Below are positions 1-64,000 of a DNA stretch of 64,000 nt, piece after piece. How positions within the stretch are numbered: the stretch's first letter is position 1; each line of letters starts with the position of its first letter. The DNA comes from Capnocytophaga periodontitidis. GTDB lineage: Bacteria; Bacteroidota; Bacteroidia; Flavobacteriales; Flavobacteriaceae. Made by a program: the position numbers and the translations under genes. The stretch covers positions 186,001 to 250,000 of the forward strand of contig NZ_JAEFDB010000003.1 of assembly GCF_016126015.1 (NCBI RefSeq), in the 5' to 3' direction. Under the pieces are notes generated by a model that searched no databases, was not told the DNA's origin, and worked only from the letters and a program-made list of their open reading frames with translations.

Positions 1-1
1 G

Positions 2-64
2 TATAATCAAACTGCCGTAACCGATGAAGTTGAACGATCTCCTGTTTTTCTACATCGTACTTAA
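2..64 (+). CDS. possible 3' end of an upstream gene (partial)
   Basis: An open frame runs from the window edge to a TAA at 62-64 and encodes about 20 residues ending in the sequence VFLHRT. It lies 43 bases before the sigma-factor start and could be the tail of a gene that begins outside the window. The piece is too short to assign a family. It may equally be non-coding. Confidence 0.35.
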   Translation, partial: YNQTAVTDEVERSPVFLHRT

Positions 65-107
65 TTTGAACCTTAAAAAGAATAAATCATTCATCATTTA
101 AAGAAAA

Positions 108-647
108 ATGCAAATCGACCATCGTCTCATCGAGAAAGCCCAGCGCAACGACCGCTTAGCGCAAAAGCAGTTGTACGACCAGTACGCTCCTGCTTTGCTG
201 AGTGTGTGCAGGCTGTACATCAACGATTTGCAATTCGCCGAAGATGCCCTGCTAAAAGCCTTCTTCAAAATTTTTACGAATCTCTCTAAGTATGAAGAAC
301 AAGAGCACTTCTATGCTTGGATGCGCCGAATCGCTGTAAATGAGTGTATAGATTTCCTCAAAAGCAAAGTCCAAAAGCTATCTTTCGCCGATTGGAGTGA
401 CACTTACGATATAATAGATGATGTCTACTTAGAGAATGAAACTTTTAGCGAATCCGAAATACAATCCTTTGTAGACCAATTGCCTACCGCGTGCCGTACC
501 GTTTTCAACCTCTATGTGTTTGAGGACTATTCACACAAGCAAATTGCCGAAGAACTTTCTATCAGCGAAGGTACTTCTAAATCACAATTGGCGTATGCCA
601 AAAAACTTTTGCAACAACACGTAACAACTTATAAAAAAAGAGCTTAA
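108..647 (+). CDS. ECF-type RNA polymerase sigma-70 factor
   Basis: This 179-residue protein has the two-domain layout of extracytoplasmic-function sigma factors. Region 2 (about residues 20-85) contains the DALLKAFFKIF helix and a YAWMRRIAVNECIDFLK core-binding and -10 recognition segment. Region 4 (about 125-170) holds LPTACRTVFNLYVFEDYSHK followed by a helix-turn-helix (QIAEELSISEGTSKSQL). Regions 1 and 3 are absent. The next gene starts two bases after the stop, so they are co-transcribed. That neighbour has one membrane segment and is a plausible anti-sigma partner. The third gene is an outer-membrane-type protein and may be the regulated target. Family assignment is firm; the stimulus is unknown. 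Confidence 0.93.
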   Translation: MQIDHRLIEKAQRNDRLAQKQLYDQYAPALLSVCRLYINDLQFAEDALLKAFFKIFTNLSKYEEQEHFYAWMRRIAVNECIDFLKSKVQKLSFADWSDTYDIIDDVYLENETFSESEIQSFVDQLPTACRTVFNLYVFEDYSHKQIAEELSISEGTSKSQLAYAKKLLQQHVTTYKKRA

Positions 648-649
648 AA

Positions 650-1336
650 ATGTGGAAAGACAATATACAACGCCTGTTTAGGTACAGAAAAATCAATCCT
701 TCACCTGCTTTGTGGGAGCAATTAGAAGCCCAATTAGCCGAGAGTGAAACCTTGCCAACTGAGCAAAAGAGGCGGAAACTGTGGTATTATACTGCGGCAG
801 CTGCGGTGCTGTTATGCCTTGCAATAGGATATTTGTGGCAACAACACACTGAAACCAATAATGACCTTCAAGTCTCAAAAAAACTCATTGTTGTAAAGTC
901 ATCAGTTCCCACAACCAGCCCGCACCCTACAGTGCCTACAACTCTTAAAGACAGCCAGTGCAGTTCATACCCTTCAATTCTCAAAAATAGCCAGTATGAC
1001 TCATATCTCACTTCCTCAGAAGAGGTGATTACCCTTATTGATATCAATGCAGTAGATACTCTTTTTACCCAGTATACCGCCAATGCTATACAAAACCGAA
1101 TCACCAAGCAGATGGAAACCCAAATGGCTGCCGATTTGCAGCACCTATCCCCCGAATATTTAGCACTTGTAGCTACTACTCAAGCAGAACTCAACCAGTA
1201 TGTTACTGAAAAATATCAGCAAGATAAAACCTTCAACACCATTGAGAAAGAACAACTGAAGGACAAAGTAAAACTCTTAGCTGAAAAGCTACTCAAAGAA
1301 ATAGGAACACGTGTCGTATTAAATAATAAAAGTTAA
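650..1336 (+). CDS. single-pass membrane protein, putative anti-sigma partner
   Basis: A 228-residue protein with a cytoplasmic N-terminus (1-43), one hydrophobic segment at about 46-64 (YYTAAAAVLLCLAIGYLW) and a long Ser/Thr-rich then helical extracytoplasmic part. The order sigma factor, then short N-terminal domain plus one membrane pass, is typical of anti-sigma factors in Bacteroidota. I see no recognisable zinc anti-sigma (HxxxCxxC) motif, so the role is inferred from position only. It is immediately downstream of the sigma gene and 16 bases upstream of the next gene. Confidence 0.72.
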   Translation: MWKDNIQRLFRYRKINPSPALWEQLEAQLAESETLPTEQKRRKLWYYTAAAAVLLCLAIGYLWQQHTETNNDLQVSKKLIVVKSSVPTTSPHPTVPTTLKDSQCSSYPSILKNSQYDSYLTSSEEVITLIDINAVDTLFTQYTANAIQNRITKQMETQMAADLQHLSPEYLALVATTQAELNQYVTEKYQQDKTFNTIEKEQLKDKVKLLAEKLLKEIGTRVVLNNKS

Positions 1337-1352
1337 AAACAAGTATCAAAAA

Positions 1353-2420
1353 ATGAAAACATTACATCTATTATGGATGACTTGCTTGTTGGCGACAAGC
1401 GTCATCACCGCACAAAATAATTCCGAAGAGGCTATCAAAAAATCAAAAGCCACAATTGATTCTATAGTTTCTTCAGAAAAAGAAACGCTCAAGAAAAAAC
1501 TTTCAGCCGTTAATGAACTGCTCAAAGATAAGAAAATCACCGAAGAACTGGGCTTACAGATAAAAGAAGACCTCACAGCCACTACCGAGAAGAATATCAA
1601 AGAAAAAACAGCTGCCGAGGCTGAGCTTTTGGCAAAACTTATACGCGAGCAAGTAGATTCAAAGGCTACTGTAAATACTCTTGACACCCTTAATGTGAAT
1701 AAAGCCAAGGACTATTTGCGTGCAATGCAAGAATTAGAAAAAATTCTCCGAAGAAAAGAAGACGAAAAACCAAATACCGATCGCGCTTCTCACGATATAA
1801 ATCTTTATACAGCCATAGGTTTTCACAACTTAAACAGTAGTGATGGTTTTGGCGATAATCGTTTTAAAACTGCAGGATCTAAATCCTTTGAAATGGGATT
1901 TACCTCAAGCTTTCGTTTGCTAAAAACCAACAATCTATTCCATATCAACTACGGGGTTGCGTGGATGCACAACGGACTCAAATTCAAGGAAAGTGAGTAT
2001 TTTGTAAGAGAAAACGATGTGACAAAATCGGTACCTTATACCGCTAATAAACTCAATAAATCAAAATTGCGCACCAATTACGCCATTGTACCTATAGATT
2101 TTGAGTTTGATTTTACTCCCCCCACTAAAACTAAAAAAGGAGTTACAATCTACCCCACTCACGAAAGTTTTAGAGTAGGATTTGGTGGCTATGTAGGGGT
2201 ATTGATAGACAGCAGTCAGAAAATAAGATATGACGATGGGGGTACTCATAAAAATGTGATAAGAGAAGACCTAAATATCAGCCCTTGGATATACGGACTT
2301 TCAGCGCATTTAGGATATAAAAGTTGTGTGCTTTACGCGCGTTACAGCCTTGTACCACTCTTCCGCAACAACCCAGTAAACGAATATCCTTTCTCTATAG
2401 GAATACGCTTTGCAGATTAA
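1353..2420 (+). CDS. secreted coiled-coil plus beta-barrel outer-membrane-type protein
   Basis: 355 residues. A signal peptide (residues 1-20, ending SVITAQ) is followed by a strongly charged Lys/Glu helical stretch (about 24-125) that looks like a coiled coil. The C-terminal half (about 150-355) has alternating aromatic/polar strands and ends in SIGIRFAD, as in porin-like barrels of the Bacteroidota outer-membrane-beta-barrel superfamily. The gene is third in a tight cluster with the ECF sigma factor and its probable anti-sigma factor, which suggests an envelope-stress or surface function. I do not recognise a named family. Confidence 0.75.
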   Translation: MKTLHLLWMTCLLATSVITAQNNSEEAIKKSKATIDSIVSSEKETLKKKLSAVNELLKDKKITEELGLQIKEDLTATTEKNIKEKTAAEAELLAKLIREQVDSKATVNTLDTLNVNKAKDYLRAMQELEKILRRKEDEKPNTDRASHDINLYTAIGFHNLNSSDGFGDNRFKTAGSKSFEMGFTSSFRLLKTNNLFHINYGVAWMHNGLKFKESEYFVRENDVTKSVPYTANKLNKSKLRTNYAIVPIDFEFDFTPPTKTKKGVTIYPTHESFRVGFGGYVGVLIDSSQKIRYDDGGTHKNVIREDLNISPWIYGLSAHLGYKSCVLYARYSLVPLFRNNPVNEYPFSIGIRFAD

Positions 2421-2427
2421 ACAAATA

Positions 2428-2609
2428 GGGGCTGTCCGAAAAGTCTAAAAATCGCTTTTGCATCATAAACTTTGTCAAAGTCCCAAAACTTTGACAAAGT
2501 CTATAAACCTGATAATCAATCACTTTTATAGTATGTTATGTAGGAAAGCCAGCGATAGCTGGGTATGTGCTGCAAACGTCCCCTCAAGAAAAACTTTTAG
2601 GACAGCCTC
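2428..2609. mobile_element. MITE-like element, GGCTGTCC terminal inverted repeats (copy A)
   Basis: The ends form an imperfect inverted repeat: the left reads GGGGCTGTCCGAAAAGT and the right, reversed, reads GAGGCTGTCCTAAAAGT. Inside are two small palindromes built on ACTTTGTCAAAGT / ACTTTGACAAAGT. No transposase is encoded. The same core recurs at 51435-51597 and in truncated form at 5307, 25361 and elsewhere, so this is a non-autonomous mobile repeat. The ends resemble those of IS1182/IS5-type elements, which is an inference. A target-site duplication is not evident. Confidence 0.72.
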
Positions 2610-2613
2610 ATTT

Positions 2614-2832
2614 TCAATATTTTGCTTTAGCTTCTTCAAACACTTGTTCACTACTTTTTATTCTTCCGTGCTTTATATCTTCACGAGCCAAAGCTACCGA
2701 ACGAATGTCTTCCTCTGTTACCTCATAAGGATTATGAGGCTCCAATACTTCAACTCCTATATTTTCTAAAGCCTTTACAGCCAATTGGTAGTGTTGGAAA
2801 TCTAAGTTATGTTTTAATATGATGGTATTCAT
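2614..2832 (-). CDS. small conserved hypothetical protein (DUF2683-like)
   Basis: 72 residues, starting MNTIILKH. A beta-strand N-terminus is followed by a helical region (HYQLAVKALENIGVEVLEP) and an acidic C-terminal helix (SSEQVFEEAKAKY). The architecture resembles the small DUF2683-like proteins of Bacteroidota, which look like antitoxins or regulators, but no toxin gene is adjacent. A promoter-like CAAAGGTA (TACCTTTG on the coding strand) lies at 2854-2861. The 3' end abuts MITE copy A. The function is unknown. Confidence 0.7.
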   Translation of the reverse strand: MNTIILKHNLDFQHYQLAVKALENIGVEVLEPHNPYEVTEEDIRSVALAREDIKHGRIKSSEQVFEEAKAKY

Positions 2833-2853
2833 AATAACCCTTTATTTTTTTTG

Positions 2854-2861
2854 CAAAGGTA
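2854..2861 (-). promoter_or_regulatory. Bacteroidota -7 promoter box TACCTTTG
   Basis: The coding-strand octamer TACCTTTG lies 22 bases upstream of the ATG of the 72-residue gene and matches the TAnnTTTG consensus. No clear -33 TTG was confirmed. Confidence 0.55.
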
Positions 2862-2907
2862 CAAAATAATTACAAAACAGCAAATTGGCAAATTGCCAAA
2901 TTTTTAT

Positions 2908-2915
2908 TACCTTTG
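2908..2915 (+). promoter_or_regulatory. Bacteroidota promoter (TTG -33 at 2885-2887, TACCTTTG -7)
   Basis: TACCTTTG with a TTG 20 bases upstream matches the Bacteroidota sigma-A promoter. It decides the start of the hydrolase gene. A TTG start at 2913 would lie inside the -7 box, so the ATG at 2937 is the real start, about 21 bases downstream of the box. Confidence 0.7.
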
Positions 2916-2936
2916 TCGGCAATAAAAAACATTGTA

Positions 2937-3473
2937 ATGACAACAGAAAATACTCAATTAGTAATCCTTGATATTCAAGGTAAATTATCGCAAATAGTTT
3001 ATCAAAGTGAAGAAGTTTTGCACAATAGCACTATCCTTATCGAAGGTAGCAAACACTTGAATCTTCCTATAGTTTGGGTAGAACAAATGCCCGATAAGTT
3101 AGGAGCAACACACCCCGCGATTGCCGAACTATTAAGTTGTAAAACTCCAGTGAAAAAAAGTAGTTTTTCGGCTTGGGATAATACTGAGTTTCAGCAGCAA
3201 CTTAATGACAATCAATGTAAAAATGTACTGCTTATAGGTATTGAAACTCACATTTGTATCTATCAAACAGCGGTTGATTTACTCGCCAATGGCTATAAAG
3301 TATCAGTAATTGCCGATGCGGTTTCTTCGCGTACCGAGAGCAACAAGCAAATAGGACTCACGATGCTCCGCGATGCAGGCGCAACTCTTTTGAGTACCGA
3401 AGCAGCACTTTTTGCTCTTTTGCGTACCGCCCAGCACCCTAAGTTCAAAGAAATAGCACGCTTAGTAAAATAA
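2937..3473 (+). CDS. isochorismatase-family cysteine hydrolase
   Basis: 178 residues from the ATG. The isochorismatase-like fold is recognisable. The N-terminal strand LVILDIQGKL carries the catalytic Asp, a Lys sits in the KKSSFSAW segment, and GIETHICI carries the nucleophilic Cys with the usual preceding cis-peptide region. A GYKVSVIADAVSSR strand follows. Relatives hydrolyse amides or ethers such as nicotinamide, N-carbamoyl compounds or isochorismate. The short form here resembles the YcaC-type hydrolases of unknown substrate. The gene is monocistronic, with its own promoter. Confidence 0.88.
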   Translation: MTTENTQLVILDIQGKLSQIVYQSEEVLHNSTILIEGSKHLNLPIVWVEQMPDKLGATHPAIAELLSCKTPVKKSSFSAWDNTEFQQQLNDNQCKNVLLIGIETHICIYQTAVDLLANGYKVSVIADAVSSRTESNKQIGLTMLRDAGATLLSTEAALFALLRTAQHPKFKEIARLVK

Positions 3474-3565
3474 AACATCTATACCTAATGAGGGTATATG
3501 GCAGTGTAATGTTAATTATTTACTATCTTTCCTCTCATTATCAATAATCATTTGTTATATTGAAT

Positions 3566-4009
3566 ATGAATTTTATTACCGAAAACCAAACCGAGTATCA
3601 AGCACTCTTTACCTTTTGGCAAAAGCAAGAAGCTGAAATTGTAGTCCGTTTTGATGCCAAACGCCACTTTACAGAAGAAGAAAAGCAAGAAGTATTTCAG
3701 CAAGTAGCAACCAAAGTACAATGGTTGGAGGGCAACAAGGAAACTGTTCTGCAGTTTCTCCTCAAAAATGAAGAGGTAAGAGAACTCTTTGAAGTAGCCC
3801 AAGAAGACCTTGAAGAAGAAGGCGAGCAAGCAGTTTCTGATGAGCAATTTTGCGAGGCAGTGTATTTGCATAACCTGTATTGTGGAGTAAGCAAAGAAAT
3901 AGCCTGTACTTTTGATGTGGATACTGACCCAGATTACTTTTTGGGGCATCTGGTGAATATCAGGCTTGATGATAACTATCGCCTTAGTTTAGAGACTATT
4001 AGTGGATAA
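3566..4009 (+). CDS. acidic hypothetical protein
   Basis: About 147 residues from the ATG at 3566; a TTG two codons upstream is a less likely start. The protein is rich in Glu and Gln, has no signal peptide or membrane segment, and is predicted helical in the middle (QVFLLKNEEVRELFEVAQED-like helices). The C-terminal YFLGHLVNIRLDDNYRLSLE may be a beta hairpin. I recognise no family. It stands at the head of an island of small cytoplasmic proteins, some of which belong to families seen as immunity proteins. Confidence 0.7.
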   Translation: MNFITENQTEYQALFTFWQKQEAEIVVRFDAKRHFTEEEKQEVFQQVATKVQWLEGNKETVLQFLLKNEEVRELFEVAQEDLEEEGEQAVSDEQFCEAVYLHNLYCGVSKEIACTFDVDTDPDYFLGHLVNIRLDDNYRLSLETISG

Positions 4010-4045
4010 TAATGCTGAATTGTAACTTAATGTAATATAAAAATT

Positions 4046-4559
4046 ATGAATATACATCCTGCCATTACAACTGATATAGCCTTATTGCAGGCTATTGGCA
4101 AACAAACTTTCTATGAAACCTTTGCTGATACTAACACTCCAGAGGATATGGAGCAGTACCTCACTACAAGCTTTGCGACAAGCAAAGTACAGCAAGAACT
4201 ATCGAATCCAGATTCTCTTTTCTTCTTTGCTGAAGAAGAAAACAAGGTAATAGGCTATTTGAAGCTCAATTTTGCCTCTGCTCAAACAGAACGACAAGAC
4301 CCTAATGCAATGGAAATAGAACGTATCTATGTGTTAAAGGAATTTCACGGCAGTGGGGTAGGTCAAGCGCTTTATCAAAAAGCTATTGAAGTAGCTAAAG
4401 AGCGAAGGGTACCCTATGTATGGCTGGGGGTATGGGAGAAGAACGAAAGAGCCTTACGTTTTTACAAAAAAAAATGGATTCGTAGCTTTTGATACCCACA
4501 CCTTCGTCTTAGGTTCTGATGCTCAAACCGATATTTTAATGAAACTGTCGATGTTTTAA
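4046..4559 (+). pseudogene. GNAT-family N-acetyltransferase, frameshifted in a poly-A tract
   Basis: The first 143 or so codons encode a GNAT acetyltransferase. The acetyl-CoA binding region is MEIERIYVLKEFHGSGVGQALYQ, containing the V-x3-F-x-G-x-G-x-G/A pattern, followed by WLGVWEKNERALRFYKK. At a run of nine A (4466-4474) the frame shifts and the reading ends at 4492 with KWIRSF. With eight A the frame would continue as NGFVAFDTHTFVLGSDAQTD and on to a TAA at 4557-4559, giving a complete 170-residue protein. So the gene is broken by one base, phase-variable by slippage, or affected by a sequencing error. The intact form would acetylate a small molecule or protein. Confidence 0.85.
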
Positions 4560-4588
4560 AATATCCCCCCTTACTTTAAAAAATACCA

Positions 4589-4918
4589 ATGATTGATTAC
4601 ACTCCCAAAGAACACGGCTGGGCAATGGTAACTATTAGCAATGGCACTGTCGAAATAGCCTTTGTAGCCTCTCACTTGCACGATAGTAGGCAGGATTTGA
4701 TACGTTCGGTAACAACCTTAGAAAAGTTCAAAGAAGCAACTGTTGTTTTTCAAGATGAACCCGATGGTTATGTGCTTCACTTAGAGCGCGAGGACAAACA
4801 TTGCCATTATACCCTTCATTCCTTTAAAGGCTATGACCCAACAGCCCTTTGCGAGTTGGTTTTAGAAGGAAACATCAGTTTTGCGAGTTATAAAAACGAT
4901 ATAGCAAAGATTAAATAA
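4589..4918 (+). CDS. hypothetical protein in small-protein island
   Basis: 109 residues with no signal peptide or membrane segment. It is beta-rich, opening MIDYTPKEHGWAMVTISNG and continuing with IAFVASHLHD and YVLHLERED segments. No family recognised. It ends six bases before the next gene, so they are co-transcribed. The last 45 bases or so of this gene (GCGAGTTATAAAAACGA onward) recur at 5354-5397 in front of the paralogous third gene. The downstream gene was therefore duplicated together with this 3' end. Confidence 0.7.
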   Translation: MIDYTPKEHGWAMVTISNGTVEIAFVASHLHDSRQDLIRSVTTLEKFKEATVVFQDEPDGYVLHLEREDKHCHYTLHSFKGYDPTALCELVLEGNISFASYKNDIAKIK

Positions 4919-4924
4919 CACTAT

Positions 4925-5296
4925 ATGGAAATTACACAAGCCCTTAAAACAGAAATTTACCACACCCTTACCGACTTTTTAGAAGCCTATAAAGCTGAAG
5001 ATGCCCAAGTATTAGCTGAAAAGTTTGATATTTCGGGAGAATTTTTAGAAGAAGTCTATGAAATGCTTGACTTTGTAGAAGATAAAAGCGTATTGCACCT
5101 TTTCCCGATAGAAGAAATGGACAAAGAAGAAGGTGGAGGGGTGAATTTAGAGGTGTATAACTTCAACAATGATGATACTGCTGTAGGAGTAGAAGCCCAC
5201 TTGTGGGATGATCAAGAATATTTTGCCATCATCAAAGGATATTACAACCTTAGAGACCAATTTCCTAAGTTTGTATTTCACTACTTTAGTTGTTAA
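4925..5296 (+). CDS. acidic hypothetical protein, tandem paralogue 1
   Basis: 123 residues, strongly acidic. It opens MEITQALKTEIYHTLTDFLEAY, a helix, followed by a segment with FDISGEFLEEVYEMLDFVEDK and a C-terminal beta region ending FPKFVFHYFSC. No membrane segment or signal peptide. It is closely similar to the gene at 5397-5768 in the first 65 residues and in the final PKFVF segment, and divergent in between. The family is unknown. A small, acidic, duplicated and co-transcribed protein fits an immunity-type protein, but this is inference. Confidence 0.75.
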   Translation: MEITQALKTEIYHTLTDFLEAYKAEDAQVLAEKFDISGEFLEEVYEMLDFVEDKSVLHLFPIEEMDKEEGGGVNLEVYNFNNDDTAVGVEAHLWDDQEYFAIIKGYYNLRDQFPKFVFHYFSC

Positions 5297-5306
5297 TACA
5301 CCCGTT

Positions 5307-5353
5307 GAGGCTATCTGAAAAGTCTCAAAATTGCTTTTGCGTCGCTATACTTT
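5307..5353. repeat. truncated left end of the GGCTGTCC MITE-like element
   Basis: The sequence GAGGCTATCTGAAAAGTCTC and the following TTGCTTTTGCGTCGCTA match the left end of the dispersed element at 25361. Only the left ~45 bases are present, and they run directly into the duplicated 3' end of the 4589 gene. The element therefore marks the junction of the tandem gene duplication. Confidence 0.6.
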
Positions 5354-5396
5354 TGCGAGTTATAAAAACGACATAGTAAAGATAAAATAACACTAT

Positions 5397-5768
5397 ATGG
5401 AAATTACACAAACCCTTAAAACAGAAATTTACTACGCCCTTACCGATTTTTTAAATGCTTATAAATCGCAAGATACCCAAGTATTAGCTGAAAAGTTTGG
5501 TATTTCGGGAGCGTTTTTAGAAGAAATCAATGAGACACTTGATTTTGTAGAGGATAAAAACGTGTTGCACCTCTTTCCTATAGAAGATATAGATAAGGAA
5601 GTGAATAAACTACGCGAACTGACCTTGTATAAAGATAAAAAGATGAATAAACTTGTGGTAGAGGCTTGTGTATATAATGATAAAAATGAATGTATAGGGC
5701 TTATAGTAGGCGATTATCCTTTATTTGAATATTCTCCTAAGTTTGTGTTTACTTATTTTGATGTATAA
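5397..5768 (+). CDS. acidic hypothetical protein, tandem paralogue 2
   Basis: 123 residues, the second copy of the 4925-5296 gene. The N-terminal two-thirds match almost residue for residue (MEITQTLKTEIYYALTDFL, KFGISGAFLEEINETLDFVEDK). The section from about residue 68 (VNKLRELTLYKDKKMNKLVV) has diverged, while PKFVFTYFDV at the end is conserved. The 44 bases before its start copy the end of the 4589 gene, so the duplication unit includes that junction. The function is unknown. Confidence 0.75.
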   Translation: MEITQTLKTEIYYALTDFLNAYKSQDTQVLAEKFGISGAFLEEINETLDFVEDKNVLHLFPIEDIDKEVNKLRELTLYKDKKMNKLVVEACVYNDKNECIGLIVGDYPLFEYSPKFVFTYFDV

Positions 5769-5845
5769 ATAAAAGAACAATTTACTCAGCTTGCTCAAGC
5801 TCTCTCTAAACAAGGCAAGAAATGAAATCAATAAAAATATTTAAA

Positions 5846-5947
5846 ATGACACATAACAAAACACTTATTTACTTTTTCTTTCTACTTATACTATCTGCTT
5901 GTAGCAAACAATCGGGAGAAGAGGAACAGCAGAAGCATCGTAGGTAA
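5846..5947 (+). CDS. very small lipoprotein or lipoprotein stub
   Basis: 33 codons from the ATG at 5846; an in-frame ATG also exists at 5822. The product is a lipoprotein signal sequence (MTHNKTLIYFFFLLILSAC with lipobox LSAC) followed by only 14 mostly charged residues (SKQSGEEEQQKHRR). It lies 39 bases upstream of another lipoprotein gene. It could be a real tiny lipoprotein. A truncated remnant of a longer one is more likely. Confidence 0.5.
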   Translation: MTHNKTLIYFFFLLILSACSKQSGEEEQQKHRR

Positions 5948-5986
5948 ACTGTAAAAGGATAACAAACATTTAAATAACATCCGACT

Positions 5987-7054
5987 ATGAAAAAGTTCAT
6001 AACATTAGTAGCAGCATTTGCCCTTGTGGCTTGCGGAAAGGACAGCAACGGAGGCGGCGGAGAGGATCCGATCGACCCCAGCGTAGTGTACAAAACTTCG
6101 GGCGACCTTTTCGGAAAGAACTATGTGGCAAAGGGGACCGTTTTTACGCGAAGGGTAGACAAAGAGATGCCTCTCGCGCCCAATTCAGCAGCGATTGCAG
6201 CCAAAATGAAATCGCTGGCAACCAATCCTTACGGGGTGATCACTACCATTACACGTCAGCACTATAATTACACCATAATTATAGTAGATAGTAATGATAA
6301 GAACCAGCATTATGCTAATTTTATCCCCGAAGGACACCGTGAGCGAGACGATGCTGACCTCTATAAATACACGGGAGGGCGTCAGCCTATCGTGCACGAT
6401 GCCAAGCCTGCCGCTGGAAACGATGCGCATATGGCGGTGTACGACGTGGCAACGGGAGTGATGCGTCAGTACTTCGGAGTAACGTATGTGAACAGCGGTG
6501 AGTACAAATTTAAAGGCTCGGGCTACTTCATTGCAAAGCCAGGCCTGCGAGGGCTCGCTAAGGACAACTATTGGATGCGCCTTACCAAAGGCGGTAGCTC
6601 GGTAGTGGGAATGCTCAATCCGCTGTCGCAGATCGGTATCGAGGAAGTGAGGGCAGGGGAGATCAATCACGCCCTATCGTTCACCATAGCGCACGCCCGT
6701 AAAGGCTTTTCGTGGCCTGCGAAGGCTGGCGATGGCGATCTGGACGATGCCGACGCCCCAATGGAAGGGCAATGGTGCCGTATCGACCCGAAAGTGGACT
6801 TAGATAAACTCGGATTGAGTCCTATGACCCTGATGATTGCCAAGGCGGTGCAGAAATATGGGGCTTATGCCGCTGATAAGAACGCATTTTGCCACACTTT
6901 CACCACCGAGCACGGCATTTATGAGCTTGCGATCCACGGGTTAGACCCTTGGGAACACGATGGGGAGTTTGAGAAGAAGTACGGCAAGTTCGATAACATC
7001 AACGACTTCCCTTGGGAGCTCACACAATGGGCACCCGTTGATTGGGGAAAATAG
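5987..7054 (+). CDS. GC-rich secreted lipoprotein, possible foreign origin
   Basis: 355 residues. Signal peptide with lipobox (LVAC at residues 13-16, then GKDSNGGGG linker), so it is anchored in the envelope. The mature part contains conserved-looking segments WMRLTKGGSSVVGMLNPLSQ, EEVRAGEINHALSFTI, SWPAKAGDGD and a C-terminal LSPMTLMIAKAVQKYGAYAADK block. I associate this arrangement with large secreted proteins of actinobacteria, from memory and unverified. Codon and base use is clearly GC-richer than its neighbours. No catalytic motif is recognised. A short reading frame follows immediately. Confidence 0.75.
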   Translation: MKKFITLVAAFALVACGKDSNGGGGEDPIDPSVVYKTSGDLFGKNYVAKGTVFTRRVDKEMPLAPNSAAIAAKMKSLATNPYGVITTITRQHYNYTIIIVDSNDKNQHYANFIPEGHRERDDADLYKYTGGRQPIVHDAKPAAGNDAHMAVYDVATGVMRQYFGVTYVNSGEYKFKGSGYFIAKPGLRGLAKDNYWMRLTKGGSSVVGMLNPLSQIGIEEVRAGEINHALSFTIAHARKGFSWPAKAGDGDLDDADAPMEGQWCRIDPKVDLDKLGLSPMTLMIAKAVQKYGAYAADKNAFCHTFTTEHGIYELAIHGLDPWEHDGEFEKKYGKFDNINDFPWELTQWAPVDWGK

Positions 7055-7197
7055 AATATCAAAAAGAGTGGATAAACTATGTTAATGAGGCTAAAAAGGA
7101 AGAAACACGCCTCAAAAGAGTACTGAAAAAGCAATTATTGTTCTGTGAGAAGTATACATTGGAGGGAGAACCCCAAGTTATTAATCTGTTAGAGTAA
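7042..7197 (+). pseudogene. 51-codon reading frame, probable gene remnant
   Basis: A frame starting at a TTG that overlaps the end of the GC-rich lipoprotein encodes a helical, charged peptide (IEYQKEWINYVNEAKKEETR, then LKKQLLFCEKYTLEG, ending INLLE and TAA). Its codon use is typical of the host rather than of the upstream gene. There is no good start codon, so it looks like the 3' stump of an older gene into which the lipoprotein region was inserted. Confidence 0.4.
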
Positions 7198-7236
7198 ATT
7201 ATTAATATCAATTCGCAAGAAGGGAATGCCCCCGTT

Positions 7237-7259
7237 GGCGCGAGCTTGTAGCTCGTGCC
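7237..7259. repeat. hairpin repeat GGCGCGAGCTTGTAGCTCGTGCC
   Basis: A nearly perfect palindrome with a ten-base stem (one mismatch) and a short loop lies in the 7198-7374 spacer. Nothing else in that spacer is recognisable. No T-run follows, so it is not an obvious terminator. Confidence 0.45.
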
Positions 7260-7374
7260 TATTATAATAGACTTAGTTGGATACGGAGCAAGATGATACA
7301 CCTTACCAGAAGCATTTGGCAGTAGTCTAGCAAACTTTTGTCAGTATAGAGATTGTCGCCTCGACAACTGATTA

Positions 7375-7989
7375 ATGATTATTATGAAAACAGATACACA
7401 AATTAAATTCGATACAGTTGTAAAAGAAGGTTTTACGCCTTTGTTAAAGCCGCTTTCTTTTAAAAAGAAAGCCTTGAACTATTATCGAAGGCTTGCTGAG
7501 GTAGGGCATATCATCAATATACAGAAAAGCAGTTATGGGGATAGAGATCACATTAGGTTTCGCATCAATATAGGGATTTTTGAACCTAAATTTTGGTTGG
7601 GCTATTATGACTTTAAACATACAGGGCAAGTGCCTGATTACCCTACAGAACCTGTTTGTATTATCCGTAAAACTATTAAAGATTTACGAGGGAGAAAAGA
7701 GCTATGGTATGAAGTGGATGAAAATACCAATGAACAAGAGTTGATTAAGAGAGTACAGGAAGATATACAACAATATATTCTGCCTTTTTTTAAACAATAT
7801 AATAGTGTAGAGAAGATTTTCTATTCAGCTGATTCAATATTTCCTCCTTTTGGAGCATTGGTGTTTTATGGAGAACATGGGTATATAGAGAAAGCTCAAA
7901 AGGAATATAATGAACTTTTAAAAGATGTGAATCCTTTGGCTGAAAGAACTTTAAAGGGGTATGCTAAAAAATATGACTTAAATATTTAA
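7375..7989 (+). CDS. DUF4304 domain-containing protein
   Basis: 204 residues from the first ATG; an ATG three codons later (7384, MKTDTQIKF) is equally possible. The DUF4304 pattern is visible: an N-terminal FDTVVKEGFTPLLKPLSFKK helix, an aromatic YYRRLAEVGHIINIQKSSY strand, IRFRINIGIFEPKFW, then a C-terminal half with a DENTNEQELIKRVQED helix. No membrane segment. DUF4304 proteins are cytosolic, of unknown biochemical role, and often sit in loci that resemble toxin-immunity clusters. No toxin is visible here. Confidence 0.8.
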   Translation: MIIMKTDTQIKFDTVVKEGFTPLLKPLSFKKKALNYYRRLAEVGHIINIQKSSYGDRDHIRFRINIGIFEPKFWLGYYDFKHTGQVPDYPTEPVCIIRKTIKDLRGRKELWYEVDENTNEQELIKRVQEDIQQYILPFFKQYNSVEKIFYSADSIFPPFGALVFYGEHGYIEKAQKEYNELLKDVNPLAERTLKGYAKKYDLNI

Positions 7990-8012
7990 TTATCAAAGTA
8001 AATCAAAAATAA

Positions 8013-8050
8013 AAAAATCACTCTTGCGGGTTGCCCCTCTCCTTGGGAGA
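8013..8050. repeat. dispersed repeat (CTCTTGCGGGTTGCCCCTCTCC type)
   Basis: The core TCTTGCGGGTTGCCCCTCTC also occurs, with small changes, at 14938-14988 and 15030-15084. Here it is joined directly to the interior of a methyltransferase frame and has replaced its 5' part. Confidence 0.6.
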
Positions 8051-8052
8051 AG

Positions 8053-8247
8053 TCCACGAGAGAGGAATTGCCTTTTGCCGATAATACTTTTGATATTGTG
8101 TTTCACAACGGAGGTATCAATTTCTTTAACGATAAAGCACTTGCTATAAGCGAAATGCTTCGGGTTGCCAAAGCAGGGAACAAACTCCTTATCGCCGATG
8201 AGACTGCCGACTTTATGGAATCACTTTTAGAAAAAGCAACTAAATGA
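8053..8247 (+). pseudogene. 3' fragment of a class I SAM methyltransferase
   Basis: The frame ending TGA at 8245-8247 encodes a C-terminal methyltransferase piece. ELPFADNTFDIVFHNGGINF corresponds to motif IV of UbiE-like enzymes. EMLRVAKAGNKLLIADET follows, corresponding to the post-motif strand. The SAM-binding motif I and all N-terminal sequence are missing, replaced by a dispersed repeat that ends at about 8050. It is therefore a truncated remnant. Its stop codon overlaps the ATG of the next small frame (ATGA). Confidence 0.75.
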
Positions 8248-8420
8248 ATGTCTTACAGAAACGATTAGCACAAATAGAAACCGTTCCTCACGAAAATAGC
8301 TTGTGTGATGGAAAAGAACACGATACTTGGTACAATGAAACCAAAGTGAAATATCACCTAAATGAAGAATACAAAATACTTAGTTTTAAAGGAGGAAAAA
8401 AGCAATCACACTTAGGATAA
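8244..8420 (+). CDS. 58-residue hypothetical protein
   Basis: Starts in an ATGA overlap with the methyltransferase remnant and runs 58 residues: MNVLQKRLAQIETVPHENSL, then DTWYNETKVKYHLNEEYKIL, ending KKQSHLG. It is hydrophilic with no signal peptide. The start-stop overlap shows it was the second gene of an operon with the now broken methyltransferase, so it may no longer be expressed. Family unknown. Confidence 0.5.
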   Translation: MNVLQKRLAQIETVPHENSLCDGKEHDTWYNETKVKYHLNEEYKILSFKGGKKQSHLG

Positions 8421-8461
8421 GTGCTATTATAAAAGCATAAATTATTTTCATATATTCTCAC

Positions 8462-10165
8462 CTAATATTTCTTTACTTGTCCTAAACTAACAGTAAAGAT
8501 TCCAAAATCATCAATCAGCATACTTTTTTTCTTGACTCCTTGGAGGGAGAAAAGTCCGTCCAATTCACGCTGGCTACGGCGGCGCATCACCCAGTCTTTT
8601 TCCTGATGGCTCTTCAGGACAAAGGCAATGGTTTTGAGCTGGGGGTGCCATGGCTGTCCTGTATAGATGATATACCCATTGTCCGAGATAGAAACCACCC
8701 CCTTGATTGCCTCAGAGGCCAAGATATTATCGCCAAAAAGCTCAAAAATACCTGAGATGATGGTGATATTGGGCGAATAATTTAGTTTGCGGTAAGTATC
8801 AGCCTCAAAACAATTGTAATTGGTAAAGCGAATATTCTGGTAGCCACGCTCTTTGATAATTTGCTCTCCCTTCTGTATGTTGGCTGGTAGGAACTCATTG
8901 ATAACGATCTCCACTTCAGGGTGGCGCTCTTTGATATCAAAAAGGTAGTTGCCCACTCCACCTGCGATGTCCAATATTTTTACCTCCTGTTCTTGGGCTT
9001 GTAGGGCTTGTATAGCCTTTTCTACCTGTTGTAGGAGGTGTCTCTTGCGGATACGTACCCCGCGCCAGCCTATGGCATTGAGATAGCTTTTGTCCATCCA
9101 ACGACCTATACCCCACTTGCCTTGTGGCGTGTTTTTATATACATAATCCATGGAGGCGCCAGAATCGAAGCCATAGGTAAGCCCTACAGTCATACCACCA
9201 CTGAGGTGACCAAGCTTGCTCAACGCCCATTTCTGAAGATGGTAACCCCAACGCTCTCTGGTGGGAATCAGTTCATATTGCATGGTCTCAAATTCTTTCT
9301 GAGTAAAGAGATCAGAATCAAGAGTAGGAGTAGGCAAGGGTGCAGAGAAAGCCTTTTGGATAAAGTGTTGTAGGAGCTTATATACTTCCTCACGGCCTTG
9401 CTCGAAGAGAATTCCATGATGGAAGCCCTCCAAGGTAACAAACTCTTTTATAGGGGAGGATAGGTTTATATAAAACTGCTTTTGCTGTCGGTTAATCACC
9501 ACAAAGTCTTTTTTAGCGGAGAGCAGTAGGGTAGGGGTGGTGATTGCAGCGGCATCTTCCACCAATCGCTTACCAGCATTGGCAAGGTCAATGAGGAGTT
9601 TGCCATTGATAGAGCGGGTGATGAGAGGGTCATTATCGTAAGCCTGTTGCTGCTTAGTGTCGCGAGTGAGCATCTTGGATTTTACATAGCTCTTAACAAT
9701 CAGTTTAGGATTGATTTTTAGAGCCAACTCGATGGCTTGCTTGGCCATAGGAACGATCAGGTTGATCTCAAAGGCAGGAGCCAAGAGCGCCATGCCAGCG
9801 ATGCGGGGTGCAAAATCATGCACCCAAGCCGATGTGATTACCCCGCCAATACTATTGGCCACTACAAAGATATCTTCCTCGCGTACCTCATAGTGCTGCC
9901 CAAGGAACTTGGCAAAGGTATCCAAGTCCCGTACCGAATCCATGAAAATAGGAGATACAGCGGCTTTGGTGTGCCCATGTCCACGCATGTCAAAAGCAAA
10001 GATGTTGTAGGCAGCAAAGAGCGGATGGGTAGCAAATTCCTGTAGACGCTCCCCATACTCATGCCCTCTATGGATTACGATAAGGGTCTTTTGTCCGGGC
10101 TTGTAATTCCATTCGTAGAAGAATAGTTCTTCCCCTTCATGACTTTTGAAAAAACCTGTGTTCAT
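8462..10165 (-). CDS. YnbC-like bifunctional alpha/beta hydrolase - SAM methyltransferase
   Basis: 567 residues from the ATG at 10165; an upstream in-frame start would overlap the promoter box. The N-terminal half (about 1-280) is a lysophospholipase-like alpha/beta hydrolase with FDMRGHGHT, nucleophile elbow VVANSIGGV, acid region SAKKDFVV and His in EGFHHGIL. The elbow reads A-N-S-I-G, so the usual first Gly of GxSxG is Ala. The C-terminal half (about 300-567) is a class I methyltransferase with motif I ILDIAGGVGNYLFDI. This fusion and length match E. coli YnbC. It is the last gene of a lipid-type operon and has its own promoter-like box. It probably acts on a lipid head group or acyl chain; the substrate is unknown. 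Confidence 0.88.
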   Translation of the reverse strand: MNTGFFKSHEGEELFFYEWNYKPGQKTLIVIHRGHEYGERLQEFATHPLFAAYNIFAFDMRGHGHTKAAVSPIFMDSVRDLDTFAKFLGQHYEVREEDIFVVANSIGGVITSAWVHDFAPRIAGMALLAPAFEINLIVPMAKQAIELALKINPKLIVKSYVKSKMLTRDTKQQQAYDNDPLITRSINGKLLIDLANAGKRLVEDAAAITTPTLLLSAKKDFVVINRQQKQFYINLSSPIKEFVTLEGFHHGILFEQGREEVYKLLQHFIQKAFSAPLPTPTLDSDLFTQKEFETMQYELIPTRERWGYHLQKWALSKLGHLSGGMTVGLTYGFDSGASMDYVYKNTPQGKWGIGRWMDKSYLNAIGWRGVRIRKRHLLQQVEKAIQALQAQEQEVKILDIAGGVGNYLFDIKERHPEVEIVINEFLPANIQKGEQIIKERGYQNIRFTNYNCFEADTYRKLNYSPNITIISGIFELFGDNILASEAIKGVVSISDNGYIIYTGQPWHPQLKTIAFVLKSHQEKDWVMRRRSQRELDGLFSLQGVKKKSMLIDDFGIFTVSLGQVKKY

Positions 10166-10186
10166 GGTATAATGATTTTGATACGA

Positions 10187-10194
10187 CAAAAATA
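10187..10194 (-). promoter_or_regulatory. -7 box TATTTTTG upstream of the hydrolase-methyltransferase gene
   Basis: On the coding strand TATTTTTG lies about 21 bases before the ATG at 10165, in the 66-base gap after the SDR gene. It fits TAnnTTTG, but I found no -33 TTG at the right spacing. The gene may have its own promoter as well as read-through from the operon. Confidence 0.45.
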
Positions 10195-10231
10195 GAAAAT
10201 TATTTTTTGATTACCTAATTTTTTGTTAGAA

Positions 10232-10978
10232 TTAGTTGTGATTTTGCATCCATTTGGCTTTTCTGTACATTAGTAAGGACAGCAAAGGCTTAGGCAGTAG
10301 CGAGAGTAATTGCATGAGCCACTTCATACGAGTAGGGAAGAGGTGTAGGCTTTTCTTTTGAGTAATAGCCCTGCTGATTTCGGCTACTGCTCTATCTTCA
10401 CTCACCAGAAAAGGTTTCTTAGAGAGATTGTTTTGGTTGAGCTTGTAAAGCTTTTGGGTGGCTACATACCCAGGCGCAATAGAGGTGATATAGATGCCAA
10501 AGGGGCGTAAGGCACGCCTATAGGCATCGGCTATCTGTAAAACACTGCGCTTGGTCTTGGTATATAGGCTGGAGGAGGGATAGTCCAAAATCCCTGAGAT
10601 AGATGCTAGCAGGACGATTTGGCCTCCATGATGAGCCATAAGTTCTCGGCCAACCTCCAAGGTATTGACGGCTCCTATGATATTGGTTTGTAGCATACTG
10701 ACCGCCTCCTCGTAAGAAATTTCTCCTACCACATCCTCGGCATAGCTACCCGCACAGTTGATAAGTAAGGAGAGGGTGTCTGAGCCTACAAACTGTCGTA
10801 TCACCTGGGTTAATAGTGCTTTGTCTATAACATCGGCCTTATAACTCTCAAAAGGAACTGCCTTGGGGAGCTTGCTAAGATCTCTGCCGCATACCCCAAC
10901 CCGATGGCCGCTTTGCTGGTAGAAGTGAGCCAAGTCAAACCCTATGCCAGTGGTGCCTCCTATGATAAATACATTCAT
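10232..10978 (-). CDS. SDR-family NAD(P)-dependent oxidoreductase
   Basis: 248 residues. The Rossmann nucleotide-binding motif IIGGTTGIGFDLA opens the protein. NCAG follows the fourth strand. Catalytic Ser is in LLASISGI and the YxxxK pair in LYTKTKRSV. The C-terminus ends with a hydrophobic and basic stretch (MQLLSLLPKPLLSLLMYRKAK) that suggests membrane association, as in lipid-acting 3-ketosphinganine or acyl-DHAP reductase-like SDRs. Its ATG overlaps the stop of the patatin-like gene by four bases, so the two are translationally coupled. A role in reducing a lipid ketone is inferred. Confidence 0.88.
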   Translation of the reverse strand: MNVFIIGGTTGIGFDLAHFYQQSGHRVGVCGRDLSKLPKAVPFESYKADVIDKALLTQVIRQFVGSDTLSLLINCAGSYAEDVVGEISYEEAVSMLQTNIIGAVNTLEVGRELMAHHGGQIVLLASISGILDYPSSSLYTKTKRSVLQIADAYRRALRPFGIYITSIAPGYVATQKLYKLNQNNLSKKPFLVSEDRAVAEISRAITQKKSLHLFPTRMKWLMQLLSLLPKPLLSLLMYRKAKWMQNHN

Positions 10979-12015
10979 AAGCTAAAGGTGTTAAGAATAG
11001 TTTGGTAACCATAGTCCCATTGCCGCTCTATCTGCTCTCGGTAAGAGGGATAGTCCTTGGGAAAGTGAATTCCTATCTCCAGATGCTTCCAATTGATATA
11101 TTTCTCAGAGTAAAAGCCCTTTAGAACGGTAGTTGCTCTTCGAGTATCTATCCATTGGGCAGGATAGGAAGCCACCGACGCCAACCGCTCGTTGCCACTA
11201 AAGCCCAAGACGGCACGTACCAAAGACTCTTCGGTAGGAGAGTAGGCCTGCTTGTGCTCAGCAATTACAGTAGTTGAAAGCGCATAAGCCAGCTCCATAG
11301 GAACAAGGTCAATAGCCCCGCCTGCATAGTATGTCCCCTGATAGCTTACAGGAGCTACATAGAACATATCCGAGACAGAAATACGGGCAGCCCAGAGCAA
11401 GGGAATAGCCGTTTCCACACTTATATCGGTTGCTACGGCCGAAAGCGTATAGTTGGATTCGGTATGTTGCAGTGTCTCAAGAGGGATCCTCTGGGCAGTC
11501 TCAGGGTCGGTTATGAGCACCTCTTGGTAGAGTTTTCGCTTACCCCTACGCTTGCCACACTCATGGGGGGCAAAGCACATCTTTGCTCCTATGATGATAG
11601 TGGGCAAGGCAGCAGAAAAAGCTAACTTGGTCAAGGAGGGGAGTAGCCCCGATAGGTCTTGGGCCATTTCTACCAAATAGCGTGTATATACATCCTCTAC
11701 TAAGGGAGCACGACGCCAGTCATAGCGCTTCTGTAGGACTAAAAGCCCCAAGCGATATAGCTTGCTATAAGGGGTAAGGGACAGGCTTTGGATAAAGTGG
11801 TAAAACTCCTGTGATTGCAGATAGGCTTTTCTCTCTGTATTATTAGCAAAAGCATTGATTACCAAGGCAGCAAAAGCCCCACCACAGCTAGCAATAAGTA
11901 GCTCAGGAGCTTTGCCTATATCACACAACGCTGCATACATACCATTGTATAAGGCAAAGCGGGTGCCTCCTCCGGAGAGAAGCAAACTACGGGAAAAGGG
12001 CTTTATCGTATCCAT
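10975..12015 (-). CDS. patatin-like phospholipase family protein with degenerate catalytic dyad
   Basis: About 346 residues from the ATG at 12015. A TTG at 12027 would extend deeper into the upstream gene and is rejected. The patatin oxyanion loop is present (LLLSGGGTRFALYNGMY). The nucleophile elbow reads LLIASCGGAF, i.e. I-A-S-C-G instead of GxSxG. The dyad region reads YYAGGAIDLVPMELA, where patatins have DGG-x3-N-x-P, so the catalytic Asp is Ala and the Asn is Leu. The fold is recognisable, but classical lipase activity is doubtful. It overlaps the CdsA-like gene by 13 bases and the SDR by four. Confidence 0.83.
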   Translation of the reverse strand: MDTIKPFSRSLLLSGGGTRFALYNGMYAALCDIGKAPELLIASCGGAFAALVINAFANNTERKAYLQSQEFYHFIQSLSLTPYSKLYRLGLLVLQKRYDWRRAPLVEDVYTRYLVEMAQDLSGLLPSLTKLAFSAALPTIIIGAKMCFAPHECGKRRGKRKLYQEVLITDPETAQRIPLETLQHTESNYTLSAVATDISVETAIPLLWAARISVSDMFYVAPVSYQGTYYAGGAIDLVPMELAYALSTTVIAEHKQAYSPTEESLVRAVLGFSGNERLASVASYPAQWIDTRRATTVLKGFYSEKYINWKHLEIGIHFPKDYPSYREQIERQWDYGYQTILNTFSL

Positions 12016-12779
12016 AGGTAAAACCAAATACAGTTGAACAAGAGACTATCTATGCGATCCAAGAGACCACCATGACCAGGAATCAGTTGGCTGGTGTCCT
12101 TTACCCCCGCCCGCCGCTTGAGGTAAGAGAAAGTCACATCGCCCCAGAAACCAAAAAAGCTAATGAATAAGCCTACAAAAACTAATGTATGTAGTGCAAT
12201 AGGAAGCCTCAGCAAGTAGCCTAAGCCCACACTCAAAAAAGGGGTGAGCAGTAAGCCGCCTACAAACCCTTCCACGGTCTTATTGGGGCTTATCTTGGGT
12301 AAGATCTTGTGCTTGCCAAAGCGCTTTCCAGTGAGGTATTGGAAGATGTCGTTGAGTTCGGTCGTTACCACCAAGAAGATGAACCACTCCACCCCTTGTG
12401 GCTTCATACGTAAGAAAGTCAGGTGAGGGTAGGCTGCCAAAACAATCAGTAGGGAAAGGGGCAATCCTAAGGGGATTTGCCTAAGGCATAGATATAGGAT
12501 AAGGCCTATCCCCACAACCATACAAGCTTCTACCATATAAGTGGAGTAGTTGGGACAGCTCCATAGTAAAACCCCTTGTAACAAGGGAATAGCCATACGC
12601 CAATAGCTCGGATTAAAACCAAAGAGCCCGCCCAATTCCGTAAGGGCTTGAAAGCTTACCCATAGGGAAAAAAGACACATGGCGTAGGGGTGGGAGACAG
12701 CCGCAGCAAAAACACAGATAATCACTCCCCAGCTCCTGATACGAAGCGGTACATCGGCATATTTGTTGTCAAGCGGCAT
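12003..12779 (-). CDS. CdsA-family phosphatidate cytidylyltransferase (YnbB-like)
   Basis: 258 residues with about seven hydrophobic segments. The C-terminal CTP-transferase signature is complete, with SYLKRRAGVKDTSQLIPG followed by HGGLLDRIDSL. The upstream KTVEGFVGGLL is also typical. It activates phosphatidic acid with CTP to give CDP-diacylglycerol. This copy overlaps the CDP-alcohol phosphatidyltransferase gene by 11 bases. It is probably a pathway-dedicated paralogue of the housekeeping CdsA, as E. coli YnbB is next to YnbA. Membrane protein; function of the family firm, pathway product unknown. Confidence 0.9.
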   Translation of the reverse strand: MPLDNKYADVPLRIRSWGVIICVFAAAVSHPYAMCLFSLWVSFQALTELGGLFGFNPSYWRMAIPLLQGVLLWSCPNYSTYMVEACMVVGIGLILYLCLRQIPLGLPLSLLIVLAAYPHLTFLRMKPQGVEWFIFLVVTTELNDIFQYLTGKRFGKHKILPKISPNKTVEGFVGGLLLTPFLSVGLGYLLRLPIALHTLVFVGLFISFFGFWGDVTFSYLKRRAGVKDTSQLIPGHGGLLDRIDSLLFNCIWFYLWIR

Positions 12780-13371
12780 AAAGTCCTTTTTTTAAGCGGG
12801 TGAAAGTACTTAAAAGTAGCAAGGCAATAACTATGGCAAAAACCACTTGAGAGTAGGCTTGTATTCCCACACCAAAGTAGGCAAGCAGCCCATAGATACC
12901 CATCAGCAGTGCTCGGTCGCTCTTGCCCATAGGCCCCTCATAGCGCCTTTGCCCTCCTAAGACCTTGCCCATGACGCCAGCAAACTCATTGAGTACGCTC
13001 AGTACAATAAAAGCTACCACCCAGTAAAGGCTTTCGGGGTGGTACTTTAGCAAGGGGAAGAAGATAAATACATCCGAGACCACATCGCCCACCTCATTGA
13101 GTACCTCTCCTAAGCGGGAGGTTTGTCCGAACTCTCGTGCCATCATACCGTCAAGAGCATTGAGGATCATACGCACCAACAGCCCTATGGGCAGTGCCAA
13201 AAAGAAAAGTGGTACCGCCGAAGCCTCCCAAAAGAGCACGCCAATCCCAAAGGAGAACACAATGGCCACTACAGTAATCTCATTGGCAGTAACACCTCTC
13301 CTGTGTAGCCATACCAGTAGCGGGTGCAATAGCTGCTGGAATTTAGGTTTTAGTTTGTATACAGAAATCAT
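12769..13371 (-). CDS. CDP-alcohol phosphatidyltransferase family protein (YnbA-like), variant motif
   Basis: 200 residues with several membrane helices. The CDP-alcohol motif is present but altered. The canonical form is D-x2-DG-x2-AR-x8-G-x3-D-x3-D. Here it reads N-x2-DG-x2-AR-x8-G-x3-N-x3-D (LNALDGMMAR, then GEVLNEVGD), so the first and third Asp are Asn. Family members transfer a phosphatidyl group from CDP-diacylglycerol to an alcohol. With the adjacent CdsA-like enzyme it would form the first two steps of a dedicated phospholipid pathway. It heads the operon. The acceptor alcohol cannot be read from the sequence. Confidence 0.88.
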   Translation of the reverse strand: MISVYKLKPKFQQLLHPLLVWLHRRGVTANEITVVAIVFSFGIGVLFWEASAVPLFFLALPIGLLVRMILNALDGMMAREFGQTSRLGEVLNEVGDVVSDVFIFFPLLKYHPESLYWVVAFIVLSVLNEFAGVMGKVLGGQRRYEGPMGKSDRALLMGIYGLLAYFGVGIQAYSQVVFAIVIALLLLSTFTRLKKGLYAA

Positions 13372-13389
13372 AATAGGTTAATGAGTATA

Positions 13390-13578
13390 TTAGTTAAAAA
13401 ACTTATCAAAATCCGAGTAGCCACTTGCGGAACGACACCAACCTTTCCGAGTTAACCTTATACCTACCACTATAATTGCAGATAGATTATAGTGCTTGGT
13501 GTTATAGGTTTTTCCATCATCAGTAAGGTACTCCGCTACCAAAGCACGGATGATGTCTTTCAGAGTGTGTTTTTTCAT
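13390..13578 (-). pseudogene. remnant of a RhuM-family (virulence RhuM) protein
   Basis: The 62-residue frame contains DDGKTYNTKHYNLSAIIVVG, which matches the RhuM signature (YNLD-I-I-VGYRV). After VVG the frame is wrong. In the alternative frame the sequence continues GRYKVNSERLVSFRKWLLGF and stops, which is the expected RhuM continuation. So a frameshift at about 13450 plus loss of both ends leaves a fragment. RhuM proteins are often linked to mobile islands and toxin systems. The in-frame tail (IRLTRKGWCRSASGY) is therefore nonsense. Confidence 0.65.
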
Positions 13579-13599
13579 AATAGGTTCATTTGTTAATTA

Positions 13600-13947
13600 T
13601 CAGAGAGTTTCCCTCTCATATTTGTCTTCGTGAAAGTACTCATAAGCACTGGCTTCCAATTCTCCACAATCGGAAATAAGATTATTGTCTTGGTCATATA
13701 TCTTATAATTCTGTTGGATCTCACCTATGGGGCATTCACCATCTAGGCCTAATAGGATAGTGTAAAATACATCTTCTAACAGAATATCAATAACTTCCTT
13801 AAGTTTCTCAGTTTGACTCTCTGTCAGAGCCATTTCTTTTATTTTTACATTTACAGCCGAAGCTTGTTCGGGTTGTGCTTGAAAGCATGACTTTAAAAAC
13901 GCTAGTTTTTCAAGGTAAAAGTTCTTTGCAAATTCGTCTGAGGTCAT
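13600..13947 (-). CDS. hypothetical acidic protein
   Basis: 115 residues with no signal peptide or membrane segment. N-terminal helix (DEFAKNFYLEKLAFLKSCFQ), then a helical ALTESQTEKLKEVIDILLED and a beta C-terminus (NYKIYDQDNNLISDCGELEAS, EYFHEDKYERETL). No family recognised. Its start is 22 bases from the end of a dead insertion sequence. The size, acidity and location match immunity-like small proteins, without direct evidence. Confidence 0.65.
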   Translation of the reverse strand: MTSDEFAKNFYLEKLAFLKSCFQAQPEQASAVNVKIKEMALTESQTEKLKEVIDILLEDVFYTILLGLDGECPIGEIQQNYKIYDQDNNLISDCGELEASAYEYFHEDKYERETL

Positions 13948-13968
13948 AATGTTGATATATTATTTATA

Positions 13969-14862
13969 GAAGCTGTTTAAACTTTTTCCTATAATAAAGT
14001 AAAAGTTCCCGAAAATTAGTAATTTTGTGTTTGAAAAAAAAAGAACACCAAAATTCAGGAACTTTGGGCAAAGATACAATAAATATTTGGATTATTCCCT
14101 TTTTAAGTGTAGGAAAAAGAGGATTTAAAAGTAATTTTGATTTAGCTCAATATTTTTATTGATTCTCAAGAGATTAAAAATAGGGGTGCAATGGAGAGAA
14201 CTTCCAATTGAGAGCTATTTTGAAAAAGGAAAAATCTCTTGGCAAAATGTCTATTACTACTTCAATAAATGAAGTAAAGATGGTAGTTTTCAGCGAGTAT
14301 GGTTGAATCTATTAAGCAAGAAGAAAAGAAAATTAGATATGTCTTGCGTTCAATGGGATGGTAGTCATACACGTTGTCGCCAAAAAGGAGAATCTACAGG
14401 CTATCAAGCAAGAAAAAAAGCCGTAACCACAAATAGCATTTTTTTTGTGATAATAAAGGGCAAATGATAGCAATGGGAAGCCTTAAAGCAGGAAATCACA
14501 ATGATTTATATGAAATAGAAGAAGTACTAAAAGAAATTTTAGCTTTATTAGAAGAAGCAGAGATAGAACACAAAGGTCTGTTTCTCAATGCTGATGCAGG
14601 ATTTGATAGTAAGTCTCTTAGAGAGTTTTTAGAAAGCCAAGAAATTACAGCAAATATTAAACCTAATCCCCGAAATGGAGAGCAACCAGATGTTTATTTT
14701 GATGAAGAATTGTACAAAAATAGGTTTAAGATCGAACAAGCAAATGGTTGGCTTGACGGATATAAAGGTTTGATAATGAGATATGAGTATCTTGATGTAA
14801 CTTGGATTGGAATGCTTCTATTAGGGTTTATATCCAAGTTCCTCAAAAAAGTTTAAACACGT
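13969..14862 (+). mobile_element. IS5-family insertion sequence, decayed (copy 1)
   Basis: The ends are inverted repeats: GAAGCTGTTTAAACTTTTT on the left, and AAAAAAGTTTAAACACGTTT on the right. The transposase reading frame begins near 14070 and carries IS5-type DDE motifs: QWDGSHTRCRQKGESTGYQA, LKAGNHNDLYEIEE, FLNADAGFDS and KIEQANGWLDGYKGLIMR. It is broken at least three times. One base is lost near 14145 relative to the copy at 25.6 kb, a stop (TGA for TGG) sits near 14271, and there is a slip in the T-run near 14440. The longest open piece is 14464-14856. A TAATTTTG promoter box lies at 14020-14027. Inactive. Confidence 0.85.
14020..14027 (+). promoter_or_regulatory. IS-borne -7 box TAATTTTG
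   Basis: It matches TAnnTTTG and lies about 45 bases before the transposase frame. The same sequence is present in the IS remnant at 60.2 kb. Confidence 0.4.
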
Positions 14863-14937
14863 TTATTGTGTAAATGATTTGAATCACATAAGAAGATTAA
14901 AAGAGTGTCTTATGAGAATGCCCTAAATTATAACAAA

Positions 14938-15084
14938 AATCACTCCTGCGGATTGCCCCCTTCCCTTCGGGAGGGGGAACGGGGGTAGGCTTTCAAACAC
15001 GATATTTGCATTAAAAACAGAATTATAACAAAAAAATCCCTCTTGCGGATTGCCCCTCTCCTTGGGAGAGGAGGAACGGGGGTG
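14938..15084. repeat. two copies of the CTTGCGGATTGCCCC repeat with GC-rich hairpins
   Basis: The 14862-15110 spacer carries AATCACTCCTGCGGATTGCC at about 14938 and TCCCTCTTGCGGATTGCCCC at about 15036. Each is followed by a C-rich/G-rich inverted repeat (CCCCTTCCCTTCGGGAGGGG in the first, CCCCTCTCCTTGGGAGAGG in the second) and then AACGGGGGT. A third partial copy is at 8013. They look like short dispersed palindromic repeats. Confidence 0.65.
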
Positions 15085-15110
15085 AGGACTCCAAATAAAA
15101 AAACATTGAT

Positions 15111-15389
15111 ATGAAAAAACAAAAACCTAAAAACCTAACAGAATGTATCCAAATGCTGGATAAGAACCTCAAAAAGCAGGATAAGGAGTATATAAAGACG
15201 CTTACCGAAGATGAATTCTTTATGGAAAGTCATTTTACGATAGGAATGGGCATCCGCAATGAGTGGATTCGCAGTGGAAACCCCGAACTCGTGAAGTTCT
15301 TTTTAGACCAAGGCGTTAAACATCCCGATGATATGTCGGCTATGATACTCACAAGCTATTATAGGTATCTAACAAATTCTAATAATTGA
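15111..15389 (+). CDS. DUF6794 domain-containing protein
   Basis: 92 residues. The DUF6794 pattern is visible: LTECIQMLDKNL, EDEFFMESHFTIGMGIRNEW, then a C-terminal HPDDMSAMILTSYYRYL. Cytosolic, no membrane segment. It lies four bases before the macro-domain gene (counting its GTG; seven from its ATG), so the two are expressed together. The role of the family is not known; members are often found in clusters of small proteins suspected to be immunity proteins. Confidence 0.75.
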   Translation: MKKQKPKNLTECIQMLDKNLKKQDKEYIKTLTEDEFFMESHFTIGMGIRNEWIRSGNPELVKFFLDQGVKHPDDMSAMILTSYYRYLTNSNN

Positions 15390-15396
15390 TTGAGTG

Positions 15397-15921
15397 ATGA
15401 TACATAGTAACATTGAAATTGTATTAGGAGATATCACTAAAATTTCCGTAGATGCCATTGTGAATGCCGCCAATACTTCTCTACTTGGTGGAGGCGGTGT
15501 GGATGGAGCTATTCATAGAGCAGGAGGCAAAGCACTCACTGAAGAATGTGAGAAGATAAGAAATAAACAAGGAGGTTGCAAGGTAGGTAGCGCAGTTATT
15601 ACTACTGCGGGCAATTTGCCTGCTAAATATGTTATTCACACAGTAGGTCCGGTGTGGAATGGGGGGACACATAATGAAGAAAACCTACTGGCACAAGTTT
15701 ATATCAGTTGTTTGGAGTTGGCTTTAGAGCATCAAGTAGCCACTATTTCATTTCCTAATATCAGTACTGGAAGGTATAGATTTCCGAAGGAAAAAGCAGC
15801 ACAAATAGCGCTTCATACCATAGCTGATTTCTTGGAAAAAACGGATAAAATCAAGCAGGTGAAGATGGTTTGTTTTGATCAAGAAAATTACGATATTTAT
15901 ACAAACATACACAAGATTTAA
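15397..15921 (+). CDS. macro-domain protein, O-acetyl-ADP-ribose deacetylase type
   Basis: 174 residues from the ATG at 15397; a GTG one codon upstream also fits. A stand-alone macro domain close to the YmdB/MacroD class. IEIVLGDITKISVDAIVNAA binds the adenine/ribose. NTSLLGGGGVDGAIHRAGG is the catalytic loop with the conserved Asn and Asp. GNLPAKYVIHTVGPVW and SFPNISTGRYRFP follow. Such proteins remove ADP-ribose from O-acetyl groups or from ADP-ribosylated proteins and nucleic acids. Paired with DUF6794 and next to WG and DKNYY genes, it could reverse toxin-mediated ADP-ribosylation. That last point is inference. Confidence 0.92.
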   Translation: MIHSNIEIVLGDITKISVDAIVNAANTSLLGGGGVDGAIHRAGGKALTEECEKIRNKQGGCKVGSAVITTAGNLPAKYVIHTVGPVWNGGTHNEENLLAQVYISCLELALEHQVATISFPNISTGRYRFPKEKAAQIALHTIADFLEKTDKIKQVKMVCFDQENYDIYTNIHKI

Positions 15922-15951
15922 CAACTCACAAGATAATTAAAAGTTAAAACA

Positions 15952-16590
15952 ATGAACACAAACAAGCAAGAAAAATATGATGAAATAACCGATTTTCACA
16001 AGGGCTTTGCTTGTGTAAGGCAAGGCGGCAAATGGGGCTATATCAATGAGAAGAGAACCCTTATTACCCCTATAAAGTACGATTTTGTCTATGACTTCTT
16101 TCAAGGAGTGGCAATGGTGAGAATAGGTGCACAATACGGATTGATAGATACCTCTGGCAAGGAGATTACTCCTATAAAATACGACCTTATAGATGACAAC
16201 GACTTCTATAACCACCGTCCTGCAGCAGCCTTGTTGAATGGCAAATGGGGCTTTATCAATGAGAAAGGAGAAGAGGTGATTCCGTTTATCTATGAAGATA
16301 CTACCTATTTTCATAAAGATTATGTAGCCGTAAAGAAAGACGGTAAATGGGGTTTTATCAACCAAAAAGGCGAACAAATCATTCCTTTTCTCTACGATGA
16401 TGCCTCTTATTTTACTGAAGGGCTTGCTTTGGTAAAAAAAGGCGATAAATATGGTTATATCAATGACAAAAACGAAACCGTCTTCCCTTTTATTTATGAC
16501 GATGGCGCTCTCTTTGAGAATGGTAAAGCGTGGGTACAGATAGGGGATAAACAATTTGAGATTAATAAATTAGGTATAGAAATAAAATAA
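15952..16590 (+). CDS. WG-repeat (KWG) protein
   Basis: 212 residues made almost wholly of five WG repeats of about 35-45 residues, each with a G-K-W/Y-G-[FY]-I-[ND] core and a following [TI]-P-[IF]-x-Y-[DE] element (KWGYINEKRTLITPIKYD, KWGFINEKGEEVIPFIYED, KWGFINQKGEQIIPFLYDD). There is no signal peptide, unlike the WG protein at 60719, so it is cytosolic. Repeats are divergent at DNA level, so this copy is old. WG proteins probably bind proteins. It is nine bases upstream of the DKNYY gene, forming an operon. Confidence 0.9.
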   Translation: MNTNKQEKYDEITDFHKGFACVRQGGKWGYINEKRTLITPIKYDFVYDFFQGVAMVRIGAQYGLIDTSGKEITPIKYDLIDDNDFYNHRPAAALLNGKWGFINEKGEEVIPFIYEDTTYFHKDYVAVKKDGKWGFINQKGEQIIPFLYDDASYFTEGLALVKKGDKYGYINDKNETVFPFIYDDGALFENGKAWVQIGDKQFEINKLGIEIK

Positions 16591-16598
16591 GAAACAGA

Positions 16599-17465
16599 AT
16601 GAAAATCAATAAACCTTTGGCTAAAAAACCTCCTTTTTTTGATATCGATATCCGCACTGTAGCAGATATTGATAAAGACCCGCGTTTTTATATGGCGGAC
16701 ACACAAGAAACGCCCTGCTATTGGACAGACGGCAAGCGGATATACTACCGCTATTCGGCTATAGAGAAGGCAAATCTTGATACTTTTGTTTATTTTAATG
16801 GCTTTTTTGCTAAAGACGATAAGCATTGTTATATCGTGGGGCGCCCTCTCAAAGGGGCGAATCCTAAAACTTTCGAAATGCTCAACGAGTGTTATGCTAC
16901 CGATTACCAAAGTGTTTGGACATCGGGTGGGCGCTTTGAACCTGAGGATATTAGTACTTTTGAGGTATGTGATGAGGGGATACACAGAACGGATAGAGAT
17001 AGAGAGACTTCGTGGGAGTTTAGCGATGGCATCAGGCGTGTGGTGCGTGTAGAGATTCCGTATGGCTATGCTAAAGATAACAAGCAGGTGTATTACGAGG
17101 ATTATCACGGCAAGATAAAGATACTCGCTAAAGCCAATCCAGCGACTTTCATCTCAATGAACGACGGTGATTTTGCAAAAGATGATAGGTGTGTTTACTA
17201 TGGGAAAACACCTTTACCTAAAGCTAATCCTGCTACGTGGCAAAAGATTTCACATTTTTATTCCAAAGATGATAAGCGTATTTATTACCAAAACAAACTC
17301 ATCAAAGAGGTGGATTACGATACTTTTGAGGTGGTATTACTCACTTCTCCAGAGGGATACAAACTGCCCTATGGCAATGATAAAAACCAATATTATAACT
17401 GCGGAAACCCTCTTAGCGAAGCTGAAGCCCTACACGAGGGAAACAAACCGCTATGGGATGATTAG
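16599..17465 (+). CDS. DKNYY-domain protein
   Basis: 288 residues. The repeat type is F/YAKDxKxVYY: FAKDDKHCYIVG, YAKDNKQVYYEDYHGKIKIL, FAKDDRCVYYGKTPLPKANP and YSKDDKRIYYQNKLIKEVDY. Each is followed by a P-x-T-F/W element, as in the DKNYY family. No signal peptide or membrane segment. It is co-transcribed with the WG protein. DKNYY and WG proteins are both repeat proteins of the kind that accumulate next to toxin or immunity loci. The function is unknown. Confidence 0.87.
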   Translation: MKINKPLAKKPPFFDIDIRTVADIDKDPRFYMADTQETPCYWTDGKRIYYRYSAIEKANLDTFVYFNGFFAKDDKHCYIVGRPLKGANPKTFEMLNECYATDYQSVWTSGGRFEPEDISTFEVCDEGIHRTDRDRETSWEFSDGIRRVVRVEIPYGYAKDNKQVYYEDYHGKIKILAKANPATFISMNDGDFAKDDRCVYYGKTPLPKANPATWQKISHFYSKDDKRIYYQNKLIKEVDYDTFEVVLLTSPEGYKLPYGNDKNQYYNCGNPLSEAEALHEGNKPLWDD

Positions 17466-17495
17466 AAAAGTTTTTGTACTTCTGAAATTATTCCC

Positions 17496-17503
17496 TACTT
17501 TTG
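17496..17503 (+). promoter_or_regulatory. promoter (TTG -33 at 17474-17476, TACTTTTG -7)
   Basis: TACTTTTG with a TTG 19 bases upstream fits the Bacteroidota consensus and lies 34 bases before the start of the MMPL gene. Confidence 0.65.
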
Positions 17504-17537
17504 TCCCACAAAAAGAAGTATCGCAAACTTTGCCAAT

Positions 17538-20500
17538 ATGCTAAACAGAATTTACCAATATATCGCCACTCATAAACTTGCTACCTTCTCATTCTTTACC
17601 GCTTGGGCGCTCATAGCCATTTATGGCTTGAGTCAGTTGCGATTTGAAGAGGATATCACCAAAGTACTCCCTCAAAACGACAAGACGAACCTCACTTCTA
17701 AGGTGCTCAAGCAACTCAATTTTGCCGATAAAATCTCGGTAATGGTAACAGCCGAAAAAGGCGGAACGCTCACCGATATGCAGTCAGTTGCCGAAACTTT
17801 GCGCGATACCCTCAACGCTTCTATGACGAAGTATATCAAAAGTATTCAGGGGGTTATAAACGAAGAAGAAATCGACGAGACTTGGCAGTTTGTAAACGAC
17901 CACCTACCTCTTTTTCTAAATGATGAAGATTACGCTTATTTAGAACGCCGTTTAGCCCCCGATAGTCTCAAATCAATGGTGGAGAGTCAGTACAAAACGA
18001 TGCTCACGCCTGCGGGTATGGTGGCACAACAGTTTATCCGTAAAGACCCCTTTGGTCTCACTTTTCGCGGTTTGCGCAAACTTCAAGAGCTCAATACAGG
18101 CAACGATTTTAAGATTGCCAATGGTTTTCTCACTACTAACGACGAGCAGCATATCCTCTTCTTTATCAACCCTAAGTACGATGGCAACGACAGCGAGCAC
18201 AATGCCGCTTTTGTCGTAAGTTTAGATAAGTTGCAAGACCATCTCAACGCCCAGTATCAAGGAAAAGTGCGTGTAGATTTCTTTGGGGCTCCCTTTATCT
18301 CGGTGAGCAACGCTTCTCAAATCAAAACTGATATCCTCACTACAGTACTCATTTCACTATCAGCACTTTATTTATTGCTTGTCTTTTTTTATCGAAGTGT
18401 TTATATCCCATTTATCGCGTTTATCCCTTCTGCTTTTGGGGTGCTCTCAGCTTTGGCGACACTCTATGTGCTCAAAGGCAGTATTTCGGCAATTTCTATC
18501 AGTTTAGGGGCAGTGCTCTTAGGGGTTACTATCGACTATTCACTACATATCCTCACTCATTACAAGGTAGCTAAAAACACTGCCGAGTTGTACCGTGCTG
18601 TAACTGTGCCTATCTTGCTCAGCAGTATCACTACCGCCATTTCATTCCTCTGTTTGCTCTTTGTGCATTCTGAGGTGATGCAAGATTTAGGCGTGTTTGC
18701 TTTCGTGGGCATAATGGTATCAGCCATATTATCGTTGGTGCTTGTGCCTCATTTCTACCGTGGCAATCGTAATATCGAGGTGCGCAAAACCTTTTTAGAC
18801 CGCATAGGGGCTTATCCATTTCATCACAACAAGTGGGTGGTTGGAGCTTGCTTACTGCTGATAGCGGTGAGTTGTTTTACTTTTCATAATGTCCGTTTCA
18901 ATGGCGATATTGCCAATATCAACTATATAAACGAACGTTATAAGGCAGCTGAACATCAATTAGAGAACATCACCGATAGTGAATACAAATCACTTTATGC
19001 TGCTGCTTATGGCAACTCTTTAGAGGAAGCCTTAGAGCGCAATTATACACTATATCAGCAGTTGCAAAGTTATAAAGCGCACGATAGTATCAAGCAATTC
19101 AGTTCTATTGGGGGGATTGTATTGCCTAAAAAAGAACAAGAAGCGCGATTGCAACGATGGAAAGATTTTTGGAATGCCGAAAGACAGCAATTTCTAAAAC
19201 AACAACTGATAGAAAGAGGAAATGAAGTTGGTTTTAAAGAAGAAACCTACGCACCTTTCTACCAAAGTATAGCTGGTGATTTTGAAGTTATAAAAAACCT
19301 CGATGCTTATAAAGCCCTTTCAGTTATTCCGTTAGAAGATTTTATTACTGAAAAAGAGGGCTTTTATACCATTGCCAATCTCGTAAAGCTCACTCCCGCC
19401 GAGCGAGACTCTTTTATTCATTCAATAGAAAAACGCACGCCTACTGTTGTTATCGACCGCAAGAACCTAAGTGAAACGTTTTTAGGCAAACTCAAAGACG
19501 ATATATTGCTGTTAGTAAACTATTCGTCTATCGCTATTTTCCTCATACTGCTTTTGTTTTTTAGGCGTGTAGAATTGGTGTTACTCACTCTTATTCCTAT
19601 TGGGGTTACAGGGGTAGTTACTTCTGCTCTGATGAACTTTTTTGGCATAGAATTCAATGTGTTTAGTATGATTGTCTGCACTTTGGTATTAGGACATTCA
19701 GTAGATTTTAGTATTTTTATGACTTGTGCGCTGCAAAAAGACTATACCGATGGTAAAAATGAACTTCCTGTGTACAAAGTCTCAGTGCTTTTAGCGTCTA
19801 TTACTACTTTTTTGGCTATCGGTACGCTTATTTTCGCCAAACACCCCGCCTTAAAATCAATTGCATCGGTATCAGTAATAGGTATTTTCACTGCTTTGGC
19901 AATAACTTTCGTATTTTACCCTACGATATTTAAGTTTTGTATCTTCCGCCGTTCTGATAAGGGTCGTTCTCCGGTGAGTTTGCGTCTTTTGCTGCAATCC
20001 ATACTGCTAACTACCTATTATGCACTATCGTCTATTATTCTCTCCAATATAGGTTGGCTACTTGCCAAAATAACTCCTAAACGTACTATGTGGCTCAGAC
20101 GTTTAGCAGCTTCGCTCACTACTTCAGTGCTTTATGCCAATCCTTTTGTGCGCAAAAAGGTAGAGAATCCACACCATATACAGCTTACAACTCCTTCGGT
20201 AGTAATTGCCAATCATACCTCGTGGCTTGATACTTTGGCAATAGGGCTCTTCACACATCGCGTCAGTTATATGGTAAATGATTGGGTGTATAACTCGGTA
20301 GTATTTGGACGTTATGTGCAGACAATGGGCTTCTTTCCAGCCTCTGAAGGCATAGAAAAAGGAATGCCCTTATTCGAAAAGAACTTGAAAAATGGTATTT
20401 CAGTAATGATTTTTCCAGAAGGCAAACGCTCTGATACCAACCAAATACACCGTTTTCACAAAGGTGCTTTTCTAATAGCCGAACATTTCCAAACACCTCT

Positions 20501-21053
20501 CGTGCCCGTGTATATTCACGGTTGTTCGGAAGTGCAACCTAAGGGCGATGTGATTATCTACGATGGCGCTATTACGGTAGTAGTAGGCGACCCTATAACA
20601 CCTGATGATGAGCGTTTTGGCAACACTCCACGCGAAAGAGCCAAACAGATAGGCGCTTTCTACCGCCAGCAATTCCTCGCCTTGCGCAAGCGATTGGAAG
20701 GAGTGGATTACCTAAAAAAGAAACTGTTTTTGAATTATTTATACAAAGAAAATTATGTGGTGCGTGCTGTCAAAGAAGATTATAGGCAGCATCGCGAACA
20801 CTATCACGAGCTTGTACATTCACTACCCGAAAAAGCGCGTATCTTGCATATCGCCGATGATTATGGTCAGTTAGATTTCTTGCTATTGCTCACCTATCCT
20901 GAGCGTGAAATTGTATCCGTCATCGCCGATGACGAGAAGCGCGCCATCGCACAGCATAGTTACCTCACCAAAATCCGCAAAATACAATATGTGAAAGAGC
21001 GTCCAGAAGGAAAAGATTTTGATGTAGTAATTAAAGGTAGAGAAACAGCTTAG
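17538..21053 (+). CDS. trifunctional MMPL transporter - lysophospholipid acyltransferase - methyltransferase-like protein
   Basis: 1171 residues. Part 1 (about 1-820) is an RND/MMPL exporter with an N-terminal membrane helix, a periplasmic domain, a membrane bundle at about 270-410, a second periplasmic domain and a second bundle at about 650-810. Part 2 (about 880-1060) is a PlsC-type acyltransferase with NHTSWLDT at about 892 and FPEGKRS at about 958. Part 3 (about 1070-1171) resembles a class I methyltransferase, but motif I is weak (ARILHIADDYGQLDFLL). Relatives in Bacteroidota occur in aryl-polyene/flexirubin-type pigment or lipid export. No pigment genes are adjacent. It has its own promoter. 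Confidence 0.88.
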   Translation: MLNRIYQYIATHKLATFSFFTAWALIAIYGLSQLRFEEDITKVLPQNDKTNLTSKVLKQLNFADKISVMVTAEKGGTLTDMQSVAETLRDTLNASMTKYIKSIQGVINEEEIDETWQFVNDHLPLFLNDEDYAYLERRLAPDSLKSMVESQYKTMLTPAGMVAQQFIRKDPFGLTFRGLRKLQELNTGNDFKIANGFLTTNDEQHILFFINPKYDGNDSEHNAAFVVSLDKLQDHLNAQYQGKVRVDFFGAPFISVSNASQIKTDILTTVLISLSALYLLLVFFYRSVYIPFIAFIPSAFGVLSALATLYVLKGSISAISISLGAVLLGVTIDYSLHILTHYKVAKNTAELYRAVTVPILLSSITTAISFLCLLFVHSEVMQDLGVFAFVGIMVSAILSLVLVPHFYRGNRNIEVRKTFLDRIGAYPFHHNKWVVGACLLLIAVSCFTFHNVRFNGDIANINYINERYKAAEHQLENITDSEYKSLYAAAYGNSLEEALERNYTLYQQLQSYKAHDSIKQFSSIGGIVLPKKEQEARLQRWKDFWNAERQQFLKQQLIERGNEVGFKEETYAPFYQSIAGDFEVIKNLDAYKALSVIPLEDFITEKEGFYTIANLVKLTPAERDSFIHSIEKRTPTVVIDRKNLSETFLGKLKDDILLLVNYSSIAIFLILLLFFRRVELVLLTLIPIGVTGVVTSALMNFFGIEFNVFSMIVCTLVLGHSVDFSIFMTCALQKDYTDGKNELPVYKVSVLLASITTFLAIGTLIFAKHPALKSIASVSVIGIFTALAITFVFYPTIFKFCIFRRSDKGRSPVSLRLLLQSILLTTYYALSSIILSNIGWLLAKITPKRTMWLRRLAASLTTSVLYANPFVRKKVENPHHIQLTTPSVVIANHTSWLDTLAIGLFTHRVSYMVNDWVYNSVVFGRYVQTMGFFPASEGIEKGMPLFEKNLKNGISVMIFPEGKRSDTNQIHRFHKGAFLIAEHFQTPLVPVYIHGCSEVQPKGDVIIYDGAITVVVGDPITPDDERFGNTPRERAKQIGAFYRQQFLALRKRLEGVDYLKKKLFLNYLYKENYVVRAVKEDYRQHREHYHELVHSLPEKARILHIADDYGQLDFLLLLTYPEREIVSVIADDEKRAIAQHSYLTKIRKIQYVKERPEGKDFDVVIKGRETA

Positions 21054-21083
21054 TTTGGGTGTTTTACATTATTTTTATACCTC

Positions 21084-21749
21084 TTACCTTATATCTCTTA
21101 CCTGAGCCAGCACACTGTCAATAGTTGGATTTTCAACAACTACCACTTCTTTCCAATAGCGTTGGGCAGCTTCGGCAGTAGTGTTGCCTATGCAAAACGC
21201 TTTTTCTTCGCCTGCAGGATTACACGAGTGATAACTCTCCACCCCCGACGGACTGAAAAATAGTATCCCGTCTACTTTTTTGTGAATAGTGATAGGTGTT
21301 AGTTCTGTTTGATAAGTTGTAATTTCCTCTACATTAGGCAAGTACTTCGCAAAGAACTGTGGGAGCGTTTCTAATCGCTGTGTGCCCGCAAAAAAAGCAA
21401 TGCGCGTCATATTTTCAAATTCTTTTAAATTAGCTGAAAGATATTTCGTTAAATCGGTAGCGTAATGAAAAGAACAGCGCACCGTAAAACCGCTTTTTTC
21501 AAGTAGTTGTGCGGTACGTTCGCCTACACATAGTACAACACAATCTTTTAAGGTAGTAGCCAAAGGATGCTGCAAAACACTCCTCACCGCATTTTGGCTC
21601 GTGAAGATTAAGAGATTATAAGGAAGAGTGAGTTTTATCGGTAGTAAATTCACACTTACAAAATTGTGTTCAATCAGCTGTATATCGAGTCCCGAAAGCA
21701 TAGATTGCTGCGCTTCGGTTAATATTTTTGTAGAGACAATGGTTTTCAT
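21084..21749 (-). CDS. hemD: uroporphyrinogen-III synthase
   Basis: 221 residues. HemD family features include the N-terminal ILTEAQQSMLSGLDIQLIEH strand-helix, LLIFTSQNAVRSVLQHP, the inter-domain VVLCVGERTAQLLEKSGF and the second-domain VDGILFFSPSGVESYH followed by KAFCIGNTTAEAAQRYW. It cyclises hydroxymethylbilane to uroporphyrinogen III in tetrapyrrole synthesis. Family sequence conservation is low, so the assignment rests on the motif order. Cytosolic and transcribed apart from rng, since a strong terminator lies between them. Confidence 0.88.
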   Translation of the reverse strand: MKTIVSTKILTEAQQSMLSGLDIQLIEHNFVSVNLLPIKLTLPYNLLIFTSQNAVRSVLQHPLATTLKDCVVLCVGERTAQLLEKSGFTVRCSFHYATDLTKYLSANLKEFENMTRIAFFAGTQRLETLPQFFAKYLPNVEEITTYQTELTPITIHKKVDGILFFSPSGVESYHSCNPAGEEKAFCIGNTTAEAAQRYWKEVVVVENPTIDSVLAQVRDIR

Positions 21750-21770
21750 TTTCTTCTAAGGCTTTAAAAT

Positions 21771-21800
21771 AAAAAAACTCGGCGCTTGTGCGCCGAGTTT
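21771..21800 (-). terminator. Rho-independent terminator of rng
   Basis: A perfect 11-bp stem AAACTCGGCGC / GCGCCGAGTTT with a four-base loop. On the minus strand a run of T follows (GAGTTTTTTTATTTT). It lies just after the rng stop, in the 58-base gap before hemD. Confidence 0.88.
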
Positions 21801-21807
21801 GGTAATG

Positions 21808-23352
21808 TTAAAGAGGGGTTCCTTCACTGGTTTTGAATCGATACTCTAAATAAGTATAGGCATCGCGTGGTAGGATTTTTATCCATCGTTTGTATTTCAA
21901 AAACCATTTAAAACGGATAGAGCTAAAGAGCCCTTTGGTTAAATAAGCCGCTATAAAAGGGTGAGCGTTCAGCACAATGCGCCCTTTATAGGCATCCTCC
22001 TTAATAATGCTTTCAAGTTCTATGTTGATTTTATCAACCAGAACGATAGGCGCTTCTATTTCGCCTTCTTTGCTTGGGTTCTCTTCTTTTGTTTTGATGT
22101 TGAGTTCTTGGCGCACACGTTGGCGAGTAATTTGTATCAAGCCAAACTTGCTCGGAGGCAATATTTTGTGTTTAGCGCGGTCTTCAGCCATTTCGTTGCG
22201 CAGGTGGTCAAATAGGATACGGCGGTTTTCACTATTGCCCATATCGATGAAATCTACAACGATAATACCTCCCATATCTCGCAATCGCAGTTGTCGTGCA
22301 ATTTCGGTAGCGGCAATGAGGTTTACCGATAGTGCAGTGGTCTCTTGATCGTTGTTCTTGTTAGAATGGTTACCACTGTTCACATCTATCACGTGTAGAG
22401 CTTCGGTGTGTTCTATCACTAAGTAAGCCCCTTTAGGCATTGATACGGTACGACCAAAAGCCGTTTTTATTTGTCGTTCTATATGGAACTTCTCAAATAT
22501 AGGCACCGATGAGCGGTAGAGTTTTACGATATTCTCTTTTTCAGGAGCAATCTCTTGTACATATTTTTTTATTTGTTCATAAAGATGCTCGTTATCCACG
22601 TGTATACCTGTGAACGTATCGTTGAACATATCGCGAAGTATAGCACCTGTTTTGCTCACTTCACTCATCACCTTTGAGGGGTAAACCGCTTTTTGTATTT
22701 TTCTACACATCAAAACCCAACGGTTGAAGAGACCTTGCAAATCCTTGTCGAGTTCCGCTACTTTTTTACCTTCTGCCACAGTGCGTACTATCACACCAAA
22801 GCCTTTAGGTTTAATGCCTTGCAAGAGTTTTCTCAAGCGTTCTTTCTCAGCTTTACCTTCTATTTTTTGTGAGATAGAAATACGGTCGGAGAAAGGCACC
22901 AGTACGAGGTAGCGCCCCGCGATGGAAAGTTCAGAGCTGATGCGTGGTCCTTTAGTTGAGATAGGTTCTTTTACTATCTGCACTAATATAGGCTGGTTAG
23001 GCTTGAGGGTATCGGCTATTGACCCATTTTTGTTGATGTCTGGTTCTAAGGGGAAATCTTTTAGTGAAAAGTCTTTTAGTTTTCCCGAGAGTATCCATTT
23101 GAGAAACTTTTGTAAGGAAGCCAATTGAGGTCCCAAGTCGTGATAATGCAAAAAAGCATCCTTTTCGTGCCCTACATTCACAAAGGCTGCATTGAGCCCT
23201 TGTATAGGTTTGCGCACTTTGGCTAGCATTATATCACCTACTCCTAATCCATTGGTATCTTCTTCTTTGTGAAGTTCTATGAGCCTACCATCTCTGAGCA
23301 AAGCAAAATCTACGTAAGAGGAACCAGAACGAATAATTAATTCTTTGTCCAC
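21808..23352 (-). CDS. rng: ribonuclease E/G family protein
   Basis: 514 residues, RNase G-like length. N-terminal S1-like region with VGDIMLAKVRKPIQGLNAAF and a VGHEKDAFLHYHD segment, then the catalytic domain. The two catalytic Asp-bearing strands are LHVIDVNSGNHSNKNN and GGIIVVDFIDMGNSENRR. The zinc-link Cys pair (CPxC) of E. coli RNase E/G is not seen: the corresponding stretch reads EENPSKEGEIEAPIVL. It processes rRNA and mRNA endonucleolytically. It follows HU and a 30-residue basic protein on the same strand. Confidence 0.92.
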   Translation of the reverse strand: MDKELIIRSGSSYVDFALLRDGRLIELHKEEDTNGLGVGDIMLAKVRKPIQGLNAAFVNVGHEKDAFLHYHDLGPQLASLQKFLKWILSGKLKDFSLKDFPLEPDINKNGSIADTLKPNQPILVQIVKEPISTKGPRISSELSIAGRYLVLVPFSDRISISQKIEGKAEKERLRKLLQGIKPKGFGVIVRTVAEGKKVAELDKDLQGLFNRWVLMCRKIQKAVYPSKVMSEVSKTGAILRDMFNDTFTGIHVDNEHLYEQIKKYVQEIAPEKENIVKLYRSSVPIFEKFHIERQIKTAFGRTVSMPKGAYLVIEHTEALHVIDVNSGNHSNKNNDQETTALSVNLIAATEIARQLRLRDMGGIIVVDFIDMGNSENRRILFDHLRNEMAEDRAKHKILPPSKFGLIQITRQRVRQELNIKTKEENPSKEGEIEAPIVLVDKINIELESIIKEDAYKGRIVLNAHPFIAAYLTKGLFSSIRFKWFLKYKRWIKILPRDAYTYLEYRFKTSEGTPL

Positions 23353-23406
23353 TTTGTTGGATTTTTTTAGTTAATAATTAATAAATCAAGGTACGATTTG
23401 TCTGTT

Positions 23407-23443
23407 AAAAAGAAAAAGTAGTATTACACTACTTTTTCTTTTT
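23407..23443 (-). terminator. AT-rich hairpin between the basic 30-residue gene and rng
   Basis: A long inverted repeat (AAAAAGAAAAAGTAGT / ACTACTTTTTCTTTTT) with a five-base loop includes the stop codon of the small basic protein in its stem. On the minus strand it precedes a short T-rich stretch. It could be a weak terminator, an attenuator of rng, or a stabilising 3' structure. Confidence 0.55.
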
Positions 23444-23521
23444 GTGACGATTAGCTCTCGCTCTTTTTTTGCGTTTGTGGTTAGCCACTTTATGTCTTTT
23501 TCTTTTTTTTCCGCTTGGCAT
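23429..23521 (-). CDS. 30-residue extremely basic protein (ribosomal-protein-like)
   Basis: 30 codons: MPSGKKRKRHKVANHKRKKR, then ARANRHKKKK and TAG. Nineteen of 30 residues are Lys, Arg or His if counted directly. The composition and length resemble very small ribosomal proteins. I recall that Bacteroidota genomes keep a tiny basic gene of this kind and that an extra large-subunit protein has been described in a flavobacterial ribosome, but I cannot confirm they are the same. It sits between HU and rng on the same strand. The frame is clean and starts with ATG. Confidence 0.8.
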   Translation of the reverse strand: MPSGKKRKRHKVANHKRKKRARANRHKKKK

Positions 23522-23576
23522 AACTTTATTATTTTATGTGTTAATTATTCAGTTACTTAAACTAATACAGGGTGTA

Positions 23577-23870
23577 TTACTTTTTAACTTTCACTTTTGC
23601 TTTCACCCCTTCTACAAATACTTTTGCTGGCTTAAAGGCAGGAATGTTGTGTGCAGGGATTTTGATAGTAGTGTTTTTTGAGATGTTACGACCTGTTTTT
23701 TCAGCTCTTGTTTTGATAATGAAGCTACCAAAACCTCTCAAATACACATTTTGTCCACTTTCTAATGAGCTAATTACCTCATCCATAAAGTTCTCAACGG
23801 TAAGTTGTACGTCGTTTCTGTCAAGACCCAATTTGTCGGAAATCTTTGATACAATTTCTGCTTTTGTCAT
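23577..23870 (-). CDS. HU/IHF-family DNA-binding protein
   Basis: 97 residues from the ATG at 23870 (MTKAEIVSKISDKLGL). A longer frame upstream would start inside the promoter region and is rejected. HU fold: DRNDVQLTVENFMDEVISSL, VYLRGFGSFIIKTRAEKTGR and the arm region ISKNTTIKIPAHNIPAFKPA, followed by a Lys/Val-rich tail (VEGVKAKVKVKK). It bends and compacts DNA. Single-subunit, closer to HU than to IHF by length. Confidence 0.94.
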   Translation of the reverse strand: MTKAEIVSKISDKLGLDRNDVQLTVENFMDEVISSLESGQNVYLRGFGSFIIKTRAEKTGRNISKNTTIKIPAHNIPAFKPAKVFVEGVKAKVKVKK

Positions 23871-23915
23871 CTTTAATATGTTTTTGTATGAATATTCTTT
23901 TTTCTTTTCAGGCGG

Positions 23916-23923
23916 CAAAGATA
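23916..23923 (-). promoter_or_regulatory. -7 box TATCTTTG upstream of HU
   Basis: Coding-strand TATCTTTG lies 45 bases before the HU ATG and fits TAnnTTTG. It probably drives HU and, through it, the basic protein and rng. Confidence 0.6.
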
Positions 23924-24050
23924 CAAATTAAATCTTTAATAAACACTATGTTACATAAAAAAAATAGTATTTATTTTTCTATTTTCTTTCAAAAATAAAC
24001 TAATACGCTAATTATCAATTATTTATCTTTTTTCTAATGCCTCTTACCTC

Positions 24051-25301
24051 TTATCTCTTATCTGTTTCCTGAAACCTGAAACCTGACACCTCTTCCACTT
24101 GTTCCCAAAACTCTCGATACGATTTGCTTACCACCTCTTTGTCCTCTATCACTATAGGGGTTTTGAGCATCAAAGGAGCGAAAGCCATTGCCATACGGTG
24201 GTCGTTATAAGTCGCAATACTCACCCCCTCACGTAGTTGCTTACAAGGGGCTAAATGTAAACTCTCATCAGTGATGTTCACTGTCCCACCGAGTTTTGTC
24301 ATTTCGATTTGTAGCGCCTGTAGTCGGTCGGTTTCTTTAATTTTGAGTGTGTGTAATCCGCTGAGGTGTGCCTCTAATCCCAATCCTAAAGCAGTAACAG
24401 CTATAGTTTGTGCGATGTCGGGGGTATCGTTTAGTTGAAATTCTAAACGAGTAGAGTAGGGGAGGGTAGTTTTTTCGATGTTCATTGTACTGCCTTTAAA
24501 AGTAGTGCCTACGCCAAAATGTTTATAGAGTTGTGGTAACGTGCTATCACCCTGCAAACTATCTTCTTTGAAGTGTGTGAGCGTGAGCTGTGTTCCTATA
24601 GGTGAGAGTGCCACAAACGAAAACCAATAAGAAGCCGACGACCAATCCGATTCTACTTCCCATATATTGTTTTTTAAAGGTTTATTTATGTGTGAAGCTA
24701 CTTTCAGCACATTGCCTTCCCATTGTACAACCTCTTCACCCAAACAGTATTGCAGGAAACTCACGGTCATTTTCAGATAAGGCATAGAGGTGAGTTCACC
24801 TTCTAAAATCAGCGTAAGTCCATTCGGCAATGAAGGCGCGATGAGCAATAAGGCAGAAAGAAACTGACTGCTCACATCACCGCGAATACGCACTTCTTTT
24901 TTGCTAAGTGCTACACCTTTAATATATAAGGGCGGAAATCCATCGCGTTCTCCATAGCGAATATCAGCCCCTAAACGCTGTAGTGCTTCCACTAATAAGT
25001 GAATAGGGCGCTCTTTCATCCTTGCCGAGCCAGTGAGCAACACCTCTCGCCCTACTTGGGTTGCAAAATAAGCCGTGAGAAAGCGCATTGCTGTACCTGC
25101 GTGGTGAATATCTATAGTTGCCTCTTTGGATTGTAACGCGCGCTGTAAGAGAAGTGTATCATCGGCAGTAGAGAGGTTTTTTATCTGTAATTTGGGGAAG
25201 AATGCTTGTAGCAAAAGCGCTCTATTGCTCTCCGATTTTGAGCCCGAGAGCTGTAACGTTTTTCCTGAAACAAGTTGCGATAAAGGAAGGGTGATGTTCA
25301 T
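24051..25301 (-). CDS. aroA: 3-phosphoshikimate 1-carboxyvinyltransferase (EPSP synthase)
   Basis: 416 residues from the ATG at 25301 (MNITLPLSQLVSGKTLQLSG). An ATG at 25325 lies within the promoter box and is rejected. Shikimate-binding motif GSKSESNRALLL, AGTAMRFLTAYFA, DVSSQFLSALLLIAP, DTPDIAQTIAVTALGL and the closing NDHRMAMAFAPLML are all present. It catalyses the sixth step of chorismate synthesis. The 416-residue length is near the usual 420-440. Cytosolic, monocistronic. Confidence 0.96.
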   Translation of the reverse strand: MNITLPLSQLVSGKTLQLSGSKSESNRALLLQAFFPKLQIKNLSTADDTLLLQRALQSKEATIDIHHAGTAMRFLTAYFATQVGREVLLTGSARMKERPIHLLVEALQRLGADIRYGERDGFPPLYIKGVALSKKEVRIRGDVSSQFLSALLLIAPSLPNGLTLILEGELTSMPYLKMTVSFLQYCLGEEVVQWEGNVLKVASHINKPLKNNIWEVESDWSSASYWFSFVALSPIGTQLTLTHFKEDSLQGDSTLPQLYKHFGVGTTFKGSTMNIEKTTLPYSTRLEFQLNDTPDIAQTIAVTALGLGLEAHLSGLHTLKIKETDRLQALQIEMTKLGGTVNITDESLHLAPCKQLREGVSIATYNDHRMAMAFAPLMLKTPIVIEDKEVVSKSYREFWEQVEEVSGFRFQETDKR

Positions 25302-25322
25302 TGCATAACTGTTTAATAACCG

Positions 25323-25330
25323 CAAAGATA
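25323..25330 (-). promoter_or_regulatory. promoter of aroA (TTG -33 at 25351-25353, TATCTTTG -7)
   Basis: Coding-strand TATCTTTG with a TTG 20 bases upstream, 22 bases before the aroA ATG. Confidence 0.68.
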
Positions 25331-25360
25331 CGCGATAATTAGCAAATTAACAAATATGTA

Positions 25361-25502
25361 GGGCGCTGTCCAAAAAGTCTCAAAATCATTTTTGCGTCGC
25401 TAACTTTGCCAAAATCTGAAACTTTGGCAAAGTTGATTACCTTGATTATCAATTACTTTTGAAGTATGTTGTGTAGGGGCGTTTTGCAAACGCCCATAAA
25501 AC
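25361..25502. repeat. GGCTGTCC MITE-like element, right end missing
   Basis: Starts GGGCGCTGTCCAAAAAGTCT and continues through the palindromic ACTTTGCCAAAATCTGAAACT block and the TGATTATCAATTACTTTTGA stretch. It then reaches the hairpin GGGGCGTTTTGCAAACGCCC at 25478-25497. The right terminal inverted repeat is absent; the element runs into the IS remnant. Confidence 0.65.
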
Positions 25503-25507
25503 AATAA

Positions 25508-26066
25508 CCTAGTATATCTTGAGAATAAAACCTATTATTAAACACGTTTTCCATTTATTAAAGTAGTAATAGACATTTTGCCAAGAGATTTCTCCTTTTT
25601 CAAAATAGCTCTCAATCGGAAGTTCTCTCCATTGTACTCCTATTTTTAACCTCTTGAGAATCAATAAAAATATTGAAGCCAAATCAAAATTACTTTTAAA
25701 TCCTCTTTTTCCTACACTTAAAAAGGGAATAATCCATTTATTTATTGTATCTTTGCCCAAAGTTCCTGAATTTTAGTGTTCTTTTTTTTTCAAACACAAA
25801 TTACTAATTTTTGGAAACTTTTACTTTATTATAACGTCAGTTCGATATAACAGAACATTGATTTACAGCTTTGTAACATAATATATTCACAAAATAATTC
25901 ACCGTCAGGTGAAAATTCGTAAGATAATAAAAAAATAAAGACTTTTATACACTCCCAATTTCGTGAAAATTCGTGTAATTCGTGGGAAATTAAAAATATT
26001 TTACTGATTGTTAAATAATTACTTACGCCGAACTCACGTTATTATAGGAAAAGTTTAAACAGCTTC
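25508..26066 (-). mobile_element. IS5-family remnant (copy 2), split by a MITE
   Basis: On the minus strand the left IS end (GAAGCTGTTTAAACTTTTCC) is at 26047-26066 and resumes at 25833 after a 205-base insertion. The transposase frame starts at about 25760 (MGKDTINKWIIPFLSVGKRG) and stays intact through LIVQ-like helices to YYYFNKW at about 25550. It is then truncated and continues with 13 unrelated residues. This 5' part lacks the small deletion found in copy 1. No catalytic DDE residues remain. Confidence 0.8.
25834..26038. mobile_element. 205-bp MITE inserted in the IS remnant
   Basis: The insert begins ACGTCAGTTCGATATAAC and ends CTTACGCCGAACTCACG. Reversed, the end reads CGTGAGTTCGGCG, so the termini are an imperfect inverted repeat (CGTCAGTTCG / CGTGAGTTCG). 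It is flanked by TTATTATA at 25826-25833 and again at 26039-26046, a 7-8 base target duplication. Removing one flank and the insert restores the normal IS left end. No coding frame. The interior is AT-rich with short TTCGTG repeats. Confidence 0.8.
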
Positions 26067-26348
26067 AATATAAAGAATGAAAAGCAATACGAATGGAGGC
26101 TTTTTGGCGAAGATGAGTGGAAGTTCACAACAGAATGGCGTTACACATATAACAACAAACGCCATAAGGTTACCCAAGAATTACACGAAAGAAAGAGAGA
26201 TACTCTCAAACACACAGCAACATTTCGTTATGAATATATTTATGATAAGCAAGGTAATTATCTTCAAAGCAAGAGATTTCTGCGTCTCATCAGGACAGGT
26301 AAAGAAGTTTTGAGCGAGATTGAAAAACGAGAAATTACCTATTATTAA
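26067..26348 (+). pseudogene. 3' part of an unknown gene cut by the IS
   Basis: From about 26072 to a TAA at 26346-26348 a frame reads KNEKQYEWRLFGEDEWKFTT, then EWRYTYNNKRHKVTQELHER and on to TFRYEYIYDKQGNYLQSKRF. It has regular codon use and looks genuine. There is no start codon because the IS end lies directly upstream. It resembles tails of secreted repeat or surface proteins of Bacteroidota, but I assign no family. Confidence 0.5.
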
Positions 26349-26454
26349 CCCAACTTCCGCATTAGAATATTCACTCTTGCAACTTTTATATCTTGAGAGT
26401 TAAACTTGTTAATAATACGAATTGAGAGTTGAAAAATAATAATCTCTGATTAAC

Positions 26455-26578
26455 AGAGTGTTATCGCTTTTGCATCACATATTCCCCTTTGAAGAAAGTC
26501 GCGTAAGCGAGTATGTAAAGGGGACTTGATTACTCTGATAATCAATCACTTTTGAAGTATGTTGTGTAGGGGCGTTTT
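26455..26578. repeat. degraded MITE-like segment with GAAAGTCGCGTAAGCGAGTATG hairpin
   Basis: It shares TTATCGCTTTTGCATCA and the TGATAATCAATCACTTTTGA to GTAGGGGCGTTTTGC part with the GGCTGTCC element. In between is a C-rich/G-rich inverted repeat (CCCCTTTGAAGAAAGTCGCG, then GTATGTAAAGGGG) that also occurs at 54180-54225. Confidence 0.55.
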
Positions 26579-26690
26579 GCAAACGCCCATAAAACAGTAA
26601 CCTATTGCAAACGCCCACAAAACAACAACCTATTGCAAACATCCATAAAACAACAGCCTATTGCAAACACCCACAAAACAACAATCTATA
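26579..26690. repeat. 28-bp tandem repeat, four copies
   Basis: Four consecutive 28-base units of the type GCAAACGCCCATAAAACAAC plus AACCTATT, differing by two to five bases each. The first unit is the end of the GGGGCGTTTTGCAAACGCCC hairpin of the MITE-like element, so the array grew from its right flank. There are no unique spacers and therefore no CRISPR character. Confidence 0.85.
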
Positions 26691-26843
26691 TATCTTGATG
26701 AATTTAAATATTGCCAAAGTTTAGCTTGGTCAGGATTAGAAAGAACAGAAGAATATAAAAAACTATCTCAAGAAGAGAAAGAAGAAATAATTAAAATAGC
26801 AAAATATGAACGTGAAGCAATTCCTAACAATCTTTGTAATTAG
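26691..26843 (+). pseudogene. C-terminal stub of an unknown protein
   Basis: The frame continues out of the 28-bp array into YLDEFKYCQSLAWSGLERTE, then EYKKLSQEEKEEIIKIAKYE and REAIPNNLCN before a stop. The ALAWSGLE-T-x-Y-K-L-x2-E-E-I pattern is one I recognise from C-termini of several secreted Bacteroidota proteins of unknown function. The start codon lies inside the repeat array, so the gene has lost its 5' part. It overlaps the next gene by 38 bases in another frame. Confidence 0.5.
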
Positions 26844-27231
26844 TCTACTAATATTTCTTAGTAGTTGCAATTCTATGAAAAGGCAAATAGATACTTATCA
26901 AGAGAAAATTGGCAAGAAAGGCGATGATTACTCTTTGTCTTATTATAAAGCTAAAAGGGCGTCTGTTAAAAGTATTTTAAATATTAAAATTTTTGAAGGA
27001 GACGGCTCTTTGTCAACTAGTGATTTGTATTTGCATATTAATGGAGTGCCTATTATTTCAAATTATAAAGAAGCTAATTTTTATCTTTCTCCTAATAAAA
27101 AATACGATGTGCAAGTCACTACTTTCTCAGGATATAAAGGTGTGTATATAAATAATATAAAGGTGAAAGAGAAAGATTCGGTAGTGCTAAATGTATATCT
27201 GAAAGAACCTGCTCTAATATTTTGTGAGTAG
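26806..27231 (+). CDS. putative lipoprotein
   Basis: 141 residues. Signal peptide with lipobox (FLTIFVISLLIFLSSC, Cys near residue 22), then a helical SMKRQIDTYQEKIGKKGDDY and a beta domain with LYLHINGVPIISNYKEANFY and KYDVQVTTFSGYKGVYINNI, ending LKEPALIFCE. The beta part resembles a small carboxypeptidase-regulatory-like or PEGA-like fold, by eye only. Probably anchored in the outer membrane or periplasm. Family unknown. Confidence 0.75.
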   Translation: MNVKQFLTIFVISLLIFLSSCNSMKRQIDTYQEKIGKKGDDYSLSYYKAKRASVKSILNIKIFEGDGSLSTSDLYLHINGVPIISNYKEANFYLSPNKKYDVQVTTFSGYKGVYINNIKVKEKDSVVLNVYLKEPALIFCE

Positions 27232-27302
27232 CACAAAATGAAGAAAGGCTATACACGCCGTGACAAATTAGCAAATTATTTTGTATAATAAATAAAAAGT
27301 AT

Positions 27303-27310
27303 TACTTTTG
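27303..27310 (+). promoter_or_regulatory. -7 box TACTTTTG upstream of the DUF2795 gene
   Basis: It fits TAnnTTTG and lies 29 bases before the ATG at 27339. Confidence 0.55.
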
Positions 27311-27338
27311 CGCGAAATTTATAAAATTCTATTAGTTT

Positions 27339-27560
27339 ATGTATTGGACGTTAGAACTCGCATCTTATTTAAGTGATGCTCCTTGGCCTGCTACTAAAGA
27401 CGAGCTTATTGATTATGCTATCCGTACAGGCGCTCCTATGGAAGTGGTAGAAAACCTTCAAGAAATAGAAGACGAAGGTGATATGTATGAATCTATCGAC
27501 GAAATCTGGCCTGATTACCCGTCGGAAGAAGACTACTTATGGAATGAAGATGAATACTAA
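27339..27560 (+). CDS. DUF2795 domain-containing protein
   Basis: 73 residues. MYWTLELASYLSDAPWPATK and ELIDYAIRTGAPMEVVENLQ are the conserved DUF2795 block. The C-terminus is very acidic (EEDYLWNEDEY). The protein is widely conserved upstream of secA-type genes in Bacteroidota as I recall, and its function is unknown. Strong conservation and a good terminator indicate a genuine, highly expressed gene. Confidence 0.88.
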   Translation: MYWTLELASYLSDAPWPATKDELIDYAIRTGAPMEVVENLQEIEDEGDMYESIDEIWPDYPSEEDYLWNEDEY

Positions 27561-27566
27561 AAAATA

Positions 27567-27592
27567 AAAGTCTCTCCAAAGAGACTTTTTTT
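27567..27592 (+). terminator. Rho-independent terminator
   Basis: The hairpin AAAGTCTCT-CCAA-AGAGACTTT is followed by TTTTT, seven bases after the DUF2795 stop. Confidence 0.88.
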
Positions 27593-27689
27593 AATTTGCA
27601 AATCAGCAAAGTAGCAGATTTGCAAATGAGTATAGTGACAAATTGTCAGTTCCCATTCCTTTGGTATATTTATTGACAAACTTGCGGTA

Positions 27690-27800
27690 TGAACCTTGCC
27701 AAAGTTTTAAATTGTCTATCGTGCTATGACTAACTGCTTGTCGTGCTACGACCTTTGGCAAAGTTAAAATATGACTTGTGCTACGACCTTTGGCAAAGTT
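27690..27800. repeat. CTTTGGCAAAG repeat-bearing spacer before secA
   Basis: The 27593-27831 spacer holds CTTGCCAAAGTTTTAAATTG and two copies of GTGCTACGACCTTTGGCAAAGTT (27748 and 27777). They are related to the terminator-like repeats at 31784 and 46857. Short ATTAATTATTAATCATTAAT runs follow. Confidence 0.6.
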
Positions 27801-27831
27801 AATTATTAATTATTAATCATTAATCATTATA

Positions 27832-30800
27832 ATGAGCATTATCAATTCCCTTATTAAAATTTTCGTTGGCGACAAAGCCAAAAACGACCTAAAAGCAATC
27901 CAACCTATCGTTGAAAAGATAAAAACTTACGCCTCTCAGTTAGAAAATATCTCTAATGATGAGTTGCGCGCAAAAACTATTGAGTTCAAACAAAGAATAA
28001 AAGACGCTCGCGCCCAGTTCGATACTAAAATAGCCGAACTCGAAGCCCAAGCAAACGCTACCGATGATATCGACGCTAAAGAAGACCTCTATGCTGAAGT
28101 AGATAAACTCAACGGCGAAGCCTATCAAGCCTCAGAAAAGGCATTGAACGAAATTCTTCCCGAAGCCTTCGCTACTATGAAGGAAACTACTCGTCGTTTT
28201 GCTAATAATGAAACAATTACCGTAACAGCCACCGAGCACGACCGTGAACTATCGGCTACCCACGACTATGTAACTATCGAGGGCGATAAAGCCGTGTGGA
28301 AAAACCACTGGGATGCTGCTGGTAAAGATGTTACTTGGGATATGGTGCACTACGATGTACAGCTCATTGGAGGTATTGCCCTTCACCAAGGTAAGATTGC
28401 CGAAATGCAAACAGGGGAAGGTAAAACCCTCGTGGCTACCTTGCCAGTCTACCTCAATGCCCTAACGGGGAATGGGGTGCATCTGGTAACCGTGAACGAC
28501 TATTTGGCACGCCGAGATAGTGCTTGGATGGGACCTTTATTTGAGTTCCACGGTTTGCGTGTGGATTGTATCGACAACCACCAACCTAACTCCGAAGCGC
28601 GTCGCCGTGCCTACAACGCCGATATTACCTACGGAACTAACAACGAATTTGGTTTCGACTACCTCCGCGACAATATGGCGCACACACCCGAAGATTTGGT
28701 ACAACGCGCTCACAACTATGCCATTGTCGATGAGGTCGATTCTGTATTGATAGACGATGCTCGTACACCGCTCATCATTTCAGGTCCTACCCCTAAAGGC
28801 GAATTGCACGAGTTCAACGAACTGAAACCTTTAGTAGAAAATTTGGTAAACAAACAGCGTACTTATCTCACCAAAGTATTAGCCGATGCCCGCAAACTCA
28901 TCGCCGAAGGGGATACCAAAGAAGGGGGATTCCAACTCTTGCGCGTGTATCGTGGGTTACCTAAAAACAAAGCACTCATCAAATTCCTCAGTGAAGAAGG
29001 AGTAAAACAACTCCTCCAAAAAACTGAAAATTACTATATGCAGGATAACAATCGCGAAATGCCAAAGGTAGATGCCGAATTGTACTTCGTGATTGATGAG
29101 AAAAACAACCAAATTGAGCTTACCGATAAAGGTTTTGCTGATATTGCCTACGATGGTGATAAAGATTTCTTCGTTTTACCTGATATTGGGGTAGAAATTG
29201 CCAATATCGAGAACCAAGGTCTTCCTATTGAAGAAGAAGCTAAACTAAAAGATAAATTATTCCAAGATTTTAGCGTAAAAAGCGAACGTATTCACACCCT
29301 CAACCAATTGCTCAAAGCCTACACTCTCTTTGAAAAAGATGTAGAGTATGTGGTGATTGATAACAAAGTGCTCATCGTCGATGAACAAACAGGTCGTATT
29401 ATGGACGGTCGTCGTTATTCCGATGGTTTGCACCAAGCAATTGAAGCCAAAGAGAATGTGAAAATTGAGGCAGCTACCCAAACCTACGCGACTATTACTT
29501 TGCAAAACTACTTCCGTATGTATAGCAAGTTAGCAGGTATGACGGGTACTGCTATCACCGAAGCAGGTGAGTTCTGGGAAATCTATAAACTCGATGTAAT
29601 GGAAATCCCTACCAACCGTCCTATCGCTCGTAAAGACCACAACGACCTTATCTATAAAACCAAACGCGAGAAATACAACGCTGTAATCGATGAGGTAGTA
29701 AAACTATCCGAAGCTGGTCGCCCTGTGTTGATTGGTACTACTTCTGTGGAAGTATCCGAACTCCTCAGCCGTATGCTTACAATGCGCAAGGTAAAACACA
29801 ATGTATTGAATGCGAAATTACATAAAAAAGAAGCTGAAATCGTAGCTGAAGCCGGACATAGTGGTGTGGTAACCATCGCAACCAATATGGCGGGACGTGG
29901 TACCGATATCAAGTTAACCCCCGAAGTAAAAGCTGCAGGAGGTTTGGCAATTATAGGTACCGAACGCCACGACTCTCGTCGTGTCGATCGTCAGTTACGC
30001 GGTCGTTCTGGTCGTCAAGGTGACCCTGGTAGCTCACTCTTCTTCGTTTCTCTCGAAGATAATCTAATGCGCCTCTTCGGTTCTGAACGTATCGCCCGAT
30101 TAATGGACAGCTTAGGTCATAAAGAAGGTGATGTAATTCAGCACTCTATGATGACCAAACGTATCGAGGCAGCTCAGAAAAAGGTAGAAGAAAATAACTT
30201 CGGTATGCGTAAACGTCTGTTAGAGTACGACGACGTGATGAACGCACAACGTAAGCAAATTTATAAACGCCGTCGCCACGCTCTTGAAGGTGAACGCCTA
30301 AAAGTGGATTTGGCAAATATGATATTTGATACTTGCGAGAATATAGTAGAAAACAACAAAGGTGGAAATAACTACAAGAATTTCACTTTCGAGCTCATCA
30401 AATATTTCTCACTGAAAACACAAATTTCAGAAGCCGAATTTGCTAAACAATCGCCAAACGACCTTACTTTCACCTTGTATCACGAAGCGCTCAAACACTA
30501 TCAAGAAAAAGCTGAACGCAGTGCCGCTCAAGCCTTCCCAGTGATTAAAGAGGTATACGAAAATCCTAATAATACTTACGAGCGCATCGTCGTGCCTTTC
30601 ACCGATGGCGAAAAGATGCTCAACATCGTAACCGACCTCAAAGAGGCGTACGAAACCCAAGGTAAGAAACTCGTAAGCGATTTCGAGAAGAATATTACGC
30701 TTGGCATCATCGACGAAGAGTGGAAAACGCATCTCCACCGTATGGACGAACTCAAACAATCTGTACAATTAGCGGTGCACGAACAGAAAGACCCACTACT

Positions 30801-31194
30801 CATCTATAAGTTTGAAGCCTATCAGTTGTTCAAAGCTATGGTCGATAAGGTAAACAAAGAGATTATTTCTTTCTTGTTCAAAGCCGAGTTACCTACTCAA
30901 AATCCACCAGTGCAGGAAGCCCACGCGCCACAACGCACCCGTGAGCACTACCAAACCAATAAGGAAGAAGTCCTCAACAGCGATGAAATGGCACAACGCG
31001 CCCGTGAAGTAGGGCAACAAGCCTCACAGCGCCGTTCGGTAGTAGAAACCATCGTACGCCAACAACCTAAAATTGGTCGTAACGATAAGGTAGTAATCCA
31101 AAACATCCGCACCGGTGAACGCAAAGAACTCAAGTTCAAACAAGCTGACCCCCTAATAAACAGCGGAGAATGGATTTTAGTATCCAATAAATAA
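27832..31194 (+). CDS. secA: preprotein translocase ATPase SecA
   Basis: 1120 residues, longer than the ~900 of E. coli SecA because of insertions typical of Bacteroidota, notably after the Walker B region at about residues 340-450. Walker [15 protein letters not shown] at about 190-203, [15 protein letters not shown] as Walker B, and [26 protein letters not shown] and [14 protein letters not shown] for the second nucleotide-binding domain. The C-terminus ends [20 protein letters not shown] and lacks the Cys-rich zinc tail. It powers secretion through SecYEG from the cytosolic face. A short membrane-protein gene follows 12 bases on. Confidence 0.97.
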
Positions 31195-31206
31195 ATTACT
31201 AAGGTA

Positions 31207-31749
31207 ATGGACAACCAAATGAACAACCAAATGGGAATGTTGCTAAGCTCTGGCATATTCTTTTTGTTTGCGCTTGTATTCTTGGTTACTGCTGAGATTA
31301 ACAAAAGAATTACCGAAAAGAACAAAAAACTATATCAAGGGAAAGCACAAGGAGAGGTATTAGAAATTGTCAAATCAGGCAGTCAAGGTGTAGGAGGTAT
31401 TGGTTTTAATAATAGGACTTATGTAGTCTATAAGTATACTGTAGGAGAAAATACTTATATTGTAAAACCTCTTGTTCTAAACTCAAACGCCCCTATAAAC
31501 TTGAAATATGCTAATTCAGCTCATACTTTTTGTGTAACCTATTTTGGGGCTCATAGTGGTAGCCGTCAAACCAATTATCGAGCAGGCGAGAGTATTACAG
31601 TAGCTTATTTGCCCGAAACTCCCAGTGAACACCAAATAGTAGACGATAAAGATAAAACGTTTTTTTATAAGGGGTTTCGCGTAGCAGGATTCGCAATAAT
31701 GTCCATTGCAGTAATTTTCTTGATTGTTTCCTTTTTCATAAAAAAATAA
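31207..31749 (+). CDS. two-pass membrane protein (DUF3592-like)
   Basis: 180 residues. Membrane helices near residues 9-28 (GMLLSSGIFFLFALVFLV) and 157-177 (GFAIMSIAVIFLIVSFF). Between them is a soluble beta-rich domain with GKAQGEVLEIVKSGSQGVGG and VVYKYTVGENTYIVKPLVL, and SITVAYLPETPSEHQIVDD as the last strand pair. The layout is that of DUF3592-like proteins. Just downstream of secA, perhaps co-transcribed. Function unknown. Confidence 0.78.
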   Translation: MDNQMNNQMGMLLSSGIFFLFALVFLVTAEINKRITEKNKKLYQGKAQGEVLEIVKSGSQGVGGIGFNNRTYVVYKYTVGENTYIVKPLVLNSNAPINLKYANSAHTFCVTYFGAHSGSRQTNYRAGESITVAYLPETPSEHQIVDDKDKTFFYKGFRVAGFAIMSIAVIFLIVSFFIKK

Positions 31750-31783
31750 GCAGAAACACAATATAAATTATTTATTATATCAT

Positions 31784-31834
31784 ACTTTGCCAAAGTTTCC
31801 AGCCGTATGGCTCGCACCTTTGGCAAAGTTTTTT
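31784..31834 (+). terminator. terminator-like dispersed repeat (CTTTGGCAAAG type)
   Basis: The 12-base stem ACTTTGCCAAAG / CTTTGGCAAAGT encloses a loop with TGGCTCGCACC and ends in a T-run. A near-identical element is at 46857-46909 after rpoD. This suggests a mobile repeat used as a terminator. Confidence 0.75.
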
Positions 31835-31878
31835 CTTCTTAATTGTCAATTATCAATTGTCAATTGAAAATATTATTG

Positions 31879-31886
31879 TACCTTTG
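31879..31886 (+). promoter_or_regulatory. promoter of the DEAD-box gene (TTG -33 at 31857-31859, TACCTTTG -7)
   Basis: TACCTTTG with a TTG 19 bases upstream, followed by AGCAAATT-type short repeats and the ATG at 31941. The -33 region lies within repeated CAATTGTCAATT sequences. Confidence 0.62.
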
Positions 31887-31940
31887 CGCTTTAAAATACA
31901 TTAGCAAATTGGCAAATTTGCTAATTTACAAATTGTATTA

Positions 31941-33695
31941 ATGAATTTATTTGAACAATTAGGTCTTGATGAACCTATCCTCAAAGCCATCAGCGATATG
32001 GGCTTTGAAACTCCTTCTGAAATTCAGCAAAAAGCCATCCCTACTCTTTTGGCAAATGGTGCTGATATGGTAGCTTTAGCCCAAACGGGTACTGGTAAAA
32101 CAGCCGCTTTCGGCTTTCCTCTCCTCCAACTTATCGATACTGATAGCCGTGTAACTCAAGGTCTTATCCTTTCACCTACACGCGAACTCTGCTTGCAAAT
32201 CGCTTCTGAACTCCGCAATTATGCTAAGTACCTCCCTAAGGTGAACGTAGTGGCGGTATATGGCGGCGCAAGTATTGAGGAACAAGCGCGTAGTCTCAAA
32301 AAAGGCGCACAAATTATCGTGGCTACTCCTGGGCGTATGCAAGATATGATACGCCGTAACTTCGTAGATATCAGTCATATCAACTATTGTGTGCTCGACG
32401 AAGCCGACGAAATGCTCAATATGGGCTTCTATGAAGATATTACCGCTATTCTATCGCATACTCCTCAAGAAAAAAGCACTTGGCTCTTTTCGGCTACTAT
32501 GCCTAACGAGGTGGCTAAGATAGCGCGCAAGTTTATGCGTAAGCCTATCGAAATAACAGTAGGAACTCGCAATCAGGCTACTAACACCGTGCAACACGAG
32601 TACTATATAGTGAGCGGTCGCCATAGATACCAAGCCCTAAAACGCCTCGCCGATGCCAACCCCGATATCTTCTCGGTAGTATTTTGCCGTACCAAACGCG
32701 ATACACAAGCAGTAGCCGAAAAACTCATTGAAGATGGCTACAACGCTGCTGCCCTTCACGGTGATTTGAGTCAGAATCAACGTGATTTGGTGATGAAATC
32801 TTTCCGCGCACGCCAAATACAAATGCTCGTCGCTACCGATGTCGCTGCCCGCGGTATTGATGTAGACGATATCACTCACGTAATTCACTACCAATTGCCC
32901 GACGAAATAGAAACCTATAACCACCGCAGTGGACGTACAGGTCGTGCTGGTAAATCGGGAATTTCGATGGTAATTTTGCCAAAAAGTGAGGTGAAGAAAA
33001 TAAAAACTATCGAAAAGATGATAGGGCAACCTTTTGAGCAGAAACAATTGCCATCGGGTATGGAAATCTGCGAGATACAACTCTATCACTTGGCTAACAA
33101 CCTCAAAAACACAGAAGTAAACCCTGCCATCGACGATTATTTACCAGCTATTTATAAAGAACTGAAAAACGTAGATCGCGATGAGTTGATTAAAAAAATA
33201 TTCTCAGTAGAGTTTACGCGTTTCTTCAATTATTATAAAAATGCTGAAAACTTATCGGTAGAGAACGAGCGCGAAAGCCGCAGTGCGGGAAGTAGCGATG
33301 AAGTGCGCTATTTCATCAACATAGGTGAACGCGATGGCTACGACTGGAAATCTCTCAAAGATTTCCTCAAAGCAACCCTTAATTTAGGTCGTGATGATGT
33401 TTTCAAAGTAGATGTAAAGAACAGTTTCTCTTTCTTCAATACCGATGCCGACCTCTCCGATTTGGTGATGAGCACCTTTACCGATTTTCAAATGGACGGT
33501 CGCTTCATCAATGTGGAGCTCTCTACCAAAGGAGCTGGCAGAGACCGCAGCGGACGCAAACGCGGAAATGATGACGATAGAAAACACGGCAACGACGAGG
33601 GTAGAAGTCGCAAAAAAGGACAAAGAGAAAGTCGCAAACAAAAGACTGCTGAAGCTCTCCAACAGGCTTTTAAAAAGAAGAAAAAACGCAAATAA
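31941..33695 (+). CDS. deaD: DEAD-box ATP-dependent RNA helicase (DeaD/CsdA-type)
   Basis: 584 residues. Q motif ISDMGFETPSEIQQKAIP, Walker A AQTGTGKTAAF near residue 50, PTRELCLQ, DEAD near residue 152, SATMP, HGDLSQNQRD and HRSGRTGRAGKSG complete the helicase core. The C-terminal part (about 455-540) is a DbpA-like RNA-binding domain (VRYFINIGERDGYDWKSLKD) followed by a basic tail rich in RKRGN and KKKKRK. Such enzymes remodel RNA, often in ribosome assembly or cold adaptation. It overlaps the PAP2 gene by one base. Confidence 0.92.
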   Translation: MNLFEQLGLDEPILKAISDMGFETPSEIQQKAIPTLLANGADMVALAQTGTGKTAAFGFPLLQLIDTDSRVTQGLILSPTRELCLQIASELRNYAKYLPKVNVVAVYGGASIEEQARSLKKGAQIIVATPGRMQDMIRRNFVDISHINYCVLDEADEMLNMGFYEDITAILSHTPQEKSTWLFSATMPNEVAKIARKFMRKPIEITVGTRNQATNTVQHEYYIVSGRHRYQALKRLADANPDIFSVVFCRTKRDTQAVAEKLIEDGYNAAALHGDLSQNQRDLVMKSFRARQIQMLVATDVAARGIDVDDITHVIHYQLPDEIETYNHRSGRTGRAGKSGISMVILPKSEVKKIKTIEKMIGQPFEQKQLPSGMEICEIQLYHLANNLKNTEVNPAIDDYLPAIYKELKNVDRDELIKKIFSVEFTRFFNYYKNAENLSVENERESRSAGSSDEVRYFINIGERDGYDWKSLKDFLKATLNLGRDDVFKVDVKNSFSFFNTDADLSDLVMSTFTDFQMDGRFINVELSTKGAGRDRSGRKRGNDDDRKHGNDEGRSRKKGQRESRKQKTAEALQQAFKKKKKRK

Positions 33696-34270
33696 TGTTA
33701 GAATACCTTATAGAAACGGATAAGCAACTGCTCTGTTCCCTCAATAGTTGGGGAACGCCCGAAGCCGATAGCCTTTGGTTAGTAATTACCAATGAACTCT
33801 CGTCTATCCCCCTCTATGCTTTCTTGTTATACTTGTGTTTCAAGTATTTCTATTGGAAACGAGTGTTGCTCATCTTGGTATTCATCGCCCTTCTCATCAC
33901 CACTACCGACCAGCTGGCGAACGTTTTTAAACACGGATTCCAGCGCTTGCGCCCTTGTCACGATGAGAGTCTTATCGGGCAAATGCGAATGGTGATTTGC
34001 GGTGGTAAGTATGGGTTCTTCTCAGCTCACGCCGCCAATACAATGGCAATAGCCGTATTTTTTAGTTACTTGCTTAGGAAAAACACCCGATATATCGTCA
34101 CCCTACTGCTCTGCTGGTCGGTGATTGTGAGTTATAGCCGTATTTATTTAGGCGTGCATTTCCCAGGTGATGTATTGGTAGGTTGGATCTTTGGAATACT
34201 CTTAGCTACCCTTTATTATTTTCTTTTTCTATACACAGAAAAAAGATTAAAAATCCCAACTCGAGAATAA
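33695..34270 (+). CDS. PAP2-family phosphatase
   Basis: 191 residues with about five membrane helices. The three PAP2 motifs are present: KHGFQRLRPCHD (K-x6-RP), FFSAHAAN (PSGH position as SAHA) and SYSRIYLGVHFPGD (SR-x5-H-x3-D). Family members remove phosphate from lipid pyrophosphates or phosphatidate. Undecaprenyl pyrophosphate recycling or lipid A dephosphorylation are the usual roles in this phylum. Its ATG overlaps the stop of the helicase gene, so the two are translationally coupled. Confidence 0.92.
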   Translation: MLEYLIETDKQLLCSLNSWGTPEADSLWLVITNELSSIPLYAFLLYLCFKYFYWKRVLLILVFIALLITTTDQLANVFKHGFQRLRPCHDESLIGQMRMVICGGKYGFFSAHAANTMAIAVFFSYLLRKNTRYIVTLLLCWSVIVSYSRIYLGVHFPGDVLVGWIFGILLATLYYFLFLYTEKRLKIPTRE

Positions 34271-34315
34271 TTTGCATTGTTACAACCTTTACTAATTAAA
34301 TAAGCTGGTACTATT

Positions 34316-34351
34316 TCTTACCTCTTACCTCTTATCTCTTACCTAAATAAA
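34316..34351. repeat. TTACCTCTTATCTC short-tandem spacer
   Basis: CTTACCTCTTACCTCTTATC and then TCTTACCTAAATAAA precede the DUF2851 start. The same pattern precedes recJ (49090-49126) and lies near 21075 and 24040. It may be a spacer microsatellite. Confidence 0.55.
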
Positions 34352-35620
34352 ATGAAAGAAGATTTCTTACACTACCTATGGAAATACAAAAAAGTACCTC
34401 TCAACACTGTACTTACTACGGGAGAGCGCTTGCAAATTCTCTCATTTGGTGAGTATAATTCTCTTTCAGGTCCCGATTTCCAAAGTGCCCAACTGCTTAT
34501 AGGTGAGCAGCAATGGGCAGGTAATGTAGAAATGCATCTCAAATCATCGCATTGGTATGTACACGGTCACGAGAGTGATCCTGCCTATCGCAATGTGATT
34601 CTGCACGTAGTTTGGGAACACGATATAGAAGTATTCGATGCTAACAACCAGCCAATTCCTACTTTAGAACTCCGAGAACTCATCTTCCCCGAACTCATAG
34701 AGCGATACAATACCACTGTAGCCTCACACTATCAGTTTATTCCTTGTGAAAAGGAATATACCACTGTGCCTGCTATTACTTTGCTTTCGTGGAATGAACG
34801 TCTGTTAGTAGAACGTTTAGAAGAAAAAGCCACTGCTGTAAACCAGTTGTGGAAAGTTGCTAATTTCGATTGGGAGAAAGTACTTTTTTGTATGCTTCTC
34901 AAGTCTTTTGGAGGCACTGTAAACGGCGAAGCCTTCCTACAATTGGGCAAACATCTCGATTTTAGTATTATCCGTAAAGAGCGTTCACACCCCTTACATT
35001 TAGAAGCACTACTATTGGGGCAAGCAGGCTTACTCCCTCAAGAAACTGAACTCACCTACCCGCGTGAACTCTTGCAAAATTATCACTACCTACAACAGAA
35101 ATACAATCTCTCTGCACCCGTAATAAAAATACACTTCACCGGTTTGCGTCCGCAAGGTTTCCCTACTATCCGGCTCTCGCAACTCGCACAGCTATACGAA
35201 CTTAACGAAAGTTTGTTTTCTCAAATCCTCGAAGTGAATGATTTTAAAAGTATCCAAAAACTCTTTTCGGTAGGAGTCTCCGAATTTTGGGAAACCCACT
35301 ATACCTTTACAAAGACTTCTAAAAAAGTAAAAAAGCCTATTAGTGCAAGCCTTATTACACTTATTTGGATAAATGTATTCATTCCACTCAAATATGCCTA
35401 TTACCAAAGTTTGGGCAAGGATATGAATGAATCTCTCATCGAAGAACTCAAAACAATGACAGCCGAGAGCAACAGCATTATCACCCAATACCAACAATTA
35501 GGAGTCTCTGTTACTACAGCTTTTGATACCCAAGTACTTCTACAACAATACAAACACTATTGCCAGTCGAAACGCTGTTTAGATTGTGCTATAGGGATTT
35601 CGATTTTAGGGAGGAAGTAA
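34352..35620 (+). CDS. DUF2851 family protein
   Basis: 422 residues. MKEDFLHYLWKYKKVPLNTV opens the family, followed by LSFGEYNSLSGPDFQSAQLL and GNVEMHLKSSHWYVHGHESD, which are the hallmark of DUF2851. The C-terminus holds a Cys cluster (YCQSKRCLDCAIGISILGRK). No membrane segment. The function is unknown; the N-terminal region resembles PD-D/ExK-like folds, which is a suggestion only. Full length for the family. Confidence 0.93.
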   Translation: MKEDFLHYLWKYKKVPLNTVLTTGERLQILSFGEYNSLSGPDFQSAQLLIGEQQWAGNVEMHLKSSHWYVHGHESDPAYRNVILHVVWEHDIEVFDANNQPIPTLELRELIFPELIERYNTTVASHYQFIPCEKEYTTVPAITLLSWNERLLVERLEEKATAVNQLWKVANFDWEKVLFCMLLKSFGGTVNGEAFLQLGKHLDFSIIRKERSHPLHLEALLLGQAGLLPQETELTYPRELLQNYHYLQQKYNLSAPVIKIHFTGLRPQGFPTIRLSQLAQLYELNESLFSQILEVNDFKSIQKLFSVGVSEFWETHYTFTKTSKKVKKPISASLITLIWINVFIPLKYAYYQSLGKDMNESLIEELKTMTAESNSIITQYQQLGVSVTTAFDTQVLLQQYKHYCQSKRCLDCAIGISILGRK

Positions 35621-35715
35621 AAAACAAAGTACGATTTAAAAAAGTCTCCAAATCAACTTCACACCACAAACCTTATCAAAGTTCTTGGACTTACTCACTT
35701 ACCCAGCTTTACTTG

Positions 35716-36117
35716 TTACCTATTACCTGTTAACTGATGTAGCGCTTCATTATAAGCACTCTCAAAAGCGAGCAGGTTCATACCCGTAGGGAGATGTTGG
35801 GATTGGAAGAAGGTGAGAAGTTTTTCAGTAGGAAGATAGCCGCCATAACCTTTGATAGCACTGTAAAAACGCGTAGTACCGGCTTGGTAGGCAGTAGCCA
35901 AACTGCTAATAGTAATGCCTTGTTTTGCAATAGCAGGCAGTTCGTCGTTTAAAAGCAGTATTTTAGTTTGGGTATTTGAAAAATCTAAATCTTTGGTTAA
36001 GGAGAGGAGGCTGGCTTCGAGGGCAAGAGCATAGTAACCTACTGATAATAAAGATTGCAAATAATCCTCATTGGCTATCGTTACACATTCTATGAGTTGT
36101 ATGTTACTGTTTGTCAT
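35716..36117 (-). CDS. hypothetical protein coupled to a HAD phosphatase
   Basis: 133 residues from the ATG at 36117 (MTNSNIQLIECVTIANEDYL). A longer frame upstream would lie inside the HAD gene and is rejected. All-helical by look: LQSLLSVGYYALALEASLLS, IAKQGITISSLATAYQAG, LLTFFQSQHLPTGMNLLAFE. No membrane segment. It overlaps the phosphatase stop by four bases (ATGA) and so is translated with it. Family unknown. Confidence 0.72.
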   Translation of the reverse strand: MTNSNIQLIECVTIANEDYLQSLLSVGYYALALEASLLSLTKDLDFSNTQTKILLLNDELPAIAKQGITISSLATAYQAGTTRFYSAIKGYGGYLPTEKLLTFFQSQHLPTGMNLLAFESAYNEALHQLTGNR

Positions 36118-36746
36118 AACAATTCTTGCATTGAATGGATAAGGCGGTCGGCTTGACTTAAATCTTGTCCGCCTGAAAGGGGATTTTGGAAGCCTACACA
36201 CTGCATATTAGCACTTTTGGCAGCTTTGACGCCATTGGTACTGTCCTCTATCACAGTAAATTGTGTTGCTGGTAATCCATACCATTGGGCTACCTTTAGG
36301 AATATTTCGGGGTTGGGCTTACTGTATTGCACATCATCTCCGCTCATCATTACTTCAAAATAGTGTGCTATATTTGTTTGTTGAGTAAAAATATCGATGA
36401 GTTTGCGTCCGGAAGAGGAAGCTAATGATAAGTGTTTTCCTTCATTTTTGAATTTCTCTAATACATCCTTTACGTGTGGCACTAAAGGTACTTTCATTTC
36501 GGGTAATCGTTTGAAAAAGTAATTGCGGTGAAACTGCATTAGCTCCTCTACACTTTCTGTTCGCTGGGCATCGCGTTTTACCTTTTCCCACATTGGAAAA
36601 GCCGACATTCCCGTGAGAGTTTGTATATACGCCTTGTCAAACGGAATACCTTTCAACTGAAAAGTCTCATAAATAATCTCTTGGTGCATTGGTTCACTGT
36701 CTAATAGCACCCCGTCCATATCAAAAATAATATAGTTGTTAGTCAT
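36114..36746 (-). CDS. HAD-superfamily phosphatase (beta-phosphoglucomutase-like)
   Basis: 210 residues. Motif I DMDGVLLDSEPMHQEI with the nucleophile Asp and the acid/base Asp, motif II LASSSGRK, motif III GDDVQYSKPNPEIF and motif IV VIEDSTNGVKAAKSA. The cap domain is of the C1 helical type found in beta-phosphoglucomutase and sugar phosphatases. It overlaps the stop of the Wzz-like gene, so a role in sugar phosphate supply for polysaccharide is plausible but unproven. Confidence 0.92.
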   Translation of the reverse strand: MTNNYIIFDMDGVLLDSEPMHQEIIYETFQLKGIPFDKAYIQTLTGMSAFPMWEKVKRDAQRTESVEELMQFHRNYFFKRLPEMKVPLVPHVKDVLEKFKNEGKHLSLASSSGRKLIDIFTQQTNIAHYFEVMMSGDDVQYSKPNPEIFLKVAQWYGLPATQFTVIEDSTNGVKAAKSANMQCVGFQNPLSGGQDLSQADRLIHSMQELL

Positions 36747-37888
36747 TAGTCGTTAGATTTGAGTTGTCGTCTAAAGTCTTTAAGGAATACATTACCAATA
36801 CCTACGAGTACTCCTAAGAACGTCCAGATAGCGATAATCATCATTCGTTTGGGTTTAGAGGGAGAGTTTGGTATGCTCACGGGCTCGATAACAGCAAAGA
36901 TAGGCTGGTCTTCTTTCATCTTGATGCGTTTGGCTTCCAGCTGTTTAGCGAGCTCGGTATAGACGTTGAAAGCCAAATTGTACTCCGCTTGTAGTTGTTG
37001 TAAACGAGTTTGAGGAAGGTTGCTAAAGAGGTCGCGGTTGCGGTCTTGGAAACCTGCCACAGCGTATTGTTTGTTTTTAAAGTCTTTTTCGGCTTCTACA
37101 AAGCGTTTTTGTACAAAGTCGAATTCTTCTTTGGCTTTTTGTAATTTAAAATTGGTTACAGTTTCCTGCAGTACTTTTTGGGCACTTTCGAGCATTTGAG
37201 CGGCAGGGAGTGCTTCTCCCATCACAAACGAGAGGGTGAAATAACCGTCTTTTTCACTCATATCCAATTTGATACGGCTGTCGATACTGTTAAGGATTCC
37301 CCTCTCTTGATCGGAGAGTCGGGTAATATCAGTACTATCTTGGGTAGCAGTAGTGGGAGCTGTAGTTCCTTTAGAAAAACTAAAAATACCCATTACGCGC
37401 CCCAACAGACTGGGTTTAGTGTAGTTCTTACAATATTCTTCGTAAGTTACCGGTTTAGGAATGTCAGAGAATGTGAGTTTGGTTTGTGCTAATTTTTGTT
37501 TAAAAGGTACGCTTTCAATGATTTTAGCGTAGGTAGTGAGCGGGAGTGTTTCGGATCCTCCTCCCAAACTGATACCTGCCATTGCTGCCAATCCTCCCAA
37601 TCCACCAGTGGATTTGCTATCAGTAGTTTGTGGCACCATAATGGTGGTAGCGGTGTATTCTTTAGCTGAGAATAAAGCAATGAGTATCCCTATGACAAAG
37701 AAGAGCAAGGTGAATAGTAAAATCGATTTGCGAGCACCCCATACCTTGCGGATAAGCTGCATCAAATCTATTTCGTCCTCTGCCGTTTCTTCTTCTACAG
37801 AGTTGACTACAGGAATCAATTTATTTTCCTCTAAATGATTGGTAACATCTTCTGAAGTTCTTATTTCTTGATTTTCGTTAATTGCCAT
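36746..37888 (-). CDS. Wzz/GNVR-domain polysaccharide chain-length protein
   Basis: 380 residues. An acidic cytosolic N-terminus (1-45) is followed by the Wzz N-terminal membrane helix (SILLFTLLFFVIGILIALF). Next come the periplasmic domain with YTATTIMVPQ, a coiled coil (QKAKEEFDFVQKRFVEAEKD) and a GNVR-like segment, then the proline-rich PVSIPNSPSKPKRMMIIA and the C-terminal membrane helix. No tyrosine-kinase domain. It acts as a co-polymerase or ruler for surface polysaccharide. Four bases separate it from the Wza-like gene. Confidence 0.9.
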   Translation of the reverse strand: MAINENQEIRTSEDVTNHLEENKLIPVVNSVEEETAEDEIDLMQLIRKVWGARKSILLFTLLFFVIGILIALFSAKEYTATTIMVPQTTDSKSTGGLGGLAAMAGISLGGGSETLPLTTYAKIIESVPFKQKLAQTKLTFSDIPKPVTYEEYCKNYTKPSLLGRVMGIFSFSKGTTAPTTATQDSTDITRLSDQERGILNSIDSRIKLDMSEKDGYFTLSFVMGEALPAAQMLESAQKVLQETVTNFKLQKAKEEFDFVQKRFVEAEKDFKNKQYAVAGFQDRNRDLFSNLPQTRLQQLQAEYNLAFNVYTELAKQLEAKRIKMKEDQPIFAVIEPVSIPNSPSKPKRMMIIAIWTFLGVLVGIGNVFLKDFRRQLKSND

Positions 37889-37892
37889 AGTT

Positions 37893-40373
37893 CTAATTTT
37901 TTAGTACGTTGTAAATAAGCACTCCCATAGTGGTAATTGCCGAGATAATACCTATACTTTCGCCAGTGCTAAGGCGTTGGCGTTCGGGTTTAGATGGTAC
38001 GATAATGATAGCACCGGGTTCCAATTTAGGATAGTTTCTAAAGAAAAGAGAATTGCGAGTAGCACGCACATCGCCATTGGCGTAAAGCACATAGATAGCG
38101 CGCTTTTTAGCTTGATTGCCAAAACCTCCAGCTCTATCGATGTAATCTATCAAGGAAAGTCCTTTTTGGTAACGCACCAATGAAGGGGCTAACACCTCAC
38201 CGCGTACTTCAATAGTTTGTTTTTCAGAAGGAATGAGCAGTACGTCACCATCACTGAGGATTAGGTCGTGCTTGCTGTGTTTCTTTTTCAAAATTTTATT
38301 GATATCTATCCCTATACGGTATTCCGAAGTTTTTTTGCTGGCTTTTTTCAGTGATTTAGCAGTTTCACTACTATTGCTTTCTAACTCAACTAATTCTTTT
38401 AGAAAATCTTCTTGCTGAATTTCGCCCTCATCAGTTTTTTTGCGAATCAAAGTTGCCCCTTCTTTATAGGCAAAAGGAGTAAAGCCTCCCACACGCTCTA
38501 ATAAGTCGGAAATGCGATCGTTCTTGCTTTGGATGCTATAAACCCCAGGGTAGACAACCTCTCCCATTACCGAGACAGTTTGTAGAGGAGTAAACCCTTT
38601 GATATAACGTACTGAAACAATGTCGTTAGGTTGCAGGGTGAGTGTATTGGTGCCTTCTTCAGGTAAAAGCTCATTGTTAGACGATACTTTGAAAGCTGTA
38701 CTGAGTCTCTGAAAGCTACCGTCGTTTATTTCTCTAAACACCTCAATAGTCGAGGGGTCGGCACCGTTAGAAAGACCACCCGCCAAGGCAATCACATCTT
38801 CCACTTTCATATTCTCCATAAAAGGCAATTCTTTAGGAGAATTTACAGCGCCTTCTACTTTTACAAAACGTTTGTATTGAAGAGAATCTTTGTAGAAAAT
38901 ATGAATGCTGTCGTTATCCTTCAAAGGGATGTCGTTTTTCTTCTCGATGAGGTCTTTAACCGAAAAGCTAAGCGTTTGATAATCTACGCGGTTTTCGGTG
39001 CGGAAGATGAGTCCGAGATTGAGAGAAGCATCTTTTTTCACACCATTGGCTCTTTCTAGTAAGTCGTGAGCGGTCATTCCTTCTTTAAACTCATAAGTGC
39101 CAGGCTGATAAACGGCTCCCCCTATACTCAAGCGATTGCGGTATTCATTGGTGATAGAATGCACTTTTAGGCGGTCGCCATTTTGCATTTTCATCTTGCC
39201 AATTTCGCTAAAGGCAATTTCTTGCACTTCGCGTTTAGCATCCTTAATGCGTTCTAACACAAGAGTATTGGTAAAAGCATCGGAAGTAAAACCTCCAAAG
39301 AAAGTAACAAGGTTAGCAAGGGTTTCGTTGTCGAGCATTTCGTACAATCCTTTGCGTTTTACTTTACCCTCTACCCACACGCGGTTTTTGTAGGGTGATA
39401 CGATGATTACGTCTTGGTCTTGCAAGCCGATATTACCTTTTTCTGAACCGTTAATCAGGAAGTTATACACATCGAAAGTAGCGACTTTCTTGCCTCCTCT
39501 AAATACGTTGATATCCCGAAATGAACCGCTTTCTGAGGGGCCTCCGCAGGCGTATAAAGCGTTGAGCACGGTAGAAAGTGAGCTAAGTGAATAAGTGCCA
39601 GGCACTACTACCTCGCCAATGATATTTACTTTTACGGTGCGCACTTGGGTGATAGTTACGCCCGTGTAGATTTTAGCATAACTGCCATCGGGGGCTGAAA
39701 TGCCTGAATAGATGCGTTTTAGATACGAATTTATCTTTGCTTTTACCTCACTGAACGAAAGTCCAGATACGTGTATGCGTCCCACACCATTGAGAAAAAT
39801 ATTACCCTCAGCATCTACTTTTTGTTTGAAAGAACCCTCGGTAGCTCCCCACACTTCCACAAGTAGTTCGTCGCCAGGCCCTACTTGGTAGTTTTCGGGG
39901 GTAGGCATATTCAGGTTAGGAGTAAAGGAAATTTTGGGATTTTTGAAGAAACTCATCCCAAAGATAGAGTCTTTTTTCTGTTTGCGGTTGAGGGAATCTT
40001 TTTTCTCTCTACCAGTATAACCAAAGATGTCATCACCCTCCGCAGGACGGCGCATTTTGTCATTGGTGTTCTTGTTTTTAGCATTAGATTTTTGAGTGCC
40101 AGAATAGCTGTCGAGTTGCATAATGCGTTGGCGCAATTTCATCACTTGCGTTTCTTGCATCCCGCGTGAACGTGCTAAAGCGAGAAATTGGTCTAAGGTA
40201 TAACCTTGTGCTTGAGCGCGATCCCAATAGGTTTTGATTTGTCCATCGGTGAGATTATCGATGTTTACAGTGGTGATATCAACATTGTTATATTGCTGAT
40301 TATTACCTATTTGACCTATTACGGGGGCGGTTGTTATAAATAAAAATAAAAGAAGTAATTTAAGTCTCGACAT
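37893..40373 (-). CDS. SLBB-domain polysaccharide export protein (Wza-like)
   Basis: 826 residues. Signal peptide (LLLLFLFITTAPVIGQ), a low-complexity linker (about 90-150), then the Poly_export domain (QVGPGDELLVEVWGATEG) and several SLBB repeats (VNIIGEVVVPGTYSLSSLST, VEGKVKRKGLYEMLDNETLA, IGGAVYQPGTYEF, VSVMGEVVYPGVYSIQSK, VRGEVLAPSLVRYQKG). A C-terminal hydrophobic segment closes the protein (GIISAITTMGVLIYNVL). It forms the outer-membrane export channel for a capsule or exopolysaccharide. Downstream genes are Wzz-like and HAD; no glycosyltransferases are adjacent. Confidence 0.93.
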   Translation of the reverse strand: MSRLKLLLLFLFITTAPVIGQIGNNQQYNNVDITTVNIDNLTDGQIKTYWDRAQAQGYTLDQFLALARSRGMQETQVMKLRQRIMQLDSYSGTQKSNAKNKNTNDKMRRPAEGDDIFGYTGREKKDSLNRKQKKDSIFGMSFFKNPKISFTPNLNMPTPENYQVGPGDELLVEVWGATEGSFKQKVDAEGNIFLNGVGRIHVSGLSFSEVKAKINSYLKRIYSGISAPDGSYAKIYTGVTITQVRTVKVNIIGEVVVPGTYSLSSLSTVLNALYACGGPSESGSFRDINVFRGGKKVATFDVYNFLINGSEKGNIGLQDQDVIIVSPYKNRVWVEGKVKRKGLYEMLDNETLANLVTFFGGFTSDAFTNTLVLERIKDAKREVQEIAFSEIGKMKMQNGDRLKVHSITNEYRNRLSIGGAVYQPGTYEFKEGMTAHDLLERANGVKKDASLNLGLIFRTENRVDYQTLSFSVKDLIEKKNDIPLKDNDSIHIFYKDSLQYKRFVKVEGAVNSPKELPFMENMKVEDVIALAGGLSNGADPSTIEVFREINDGSFQRLSTAFKVSSNNELLPEEGTNTLTLQPNDIVSVRYIKGFTPLQTVSVMGEVVYPGVYSIQSKNDRISDLLERVGGFTPFAYKEGATLIRKKTDEGEIQQEDFLKELVELESNSSETAKSLKKASKKTSEYRIGIDINKILKKKHSKHDLILSDGDVLLIPSEKQTIEVRGEVLAPSLVRYQKGLSLIDYIDRAGGFGNQAKKRAIYVLYANGDVRATRNSLFFRNYPKLEPGAIIIVPSKPERQRLSTGESIGIISAITTMGVLIYNVLKN

Positions 40374-40393
40374 TCTAAAATCTGTTTTGGGGG

Positions 40394-40401
40394 CAAAATT
40401 A
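40394..40401 (-). promoter_or_regulatory. promoter of the export operon (TTG -33 at 40422-40424, TAATTTTG -7)
   Basis: Coding-strand TAATTTTG with a TTG 20 bases upstream, 21 bases before the Wza-like ATG. Confidence 0.6.
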
Positions 40402-40497
40402 CGAATAATTTGTTAATTAGCCAATGAGTGAATTAGTATTTTTTTCTGTTTAGCCTATTATATTCCTAACAATTCATTCTAATTAAAAAAAAAATCA

Positions 40498-40505
40498 TAT
40501 CTTTG
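40498..40505 (+). promoter_or_regulatory. -7 box TATCTTTG upstream of pncB
   Basis: TATCTTTG lies 93 bases before the pncB ATG, which implies a leader of about 80 bases. No -33 TTG at ideal spacing was seen. Confidence 0.5.
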
Positions 40506-40598
40506 CCCAAAATAAAACATTTTCAACAAAATGGGGTTGTTTTTCATTCATTGATAAACAGTTGCTTTTGTTAAATATTAATTGTTAATTGAGAATAT

Positions 40599-41771
40599 AT
40601 GTCTGCAATCTTAAATTCATTATTAGACAACGATTTCTACAAATTCACTATGCAATGTGGCGTAGTGCAGTTATTCCCTAAAAACAAAGCGCGTTACACC
40701 TTTATCAACCGCGGCAAACACGAATTCCCCGAAGGCTTTGCCGATGCTATGCGCGAAGAGGTGAACAATATGGCAAAACTGAAACTCACTAAAGCCGAAA
40801 AACAGTTTTTGAAAGACAACTGCCCTTATTTGAGTCCGTTGTATTTAGACTTTTTGGAAGGCTATCGCTATGACCCTTCTGAAGTGCATATCGAACAACA
40901 CGGCACCGACTTGCAGGTAACTGTTGAGGGCTACTGGTATCGCACGATACTTTGGGAAGTACCTCTGCTTTCGGTGATTAGCGAACTTTTCTACAAACTT
41001 ACCAAAGCAACGGCTTGGACAGATGAGCAGGTGATTGCTAACACCCGTGAAAAAGAATTGTTATACAAAGAATTAGGCGTTGTATTTGCTGAGTTTGGCA
41101 CCCGTCGTCGCCATTCGTATCACGTACACGACATCGTGATGCACACTTTAATGGAAGGCTACAACCAAACCTTTATAGGTTCCAGCAATGTGCATTTTGC
41201 GATGAAATACAAGGTAAAACCCATAGGTACTCACGCTCACGAGTGGTTTATGTTCCACGCAGCTGAGTACAGCTACAAAATGGCTAATGCACTCTCTCTC
41301 GAACACTGGGTAGATGTGTACCGCGGCGACCTTGGGGTAGCTCTCTCCGACACCTATACTACCGATGTGTTTTTCAAGCAGTTCGACAAGAAATTTAGCA
41401 AGTTGTTTGACGGTGTGCGTCACGATAGTGGCGACCCTATAGTCTTTGCTGAAAAAACGATTGCTCATTACAAAAAAATGGGGATAGACCCACTCTCTAA
41501 ATACATTATTTTCTCCGACGGACTTAACCCTCAAAAAGTACAAGCTATTACTGAGGCTTGTAAAGGAAAAATAGGCATTTCATTTGGTATAGGTACCGAC
41601 CTTACTAATGATGTAGGTTTGCGCCCGATGAACATAGTGATGAAACTCACCGAAGTACTCACCAGCGACAACGAGTGGGTGCCTACTGTAAAACTCTCCG
41701 ATGAGCCTAATAAGCACACCGGCGACCCAAGAATGATTGAACTCGCAAAAGGAATATTAGCAATTAGCTAA
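40599..41771 (+). CDS. pncB: nicotinate phosphoribosyltransferase
   Basis: 390 residues, the usual bacterial length. LDNDFYKFTMQCGVVQLFPK, the EFGTRRRHSYHVHDIVM block with the substrate-binding Arg, IGSSNVHFAMKYKVKPIGTH, HEWFMFHA, GVRHDSGDPIVFAEK and IIFSDGLNPQKVQAI are all family motifs, as is SFGIGTDLTNDVGLRPMNIV. It makes nicotinate mononucleotide from nicotinate and PRPP in NAD salvage. Cytosolic. The 66-residue membrane protein gene follows after 32 bases of AGCAAATT-type repeats. Confidence 0.96.
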   Translation: MSAILNSLLDNDFYKFTMQCGVVQLFPKNKARYTFINRGKHEFPEGFADAMREEVNNMAKLKLTKAEKQFLKDNCPYLSPLYLDFLEGYRYDPSEVHIEQHGTDLQVTVEGYWYRTILWEVPLLSVISELFYKLTKATAWTDEQVIANTREKELLYKELGVVFAEFGTRRRHSYHVHDIVMHTLMEGYNQTFIGSSNVHFAMKYKVKPIGTHAHEWFMFHAAEYSYKMANALSLEHWVDVYRGDLGVALSDTYTTDVFFKQFDKKFSKLFDGVRHDSGDPIVFAEKTIAHYKKMGIDPLSKYIIFSDGLNPQKVQAITEACKGKIGISFGIGTDLTNDVGLRPMNIVMKLTEVLTSDNEWVPTVKLSDEPNKHTGDPRMIELAKGILAIS

Positions 41772-41803
41772 TTAGCAAATTGACAAATTGACAAATCGAA
41801 TTT

Positions 41804-42004
41804 ATGAATTACATACTAATGATTTTAGGGGTATTGGTAGCGCTGTCGCGTTATCTGTTCCCCAAATACGACCAAGCGTTACTCATTGGCGGTATAAGCC
41901 TATTGATGATAGGTATTTACCGCATTTCGCGTAACCTACCCTCTAAAAACGAGGAAGATTTTCAAGACCCAGCAACGAAAATAAGAAACCCAGAAGATAA
42001 TTAG
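41804..42004 (+). CDS. small two-pass membrane protein
   Basis: 66 residues with two hydrophobic segments (YILMILGVLVALSRYLF and ALLIGGISLLMIGIYRI), then a hydrophilic acidic tail (NEEDFQDPATKIRNPEDN). No family recognised. It is between pncB and the Smr gene on the same strand. Confidence 0.7.
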   Translation: MNYILMILGVLVALSRYLFPKYDQALLIGGISLLMIGIYRISRNLPSKNEEDFQDPATKIRNPEDN

Positions 42005-42036
42005 CAAATTGGCAAATTAGCAAATTAGCAAATTAA
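42003..42036. repeat. short tandem AGCAAATT repeats
   Basis: AGCAAATTGGCAAATTAGC and further units form about four copies of an eight-base AGCAAATT motif before the Smr gene. Similar runs are at 41763-41793, 31905-31935 and 50822-50850. Confidence 0.6.
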
Positions 42037-42040
42037 CACA

Positions 42041-42586
42041 GTGAACATAGGAGATTACATAGAAGTATTAGACGATACCATCAAAGGACATATAGTGCGC
42101 CTTACGCCTCAGCAGGTAACAGTGCTTACTACTGAAGGGTTTGAGCTCACTTTTCGTCCTGAGGAAATAATAGTTATTGAAGAAGATGCACCTCTAAAAG
42201 GAGCTTTCACAAATATAGATGAAGAGAGTTTGCGCAAAGATGTAGTGAGCAAGCGAAAGAACAAATCACCCCTCACTAAAAAAGAGCGCAACATCCCTCC
42301 AATGGAGGTAGATTTGCACATCGAGCAATTGGTTGATTCTACAAGAAATATGACTAATTACGATATGCTTACCCTACAACTCGAAACCGCCCGCCGGCAG
42401 TTAGAGTTTGCCATTGCACAGCGTATCCAGCGGGTAGTGTTCATTCACGGCGTGGGAGAGGGAGTGCTGCGCACCGAATTAGAATTCCTTTTGGGGCGTT
42501 ACTCCAATGTTACTTTCTACGATGCCGAATATGCCAAATACGGTGTAGGCGCTACCGAAGTATATATCTATCAAAATGCAAAATAA
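42041..42586 (+). CDS. Smr-domain protein with N-terminal KOW/DUF2027-like region
   Basis: 181 residues from a GTG start. The N-terminal region MNIGDYIEVLDDTIKGHIVR with TVLTTEGFELTFRPEEIIVI looks like the small beta-barrel of DUF2027. The C-terminal part is an Smr domain: MEVDLHIEQLVDSTRNMTNY and the active FIHGVGEGVLRTELEFLLG. Smr domains nick or bind branched nucleic acids, as in MutS2, and recent work links them to ribosome rescue. One base lies between its stop and the LolD-type gene's ATG. Confidence 0.88.
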   Translation: MNIGDYIEVLDDTIKGHIVRLTPQQVTVLTTEGFELTFRPEEIIVIEEDAPLKGAFTNIDEESLRKDVVSKRKNKSPLTKKERNIPPMEVDLHIEQLVDSTRNMTNYDMLTLQLETARRQLEFAIAQRIQRVVFIHGVGEGVLRTELEFLLGRYSNVTFYDAEYAKYGVGATEVYIYQNAK

Positions 42587-43258
42587 ATGATTCAAGCTAT
42601 CAATATTCATAAAACTTATAAAGATTTAGAAGTGCTTAAAGGCGTATCGGTGAATGTTGCCAAAGGCGAAATTGTATCGATAGTAGGTGCTTCAGGAGCT
42701 GGGAAAACCACCTTGTTACATATTTTAGGCACTTTAGACAGCCCCGATGCCAATAAACCATCATCGTTGGTAATTAATGGCACAGATATATTGTCGTTAT
42801 CCTCCAAAGCCTTAGCTAAATTTCGCAATGAACATATCGGGTTTATCTTCCAATTTCACCAGTTATTGCCCGAATTCACTGCTTTGGAGAATATTTGTAT
42901 TCCTGCACTCATTAGAGGAATAGGAAAAAAAGAAGCTGAAAAGCGCGCAATGGAGCTCTTAGAGTTTTTGCACCTTACCTCGCGTGCCGACCATAAGCCC
43001 AATGCCCTTTCAGGAGGCGAGCAACAGCGAGTGTCGGTAGCACGTGCCTTGGTGAACTACCCTTCAGTAGTATTTGCTGATGAACCCAGTGGCAACCTCG
43101 ATTCCGAAAGTGCTGAAAAACTGCACCAACTCTTCTTCCAACTGCGCAATGAGTTCCGACAAACATTTGTAATTGTTACCCATAACGAAGAATTGGCTAC
43201 TATGGCAGATAGAAAACTCGTAATGGTAGATGGTCGTATAATGACGAGAGACGAATGA
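42587..43258 (+). CDS. ABC transporter ATP-binding protein, LolD type
   Basis: 223 residues. Walker [10 protein letters not shown] near residue 35, Q-loop [13 protein letters not shown], signature [15 protein letters not shown], Walker [13 protein letters not shown] and H-loop [10 protein letters not shown]. The sequence fits the LolD/MacB class, which drives lipoprotein release or efflux from the inner membrane. No permease gene is adjacent, so the partner lies elsewhere. The last codons are followed by two or three 14-base GACGAATGACGAGA repeats. Confidence 0.92.
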
Positions 43259-43310
43259 CGAGAGACGAATGACGAGGAACAAATAATATTAATCAAAAAT
43301 TACTTTTATT

Positions 43311-43703
43311 ATGAAAGAGAATGTTTTAAGGAAAAAGAGTCTTACTTTTGCTGTAAGGATTGTAAATCTCTCTAAATACTTAAGGGAGAATAAAAAAGAA
43401 TTTACGCTATCCGACCAAGTTTTACGTAGTGGCACCGCTATAGGTGCTATGATTTGTGAGGCAGAAAGATCTGAGAGTACTCCTGATTTTATTCATAAGT
43501 TGAAAATAGCTGAAAAAGAAGCTAATGAAACGCTCTATTGGTTGGAACTATTAAAGGAAACACAATACATTACACAAACTGAATACAATAGTATAAATGA
43601 TAATACGATTGAACTTATTAAAATGTTAGTAAGTAGTATAAAAACAGCAAGAGCAAATTATAAACAACAGCAAAATTCGTCATTCGTAATTTGTAATTCG
43701 TAA
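43311..43703 (+). CDS. four-helix-bundle protein (23S rRNA IVS-type)
   Basis: 130 residues. RKKSLTFAVRIVNLSKYLRE, LSDQVLRSGTAIGAMICEAE, FIHKLKIAEKEANETLYWLE and EYNSINDNTIELIKMLVSSI define the four helices of the S23/IVS family. Such genes are common in Bacteroidota, sometimes inside 23S rRNA intervening sequences, but here it stands alone. The function is unknown. The 3' end is part of a tandem duplication. Confidence 0.9.
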   Translation: MKENVLRKKSLTFAVRIVNLSKYLRENKKEFTLSDQVLRSGTAIGAMICEAERSESTPDFIHKLKIAEKEANETLYWLELLKETQYITQTEYNSINDNTIELIKMLVSSIKTARANYKQQQNSSFVICNS

Positions 43704-43836
43704 TTATTCCAGATTCTTTAGTATAAATGATAATACGATTGAACTTATTAAAATGTTAGTAAGTAGTATAAAAACAGCAAGAGCAAATTATAAACAACAG
43801 CAAAATTCGTCATTCGTAATTATTCCAGATTCTTTC
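43590..43836 (+). repeat. tandem duplication of the 3' end of the four-helix-bundle gene
   Basis: 43590-43690 is repeated at 43720-43820 with no change that I can see (AGTATAAATGATAATACGAT onward to ATTCGTCATTCGTAATT). An extra 13 bases lie in the first unit, and the ATTATTCCAGATTCTTT flank is repeated. Copy 2 carries no start codon and is non-coding. Confidence 0.85.
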
Positions 43837-43849
43837 CCAAATTAGGTAT

Positions 43850-43857
43850 TATCTTTG
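43850..43857 (+). promoter_or_regulatory. -7 box TATCTTTG upstream of the PepSY-like pair
   Basis: It fits TAnnTTTG and is 30 bases before the ATG at 43888. The duplicated region ends just upstream. Confidence 0.55.
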
Positions 43858-43887
43858 CAGCGTTAAACTTAAAAACAGATTAAAACA

Positions 43888-44331
43888 ATGAAAAAATTAG
43901 TATCAATGATCGCCACTTTTTTATTGACAGTAGTGGCAGTACAAAACGTATCGGCTAAGGATATTCCTATCACCTTTGAACAATTGCCTGCTAAGGCTCA
44001 AGCTTTTGTGAAACAATACTTTAAAATAGAAGAAATCGCTTCGGTATGGAGAGACGACGATATCCACGATCAAGAATACAAAGTGTATTTCAACGATGGT
44101 AGCGAAATTGAATTCTATGCCAATGGCGACTGGGAAGAAGTAAAAACTCGCACTCTGGCTGTACCTGAAAAACTTATTCCTAATGGTATTGCTCAGTACG
44201 TAAAGAAAACTTACCCTCAAACAGATATCTACAAAATCCAAAAGAAACGCTATGGCTATGAGATAGAACTCGCTAACGGGCTTGATTTAGAGTTTAATGC
44301 TAAAGGACAATTTTTAAGAATAGACGACTAA
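43888..44331 (+). CDS. periplasmic PepSY-like domain protein
   Basis: 147 residues. Signal peptide (LVSMIATFLLTVVAVQNVSA), then two PepSY-like repeats: LPAKAQAFVKQYFKIEEIAS with YKVYFNDGSEIEFYANGDWE, and IAQYVKKTYPQTDIYKIQKK with YEIELANGLDLEFNAKGQFL. The pattern is the DUF2874/PepSY-like family of Bacteroidota, which I expect to be periplasmic and probably inhibitory or scaffolding. The next gene starts at the last base of its stop codon. Confidence 0.87.
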   Translation: MKKLVSMIATFLLTVVAVQNVSAKDIPITFEQLPAKAQAFVKQYFKIEEIASVWRDDDIHDQEYKVYFNDGSEIEFYANGDWEEVKTRTLAVPEKLIPNGIAQYVKKTYPQTDIYKIQKKRYGYEIELANGLDLEFNAKGQFLRIDD

Positions 44332-44726
44332 TGAAACAACTCCTTTTTGCTGCTTTTGCAGCCCTTGCATTCAGCTCGTGCGCACGATTGCCACAGCCTG
44401 CTCGTGACTTTATCAGCATTCACTTTCCTTATACTTCTATCAGAGAAGTAGAAAGAGAAGATGATATCAACGGCTATTCAGTAGAACTTAAAGACCACAC
44501 CGAGCTGGAGTTTACAGCTAATGGCGACTGGCTAAAAGTAGAAGGTGAAGACGGCAATAGTATCCCTACTACCTTCTTCCCTAAAAAAATATCCGATTAC
44601 GTTACCCAGCAGGGTTATATCATCGAAGGAATTAGAAAAACCAATATAGGTTATAAAGTAGATCTTATAGGCTCTCACACCGATTTGTTTTTCAATCACA
44701 ACGGTGACCCTATCGGAAATTATTAA
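44331..44726 (+). CDS. PepSY-like lipoprotein
   Basis: 131 residues, a paralogue of the preceding gene. Lipobox FSSCA (Cys near residue 18) instead of a plain signal peptide, so it is probably membrane-anchored. Two repeats: LPQPARDFISIHFPYTSIRE with YSVELKDHTELEFTANGDWL, and ISDYVTQQGYIIEGIRKTN with YKVDLIGSHTDLFFNHNGDP. One-base stop-start overlap shows translational coupling. The pair could work together in the periplasm. Confidence 0.85.
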   Translation: MKQLLFAAFAALAFSSCARLPQPARDFISIHFPYTSIREVEREDDINGYSVELKDHTELEFTANGDWLKVEGEDGNSIPTTFFPKKISDYVTQQGYIIEGIRKTNIGYKVDLIGSHTDLFFNHNGDPIGNY

Positions 44727-44744
44727 TAACTTTACTACAAATAA

Positions 44745-44772
44745 AAAGACCTCTTTTACGGAGGTCTTTTTT
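44745..44772 (+). terminator. Rho-independent terminator
   Basis: Stem AAAGACCTC / GAGGTCTTT with loop TTTTACG, followed by five or more T, 18 bases after the stop of the second PepSY-like gene. Confidence 0.88.
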
Positions 44773-44851
44773 TATTGAATATCATACTGCTACATTACTA
44801 CACTTTACTAAAGTTTTAGCTCGCATTTGCCTGTGCGGATCGCACTCGTAC

Positions 44852-45847
44852 CTAATTGAAAAATAAGTGTGGAAACAACTGTTCCATTGGTTTTTTAGAA
44901 AAAGCAATTTTAAGAGTAGCCTTGAGAAATCCCCAGCCATAGCTAAAAAACTGCACCAAAAGCGCCCAAATCGAGAGTAGTCCTATTTTTACACTGCGGT
45001 TTTCACGGGTGCTATCCCAACCTATAAGGATAAAATAACATACATATATGAGTAGCGGGGCTATATACCCCCAAACAAGTAGTAATAACGCCCCACAAAG
45101 TCCTAAGGCAAAGCAAGTAGGTAGCCAAAAAGTAAGTTTGCGCGTTTGTGGATGCCAATGGTTGAGGATAGCGCGTGTCTGTCCGAATTTACTTACTTGA
45201 GTGCGAAATTTTACCCACGAAATACGGCGTTTATGGAACACAAAAGCAGTAGGGATAAAGGCAGTGTCAAAACCTTGTTTCCAGAGGCGTATCACTAAAT
45301 CGGGGTCTTCACCAGGGTGTATTTTTCCAAAACCACCTGTCGCTTCAAAAGCCTTACGCGATAATCCCATATTAAAACTACGAGGTTCAAATCGTTGAAT
45401 GCGCTTTTGGCTACCGCGAATCCCCCCTGTAGTGAGCAAGGACGTCATAGTGTAGTTGATAGCCTTCTGTATATCAGTAAAATCATTAGTAGCGGTATCA
45501 GGCCCTCCAAAGCAATCTACATAATGAGTTTGCAGATAATCATCTACAGCTTCTAAATAGTGAGGAGGCAAGATGCAATCGGAATCTAAAATGAGAAAAT
45601 AATCGTGTTGGGCGTGTCGCATACCGTAATTGCGCGAGTCGCCCGGACCTGTATTAGGCTTAGAAAGATAAGTAATCGATAAATCGTTTTGGTATTTCTC
45701 GCATACTTCTTTTGAAGGAATAGAAGAACCGTCTTCAATCACTACTACCTCAAAAGTATCTTCGTAAGTTTGTGATACAAGGCTATTTAGTAGTTCATCT
45801 AACTCGTCCGGACGGTTGTATATAGGGATGATAAAACTGTACTTCAT
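44852..45847 (-). CDS. family 2 glycosyltransferase with membrane tail
   Basis: 331 residues. GT-A fold: FIIPIYNRPDELDELLNSLV, VVVIEDGSS, GPGDSRNYGMRHAQHDYFLI with the DSD metal-binding motif in LILDSDCILPP, GGPDTATNDF, and the PGEDPDLVIRLWKQGF acceptor region. Two or three membrane helices follow (PTCFALGLCGALLLLVWGYI, LLIYVCYFILIGWD). It probably transfers a sugar to a lipid-linked acceptor for a surface glycan. The promoter overlaps the start region of the divergently transcribed rpoD. Confidence 0.92.
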   Translation of the reverse strand: MKYSFIIPIYNRPDELDELLNSLVSQTYEDTFEVVVIEDGSSIPSKEVCEKYQNDLSITYLSKPNTGPGDSRNYGMRHAQHDYFLILDSDCILPPHYLEAVDDYLQTHYVDCFGGPDTATNDFTDIQKAINYTMTSLLTTGGIRGSQKRIQRFEPRSFNMGLSRKAFEATGGFGKIHPGEDPDLVIRLWKQGFDTAFIPTAFVFHKRRISWVKFRTQVSKFGQTRAILNHWHPQTRKLTFWLPTCFALGLCGALLLLVWGYIAPLLIYVCYFILIGWDSTRENRSVKIGLLSIWALLVQFFSYGWGFLKATLKIAFSKKPMEQLFPHLFFN

Positions 45848-45927
45848 CTGTTAATATAATGTTAAAATTCAAAGGTTTTGTAACATCTGTGTAAAGCTAT
45901 ACGTATAATAGGGCGTATAAGAATCGA

Positions 45928-45935
45928 CAAAATTA
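45928..45935 (-). promoter_or_regulatory. promoter of the glycosyltransferase gene (TTG -33 at 45956-45958, TAATTTTG -7)
   Basis: Coding-strand TAATTTTG with a TTG 20 bases upstream; the -33 box falls inside the first codons of rpoD. The leader would be about 75 bases. Confidence 0.5.
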
Positions 45936-45949
45936 AGGATTTTTTCTGA

Positions 45950-46813
45950 ATGAGACAACTAAAAATTACCAAACAGGTAACCAACCGTGAAACCGCATCT
46001 CTTGATAAGTACTTACAAGAGATTGGGCGTGTAGATTTGATCACTGCCGATGAAGAGGTAGAATTAGCACAACGTATCAAAGCAGGCGATGTAGCTGCTT
46101 TAGAAAAACTAACCAAAGCAAATTTGCGCTTCGTAGTATCGGTAGCTAAGCAATACCAAAACCAAGGTCTTACTCTTCCTGACCTTATCAACGAAGGGAA
46201 CTTAGGGCTCATCAAAGCCGCACAGCGATTCGACGAAACTCGTGGGTTTAAGTTTATTTCTTATGCCGTATGGTGGATTCGTCAGTCTATTTTGCAAGCC
46301 TTAGCCGAGCAATCGCGTATTGTGCGCTTACCGCTCAACAAAATTGGTTCAATCAACAAAATCAACAAGATGTACGCTTACCTCGAGCAGGCGAACGAGC
46401 GTGTACCTTCAGCCGAAGAAATTGCACGTGAGTTAGATATGTCCGTAAATGATGTGAAAGAATCAATGAAAAATGCAGGGCGTCATATCTCTATGGATGC
46501 GCCTTTGGTTGAAGGAGAAGATTCTAATCTTTACGACGTGATTCGCAGTAACGAGTCGCCTAACCCCGATAAGTCGCTTATTTTAGACTCCTTGCGTACC
46601 GAAATTGAGCGCGCACTCGAAACACTCACCCCTCGGGAAGCCGATGTAGTGCGTTTGTACTTTGGTTTGGGCGACCAGCACGCTATGACCCTTGAGGAAA
46701 TAGGTGAAACTTTTGATCTCACCCGTGAGCGCGTACGTCAAATCAAAGAAAAAGCCATTCGACGCCTCAAACACACTTCACGCAGTAAAATTCTAAAAAC
46801 ATACTTAGGATAG
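45950..46813 (+). CDS. rpoD: primary RNA polymerase sigma factor (Bacteroidota RpoD)
   Basis: 287 residues, lacking region 1.1, as is usual in this phylum. [20 protein letters not shown] is region 1.2. [40 protein letters not shown] and [17 protein letters not shown] form region 2. Region 3 follows ([20 protein letters not shown]). [17 protein letters not shown] and [20 protein letters not shown] make region 4. It directs transcription of housekeeping genes from the TTG/TAnnTTTG promoters found throughout this window. Confidence 0.96.
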
Positions 46814-46856
46814 TCAATTACAAATTACGAAATAGGAATTACGACTGTACCTCTAC

Positions 46857-46909
46857 ACTTTGCCAAAGTTTCCTGCCTATGTGGCTCGTACCTTTGGCAA
46901 AGTTTTTTT
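46857..46909 (+). terminator. terminator-like dispersed repeat after rpoD
   Basis: ACTTTGCCAAAG / CTTTGGCAAAGT stem, loop with GTGGCTCGTACC, then a seven-base T-run. Nearly the same as the element at 31784-31834. Confidence 0.78.
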
Positions 46910-46948
46910 ATTGTGATTGTACTTATTTTTTTTTAACAATAAAAGTTG

Positions 46949-46956
46949 TATCTTTG
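46949..46956 (+). promoter_or_regulatory. -7 box TATCTTTG upstream of the twin secreted proteins
   Basis: It fits TAnnTTTG and lies 31 bases before the ATG at 46988. A well-placed -33 TTG is not obvious. Confidence 0.5.
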
Positions 46957-46987
46957 CTCCATAGTAATTTTGAGTTAAATAAATCCT

Positions 46988-47920
46988 ATGAAAAAGTTTA
47001 TTGTGAAAGTATTTTTAGTGTTTAGTATCTTTATCAGTTTTCAATTAAAATGTACTAAAACAGAAGAAGAAGTAATTGAAAACATAAAGACGAACTCTCT
47101 TAAACATAATTATATAGTAGTCAATTCAGTAGATAATTCACCTGCTGAAGTAGAAGTGAGTTATTCAGTTTTTATCAGCGGAAATACTAAAAATATCGTA
47201 AAAACAGAACGCAAGACAACACCTTTCATTATAGGGGGAGAGTCTGTGCAAGTAAATTATGATAGTATTGTATATATTCGGGATAAAAAATTCCGCGATT
47301 ACCAAAGAAAACTAAAAAGAAACTATACCCCTGAAGGTGCTGACTATCTATCAATCAAAAATCTATCATCAGTAGCTATTGAATATGCAGTTATAGGTAA
47401 TCAAAAATTAGAGTTTTTATCTGCTGATGAGATTGCTAATAGCAGTGATATTGTAAACAAAAATGAAATTGATAAATCTAAGGTAGTTAAATATCCTAGC
47501 GGTGCAGCTCCTATATATAAAGCTACTCCTGTATTGTATCTAATAAAGCCAGAATTAGCCCCTCAAACTATAGTCTATGTACTCAAAGGAATATATAGTA
47601 GTGAAGGAGGAGTATCTGGAAACAAAGCTGTAGCAGTACCTCTTAAAGTACCTTATTTTGGTGAAGTGATAGCTCATACAGCTTTTTCAGTAGCTGATAT
47701 CCTCAGCCTATACAAACAGGAATATGTTTCAAGGAATATATTATATCCAGAATATGATACCTATATGAATAGGGGAAGACCTTATAATCAAAGTATTTCC
47801 CAGAGAAAGTACTATTTGAAACTCTATGGAACTATAGATGCTGGTAAAACATTAGAAAATACAGGGCAGATATGGTTTATCAATACTTTCGAAGGAACTT
47901 TTGGCATTAATACTTTTTAG
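46988..47920 (+). CDS. secreted/lipoprotein paralogue 1, family unknown
   Basis: 310 residues. Signal sequence MKKFIVKVFLVFSIFISFQ followed by LKCTKTEE, a possible lipobox. The mature part begins LKHNYIVVNSVDNSPAEVEV, has a TERKTTPFIIGGESVQVNYD block, a YLSIKNLSSVAIEYAVIGNQ block and a VLYLIKPELAPQTIVYVLKG block, and ends GQIWFINTFEGTFGINTF. It is about three-quarters identical over long stretches to the next gene. No known domain; a surface or periplasmic location is likely. It is separated by 21 bases from its twin. Confidence 0.75.
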   Translation: MKKFIVKVFLVFSIFISFQLKCTKTEEEVIENIKTNSLKHNYIVVNSVDNSPAEVEVSYSVFISGNTKNIVKTERKTTPFIIGGESVQVNYDSIVYIRDKKFRDYQRKLKRNYTPEGADYLSIKNLSSVAIEYAVIGNQKLEFLSADEIANSSDIVNKNEIDKSKVVKYPSGAAPIYKATPVLYLIKPELAPQTIVYVLKGIYSSEGGVSGNKAVAVPLKVPYFGEVIAHTAFSVADILSLYKQEYVSRNILYPEYDTYMNRGRPYNQSISQRKYYLKLYGTIDAGKTLENTGQIWFINTFEGTFGINTF

Positions 47921-47941
47921 AATATCCTAATTTGTATTACT

Positions 47942-48880
47942 ATGAAAAATCTATTCTTAAAAACTTTAGTGCTATTCACTTTCCTTACCAATGTATTTAT
48001 GACTTGCTCTAAGCCAGAGATAGAAACAGCTACAAGTAATAAGACTAAAGTGTTAAAGCATAATTATATAGTAGTTAATTCAGTAGATAACTCACCTGCT
48101 GAGGTAGAAGTAAGCTACTCAGTTTTTATTAATGGGAATGCTGAAAACATTGTAAAAACTGAACGTAAAACTACTCCTTTTATCATTGGAGGAGAAGAAG
48201 TAAAAGTAGTGTATGATAGTTTACTTTTTGTGCACGGAACTACTCGAAGATTTCATCAAAATGAATTAAAGAGGAATTACACTCCTCGTGGTGCTGACTA
48301 TCTGTCAATCAAAAATTTATCATCAGTAGCTATTGAATATGCAGTTGTAGGCAATCAAAAATTAGAGTTTTCATCTGCTAATAAGATTGCTAATAGTAGT
48401 GATATTGTAAACAAAAATCAAATAGATAAAACAAAAGTCGTTAAATATCTTAGTGGTGCAAACCCTATATATAAGGCTACTCCTGTATTGTACCTAATAA
48501 AACCTGAATTAGCCCCTCAAACTACGGTCTATGTACTCAAAGGAATATATGCCGCTGATGGAGGTGTTTCAGGTAGAGAAGCAGTAGCTGTACCTCTTAA
48601 AACTCCTAATTTTGGAGAAATAGTAGCTAACACACCTTTTTCAGTAGCTGAGGTTCTTAGTTTGTATAAACAAGAATATACTTATGGAAATACATTATAT
48701 CCTAATTATGATGCTTATATGGGAAGAAACACTAAAGATCCAAATGATAGAAGTATTCTTCAAAAAAACTACAGAATCAAGCATTATGGGGTAGTATCTG
48801 CAGGGGAATCTTTGGAGAATAAAGGGGAAGTATGGTTTATTAATACTCCTAATGGAATAATGGGCTTTAATAGTTTTTAA
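47942..48880 (+). CDS. secreted/lipoprotein paralogue 2, family unknown
   Basis: 312 residues. Signal sequence and Cys in LVLFTFLTNVFMTCSKPE, a clearer lipobox than in the twin. It shares HNYIVVNSVDNSPAEVEVSY and KATPVLYLIKPELAPQT with paralogue 1. They differ mainly in the region after residue 80 (LLFVHGTTRRFHQNELK versus IVYIRDKKFRDYQRKLK) and in the C-terminal third. Duplication followed by divergence in exposed segments is the simplest reading. Function unknown. Confidence 0.75.
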   Translation: MKNLFLKTLVLFTFLTNVFMTCSKPEIETATSNKTKVLKHNYIVVNSVDNSPAEVEVSYSVFINGNAENIVKTERKTTPFIIGGEEVKVVYDSLLFVHGTTRRFHQNELKRNYTPRGADYLSIKNLSSVAIEYAVVGNQKLEFSSANKIANSSDIVNKNQIDKTKVVKYLSGANPIYKATPVLYLIKPELAPQTTVYVLKGIYAADGGVSGREAVAVPLKTPNFGEIVANTPFSVAEVLSLYKQEYTYGNTLYPNYDAYMGRNTKDPNDRSILQKNYRIKHYGVVSAGESLENKGEVWFINTPNGIMGFNSF

Positions 48881-48884
48881 ACAG

Positions 48885-49041
48885 ATGAAAAATTTTTTTT
48901 ACGAACACTAAAAACACCTATGAAGTACGTTGTTATACAGCTTCTCATTTAGTGATTAAAACCACTCTTAAAGCAGTTGATCATCAAGAAAATATTTCAC
49001 TATCATTAAATGCTGATGGAGTGTTATCTATCAAAAAATAA
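48885..49041 (+). pseudogene. short remnant with a frameshift in an eight-T run
   Basis: ATG at 48885 reads MKNFFYEH and stops. If one T of the run 48893-48900 is removed the frame continues as MKNFFTNTKNTYEVRCYTAS, then HLVIKTTLKAVDHQENISLS, and ends at 49039-49041 with DGVLSIKK. The continued frame has good codon use. It is either a frameshifted tiny secreted protein or the tail of a vanished gene. It directly follows the twin genes. Confidence 0.4.
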
Positions 49042-49126
49042 TACGAATATATTTGAATATTAGAATGTAATAGATTTTGGCAAAGTTTTTTCTTACCTCT
49101 TATCTCTTACCTCTTACCTGAATAAA

Positions 49127-50821
49127 ATGAATTACCTTTGGAACTTTAAACCGCTGCCACCGCAAGCCACTGTAATACAGCTACAACAAGAGCTCAACAT
49201 CAGCGAGCCCTTGGCAATACTCTTAGCCCAACGAGGTATCACCACTTTTCAGCAGGCTAAAGATTTCTTCCGCCCTACACTCTCACAATTGCATAATCCT
49301 TTCCTGATGAAAGGAATGAAAGAAGCTGTTGAGCGTTTAGACCAAGCCTTAAAAAATAATGAAACTATCCTTATCTATGGCGACTACGATGTCGATGGCA
49401 CTAGTGCGGTCTCTCTAATGGAACGCTATCTCAGCACTTTCACTGATAAACTGTTTACTTATGTACCCAACCGTTATACCGAGGGCTATGGCATTTCTTT
49501 TCAAGGGATTGACTATGCCGAGGCGCAAGCTTGTACCCTTATCATTGCTTTGGATTGTGGTATCAAAGCTATTGATAAAGTGCAATATGCCAAAGAAAAA
49601 GGGATTGATTGTATCATTGCCGACCACCACCGCCCGTCAGACCAAGTGCCCGATGCCGTGGCAGTACTCGACCCCCAACAAGCTGATTGCTCTTATCCAT
49701 ATAAAGAACTCTGTGGCTGTGGTTTAGGCTTCAAATTGGCGCAAGCATATCACGAGTATTTGCAACGCCCGTTCAGTGAACTGATGCCTCTTTTAGATTT
49801 AGTCGCCGTCGCCACTGCTGCCGATATTGTGCCAATGGACGGTGAAAATCGCATGCTGATGTACTTCGGTTTAGAAGTGATTAATGAACAGCCCTCAGCA
49901 GGAGTAAAAGCGCTCTTTGGCGAACATCAAGGGGCTATTACGGTAAGCGATGTAGTGTTCAAGGCTGCCCCGCGTATCAATGCCGCCGGACGTATAGAGC
50001 ACGGCAAATATGCTGTCTCTCTACTCACCGAAACTTCACCTGAACAAGCTTTGCAAAAAGCCAAACAAATAGACGAACTCAACAGCGAACGCAAGGAATT
50101 AGATAGCAGTATCGCCGCCGAAGCACTCGACCAAATAGAGTGCAATGGCGAGCAAAATCGCTATACTTCAGTAGTTTTCAGTGAGCAGTGGCACAAAGGG
50201 GTGATAGGTATTGTCGCTTCCCGCCTTATCGAACATTACTACCGCCCCACAATAGTATTTACCAAGAGTGGCGATAAGTATGCCGCCTCAGCACGTTCGG
50301 TACAAGGGTTTGATATCTATGAGGCTTTGGAGCAGTGCAGCGAACATTTAGAACAGTTCGGTGGACATAAATACGCGGCTGGACTCACGCTCCTCCCCGA
50401 GCAATATCCACTCTTCAAAGAAGCGTTTGAAACTGTGGTTAAACAAACCATCAACCCTGAATTGTGTATCCCGAAACTCTCTATAGATACCGCACTTCCC
50501 TTGAGCAAACTCACTCAAAAATTCTATAATGTCCTCAAACAGTTCGAGCCTTTCGGGCCTTGCAACCTGCCACCGCTCTTCTATGCCGAAAATGTAGTCG
50601 ATACAGGTTTTGCAAAGCACATTGGTAAGAATAACGAGCACTTAAAACTCTGTTTGCGCGAAGTGGGCAGTGCCCCGTATTTCGATGCTGTAGGTTTTAG
50701 TTTAGGACATAAACTCCCTCTCATCACCTCAGGCAAACCTTTTAGTATTGTCTATTCAGTAGAAGAAAACCTGTGGAATGGCAAGCTAAGTTTGCAGTTG
50801 CAAGTCAGAGACATAAAATAA
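49127..50821 (+). CDS. recJ: single-stranded-DNA-specific exonuclease RecJ
   Basis: 564 residues, near-normal length. DHH-family motifs: IYGDYDVDGTSAVSLMERYL near residue 85 and ADHHRPSDQVPDAVAV near residue 165. Also CGCGLGFKLAQA, the DHHA1 region SARSVQGFDIYEALEQCSEH with LEQFGGHKYAAGLTLL, and a C-terminal OB-like part ending LSLQLQVRDIK. It degrades 5' single strands in recombination and mismatch repair. The only upstream sequence is a TTACCTCTTATC repeat, so the promoter is not clear. Confidence 0.96.
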   Translation: MNYLWNFKPLPPQATVIQLQQELNISEPLAILLAQRGITTFQQAKDFFRPTLSQLHNPFLMKGMKEAVERLDQALKNNETILIYGDYDVDGTSAVSLMERYLSTFTDKLFTYVPNRYTEGYGISFQGIDYAEAQACTLIIALDCGIKAIDKVQYAKEKGIDCIIADHHRPSDQVPDAVAVLDPQQADCSYPYKELCGCGLGFKLAQAYHEYLQRPFSELMPLLDLVAVATAADIVPMDGENRMLMYFGLEVINEQPSAGVKALFGEHQGAITVSDVVFKAAPRINAAGRIEHGKYAVSLLTETSPEQALQKAKQIDELNSERKELDSSIAAEALDQIECNGEQNRYTSVVFSEQWHKGVIGIVASRLIEHYYRPTIVFTKSGDKYAASARSVQGFDIYEALEQCSEHLEQFGGHKYAAGLTLLPEQYPLFKEAFETVVKQTINPELCIPKLSIDTALPLSKLTQKFYNVLKQFEPFGPCNLPPLFYAENVVDTGFAKHIGKNNEHLKLCLREVGSAPYFDAVGFSLGHKLPLITSGKPFSIVYSVEENLWNGKLSLQLQVRDIK

Positions 50822-50870
50822 TTTGCTAATTTGCTAATTTCCAAATTTGCTAATTAATATATTTTGGTAT

Positions 50871-50878
50871 TATTTTTG
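50871..50878 (+). promoter_or_regulatory. promoter of tpx (TTG -33 at 50847-50849, TATTTTTG -7)
   Basis: TATTTTTG with a TTG 21 bases upstream, 41 bases before the ATG. Confidence 0.55.
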
Positions 50879-50918
50879 CGACTACACTTTTCACTATTCA
50901 CTTTTAACTTAAAAAAAA

Positions 50919-51419
50919 ATGGCAAACATTACATTTCACGAACAACCTGCACACACTGCTGGCGAACTTCCAAAAGTGGGCGTTGTAGCCCCTGAATTTT
51001 CAGCTGTTAAAAACGATTTAGCCGAAGTAAAACTCTCTGATTTCAGAGGTAAAAAAGTAATCCTAAACATTTTTCCCAGTGTAGATACAGGTGTATGTGC
51101 TGCTTCAGTGCGTAAATTTCACGTCGAGGCTTCAAAGCTCAACAACGTAGCAATTCTTTGTATATCAAAAGATTTGCCTTTTGCACTCACACGTTTTTGT
51201 GCAGCCGAAGGTATTGATAATCTTACAATGCTCTCCGATTTCCGCGGTGATTTTGCAGCTCATTATCCTATTGTTTTTACCGATAGTCCGCTAAAAGGAT
51301 TGCTATCTCGTTGTATAGTAGTGCTCGACGAACAAGGCAAAGTAGTATATACCGAGCAAGTAGCCGAAACTACTAACGAACCTAACTACGCTAAAGCACT
51401 CCAAGCAATTAACAATTAA
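50919..51419 (+). CDS. tpx: thiol peroxidase (2-Cys, Tpx-type peroxiredoxin)
   Basis: 166 residues. KVILNIFPSVDTGVCAASVR carries the peroxidatic Cys near residue 60, and LPFALTRFCAAEG carries the resolving Cys near residue 94. The opening GELPKVGVVAPEFSAVKNDL and the TDSPLKGLLSRCIVVLDEQG segment are usual; a third Cys (LSRC) is unusual. It reduces hydrogen and organic peroxides with thioredoxin. Monocistronic. MITE copy B lies downstream. Confidence 0.95.
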   Translation: MANITFHEQPAHTAGELPKVGVVAPEFSAVKNDLAEVKLSDFRGKKVILNIFPSVDTGVCAASVRKFHVEASKLNNVAILCISKDLPFALTRFCAAEGIDNLTMLSDFRGDFAAHYPIVFTDSPLKGLLSRCIVVLDEQGKVVYTEQVAETTNEPNYAKALQAINN

Positions 51420-51434
51420 TAATTGTGTCACAAA

Positions 51435-51597
51435 AAGGCTGTCCGAAAAGTCTAAAAATCGCTTTTGCATCATAAACTTTGTCAAAGTCCCAAAACTTTG
51501 ACAAAGTCTATAAGTTTGATAATCAATTACTTTTAGAGTATATTATGTAGAGGCGTTTTGCAAACGCTCACATAAATAAAACTTTTTGGACACCTTC
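51435..51597. mobile_element. MITE-like element, GGCTGTCC terminal inverted repeats (copy B)
   Basis: Left end AAGGCTGTCCGAAAAGTCT; the right end, reversed, reads GAAGGTGTCCAAAAAGTTTT. The interior has the same ACTTTGTCAAAGTCCCAAAA palindromes and TTTTGCAAACGC hairpin arm as copy A and the partial copies. About 163 bases, non-coding. It occupies most of the 293-base gap between tpx and ftsK. Confidence 0.72.
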
Positions 51598-51654
51598 TCT
51601 ATTGTCAAATCACAGCTTGTTACCTTTTTTATTGCCCAATCGCTAAATTATTCT

Positions 51655-51662
51655 TATCTTTG
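51655..51662 (+). promoter_or_regulatory. promoter of ftsK (TTG -33 at 51632-51634, TATCTTTG -7)
   Basis: TATCTTTG with a TTG 20 bases upstream, 50 bases before the ftsK ATG. Confidence 0.62.
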
Positions 51663-51711
51663 CCCCCTCAATAGGCCACCCTCACACCTGTCCCCCTAAA
51701 CCCTAATAAAA

Positions 51712-54135
51712 ATGGCTAAAAAGAAACAAGATAAAAACAAAGATAGCGATAAATCTTCTACAAAAAACAAAGAGGCTAAAACCGTTAAATCCAAGCAACG
51801 CCGCCTGATATGGGGTGGTTTTTTAGTACTACTTACAGTCTATTTGCTTTTTATTTTTACTTCATTTTTCTTTTCTTGGCAAGCCGACCAAAGTGTGTGG
51901 GCTGATCTCGCTAATCGTGAAGAAATCGCCGATAACTTAGGCAGTAAAATAGGAGCTTATCTCAGCTATCTATTGATGTACAAAGGCTTTGGCATCGCAA
52001 CCTTCATCGCTGTATGGCTCATTTTCCTCTCCGGACTCAAATATCTGTTCAATATCAAAATAGCATTGCTCAACCGCTGGTATTGGGGCACTTTGCTAAT
52101 GGTACTCCTCGCTACTTTTTTAGGCTTTTTGCAAGGAAAATCTACTATCCTTTCAGGAGTTTCTGGCTATGAAGTAAATCATTTTCTGCAAGATTACTTT
52201 GGTAAAATAGGTACTTTTTTAATCCTTTTCTTCTTTGCTTTGGTATATGCTATTACCAAATGGCAACTCACCCCCGAGAAGATAATGTCTTTCTTCCAAA
52301 ATACCTTTACTAAACTGAAACGAGAACACGACGATGAACAAGATGACGATTTTGAAGATGCTGATGATACTCCTCCTACAACCTCTTCTGATATCATAAC
52401 TGACAATGAAGAGGAACAAGATGTGGAAATCATTCTTCCTCAAGTAGATGATGAAAAAATCGACCCTTTTACACATAAAAAAGAAATTCCATTTCTCGAT
52501 GGCAAAGGTGAGTTGGAAATTACCAATATCCCTGAAGATGAAGCTCCTGAACTCACCATCACTCCTATAGTGCCGCCTGTAATGGTTGATCCTGAAGATT
52601 TAGCCAAGCAATTAGTAGAAAATTACAGCGAATACGACCCGCGTTTAGACCTCAGTGACTATCGTTTCCCTACAATTGAATTGTTGAACGAACCTAAAGA
52701 TAAAGGTATCATTATCAACGAGGAAGAGCTAAAGGAAAACAACGATACGATTATCAAAACCTTAGCCGATTACAAAATTGAAATCTCCAAAATCAAAGCG
52801 ACAGTAGGGCCTACTGTTACGCTCTACGAAATTGTACCGGTGGCGGGTACACGTATTGCGAAAATCAAGAGTTTGGAAGATGATATTGCACTCTCACTTG
52901 CGGCTCTCGGTATTCGTATCATCGCTCCTATCCCCGGCAAAGGAACCATTGGTATTGAGGTACCTAACAAAAAACCGACAATGGTGTATATGCGCTCAAT
53001 GATTACCGCCCAAAAGTTCCAAAATGCCGAAATGGAACTCCCTATTGCCTTTGGTAAAACCATTAGTAACGAAACTTTCGTCGCCGATCTTACTAAAATG
53101 CCACACTTGCTGATGGCAGGGGCTACAGGGCAAGGTAAATCCGTAGGTATCAATGTCGTGCTCACCTCTCTGCTCTACAAAAAACACCCTGCTGAGGTGA
53201 AATTCGTGCTCGTCGACCCTAAAAAAGTGGAACTCTCTATCTTCGAGACTATTGAACGCCACTTCCTCGCCAAACTACCCGATAGTGAAGAGGCAATTAT
53301 CACCGATAACAAAAAAGTGGTGAATACGCTTAACTCCCTCTGTATTGAGATGGACAACCGTTACGAACTGCTAAAAAATGCTCAAGTGCGCAACATCAAA
53401 GAGTACAACGCTAAGTTCAAAGCGCGACAACTCAACCCTAACGAGGGGCATCGTTTCTTGCCTTACATCGTACTAGTGGTAGATGAGTTTGCCGATTTGA
53501 TAATGACGGCAGGTAAAGAGGTGGAACTCCCTATCGCTCGTTTGGCACAGCTTGCCCGCGCCATTGGTATTCACTTGATTATCGCTACCCAACGTCCATC
53601 TACTAACGTAATTACAGGTATTATCAAAGCCAACTTCCCTACACGTGTCGCCTTTAAAGTGAGCTCTAAAATCGACTCTAAAATCATCTTAGATGGCTCT
53701 GGGGCCGAGCAGCTCATCGGTCGAGGTGATATGCTCTACTCACAAGGCAATGAGCCCGTGCGCATACAATGTGCTTTTGTCGATACACCTGAAATACAAC
53801 ACATCACCGAGTTCATCGGGGCACAACGCGCTTACCCCGATGCCTACTTGCTACCTGAATATGTAGGCCCCGATAGCGAACCTGTAGATTTAGATTTCGA
53901 CCCCTCCGAACGTGACCCTATGTTCCGCGAAGCCGCCGAAGTAGTTGTCAATGCACAACAAGGTTCAGCTTCCCTCTTGCAACGCAAACTCAAATTGGGC
54001 TACAACCGCGCGGGTCGCCTCATCGACCAGTTAGAACACGCCGGTGTAGTAGGCCCTTTTGAAGGCAGTAAAGCCCGCCAAGTGCTCGTGCAGGACATCA
54101 CAAGTTTAGACCGCCTCTTAGGAGGAAATGAATAA
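51712..54135 (+). CDS. ftsK: DNA translocase FtsK
   Basis: 807 residues. Basic N-terminus, four membrane helices within about residues 28-175, an acidic linker (about 195-310), then the motor. PTVTLYEIVPVAGTRIAKIK opens the alpha/beta domains, Walker A ATGQGKSVGIN near 470, Walker B YIVLVVDEFADL, and the LIIATQRPSTNVITGIIKAN loop. The C-terminal gamma winged-helix (LLQRKLKLGYNRAGRLIDQL) should bind orienting KOPS-like sites. It links chromosome segregation to division. Full length for the phylum. Confidence 0.96.
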   Translation: MAKKKQDKNKDSDKSSTKNKEAKTVKSKQRRLIWGGFLVLLTVYLLFIFTSFFFSWQADQSVWADLANREEIADNLGSKIGAYLSYLLMYKGFGIATFIAVWLIFLSGLKYLFNIKIALLNRWYWGTLLMVLLATFLGFLQGKSTILSGVSGYEVNHFLQDYFGKIGTFLILFFFALVYAITKWQLTPEKIMSFFQNTFTKLKREHDDEQDDDFEDADDTPPTTSSDIITDNEEEQDVEIILPQVDDEKIDPFTHKKEIPFLDGKGELEITNIPEDEAPELTITPIVPPVMVDPEDLAKQLVENYSEYDPRLDLSDYRFPTIELLNEPKDKGIIINEEELKENNDTIIKTLADYKIEISKIKATVGPTVTLYEIVPVAGTRIAKIKSLEDDIALSLAALGIRIIAPIPGKGTIGIEVPNKKPTMVYMRSMITAQKFQNAEMELPIAFGKTISNETFVADLTKMPHLLMAGATGQGKSVGINVVLTSLLYKKHPAEVKFVLVDPKKVELSIFETIERHFLAKLPDSEEAIITDNKKVVNTLNSLCIEMDNRYELLKNAQVRNIKEYNAKFKARQLNPNEGHRFLPYIVLVVDEFADLIMTAGKEVELPIARLAQLARAIGIHLIIATQRPSTNVITGIIKANFPTRVAFKVSSKIDSKIILDGSGAEQLIGRGDMLYSQGNEPVRIQCAFVDTPEIQHITEFIGAQRAYPDAYLLPEYVGPDSEPVDLDFDPSERDPMFREAAEVVVNAQQGSASLLQRKLKLGYNRAGRLIDQLEHAGVVGPFEGSKARQVLVQDITSLDRLLGGNE

Positions 54136-54175
54136 TGCAAAGTGAATAGTGCAAAGTGAAAAATCCTTTTTGTGG

Positions 54176-54312
54176 CTTGTCCCCCTTCGGGAAAGTCTGC
54201 GAAAGCAGAGTATGTGGGGGGTATACACGTATTGCTACACTTTTCTAAAGTTGGTTGCTCTGATAATCAATCTATTGTAGGGGTGTTTTGCAAACGCCCA
54301 TACAAATAAAAC
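54176..54312. repeat. fragmented MITE-like repeat region
   Basis: The 54136-54385 spacer holds a hairpin-rich unit (TCCCCCTTCGGGAAAGTCTG, then TATGTGGGGGG), the same type as at 26484. A partial GGCTGTCC-element core follows (CTGATAATCAATCTATTGTA and GGGGTGTTTTGCAAACGCCC). Two short direct repeats (GTGCAAAGTGAA) precede them. Confidence 0.55.
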
Positions 54313-54385
54313 TAGGCTAAGCCTTTAAATGCGAACACCCTGAGCTACGAAGCTATAAGAATAATCCTGATAATAACAATCAACA

Positions 54386-56371
54386 ATGATAGAACAAAAC
54401 CTCACCACAAACCTTACCCCAAAAACAGCCGACCTCCAAGCAGTACTCCACACTCACTTTGCCGATTGCTTCAGTAAAGAAGGAACTTTTGATTTTGAGA
54501 AATTTAAAACAGTATTACAACAAAAAGAAATAGACTTTTTCACCGAAAGCTATTCCTTGCAATGGCTCGGCAAGCAGTATGCCCGTCTGTTAGCTACCGA
54601 CCCCGTAACAACGCTCTTGCGCGCCGATGAGGCGCATAACACCTTGCCTGAAAACGCCCATTCGCAAAACCTACTGCTCAAAGGCGACAACCTCGAAGTG
54701 CTCAAGCACCTCACCAATGCCTATTACGAAAAGGTGAAAATGATATACATCGATCCTCCTTACAACACAGGCTCTGACGGTTTTGTATATCAGGACGACC
54801 GCAAGTTCACCGTACCTCAGCTCGCTCAGTTGGCAGGAGTAAGTGAGGAGGTAGCCCAACGTATTTTGAGTTTCACCCAGAGCAAGAGCAACTCGCATTC
54901 CGCTTGGCTTACTTTTATGTATCCCCGCTTGTATATTGCCCGCCAATTACTCAAAGACGATGGTGTTATATTCGTATCTATAGACGACAATGAAGTAGCT
55001 CAATTGCGCCTACTAATGGATGAAGTGTTCGGTGAGGATAATTTTGTGGGACAATGGAATTGGTTTAAATCTGCTACTCCAGCCAATCTTTCTAAAAAAA
55101 TAAAGAAAAACATAGAATATATTTTGTGTTACCAAAAAGGTAGCAACTTTGCATTTTTCAAAGGAATTTTAAAACATAGTAAAAGTGAAGATCCTTTTAC
55201 AAAACCTCAAAATTCATTAAAAACACTTATTTTTCCACCCAATAGTATTAATGCAAAATTAGAAGATGGTATTTATAAGGCTGGTACTTATGGAACGGAG
55301 AAATTTCCAAATGAACTATTAGAAGATCTAATTATAAAAAACGGGAAAAATGAAAATAATGCTATCTTTAGTAATAGATTTATTTGGCAACAATCCAAAT
55401 TAGATGAAGAGATAAAGAAAAAAACTCGTATCTCTCTATCTAAACAATTGGTTTTATCGTATAAAAAATCAGATTATGGAGAAGAGGTTCCTCCTAATCT
55501 AATCGATAAAAATGTTGATGTAGAAACCACAGAAAATGCAGGAAATGAATTAGCAAAACTATTTGATAATACTGCTGTTTTTAATTATCCTAAACCTATT
55601 TCTTTAATTAAATATCTAATTAACTTCTTAGTTGATAAAAATGCTAACGACCTCATTCTCGATTTCTTTGCAGGATCAGGTACTACCGCCGATGCCGTGA
55701 TGCAACTCAATGCGAAAGACGATGGCAACCGCCGTTTTATACTCGTACAACTCCCTGAGCTTATTGATAAGAAAAAGAACAAAACTGCTTACGAAGCGGT
55801 CTTGTCTTTCCCATCATTTGTCTCTCGTAATTCGTCATTACCCGCCGAGCCTACTATTTTCGATATTACTAAAGAACGTTTGCTAAGAGCAGCTGCTAAA
55901 CTCAAAGCTGAAAAAAACGACCTTTTTAACACAAAAGCGGTAGACTTCGGCTTCCAAATTTATGAAACTTTCCCTATTTGGGACGACTATGAGTTTGAGG
56001 CAAAGGATTTTACTCCTTCTCTTACTCTTTTTGATGAAACAAAACTCACCGAAGCCGACCTCCGTGCCTTGTTACTCACTTGGAAAACCTACGATGGCAT
56101 TCCACTAACAGAAAGTCTTGCTCCTGTAGATTTAGCAGGCTATGAAGGTTATTACGGTTTTGATAAATTGTACTTAATACATCGCGGTTTTACTACCGAA
56201 AGCTTAAAAGTATTGCTTGAAATGATGGACAATACCCCCGACTTCAACCCTACGACCATTGTAGTCTTTGGTTATCATTTCGAGAGTGCACACCTGCGCC
56301 AAATTGCCGAAAACGTGAAAGCGTATGCCAATAAAAAAAGTATCAGCACCGATTTTATCATAAGGAACTAA
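54386..56371 (+). CDS. mod: type III restriction-modification system, Mod methyltransferase
   Basis: 661 residues. Motif IV YIDPPYNTGSDGFVYQDDRK near residue 122 comes before motif I DFFAGSGTTADAVMQLN near 425, the order of beta-class N6-adenine methyltransferases, as usual for Mod. The central segment (about 225-410, nucleotides 55050-55640), where the target-recognition domain lies, is markedly more AT-rich than the rest. The C-terminal part is typical (TTIVVFGYHFESAHLRQIAE). It methylates an asymmetric site and guides Res. Two bases separate it from res. Confidence 0.95.
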   Translation: MIEQNLTTNLTPKTADLQAVLHTHFADCFSKEGTFDFEKFKTVLQQKEIDFFTESYSLQWLGKQYARLLATDPVTTLLRADEAHNTLPENAHSQNLLLKGDNLEVLKHLTNAYYEKVKMIYIDPPYNTGSDGFVYQDDRKFTVPQLAQLAGVSEEVAQRILSFTQSKSNSHSAWLTFMYPRLYIARQLLKDDGVIFVSIDDNEVAQLRLLMDEVFGEDNFVGQWNWFKSATPANLSKKIKKNIEYILCYQKGSNFAFFKGILKHSKSEDPFTKPQNSLKTLIFPPNSINAKLEDGIYKAGTYGTEKFPNELLEDLIIKNGKNENNAIFSNRFIWQQSKLDEEIKKKTRISLSKQLVLSYKKSDYGEEVPPNLIDKNVDVETTENAGNELAKLFDNTAVFNYPKPISLIKYLINFLVDKNANDLILDFFAGSGTTADAVMQLNAKDDGNRRFILVQLPELIDKKKNKTAYEAVLSFPSFVSRNSSLPAEPTIFDITKERLLRAAAKLKAEKNDLFNTKAVDFGFQIYETFPIWDDYEFEAKDFTPSLTLFDETKLTEADLRALLLTWKTYDGIPLTESLAPVDLAGYEGYYGFDKLYLIHRGFTTESLKVLLEMMDNTPDFNPTTIVVFGYHFESAHLRQIAENVKAYANKKSISTDFIIRN

Positions 56372-56373
56372 GT

Positions 56374-59313
56374 ATGAAGCTCAAATTTGAAAAAAATCTC
56401 GACCACCAGTCAAAGGCAGTCAAAAATACGGTGAGTGTTTTTGATGAGTTGCACGTGCAGTTGCCTAAAAAACAAGGAGCTGAGTGTATCAACCCTAAGG
56501 TGGATAAAAATAGCTATGCTTATGAGCGCAATATTAGGGAGCTGCAAAAAGCTCAAGAAATAGACACGCGTTATTGCGATGCCCGCAACAATATTATTGA
56601 TGTGATGATGGAAACAGGTACGGGCAAAACCTATACCTATACTAAAACCATTTTTGAGCTCAACAAAGCCCTTGGCATCTTTAAGTTTGTGATAGTAGTC
56701 CCTACCCTCTCTATCAAAGCGGGTACCCTTAGTTTTCTAAAGTCGGAAAGTGCACGTAGCCATTTTATGGACGACTATAGCAAAACCATTGAAGTGCATA
56801 TAGTCGAAAGTCAAAAGAGTAGCAAGGGCAACAAAAGCGGCTTTCCGCCTGCTGTGCGCAGTTTTGTAGAAGCCACTGCTACACAAAACAAAATACAAGT
56901 GCTGCTCATCAATGCAGGGATGCTCAATTCGGATACAATGCAAAAAACGTTCGACCAAACCTTGTTCGACCGTTATGCGATACCCTTTGAAGCCATTGCT
57001 GCCACCGCCCCTTTCCTCATCATCGATGAACCTCATAAGTTTGCCCAAGAAAACAAAACGTGGGAAGCCATTAAAAAGATGTCTCCTCAGTTTATTTTCC
57101 GCTATGGGGCTACTTTCCCTGATAAAGAACTAAAACGCAAAACAGTATTCGGTACTACCGAAACAATTAAAATAAAAGATTACCACAATTTAGTATACCA
57201 ACTCACCTCTGTCGATGCTTTCAACAGCAACTTGGTAAAAGGTGTAGTGGGGTATGTTACTGAGTTTTCAGGAAGTAACAATGCCTTGTTGCGCCTTACG
57301 GACACCGATGGCAAAGAAGCACATTTTGAGCTGATAGAAAACAATAGTCAAAAGAAAATTGTCTTAACCAAAGGCGATGATTTTGAGAGAGCTCACCCCG
57401 CAATGCACGGCTTGCAGATAGTACAACTAAATAAAACTACCGTTCTGTTATCCAATGGTTTAGAACTCAAAAAAGGCGATAAACTCAACCCTTATTCGTA
57501 TTCGGAAACCTTGCAAGATAGAATGTTGCAAAAAACGATTTTCCATCATTTTGAGTTAGAACGCGAGCTGCTCTGTCGCGAAGTGCGCATCAAACCGCTC
57601 ACTTTGTTCTTTATCGATAACATCGAGGAATACCGCAATACCGAAGGTCATTTGCGCAAAACGGTAGAACTCCTTATCAAAGCTGAAGCCCAAAGACGCT
57701 TGTATTCTGAAGAAAACGAGTTTTATCGCGCTTATCTACAGAAAACTATCGACAATATCGCCGGTACACACGGCGGCTATTTCTCTAAAGATAATTCGGT
57801 TAAAGATGAAGAAGTAGAAAAGGAAATCAACGAAATTTTGCACGACAAAGAAGCAATATTGAGTCTGCAAAACCCACGCCGGTTCATCTTTTCCAAATGG
57901 ACGTTGCGCGAGGGTTGGGATAACCCCAATGTTTTCCAGATATGCAAGTTGCGCAGTAGTGGTAGTGAGATTAGCAAACTGCAAGAAGTAGGGCGTGGCT
58001 TGCGCTTGCCCGTGAATGAGTACGGTAATAGGGTGAAGGATAGCAATTTCTTTCTAAACTATTTTGTAGATTTCACCGAAAACCAATTTGTAGACCAATT
58101 GGTGAAGGAAATTAACGATAAATCAGGGTCTGTTTCAATTGAAACGCCGCTTGATAGTTTGAACGACGATCTTATCAGTCAAATTGTAAAACTGTATCAT
58201 TTTGATGATAAAAATGCGCTTTTAGAGGAATTAGATGAACACAATGTACTCAAACGCGACAACAGTTTCAAACAAGGTGGTTTAGACTATGTACGAGCAC
58301 ATTTCCCCTTAGCTTTCCAAGGGGTAGATAGTAGCAAGATACGCAAGGCTACCCAGCCTAAAAGAACTATACGTATACGCGCCGATAAATACAGTAAGCT
58401 AAAAGAGTTTTGGGAGCAGCTCAACGAAAAAGCGATTTTGGAATATCAGTTCAAAAACGAACAACAGTTTCAAGATCTCTTTGTAGACTATCTCAAAAAC
58501 GAAAGTCGCAGTGCTAACCGCTCTTTTGAGAAATGTACTTTAGTAGAAATTGTCAATAGAATACACGTACAAGACAAACGCGCTTATGTATCCGAAGAAA
58601 GAGCTGAATACCACGAACGCAAGCAGTCGTTTTCAACAATGAGCTATAGTGATTTCTTAAAAGAACTTTCAAAAATACTCTTTGTGAACATCAAAACCCT
58701 ACACAAGGCGTTTTGCAGCACCCCTACCGACATCAATCTGTATCTAAATATAGCGACGATAAGGGCTATCAAACAAAATTTTGAGTTTTTCTTGTTAGCC
58801 AATGCCTTTACTAAATATACAGTAGGCTACCAAAAAGTCAGCAATGCGATACACCCTACCAAGCTCACTAATGCTAAGGGAGAGCCTTTAGCCGAAATAC
58901 CTGCTGCTGAGGTTGGGATACTTTCCGAAAATCAAACCGTTGCTCATAACTATCTGTTCGATGAACTCTTTTTTGATTCGGAATTAGAGCGCGAAAACAT
59001 CTTGCAAAATATCGATAGTGTAACCGTATTTACCAAAATACCTAAAAACTCTATCAAAATACCTGTGGCAGGAGGTAAAACCTATTCACCCGATTTCGCT
59101 TACATCGTGCAGTACAAAAACCAATCCCAACAACTGCACTTCGTGATAGAGAGCAAGAACGTACCCAATGACAACGCTTTGCGCGAAGAAGAAAAACTGA
59201 AAATAAGGCACGCTGTAACTTTCTTCAAAGGCAAAGTGAATATACATTTCAAAACCCAATTCAGCAACGACAAAATAATGACGCTCTTACAAGAAACCTA
59301 TTATAACAATTAA
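56374..59313 (+). CDS. res: type III restriction-modification system, Res endonuclease/helicase
   Basis: 979 residues. Superfamily 2 helicase: Walker A METGTGKTYTYTK near residue 80, IVVPTLSIKAG, the DEAD-box-like DEPH in LIIDEPHKFA near 218, and motif VI region ISKLQEVGRGLRLPVNEYGN. C-terminal PD-ExK nuclease: YSPDFAYIVQYKN near 903 and FVIESKN near 924. All key residues seem present, so the system looks active. It cuts after collision of translocating complexes at two head-to-head sites. Confidence 0.95.
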   Translation: MKLKFEKNLDHQSKAVKNTVSVFDELHVQLPKKQGAECINPKVDKNSYAYERNIRELQKAQEIDTRYCDARNNIIDVMMETGTGKTYTYTKTIFELNKALGIFKFVIVVPTLSIKAGTLSFLKSESARSHFMDDYSKTIEVHIVESQKSSKGNKSGFPPAVRSFVEATATQNKIQVLLINAGMLNSDTMQKTFDQTLFDRYAIPFEAIAATAPFLIIDEPHKFAQENKTWEAIKKMSPQFIFRYGATFPDKELKRKTVFGTTETIKIKDYHNLVYQLTSVDAFNSNLVKGVVGYVTEFSGSNNALLRLTDTDGKEAHFELIENNSQKKIVLTKGDDFERAHPAMHGLQIVQLNKTTVLLSNGLELKKGDKLNPYSYSETLQDRMLQKTIFHHFELERELLCREVRIKPLTLFFIDNIEEYRNTEGHLRKTVELLIKAEAQRRLYSEENEFYRAYLQKTIDNIAGTHGGYFSKDNSVKDEEVEKEINEILHDKEAILSLQNPRRFIFSKWTLREGWDNPNVFQICKLRSSGSEISKLQEVGRGLRLPVNEYGNRVKDSNFFLNYFVDFTENQFVDQLVKEINDKSGSVSIETPLDSLNDDLISQIVKLYHFDDKNALLEELDEHNVLKRDNSFKQGGLDYVRAHFPLAFQGVDSSKIRKATQPKRTIRIRADKYSKLKEFWEQLNEKAILEYQFKNEQQFQDLFVDYLKNESRSANRSFEKCTLVEIVNRIHVQDKRAYVSEERAEYHERKQSFSTMSYSDFLKELSKILFVNIKTLHKAFCSTPTDINLYLNIATIRAIKQNFEFFLLANAFTKYTVGYQKVSNAIHPTKLTNAKGEPLAEIPAAEVGILSENQTVAHNYLFDELFFDSELERENILQNIDSVTVFTKIPKNSIKIPVAGGKTYSPDFAYIVQYKNQSQQLHFVIESKNVPNDNALREEEKLKIRHAVTFFKGKVNIHFKTQFSNDKIMTLLQETYYNN

Positions 59314-59460
59314 CAATTGACAATGTTTGTGTCGCTACGACCTTTGCCAAAGTCTGAAACTTTGGCAAAGTTGAAATTAGTAACTGACACTGCATACACT
59401 GCATACTTTGTTATACTTTAAGGACATTGACAAAGTAAAGAAAAATTAGAATTTATAAAT

Positions 59461-60120
59461 ATGGATATTACATTATACAATAATAAATATATTGAAAAAA
59501 TAGATAAATACCCAGATATTTGTCCTCATTGTCATAAACATCAAGTGCCTAAATATATAAGTGGTTTAAAGTATACAATAGCTCTTCATGGAAATATGAT
59601 AAAAGTAGTTGAAGCCTTTTTTCAATGCACTAACAGTGATTGTAATAAAGGTTTTATAGCTTATTATTGGGAAGGGTGTCTAATAGATACATCTATAGGG
59701 ACTTTTGAAAAAAAAGAATTTAGCGAAATTATAGAAACAATATCTCCTCAATTCTCTATAATCTATAATCAGGCATATTTTGCTGAACAAAATAAACTTC
59801 AACAAATTACAGGCGTTGGATATAGAAAAGCATTAGAATTTCTCATAAAGGATTATGCTATAAAAAATAATCCTTCAGAAGAAGAAAGTATCAAAAAAAC
59901 ACCTTTAATGCAGGTTATCAACAAATATATTACAGATACTAATATTAAAAATGTTGCAACACGCGCTGTATGGTTAGGAAATGACGAAACTCATTATATA
60001 AGAGTTTGGGAAGATAAGGACTTATCTTTTCTAAAAAAACTAATTGATTTAACAATTCATTGGATAGAGGCAGAAGAACTTACAAAGACAATAATAGAAG
60101 AAATGCCTTATGGCAGATAA
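59461..60120 (+). CDS. DUF4145 domain-containing protein
   Basis: 219 residues. A zinc-ribbon-like pair (CPHC near residue 22 and CTNSDC near 57) followed by the DUF4145 helical part: AYFAEQNKLQQITGVGYRKA, LEFLIKDYAIKNN, and NVATRAVWLGNDETHY. DUF4145 is often joined to or next to restriction enzymes, mainly type I and III. It lies 147 bases after res, so an accessory role in the same defence locus is likely. Its 3' end is 14 bases before an IS remnant. Confidence 0.85.
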   Translation: MDITLYNNKYIEKIDKYPDICPHCHKHQVPKYISGLKYTIALHGNMIKVVEAFFQCTNSDCNKGFIAYYWEGCLIDTSIGTFEKKEFSEIIETISPQFSIIYNQAYFAEQNKLQQITGVGYRKALEFLIKDYAIKNNPSEEESIKKTPLMQVINKYITDTNIKNVATRAVWLGNDETHYIRVWEDKDLSFLKKLIDLTIHWIEAEELTKTIIEEMPYGR

Positions 60121-60133
60121 TATAAATTATATT

Positions 60134-60520
60134 GAAGCTGTTTAAACTTTTTCCTATAATAAAATAAAAGTTCCCGAAAATTAGTAATTTTGTGTTTGAG
60201 AAAAAAAGAACACCAAAATTCAGGAACTTTGGGCAAAGATACAATAAATAATTGGATTATTCCCTTTTTAAGTGTAGGAAAAAGAGGATTTAAAAGTAAT
60301 TTTGATTTGGCTACAATTGGATGGTAGTCATACACGTTGTCGGCAAAAAGGAGAATCTACAGGCTATCAAGCAAGAAAAAAATCCGTAACCACAAATAGC
60401 ATTTTTTTGTGTGATAATAAAGGGCAAATGATAGCAATGGGGAGTATCTTGATGTAACTTGGATTGGAATGCTTTTATTAGGGTTTATCTCCAAGTTCCT
60501 AAAAAAAGTTTAAACACGTT
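60134..60520 (+). mobile_element. IS5-family remnant (copy 3), internally deleted
   Basis: Both ends are recognisable (GAAGCTGTTTAAACTTTTT at 60134 and AAAAAAAGTTTAAACACGTT at about 60501-60520), but the interior is reduced to under half. After the start of the transposase (GGAAAAAGAGGATTTAAAAG) it jumps to the ATTGGATGGTAGTCATACAC segment, and from GGCAAATGATAGCAATGGGG to the final exon-like TATCTTGATGTAACTTGGAT. Non-functional. A TAATTTTG box is retained near 60186. Confidence 0.8.
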
Positions 60521-60698
60521 TATTTATAAAATAGGGAGAGAGGTTATTCCTACAAGATATTTTGATGCAAAAAGTTTCTCAGGAGGAGTAGCTTTAGTTC
60601 GTCCCACTAAACTTGATAGATGGTTTGAAATAAACAAGAAAGGTGAGTGTGCAGAGTTTTGTGATGAAGCCCCAGCAGGACACCCCATAACCAAATAA
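60521..60698 (+). pseudogene. 3' stub of a WG-repeat gene
   Basis: Coding sequence joined to the IS end reads KIGREVIPTRYFDAKSFSGG, then VALVRPTKLDRWFEINKKGE and CAEFCDEAPAGHPITK. The end matches the end of the neighbouring WG protein (KGECVKDCNNAPADHPIAK). So a paralogous WG gene lost its 5' part, with its start replaced by the IS. Confidence 0.75.
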
Positions 60699-60718
60699 TT
60701 TTTAAAAATATTACAAAC

Positions 60719-61792
60719 ATGAAAAATATATTACTTTACGCTCTATTACTAACTGCTACCCTAACCTATGCGCAAGGTCTGCTACCTGAAGAAAAGGTAA
60801 AAAAAGAGCCGTCTGCCCAGCCTGTGCAACAAACAAAGAAGTACGCTTGGAAAGATAAATATTATGAAGGATTAGCAATGGTAAGATTGGATAAAAAATA
60901 TGGTTTTATAGATAAAACAGGTAAAGAAGTGATTCCTATAAAGTATGATAATGCTAGGGGTTTTTCAGAAGGATTAGCTTTAGTAAAATTGAATAATAGA
61001 TATGGTTTTATAGATAAAACAGGTAAAGAAGTGATTCCTATAAAGTATGATGATGCGAGGAGTTTTTCAGAAGGATTAGCAAGCGTGAGTTTGAATGGAG
61101 AATATGGTTTTATAGATAAAACAGGTAAAGAAGTGATTCCTATAAAGTATGATTTTGTTGGGGATTTTTCAGAAGGATTAGCAAACGTTAGGCTAAATAA
61201 CAAATGGGGTTTTATAGATAAAACAGGTAAAGAAGTGATTCCTATAAAGTATGATCATACTTGGCTTTTTTCAGAAGGATTATCAAGCGTTCTGCTAAAT
61301 AACAAATGGGGTTTTATAGATAAAACAGGTAAAGAAGTGACTCCTATAAAGTATGATGATGCTGAAAGTCCTTCAGAAGGATTAGCTGAAGTAAAATTGA
61401 ATGATAAATATGGCTTTATAGATAAAACAGGCAAAGAAGTGATTCCTATAAAGTATGATGATGTTTGGTTTTTTTCAGAAGGATTAGCAGCCGTAAGTCT
61501 AAATAACAAATGGGGTTTTATAGATAAAACAGGTAAAGAAGTGATTCCTATAAAGTATGATGATGCTGAAAGTCCTTCAGAAGGATTAGCTAAAGTAAAA
61601 TTGAATGATAAATATGGCTTTATAGATAAAACAGGCAAAGAAGTGATTCCTATAAAGTATGATTATGCAGAAGGATTTTCAGAAGGATTAGCAGAAGTAA
61701 AGCTAAATAACAAATGGTTCTATATAAACCAAAAAGGAGAATGTGTGAAAGACTGTAATAATGCCCCTGCCGACCACCCCATAGCCAAATAA
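60719..61792 (+). CDS. secreted WG-repeat protein with near-identical 102-bp repeats
   Basis: 357 residues. Signal peptide (MKNILLYALLLTATLTYAQG), a short linker (about 20-45), then eight nearly identical 34-residue WG units of the form GFIDKTGKEVIPIKYD-x5-FSEGLAxVxLNxK[YW] and a divergent ninth (KWFYINQKGEC). The C-terminus is CVKDCNNAPADHPIAK. DNA identity is high between units, and two units (near 61350 and 61554) form a 204-base higher-order repeat. Copy number is likely to vary by recombination. Possibly a surface or periplasmic protein-binding array. Confidence 0.93.
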   Translation: MKNILLYALLLTATLTYAQGLLPEEKVKKEPSAQPVQQTKKYAWKDKYYEGLAMVRLDKKYGFIDKTGKEVIPIKYDNARGFSEGLALVKLNNRYGFIDKTGKEVIPIKYDDARSFSEGLASVSLNGEYGFIDKTGKEVIPIKYDFVGDFSEGLANVRLNNKWGFIDKTGKEVIPIKYDHTWLFSEGLSSVLLNNKWGFIDKTGKEVTPIKYDDAESPSEGLAEVKLNDKYGFIDKTGKEVIPIKYDDVWFFSEGLAAVSLNNKWGFIDKTGKEVIPIKYDDAESPSEGLAKVKLNDKYGFIDKTGKEVIPIKYDYAEGFSEGLAEVKLNNKWFYINQKGECVKDCNNAPADHPIAK

Positions 61793-61813
61793 CTTTTAAA
61801 AAATATTACAAAT

Positions 61814-62227
61814 ATGAAAAACATATTACTTTACACTCTATTACTAACTGCTACCCTTAGCTATGGACAAATGAAAAGAACGACCATATCTACATTGATG
61901 CCGATAATGCTATTCACCCCATTATCAAAACAACAGTAGAAGAAGGCACTTTAAAAGTAGCTTTAAAACTGCCTAAAGGGGTAAATATGGTGCAAAGCTG
62001 AAAATGCCACTTTTGTATCAAACGGAATAGCTGATATAGAAGCATACGATTTGAAAATACAAGATGCTACTTTTGACAACTCATCAATACTAAAAGCTAA
62101 ATTGTATATTAACGGCACTATACAAGGCAAATCTAATGGCTTTTTTGAATTGCGATACAAAGGGAATGCTATTAGCCGTATAGACCCCAGCCCAATGGTT
62201 AAGATTATAAAAGAAGAAAAAGAATGA
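61814..62227 (+). pseudogene. decayed gene: signal peptide plus head-GIN-like (DUF2807-like) remnant
   Basis: ATG at 61814 gives MKNILLYTLLLTATLSYGQ, almost the same signal peptide as the WG protein, then stops at 61939. In a second frame from about 61867 the sequence reads TNEKNDHIYIDADNAIHPII and EEGTLKVALKLPKGVN. A third frame from about 62005 reads NATFVSNGIADIEAYDLKIQ, then YINGTIQGKSNGFFELRYKG and on to a TGA at 62225-62227. The two fragments fit a head-GIN/DUF2807 adhesin-like domain. At least two frameshifts are present. Confidence 0.65.
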
Positions 62228-63408
62228 CACAAGAAAAAGACTTTCTAAAATACCAAGCTCCTACTTCGCCTTATCCGCGATTATTGGAAGTAGAGCGCGC
62301 CGAAGGTAGCTATATCTACACTACCGACGGTAAGAAATATTTAGATTTTGTAGCAGGAGTATCGGCTTGTACCTTAGGGCATTGCCACCCTGCAGTAGTG
62401 AAAGCTATACAAGAGCAATGCGCTACTTATATGCACGTAATGGTGTACGGCGAGTACATACAAAAGCCTGCGGTAGATTTCTGCAAGCTCCTTGCGGCAC
62501 AACTACCCCCCGAACTCAACACTACCTATTTGGTAAATTCGGGTACGGAAGCCATTGAGGGGTCAGTAAAGTTGGCGAAGCGCGTAACAGGGCGCACCCA
62601 ACTGATTGCTGCCAAAAATGCGTATCACGGCAACACGCAGGGTTCTATGAGCCTAATGGGCTATGAAGAGCGCAAGCGTCCGTTTCGTCCGCTCCTGCCC
62701 GATGTAGATTTTATAGAGTTTAACAACGAGGCTGATATACTAAAAATAACTGAGCGCACTGCTGGGGTAGTATTAGAAAGCATACAAGGGGGCGCGGGCT
62801 TTATAGAACCCCAAAACGATTACCTTATCAAGGTAAAACGCCGTTGCGAAGAGGTAGGTGCTCTCCTTATTATCGATGAAATACAACCAGGTTTCGGGCG
62901 CACCGGTAAGCTCTTTGGTTTTCAGAATTATGGCATCACCCCCGATATTATCGCTATAGGCAAGGGTATGGCAAGCGGTATGCCGGTGGGGGCTTTCGTA
63001 TCGTCATACGAGCGTATGCAGCTATTGGCAAACAACCCTAAAATGGGGCACATTACCACCTTTGGCGGTAACCCTGTGATTGCAGCAGCCTCTTTGGCTA
63101 CCCTCAACCAGCTGCTCACCACCGACCTGATGGCTCAAACTTTGGAAAAAGAAAAACTCTTCCGCAAGTATTTGCAACATCCACTTATCGAAAGTATCAA
63201 TGGTCGCGGATTGATGTTGGCAGTCATTGTGAAAACTGCCGAAATCGCCGATTTTGTAGTGAATTACTGTCAGGATAAAGGATTGATAGTCTATTGGCTT
63301 TTGTTTGAACACCGTGCCGTACGACTTTCGCCTCCACTTACCCTCACCGATGAAGAAATTAAAGAAGGTTGCGATATCATTATTGAAGCGCTAAACCAAT
63401 TCAATTAA
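62224..63408 (+). CDS. class III aminotransferase (acetylornithine/ornithine aminotransferase-like)
   Basis: 394 residues. PLP fold I features: GVSACTLGHCHPAVVKAIQE, LVNSGTEAIEGSVKLAKRVT, AYHGNTQGSMSLMGYEERKR, the Asp in IIDEIQPGFGRTGKLF, and the Schiff-base Lys in IAIGKGMASGMPVGAF near residue 246. It moves an amino group from an omega-amino acid to 2-oxoglutarate; the substrate cannot be read exactly. In this phylum it is often called aspartate aminotransferase family protein. Its ATG overlaps the stop of a decayed gene. Confidence 0.93.
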   Translation: MTQEKDFLKYQAPTSPYPRLLEVERAEGSYIYTTDGKKYLDFVAGVSACTLGHCHPAVVKAIQEQCATYMHVMVYGEYIQKPAVDFCKLLAAQLPPELNTTYLVNSGTEAIEGSVKLAKRVTGRTQLIAAKNAYHGNTQGSMSLMGYEERKRPFRPLLPDVDFIEFNNEADILKITERTAGVVLESIQGGAGFIEPQNDYLIKVKRRCEEVGALLIIDEIQPGFGRTGKLFGFQNYGITPDIIAIGKGMASGMPVGAFVSSYERMQLLANNPKMGHITTFGGNPVIAAASLATLNQLLTTDLMAQTLEKEKLFRKYLQHPLIESINGRGLMLAVIVKTAEIADFVVNYCQDKGLIVYWLLFEHRAVRLSPPLTLTDEEIKEGCDIIIEALNQFN

Positions 63409-63427
63409 CAATTAAAAATAAACAAAA

Positions 63428-64000
63428 ATGGAAAACGGAATTTATGCTAAAATAACTACTAATAAAGGCGTTATTTTACTGCGTCTTACTTACGACAAAA
63501 CTCCTGCTACGGTAGGTAATTTCGTGGCTCTTGCTGAAGGAAAAATGAAAAATTCACAAAAACCATTAGGCACTCCTTATTACAACGGACTCACCTTTCA
63601 CCGCGTGATTCCTAATTTTATGATACAAGGCGGCTGTCCGTTAGGTACAGGTACTGGTGACCCTGGTTATCGTTTTGATGATGAGTTCCACCCAGAATTG
63701 AAACACAACAAAGCAGGTGTCATTTCTATGGCAAATGCAGGTCCTGGCACTAATGGAAGTCAGTTTTTTATCACGCATTTAGCAACACCTTGGTTAGACA
63801 ATAAACACACTGTTTTTGGTGAAGTAGTAGAAGGACAAGATGTGGTAGATGCTATTGCACAAGGTGATAAAATTGAAAAAGTGGAAATTCTAAGAGTAGG
63901 AGCAGAGGCTGAAAAATGGGATGCTCTCAAGGCTTTTGAAGATTTCAAAGCTGCAAAAGCAGCTCGTTTAGCCGAAGAAAAACGCAAAGCCGAAGAAGCC
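63428..64000 (+). CDS. cyclophilin-type peptidylprolyl isomerase (partial, 3' end outside window)
   Basis: 191 codons are visible and the frame runs off the window. MENGIYAKITTNKGVILLRL, NFVALAEGKMKNSQKPLGTP, YYNGLTFHRVIPNFMIQGGC, GVISMANAGPGTNGSQFFIT and WLDNKHTVFGEVVEGQDVVD make a full cyclophilin domain with the catalytic Arg of FHRV and the QFF motif. After residue 150 the sequence turns helical and Lys/Ala/Glu-rich. No signal peptide, so cytosolic. It follows the aminotransferase gene after 19 bases. Confidence 0.92.
   Translation, partial: MENGIYAKITTNKGVILLRLTYDKTPATVGNFVALAEGKMKNSQKPLGTPYYNGLTFHRVIPNFMIQGGCPLGTGTGDPGYRFDDEFHPELKHNKAGVISMANAGPGTNGSQFFITHLATPWLDNKHTVFGEVVEGQDVVDAIAQGDKIEKVEILRVGAEAEKWDALKAFEDFKAAKAARLAEEKRKAEEA

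What the first reader, a model, noticed from the sequence alone, without database searches (positions are those of the whole stretch)
8462..13371. A five-gene YnbABC-like phospholipid operon with patatin-like and SDR genes
The order CDP-alcohol phosphatidyltransferase, CdsA-like cytidylyltransferase, patatin-like protein, SDR and hydrolase-methyltransferase fusion is compact. Three of the four junctions overlap (11, 13 and 4 bases). The first, second and last genes correspond in type to E. coli ynbA, ynbB and ynbC, whose product is not known. Here an SDR and a patatin-like gene are added. Together they could make, reduce, deacylate and methylate an unusual phospholipid. The pathway product is unknown.
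Basis: partly seen in the sequence, partly recalled or inferred. Interest (0 to 1): 0.78.

Follow-up and report, generated by a model that had tools for sequence, protein, structure and literature searches.

The report
Ynb lipid operon with cysteine patatin
A mouth bacterium carries a conserved but uncharacterised set of genes that probably makes an unusual membrane phospholipid, and two of its enzymes have swapped the standard catalytic residues of their families in all the relatives compared, which points to chemistry still to be tested.

Summary
The five genes are real, correctly placed and under purifying selection in Capnocytophaga (window close to C. sputigena). They are relatives of E. 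coli ynbA, ynbB and ynbC. The SDR and patatin genes are not local additions: they form the Bacteroidota version of a widespread operon, usually with ynbD, which this genome lacks. Patatin+SDR excludes a PlsC-like acyltransferase gene of other Ynb clusters (35 vs 36 of 80 loci, none with both). In Capnocytophaga and in a family sample, patatin and YnbC occur in exactly the same genomes, even where unlinked.

The 'deacylate' step is doubtful. The patatin keeps the fold, but its Ser nucleophile is Cys (41 of 42 rows; the other was misread by my script) and the DGG Asp is never Asp (0 of 42). YnbA departs too: signature Asp 1 and 3 are Asn (88 of 88; Asp in all 32 control enzymes). The window's other catalytic sites that I checked are intact. 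No inositol-phosphate synthase was found, so an inositol head group is unlikely.

Best reading: an accessory phospholipid pathway in which Cys-patatin and SDR do the acyl step. Product and acceptor are unknown.

The parts
12769..13371 (-). YnbA-type CDP-alcohol phosphatidyltransferase, 200 aa; signature NxxDGxxAR...GxxxNxxxD instead of DxxDGxxAR...GxxxDxxxD
13159..13161 (-). Asn71 codon, at the place of metal-ligand Asp 1 of the CDP-alcohol phosphotransferase signature
   Evidence: N in 88 of 88 rows with a residue there, 1 gap (L085, a split gene); D in 30 of 30 control loci and in the 2 other enzymes of the own genome
13096..13098 (-). Asn92 codon, at the place of metal-ligand Asp 3
   Evidence: N in 88 of 88; D in 30 of 30 controls and in the 2 other own enzymes
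12003..12779 (-). YnbB-type CdsA-like cytidylyltransferase, 258 aa, CDS signature intact (KD...PGHGGLLDRIDS)
   Evidence: signature in 79 of 81 rows, the 2 misses being fragments of 124 and 110 aa
10975..12027 (-). patatin-fold protein with Cys at the nucleophile position and no DGG Asp, 350 aa (ATG start at 12015 possible)
11884..11886 (-). Cys48 codon at the patatin nucleophile position (ASCGG for GxSxG)
   Evidence: C in 41 of 42 rows; the other row, L049, was translated in a wrong frame by my script and reads Cys, where 34 of 34 rows have Cys
11323..11325 (-). Ala235 codon at the place of the patatin DGG/A catalytic Asp
   Evidence: never D in 42 rows: A 30, M 4, L 2, F 2, I 1, T 1, gap 1 (L063), E 1 (L049, the wrong-frame row; A)
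10232..10978 (-). classical SDR, 248 aa, with a hydrophobic C-terminal segment; Gly motif, Ser126, Tyr139 and Lys143 intact
   Evidence: 44 of 44 rows for G7, S126, Y139, K143
8462..10189 (-). YnbC: monoacylglycerol-lipase-like alpha/beta hydrolase (Ser113-Asp228-His258) fused to a PF12147 class I methyltransferase, 575 aa

Best explanation
This is a Ynb-type accessory phospholipid operon in its patatin/SDR form. YnbB turns phosphatidic acid into CDP-diacylglycerol beside the housekeeping CdsA. YnbA, a divergent CDP-alcohol phosphotransferase, moves the phosphatidyl group from CDP-diacylglycerol onto an acceptor that is probably not inositol phosphate and is still unknown. YnbC methylates the acceptor or the finished lipid and trims an ester with its monoacylglycerol-lipase-like half. 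The Cys-patatin probably forms an acyl-cysteine thioester and acylates a lyso- or keto-precursor, doing the step that a PlsC-like acyltransferase does in other Ynb clusters; the SDR then reduces a keto group that only this route creates (for example acyl-dihydroxyacetone phosphate). Shown: gene set, conservation, mutual exclusion, co-occurrence, the residue replacements, and intact CDS, SDR and YnbC sites. Inferred: every reaction, the order of steps, the acyltransferase role and the product.
Confidence: 0.45

Rival explanations
1. Lipid turnover or remodelling operon: the patatin is still a lipase (through Cys48) and with the YnbC hydrolase breaks lipids down, as the first reader's 'deacylate' step suggests.
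For: Closest solved folds are patatin-type phospholipases; the YnbC hydrolase half is monoacylglycerol-lipase-like with an intact triad.
Against: The patatin has neither the Ser nor the Asp of the hydrolytic dyad in any correctly read relative. Of 30 other Bacteroidota patatin loci, 26 fitted my pattern: all 26 had Ser and 23 a DGG in the stretch read; L138, L148 and L149 showed no DGG. CDP-lipid synthesis genes in the same operon point to making lipid.
Confidence: 0.15
2. YnbA and the patatin are catalytically dead and serve as scaffolds or lipid-binding regulators for the intact enzymes.
For: Two of the four signature Asp of YnbA and both catalytic residues of the patatin are replaced.
Against: The replacements are themselves invariant or nearly so (N71 and N92 in 88 of 88, C48 in 41 of 42 with the exception misread), as are D74, D96 and D100 (88 of 88) and GKSDR, R142 and R192 of YnbA (89 of 89). 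A dead enzyme usually drifts at its old site. Asp 4, the likely base, is kept; its Asn mutant is nearly inactive in the Mycobacterium enzyme (PMC4634129, passages).
Confidence: 0.15
3. Backup glycolipid pathway: YnbB is dedicated to MPIase-type GlcNAc-diphospho-diacylglycerol, as proposed for E. coli.
For: Overproduced E. coli YnbB raises MPIase but does not replace CdsA (PMC6362211; PMC7018664; passages read).
Against: [quoted passage not shown] YnbC is accompanied by YnbA in 78 of 80 loci and by a nearby CDS gene in 70 of 80, so a role for YnbB alone leaves the rest of the operon unexplained.
Confidence: 0.08
4. Inositol-lipid pathway like BT_1522-1526 of Bacteroides.
For: YnbA's best NCBIfam hits are archaetidylinositol-phosphate and phosphatidylinositol-phosphate synthases, far below their cut-offs (73 of 180 and 45 of 170 bits).
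Against: No match to the inositol-phosphate synthase family PF07994 in the genome (99.6% complete), while the control found it in Bacteroides; E. coli is not among the controls found but was found with PF12147. The basic residue after Asp 4 that binds inositol phosphate in PgsA1 (R94; PMC6506517, passages) is hydrophobic in 87 of 88 YnbA. This feature is not special to YnbA: the two other enzymes of the own genome have Met and Leu there.
Confidence: 0.04

Closest known systems
Escherichia coli ynbABCD
   Same: YnbA, YnbB and YnbC are homologous over nearly full length (42, 37, 38% identity); same N...N signature in YnbA.
   Different: E. coli has ynbD and no patatin or SDR beside it; the window has patatin and SDR and no ynbD.
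Ynb clusters with a PlsC-like acyltransferase (Pseudomonas, Variovorax, Hafnia, Sulfuricurvum and others)
   Same: PT, CDS, YnbC, YnbD core in most of them.
   Different: An LPLAT gene (PF01553 in the one example scanned) in place of patatin + SDR; never both patatin and LPLAT in 80 loci.
Patatin-like phospholipases (PNPLA), e.g. PlpD, patatin, cPLA2
   Different: Cys for the nucleophilic Ser, no DGG Asp.
CDP-alcohol phosphotransferases (PgsA1/PIP synthase, PgsA, PssA)
   Same: Pfam family over the cut-off; Asp 2, Asp 4, both Gly and the Ala of the signature. A hydrophobic residue after Asp 4, as in the two other enzymes of the own genome.
   Different: Asp 1 and Asp 3 are Asn. Unlike the 30 control loci, which have K after Asp 4 and are of PgsA type as far as scanned (3 of 3).
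Bacteroides BT_1522-1526 inositol-lipid cluster (PMC9246714, passages read)
   Same: A CDP-alcohol phosphatidyltransferase in a dedicated Bacteroidota lipid cluster.
   Different: No inositol-phosphate synthase found in the window genome; canonical DX2DGX2AR...GX3DX3D there; no YnbC, patatin or SDR named in the passages read.
Acyl-DHAP route of eukaryotes (GNPAT, then an SDR, AYR1/DHRS7B; recalled, no call)
   Same: Acyl transfer followed by an SDR reduction would explain why patatin and SDR travel together.
   Different: Different acyltransferase fold; the bacterial reaction is a guess.

Membership tests
Ynb operon (E. coli ynbABC type) | homologues of YnbA, YnbB and YnbC encoded together | tested here: met
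Ynb operon (E. coli ynbABC type) | YnbD (PAP2 + dual-specificity phosphatase) | tested here: not met
   No match in the own genome at E 0.001; 2 of 20 Capnocytophaga genomes matched: a remnant with stops in G299 and a weak match in G298 (1.9e-4). 72 of the 80 loci have it.
CDP-alcohol phosphotransferases | eight conserved residues D1xxD2G1xxAR...G2xxxD3xxxD4 (PMC4634129, passages) | tested here: not met
   D1 and D3 are N in 88 of 88; the R is R in 74 of 88 (K 10, N 3, S 1); the other five are met. Still homologous by Pfam.
Phosphatidylinositol-phosphate synthase | basic residue after Asp 4 and a source of inositol phosphate | tested here: not met
   V/I/L/A/C in 87 of 88, Q in 1; no PF07994 in the genome
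CdsA-type cytidylyltransferase | CDS signature KD...GHGGxxDRxDS | tested here: met
Patatin-like phospholipase | patatin fold and GGGxR motif | tested here: met
Patatin-like phospholipase | Ser of GxSxG | tested here: not met
   Cys48; Cys in 41 of 42 rows and 34 of 34; aligned to Ser of solved patatins
Patatin-like phospholipase | Asp of DGG/A | tested here: not met
   0 of 42 rows. Caveat: 3 of 26 control patatins with Ser also showed no DGG in the stretch read.
Classical SDR | Gly-rich motif, Ser, YxxxK | tested here: met
   44 of 44 for G7, S126, Y139, K143
Monoacylglycerol-lipase-like hydrolase | Ser-Asp-His triad and fold | tested here: met
PF12147 class I methyltransferase | domain over the cut-off with a SAM-binding motif | tested here: met
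   297 bits, cut-off 21; D407 81 of 82, G411 81 of 82
PF12147 class I methyltransferase | methyl acceptor | not testable with these tools
   needs an assay
Lysophospholipid acyltransferase role | acyl transfer by the Cys-patatin | not testable with these tools
   mutual exclusion with LPLAT is indirect only

The most novel reading that the evidence does not exclude
The patatin-fold protein founds a cysteine acyltransferase class that has replaced PlsC-type enzymes in Ynb pathways, and the N...N YnbA enzymes form a separate kind of CDP-alcohol phosphotransferase with an altered metal site and an acceptor not yet known. Together they make a phospholipid class not yet described, in oral and environmental Bacteroidota and, by the LPLAT or core version, in E. 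coli and many other bacteria.
Probability: 0.3. Interest if true: 0.8.

Novelty: new variant of a known kind. Interest (0 to 1): 0.55.

Why it matters
This work turns a vague 'phospholipid operon' into a sharp question: what do a Cys-patatin and a phosphatidyltransferase with two Asn in its metal site make? It also gives a list of parts, two interchangeable acyl modules and residues whose change should break the pathway. If the acyltransferase reading is right, annotation of this patatin subfamily as phospholipase is wrong in its carriers.

Tried and rejected
Inositol head group: rejected as unlikely. Anti-phage defence (CapV/CapE patatins are among the nearest folds): four of the five operon proteins had no match in PADLOC (the CDS was not scanned), and the operon partners are lipid genes. 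Plasmid collection: the only patatin match is Moraxella osloensis pNP7-2. Literature: searches (126 papers, 20 listed; 6; 143, 15 listed; 11; 0; 15; 0) listed no paper whose title or abstract start names a product of YnbA, YnbC or YnbD; most hits are yeast-medium names. Of the papers that mention ynb genes I read passages of PMC6362211, PMC8609368 and PMC7018664 only; others, such as PMC12871917 and PMC3855560, were not opened. One search (patatin with cysteine nucleophile) listed no Cys-patatin title; only its listing of 10 of 36 papers was seen. The methyltransferase half of YnbC got no usable structural neighbour: the hydrolase half filled the lists; the profile search gave only weak class I methyltransferases such as tRNA 5-carboxymethoxyuridine methyltransferase (E 0.001). 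Promoter and terminator scans were within the range of shuffles. One planned control, co-occurrence in Chryseobacterium, could not be run.

A claim withdrawn on checking: I first took the hydrophobic residue after Asp 4 of YnbA as a third peculiarity, because 30 of 30 controls have Lys there. Those controls are the best-scoring loci and of PgsA type as far as scanned (3 of 3 best hits pgsA, 2 over its cut-off). The two other enzymes of the own genome have Met and Leu. So it speaks only against a PgsA- or inositol-phosphate-like acceptor site.

Limits of the counts. Rows come from 91 sources (window, L030-L119) and include near-copies (window, L038 and L040). One patatin row (L049) was translated in a wrong frame by my script. 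The 30 control patatins are the best-scoring loci, one of them from the own genome; 4 of 30 did not fit my pattern. In one search, 8 of 89 YnbC rows under 480 aa (frame breaks or my frame picking) were left out, the Moraxella row among them. YnbD: 4 of 77 rows were short and left out; of 73, 72 hold a loose C-x5-R anywhere and 72 a PSxH, but only 42 the stricter HCxxGxxR(S/T). LPLAT HX4D: 35 of 38. 'Absent' in a locus means absent within the fetched flank (about 8 kb at most) at tblastn E 1e-4.
Full report
What is there. Five minus-strand genes fill 8462-13371: CDP-alcohol phosphatidyltransferase (PT), CdsA-like cytidylyltransferase, patatin-like protein, SDR, and a hydrolase-methyltransferase fusion. 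The stated overlaps of 11 and 4 bases are right; the 13-base one assumes the ATG at 12015. The host is a Capnocytophaga: the nearest named locus, C. sputigena NCTC11653, is 99% identical in YnbC. The genome also holds a second CdsA and two other CDP-alcohol phosphotransferases, so these genes probably serve a side branch.

The set holds together. tblastn links PT, CDS and YnbC to E. coli YnbA, YnbB and YnbC at 42, 37 and 38% identity. In these 80, PT lies near YnbC in 78, CDS in 70 and YnbD in 72. The usual Bacteroidota order is PT-CDS-patatin-SDR-YnbD-YnbC; the window lacks only YnbD. All five window gene types also occur together on a Moraxella osloensis plasmid, where the YnbC match contains a stop codon, and in two Undibacterium, a Desulfobacterales MAG and a Fusobacterium MAG.

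Two interchangeable modules. Of the 80 loci, 35 have the patatin and all 35 also the SDR; 36 have a PlsC-like acyltransferase (PF01553 in the one example scanned); none has both; 9 have neither (Fisher p 1.2e-14). The p value ignores relatedness. On the YnbC tree (81 of 89 rows) the patatin label needs 5 changes, all forced by starred branches; one of them is a truncated contig (L045) and one Fusobacterium vincentii (L030, core genes only), so the real switches are few: Bacteroidota with Fusobacteriota, Undibacterium, and Desulfobacterales.

Co-occurrence without linkage. In 20 Capnocytophaga genomes PT, patatin and YnbC occur in the same 6 and in none of the other 14. In G299 and G312 YnbC sits more than 600 kb away from the other four genes on the same contig, yet it is kept. 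In 397 genomes of the family, near full-length YnbC (299 bits or more) and full-length Cys-patatin (over 490 bits) occur in the same 4 genomes; all other hits are partial and weak (at most 30 and 41 bits). I take this as the strongest sign of one pathway.

The acceptor. The residue after Asp 4 is described as always K or R in the enzymes compared in the PgsA1 paper, where R94 is essential for inositol-phosphate binding (PMC6506517, passages). It is hydrophobic in 87 of 88 YnbA and K in 30 of 30 control loci. The controls are of PgsA type as far as scanned, and the two other own enzymes have Met and Leu. So YnbA is not alone in this, and the fair conclusion is only that its acceptor site is unlike that of enzymes using glycerol phosphate or inositol phosphate. 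No inositol-phosphate synthase (PF07994) was found in the genome.

What it probably does. I read it as a phospholipid-making side pathway. CDP-diacylglycerol from YnbB (both CdsA and YnbB make it in vitro, PMC7018664, passages) is used by YnbA with an unknown acceptor; YnbC methylates and trims. The acyl step is done either by an LPLAT or by patatin + SDR. A Cys nucleophile without the Asp base fits acyl transfer better than hydrolysis; this is inference. The SDR would then reduce a keto group made only on this route; an acyl-DHAP-like step is one possibility, by analogy with eukaryotes that I recall and did not look up. YnbD, lost here (no match in 18 of 20 Capnocytophaga genomes, a remnant with stops in G299, one weak match in G298), would remove a phosphate from an intermediate; how Capnocytophaga does without it is open.

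History in this genus. Operon G+C is 46.7% against 39.3% in the rest of the window, and higher than the flanks in 5 of 6 Capnocytophaga copies (not in G312; two of the six, window and G309, are near-copies). By blastn of the flanks the copies lie in four surroundings: window with G309, G296 with G308, G299, G312. This fits gain by transfer or repeated relocation. dN/dS is 0.04-0.16 in 14 comparisons, with dS often above 1, so the genes are in use.

What is known. The searches named under Tried and rejected listed no described product. YnbB has been tied to the glycolipid MPIase by overproduction, but its knockout did not significantly change MPIase (PMC6362211, passages). In a transposon screen ynbB was a hit in an enterobacterial common antigen background, but was not needed for that lipid (PMC8609368, passages).

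Verdict. The operon is a member of a known but uncharacterised kind; the new points are the two exchangeable acyl modules, the Cys-patatin, and the N...N phosphatidyltransferase.

Noticed in passing
window 17538-21053 (+): 1171-aa fusion of an MMPL/RND-type exporter with a PlsC-like acyltransferase (PF01553), about 4 kb upstream of the operon on the other strand; possibly lipid export, linkage to the operon not tested.
   Followed up: partly
window 14464-14856 (+): Fragment of a DDE transposase (PF01609) upstream of the operon, an insertion-sequence remnant.
   Followed up: partly
window 4925-5296 and 5397-5768 (+): Two tandem paralogues of 123 aa with similar N-terminal halves; the first has no Pfam family, the second was not scanned.
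   Followed up: no
window 15394-15921 and 15952-16590 (+): Macro-domain protein followed by a WG-repeat protein with six matched stretches.
   Followed up: no
L036 7931-8530 (G299), also L124: Truncated ynbD with stop codons after the SDR gene, a trace of the phosphatase gene lost in Capnocytophaga.
   Followed up: partly
L031 8293-13434: Moraxella osloensis plasmid pNP7-2 carries the patatin-type set with an unannotated ynbA and a ynbC interrupted by a stop codon, with insertion sequences nearby.
   Followed up: partly
L077, L078: Bdellovibrionota-type Ynb clusters with further lipid-related genes: Methyltransf_2 O-methyltransferase in both, MMPL exporter and a TMEM164-family protein (L077), cytochrome P450 (L078).
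   Followed up: partly
L062, L064 (Hoylesella) and L094, L096, L097 (Xenorhabdus): Ynb loci without a CdsA-like gene nearby, suggesting that ordinary CDP-diacylglycerol can feed YnbA.
   Followed up: no
L030 (NZ_CP084075): A 2.1-Mb record called a plasmid of Fusobacterium vincentii looks like a chromosome; its Ynb operon has only YnbC, YnbA and YnbB.
   Followed up: no
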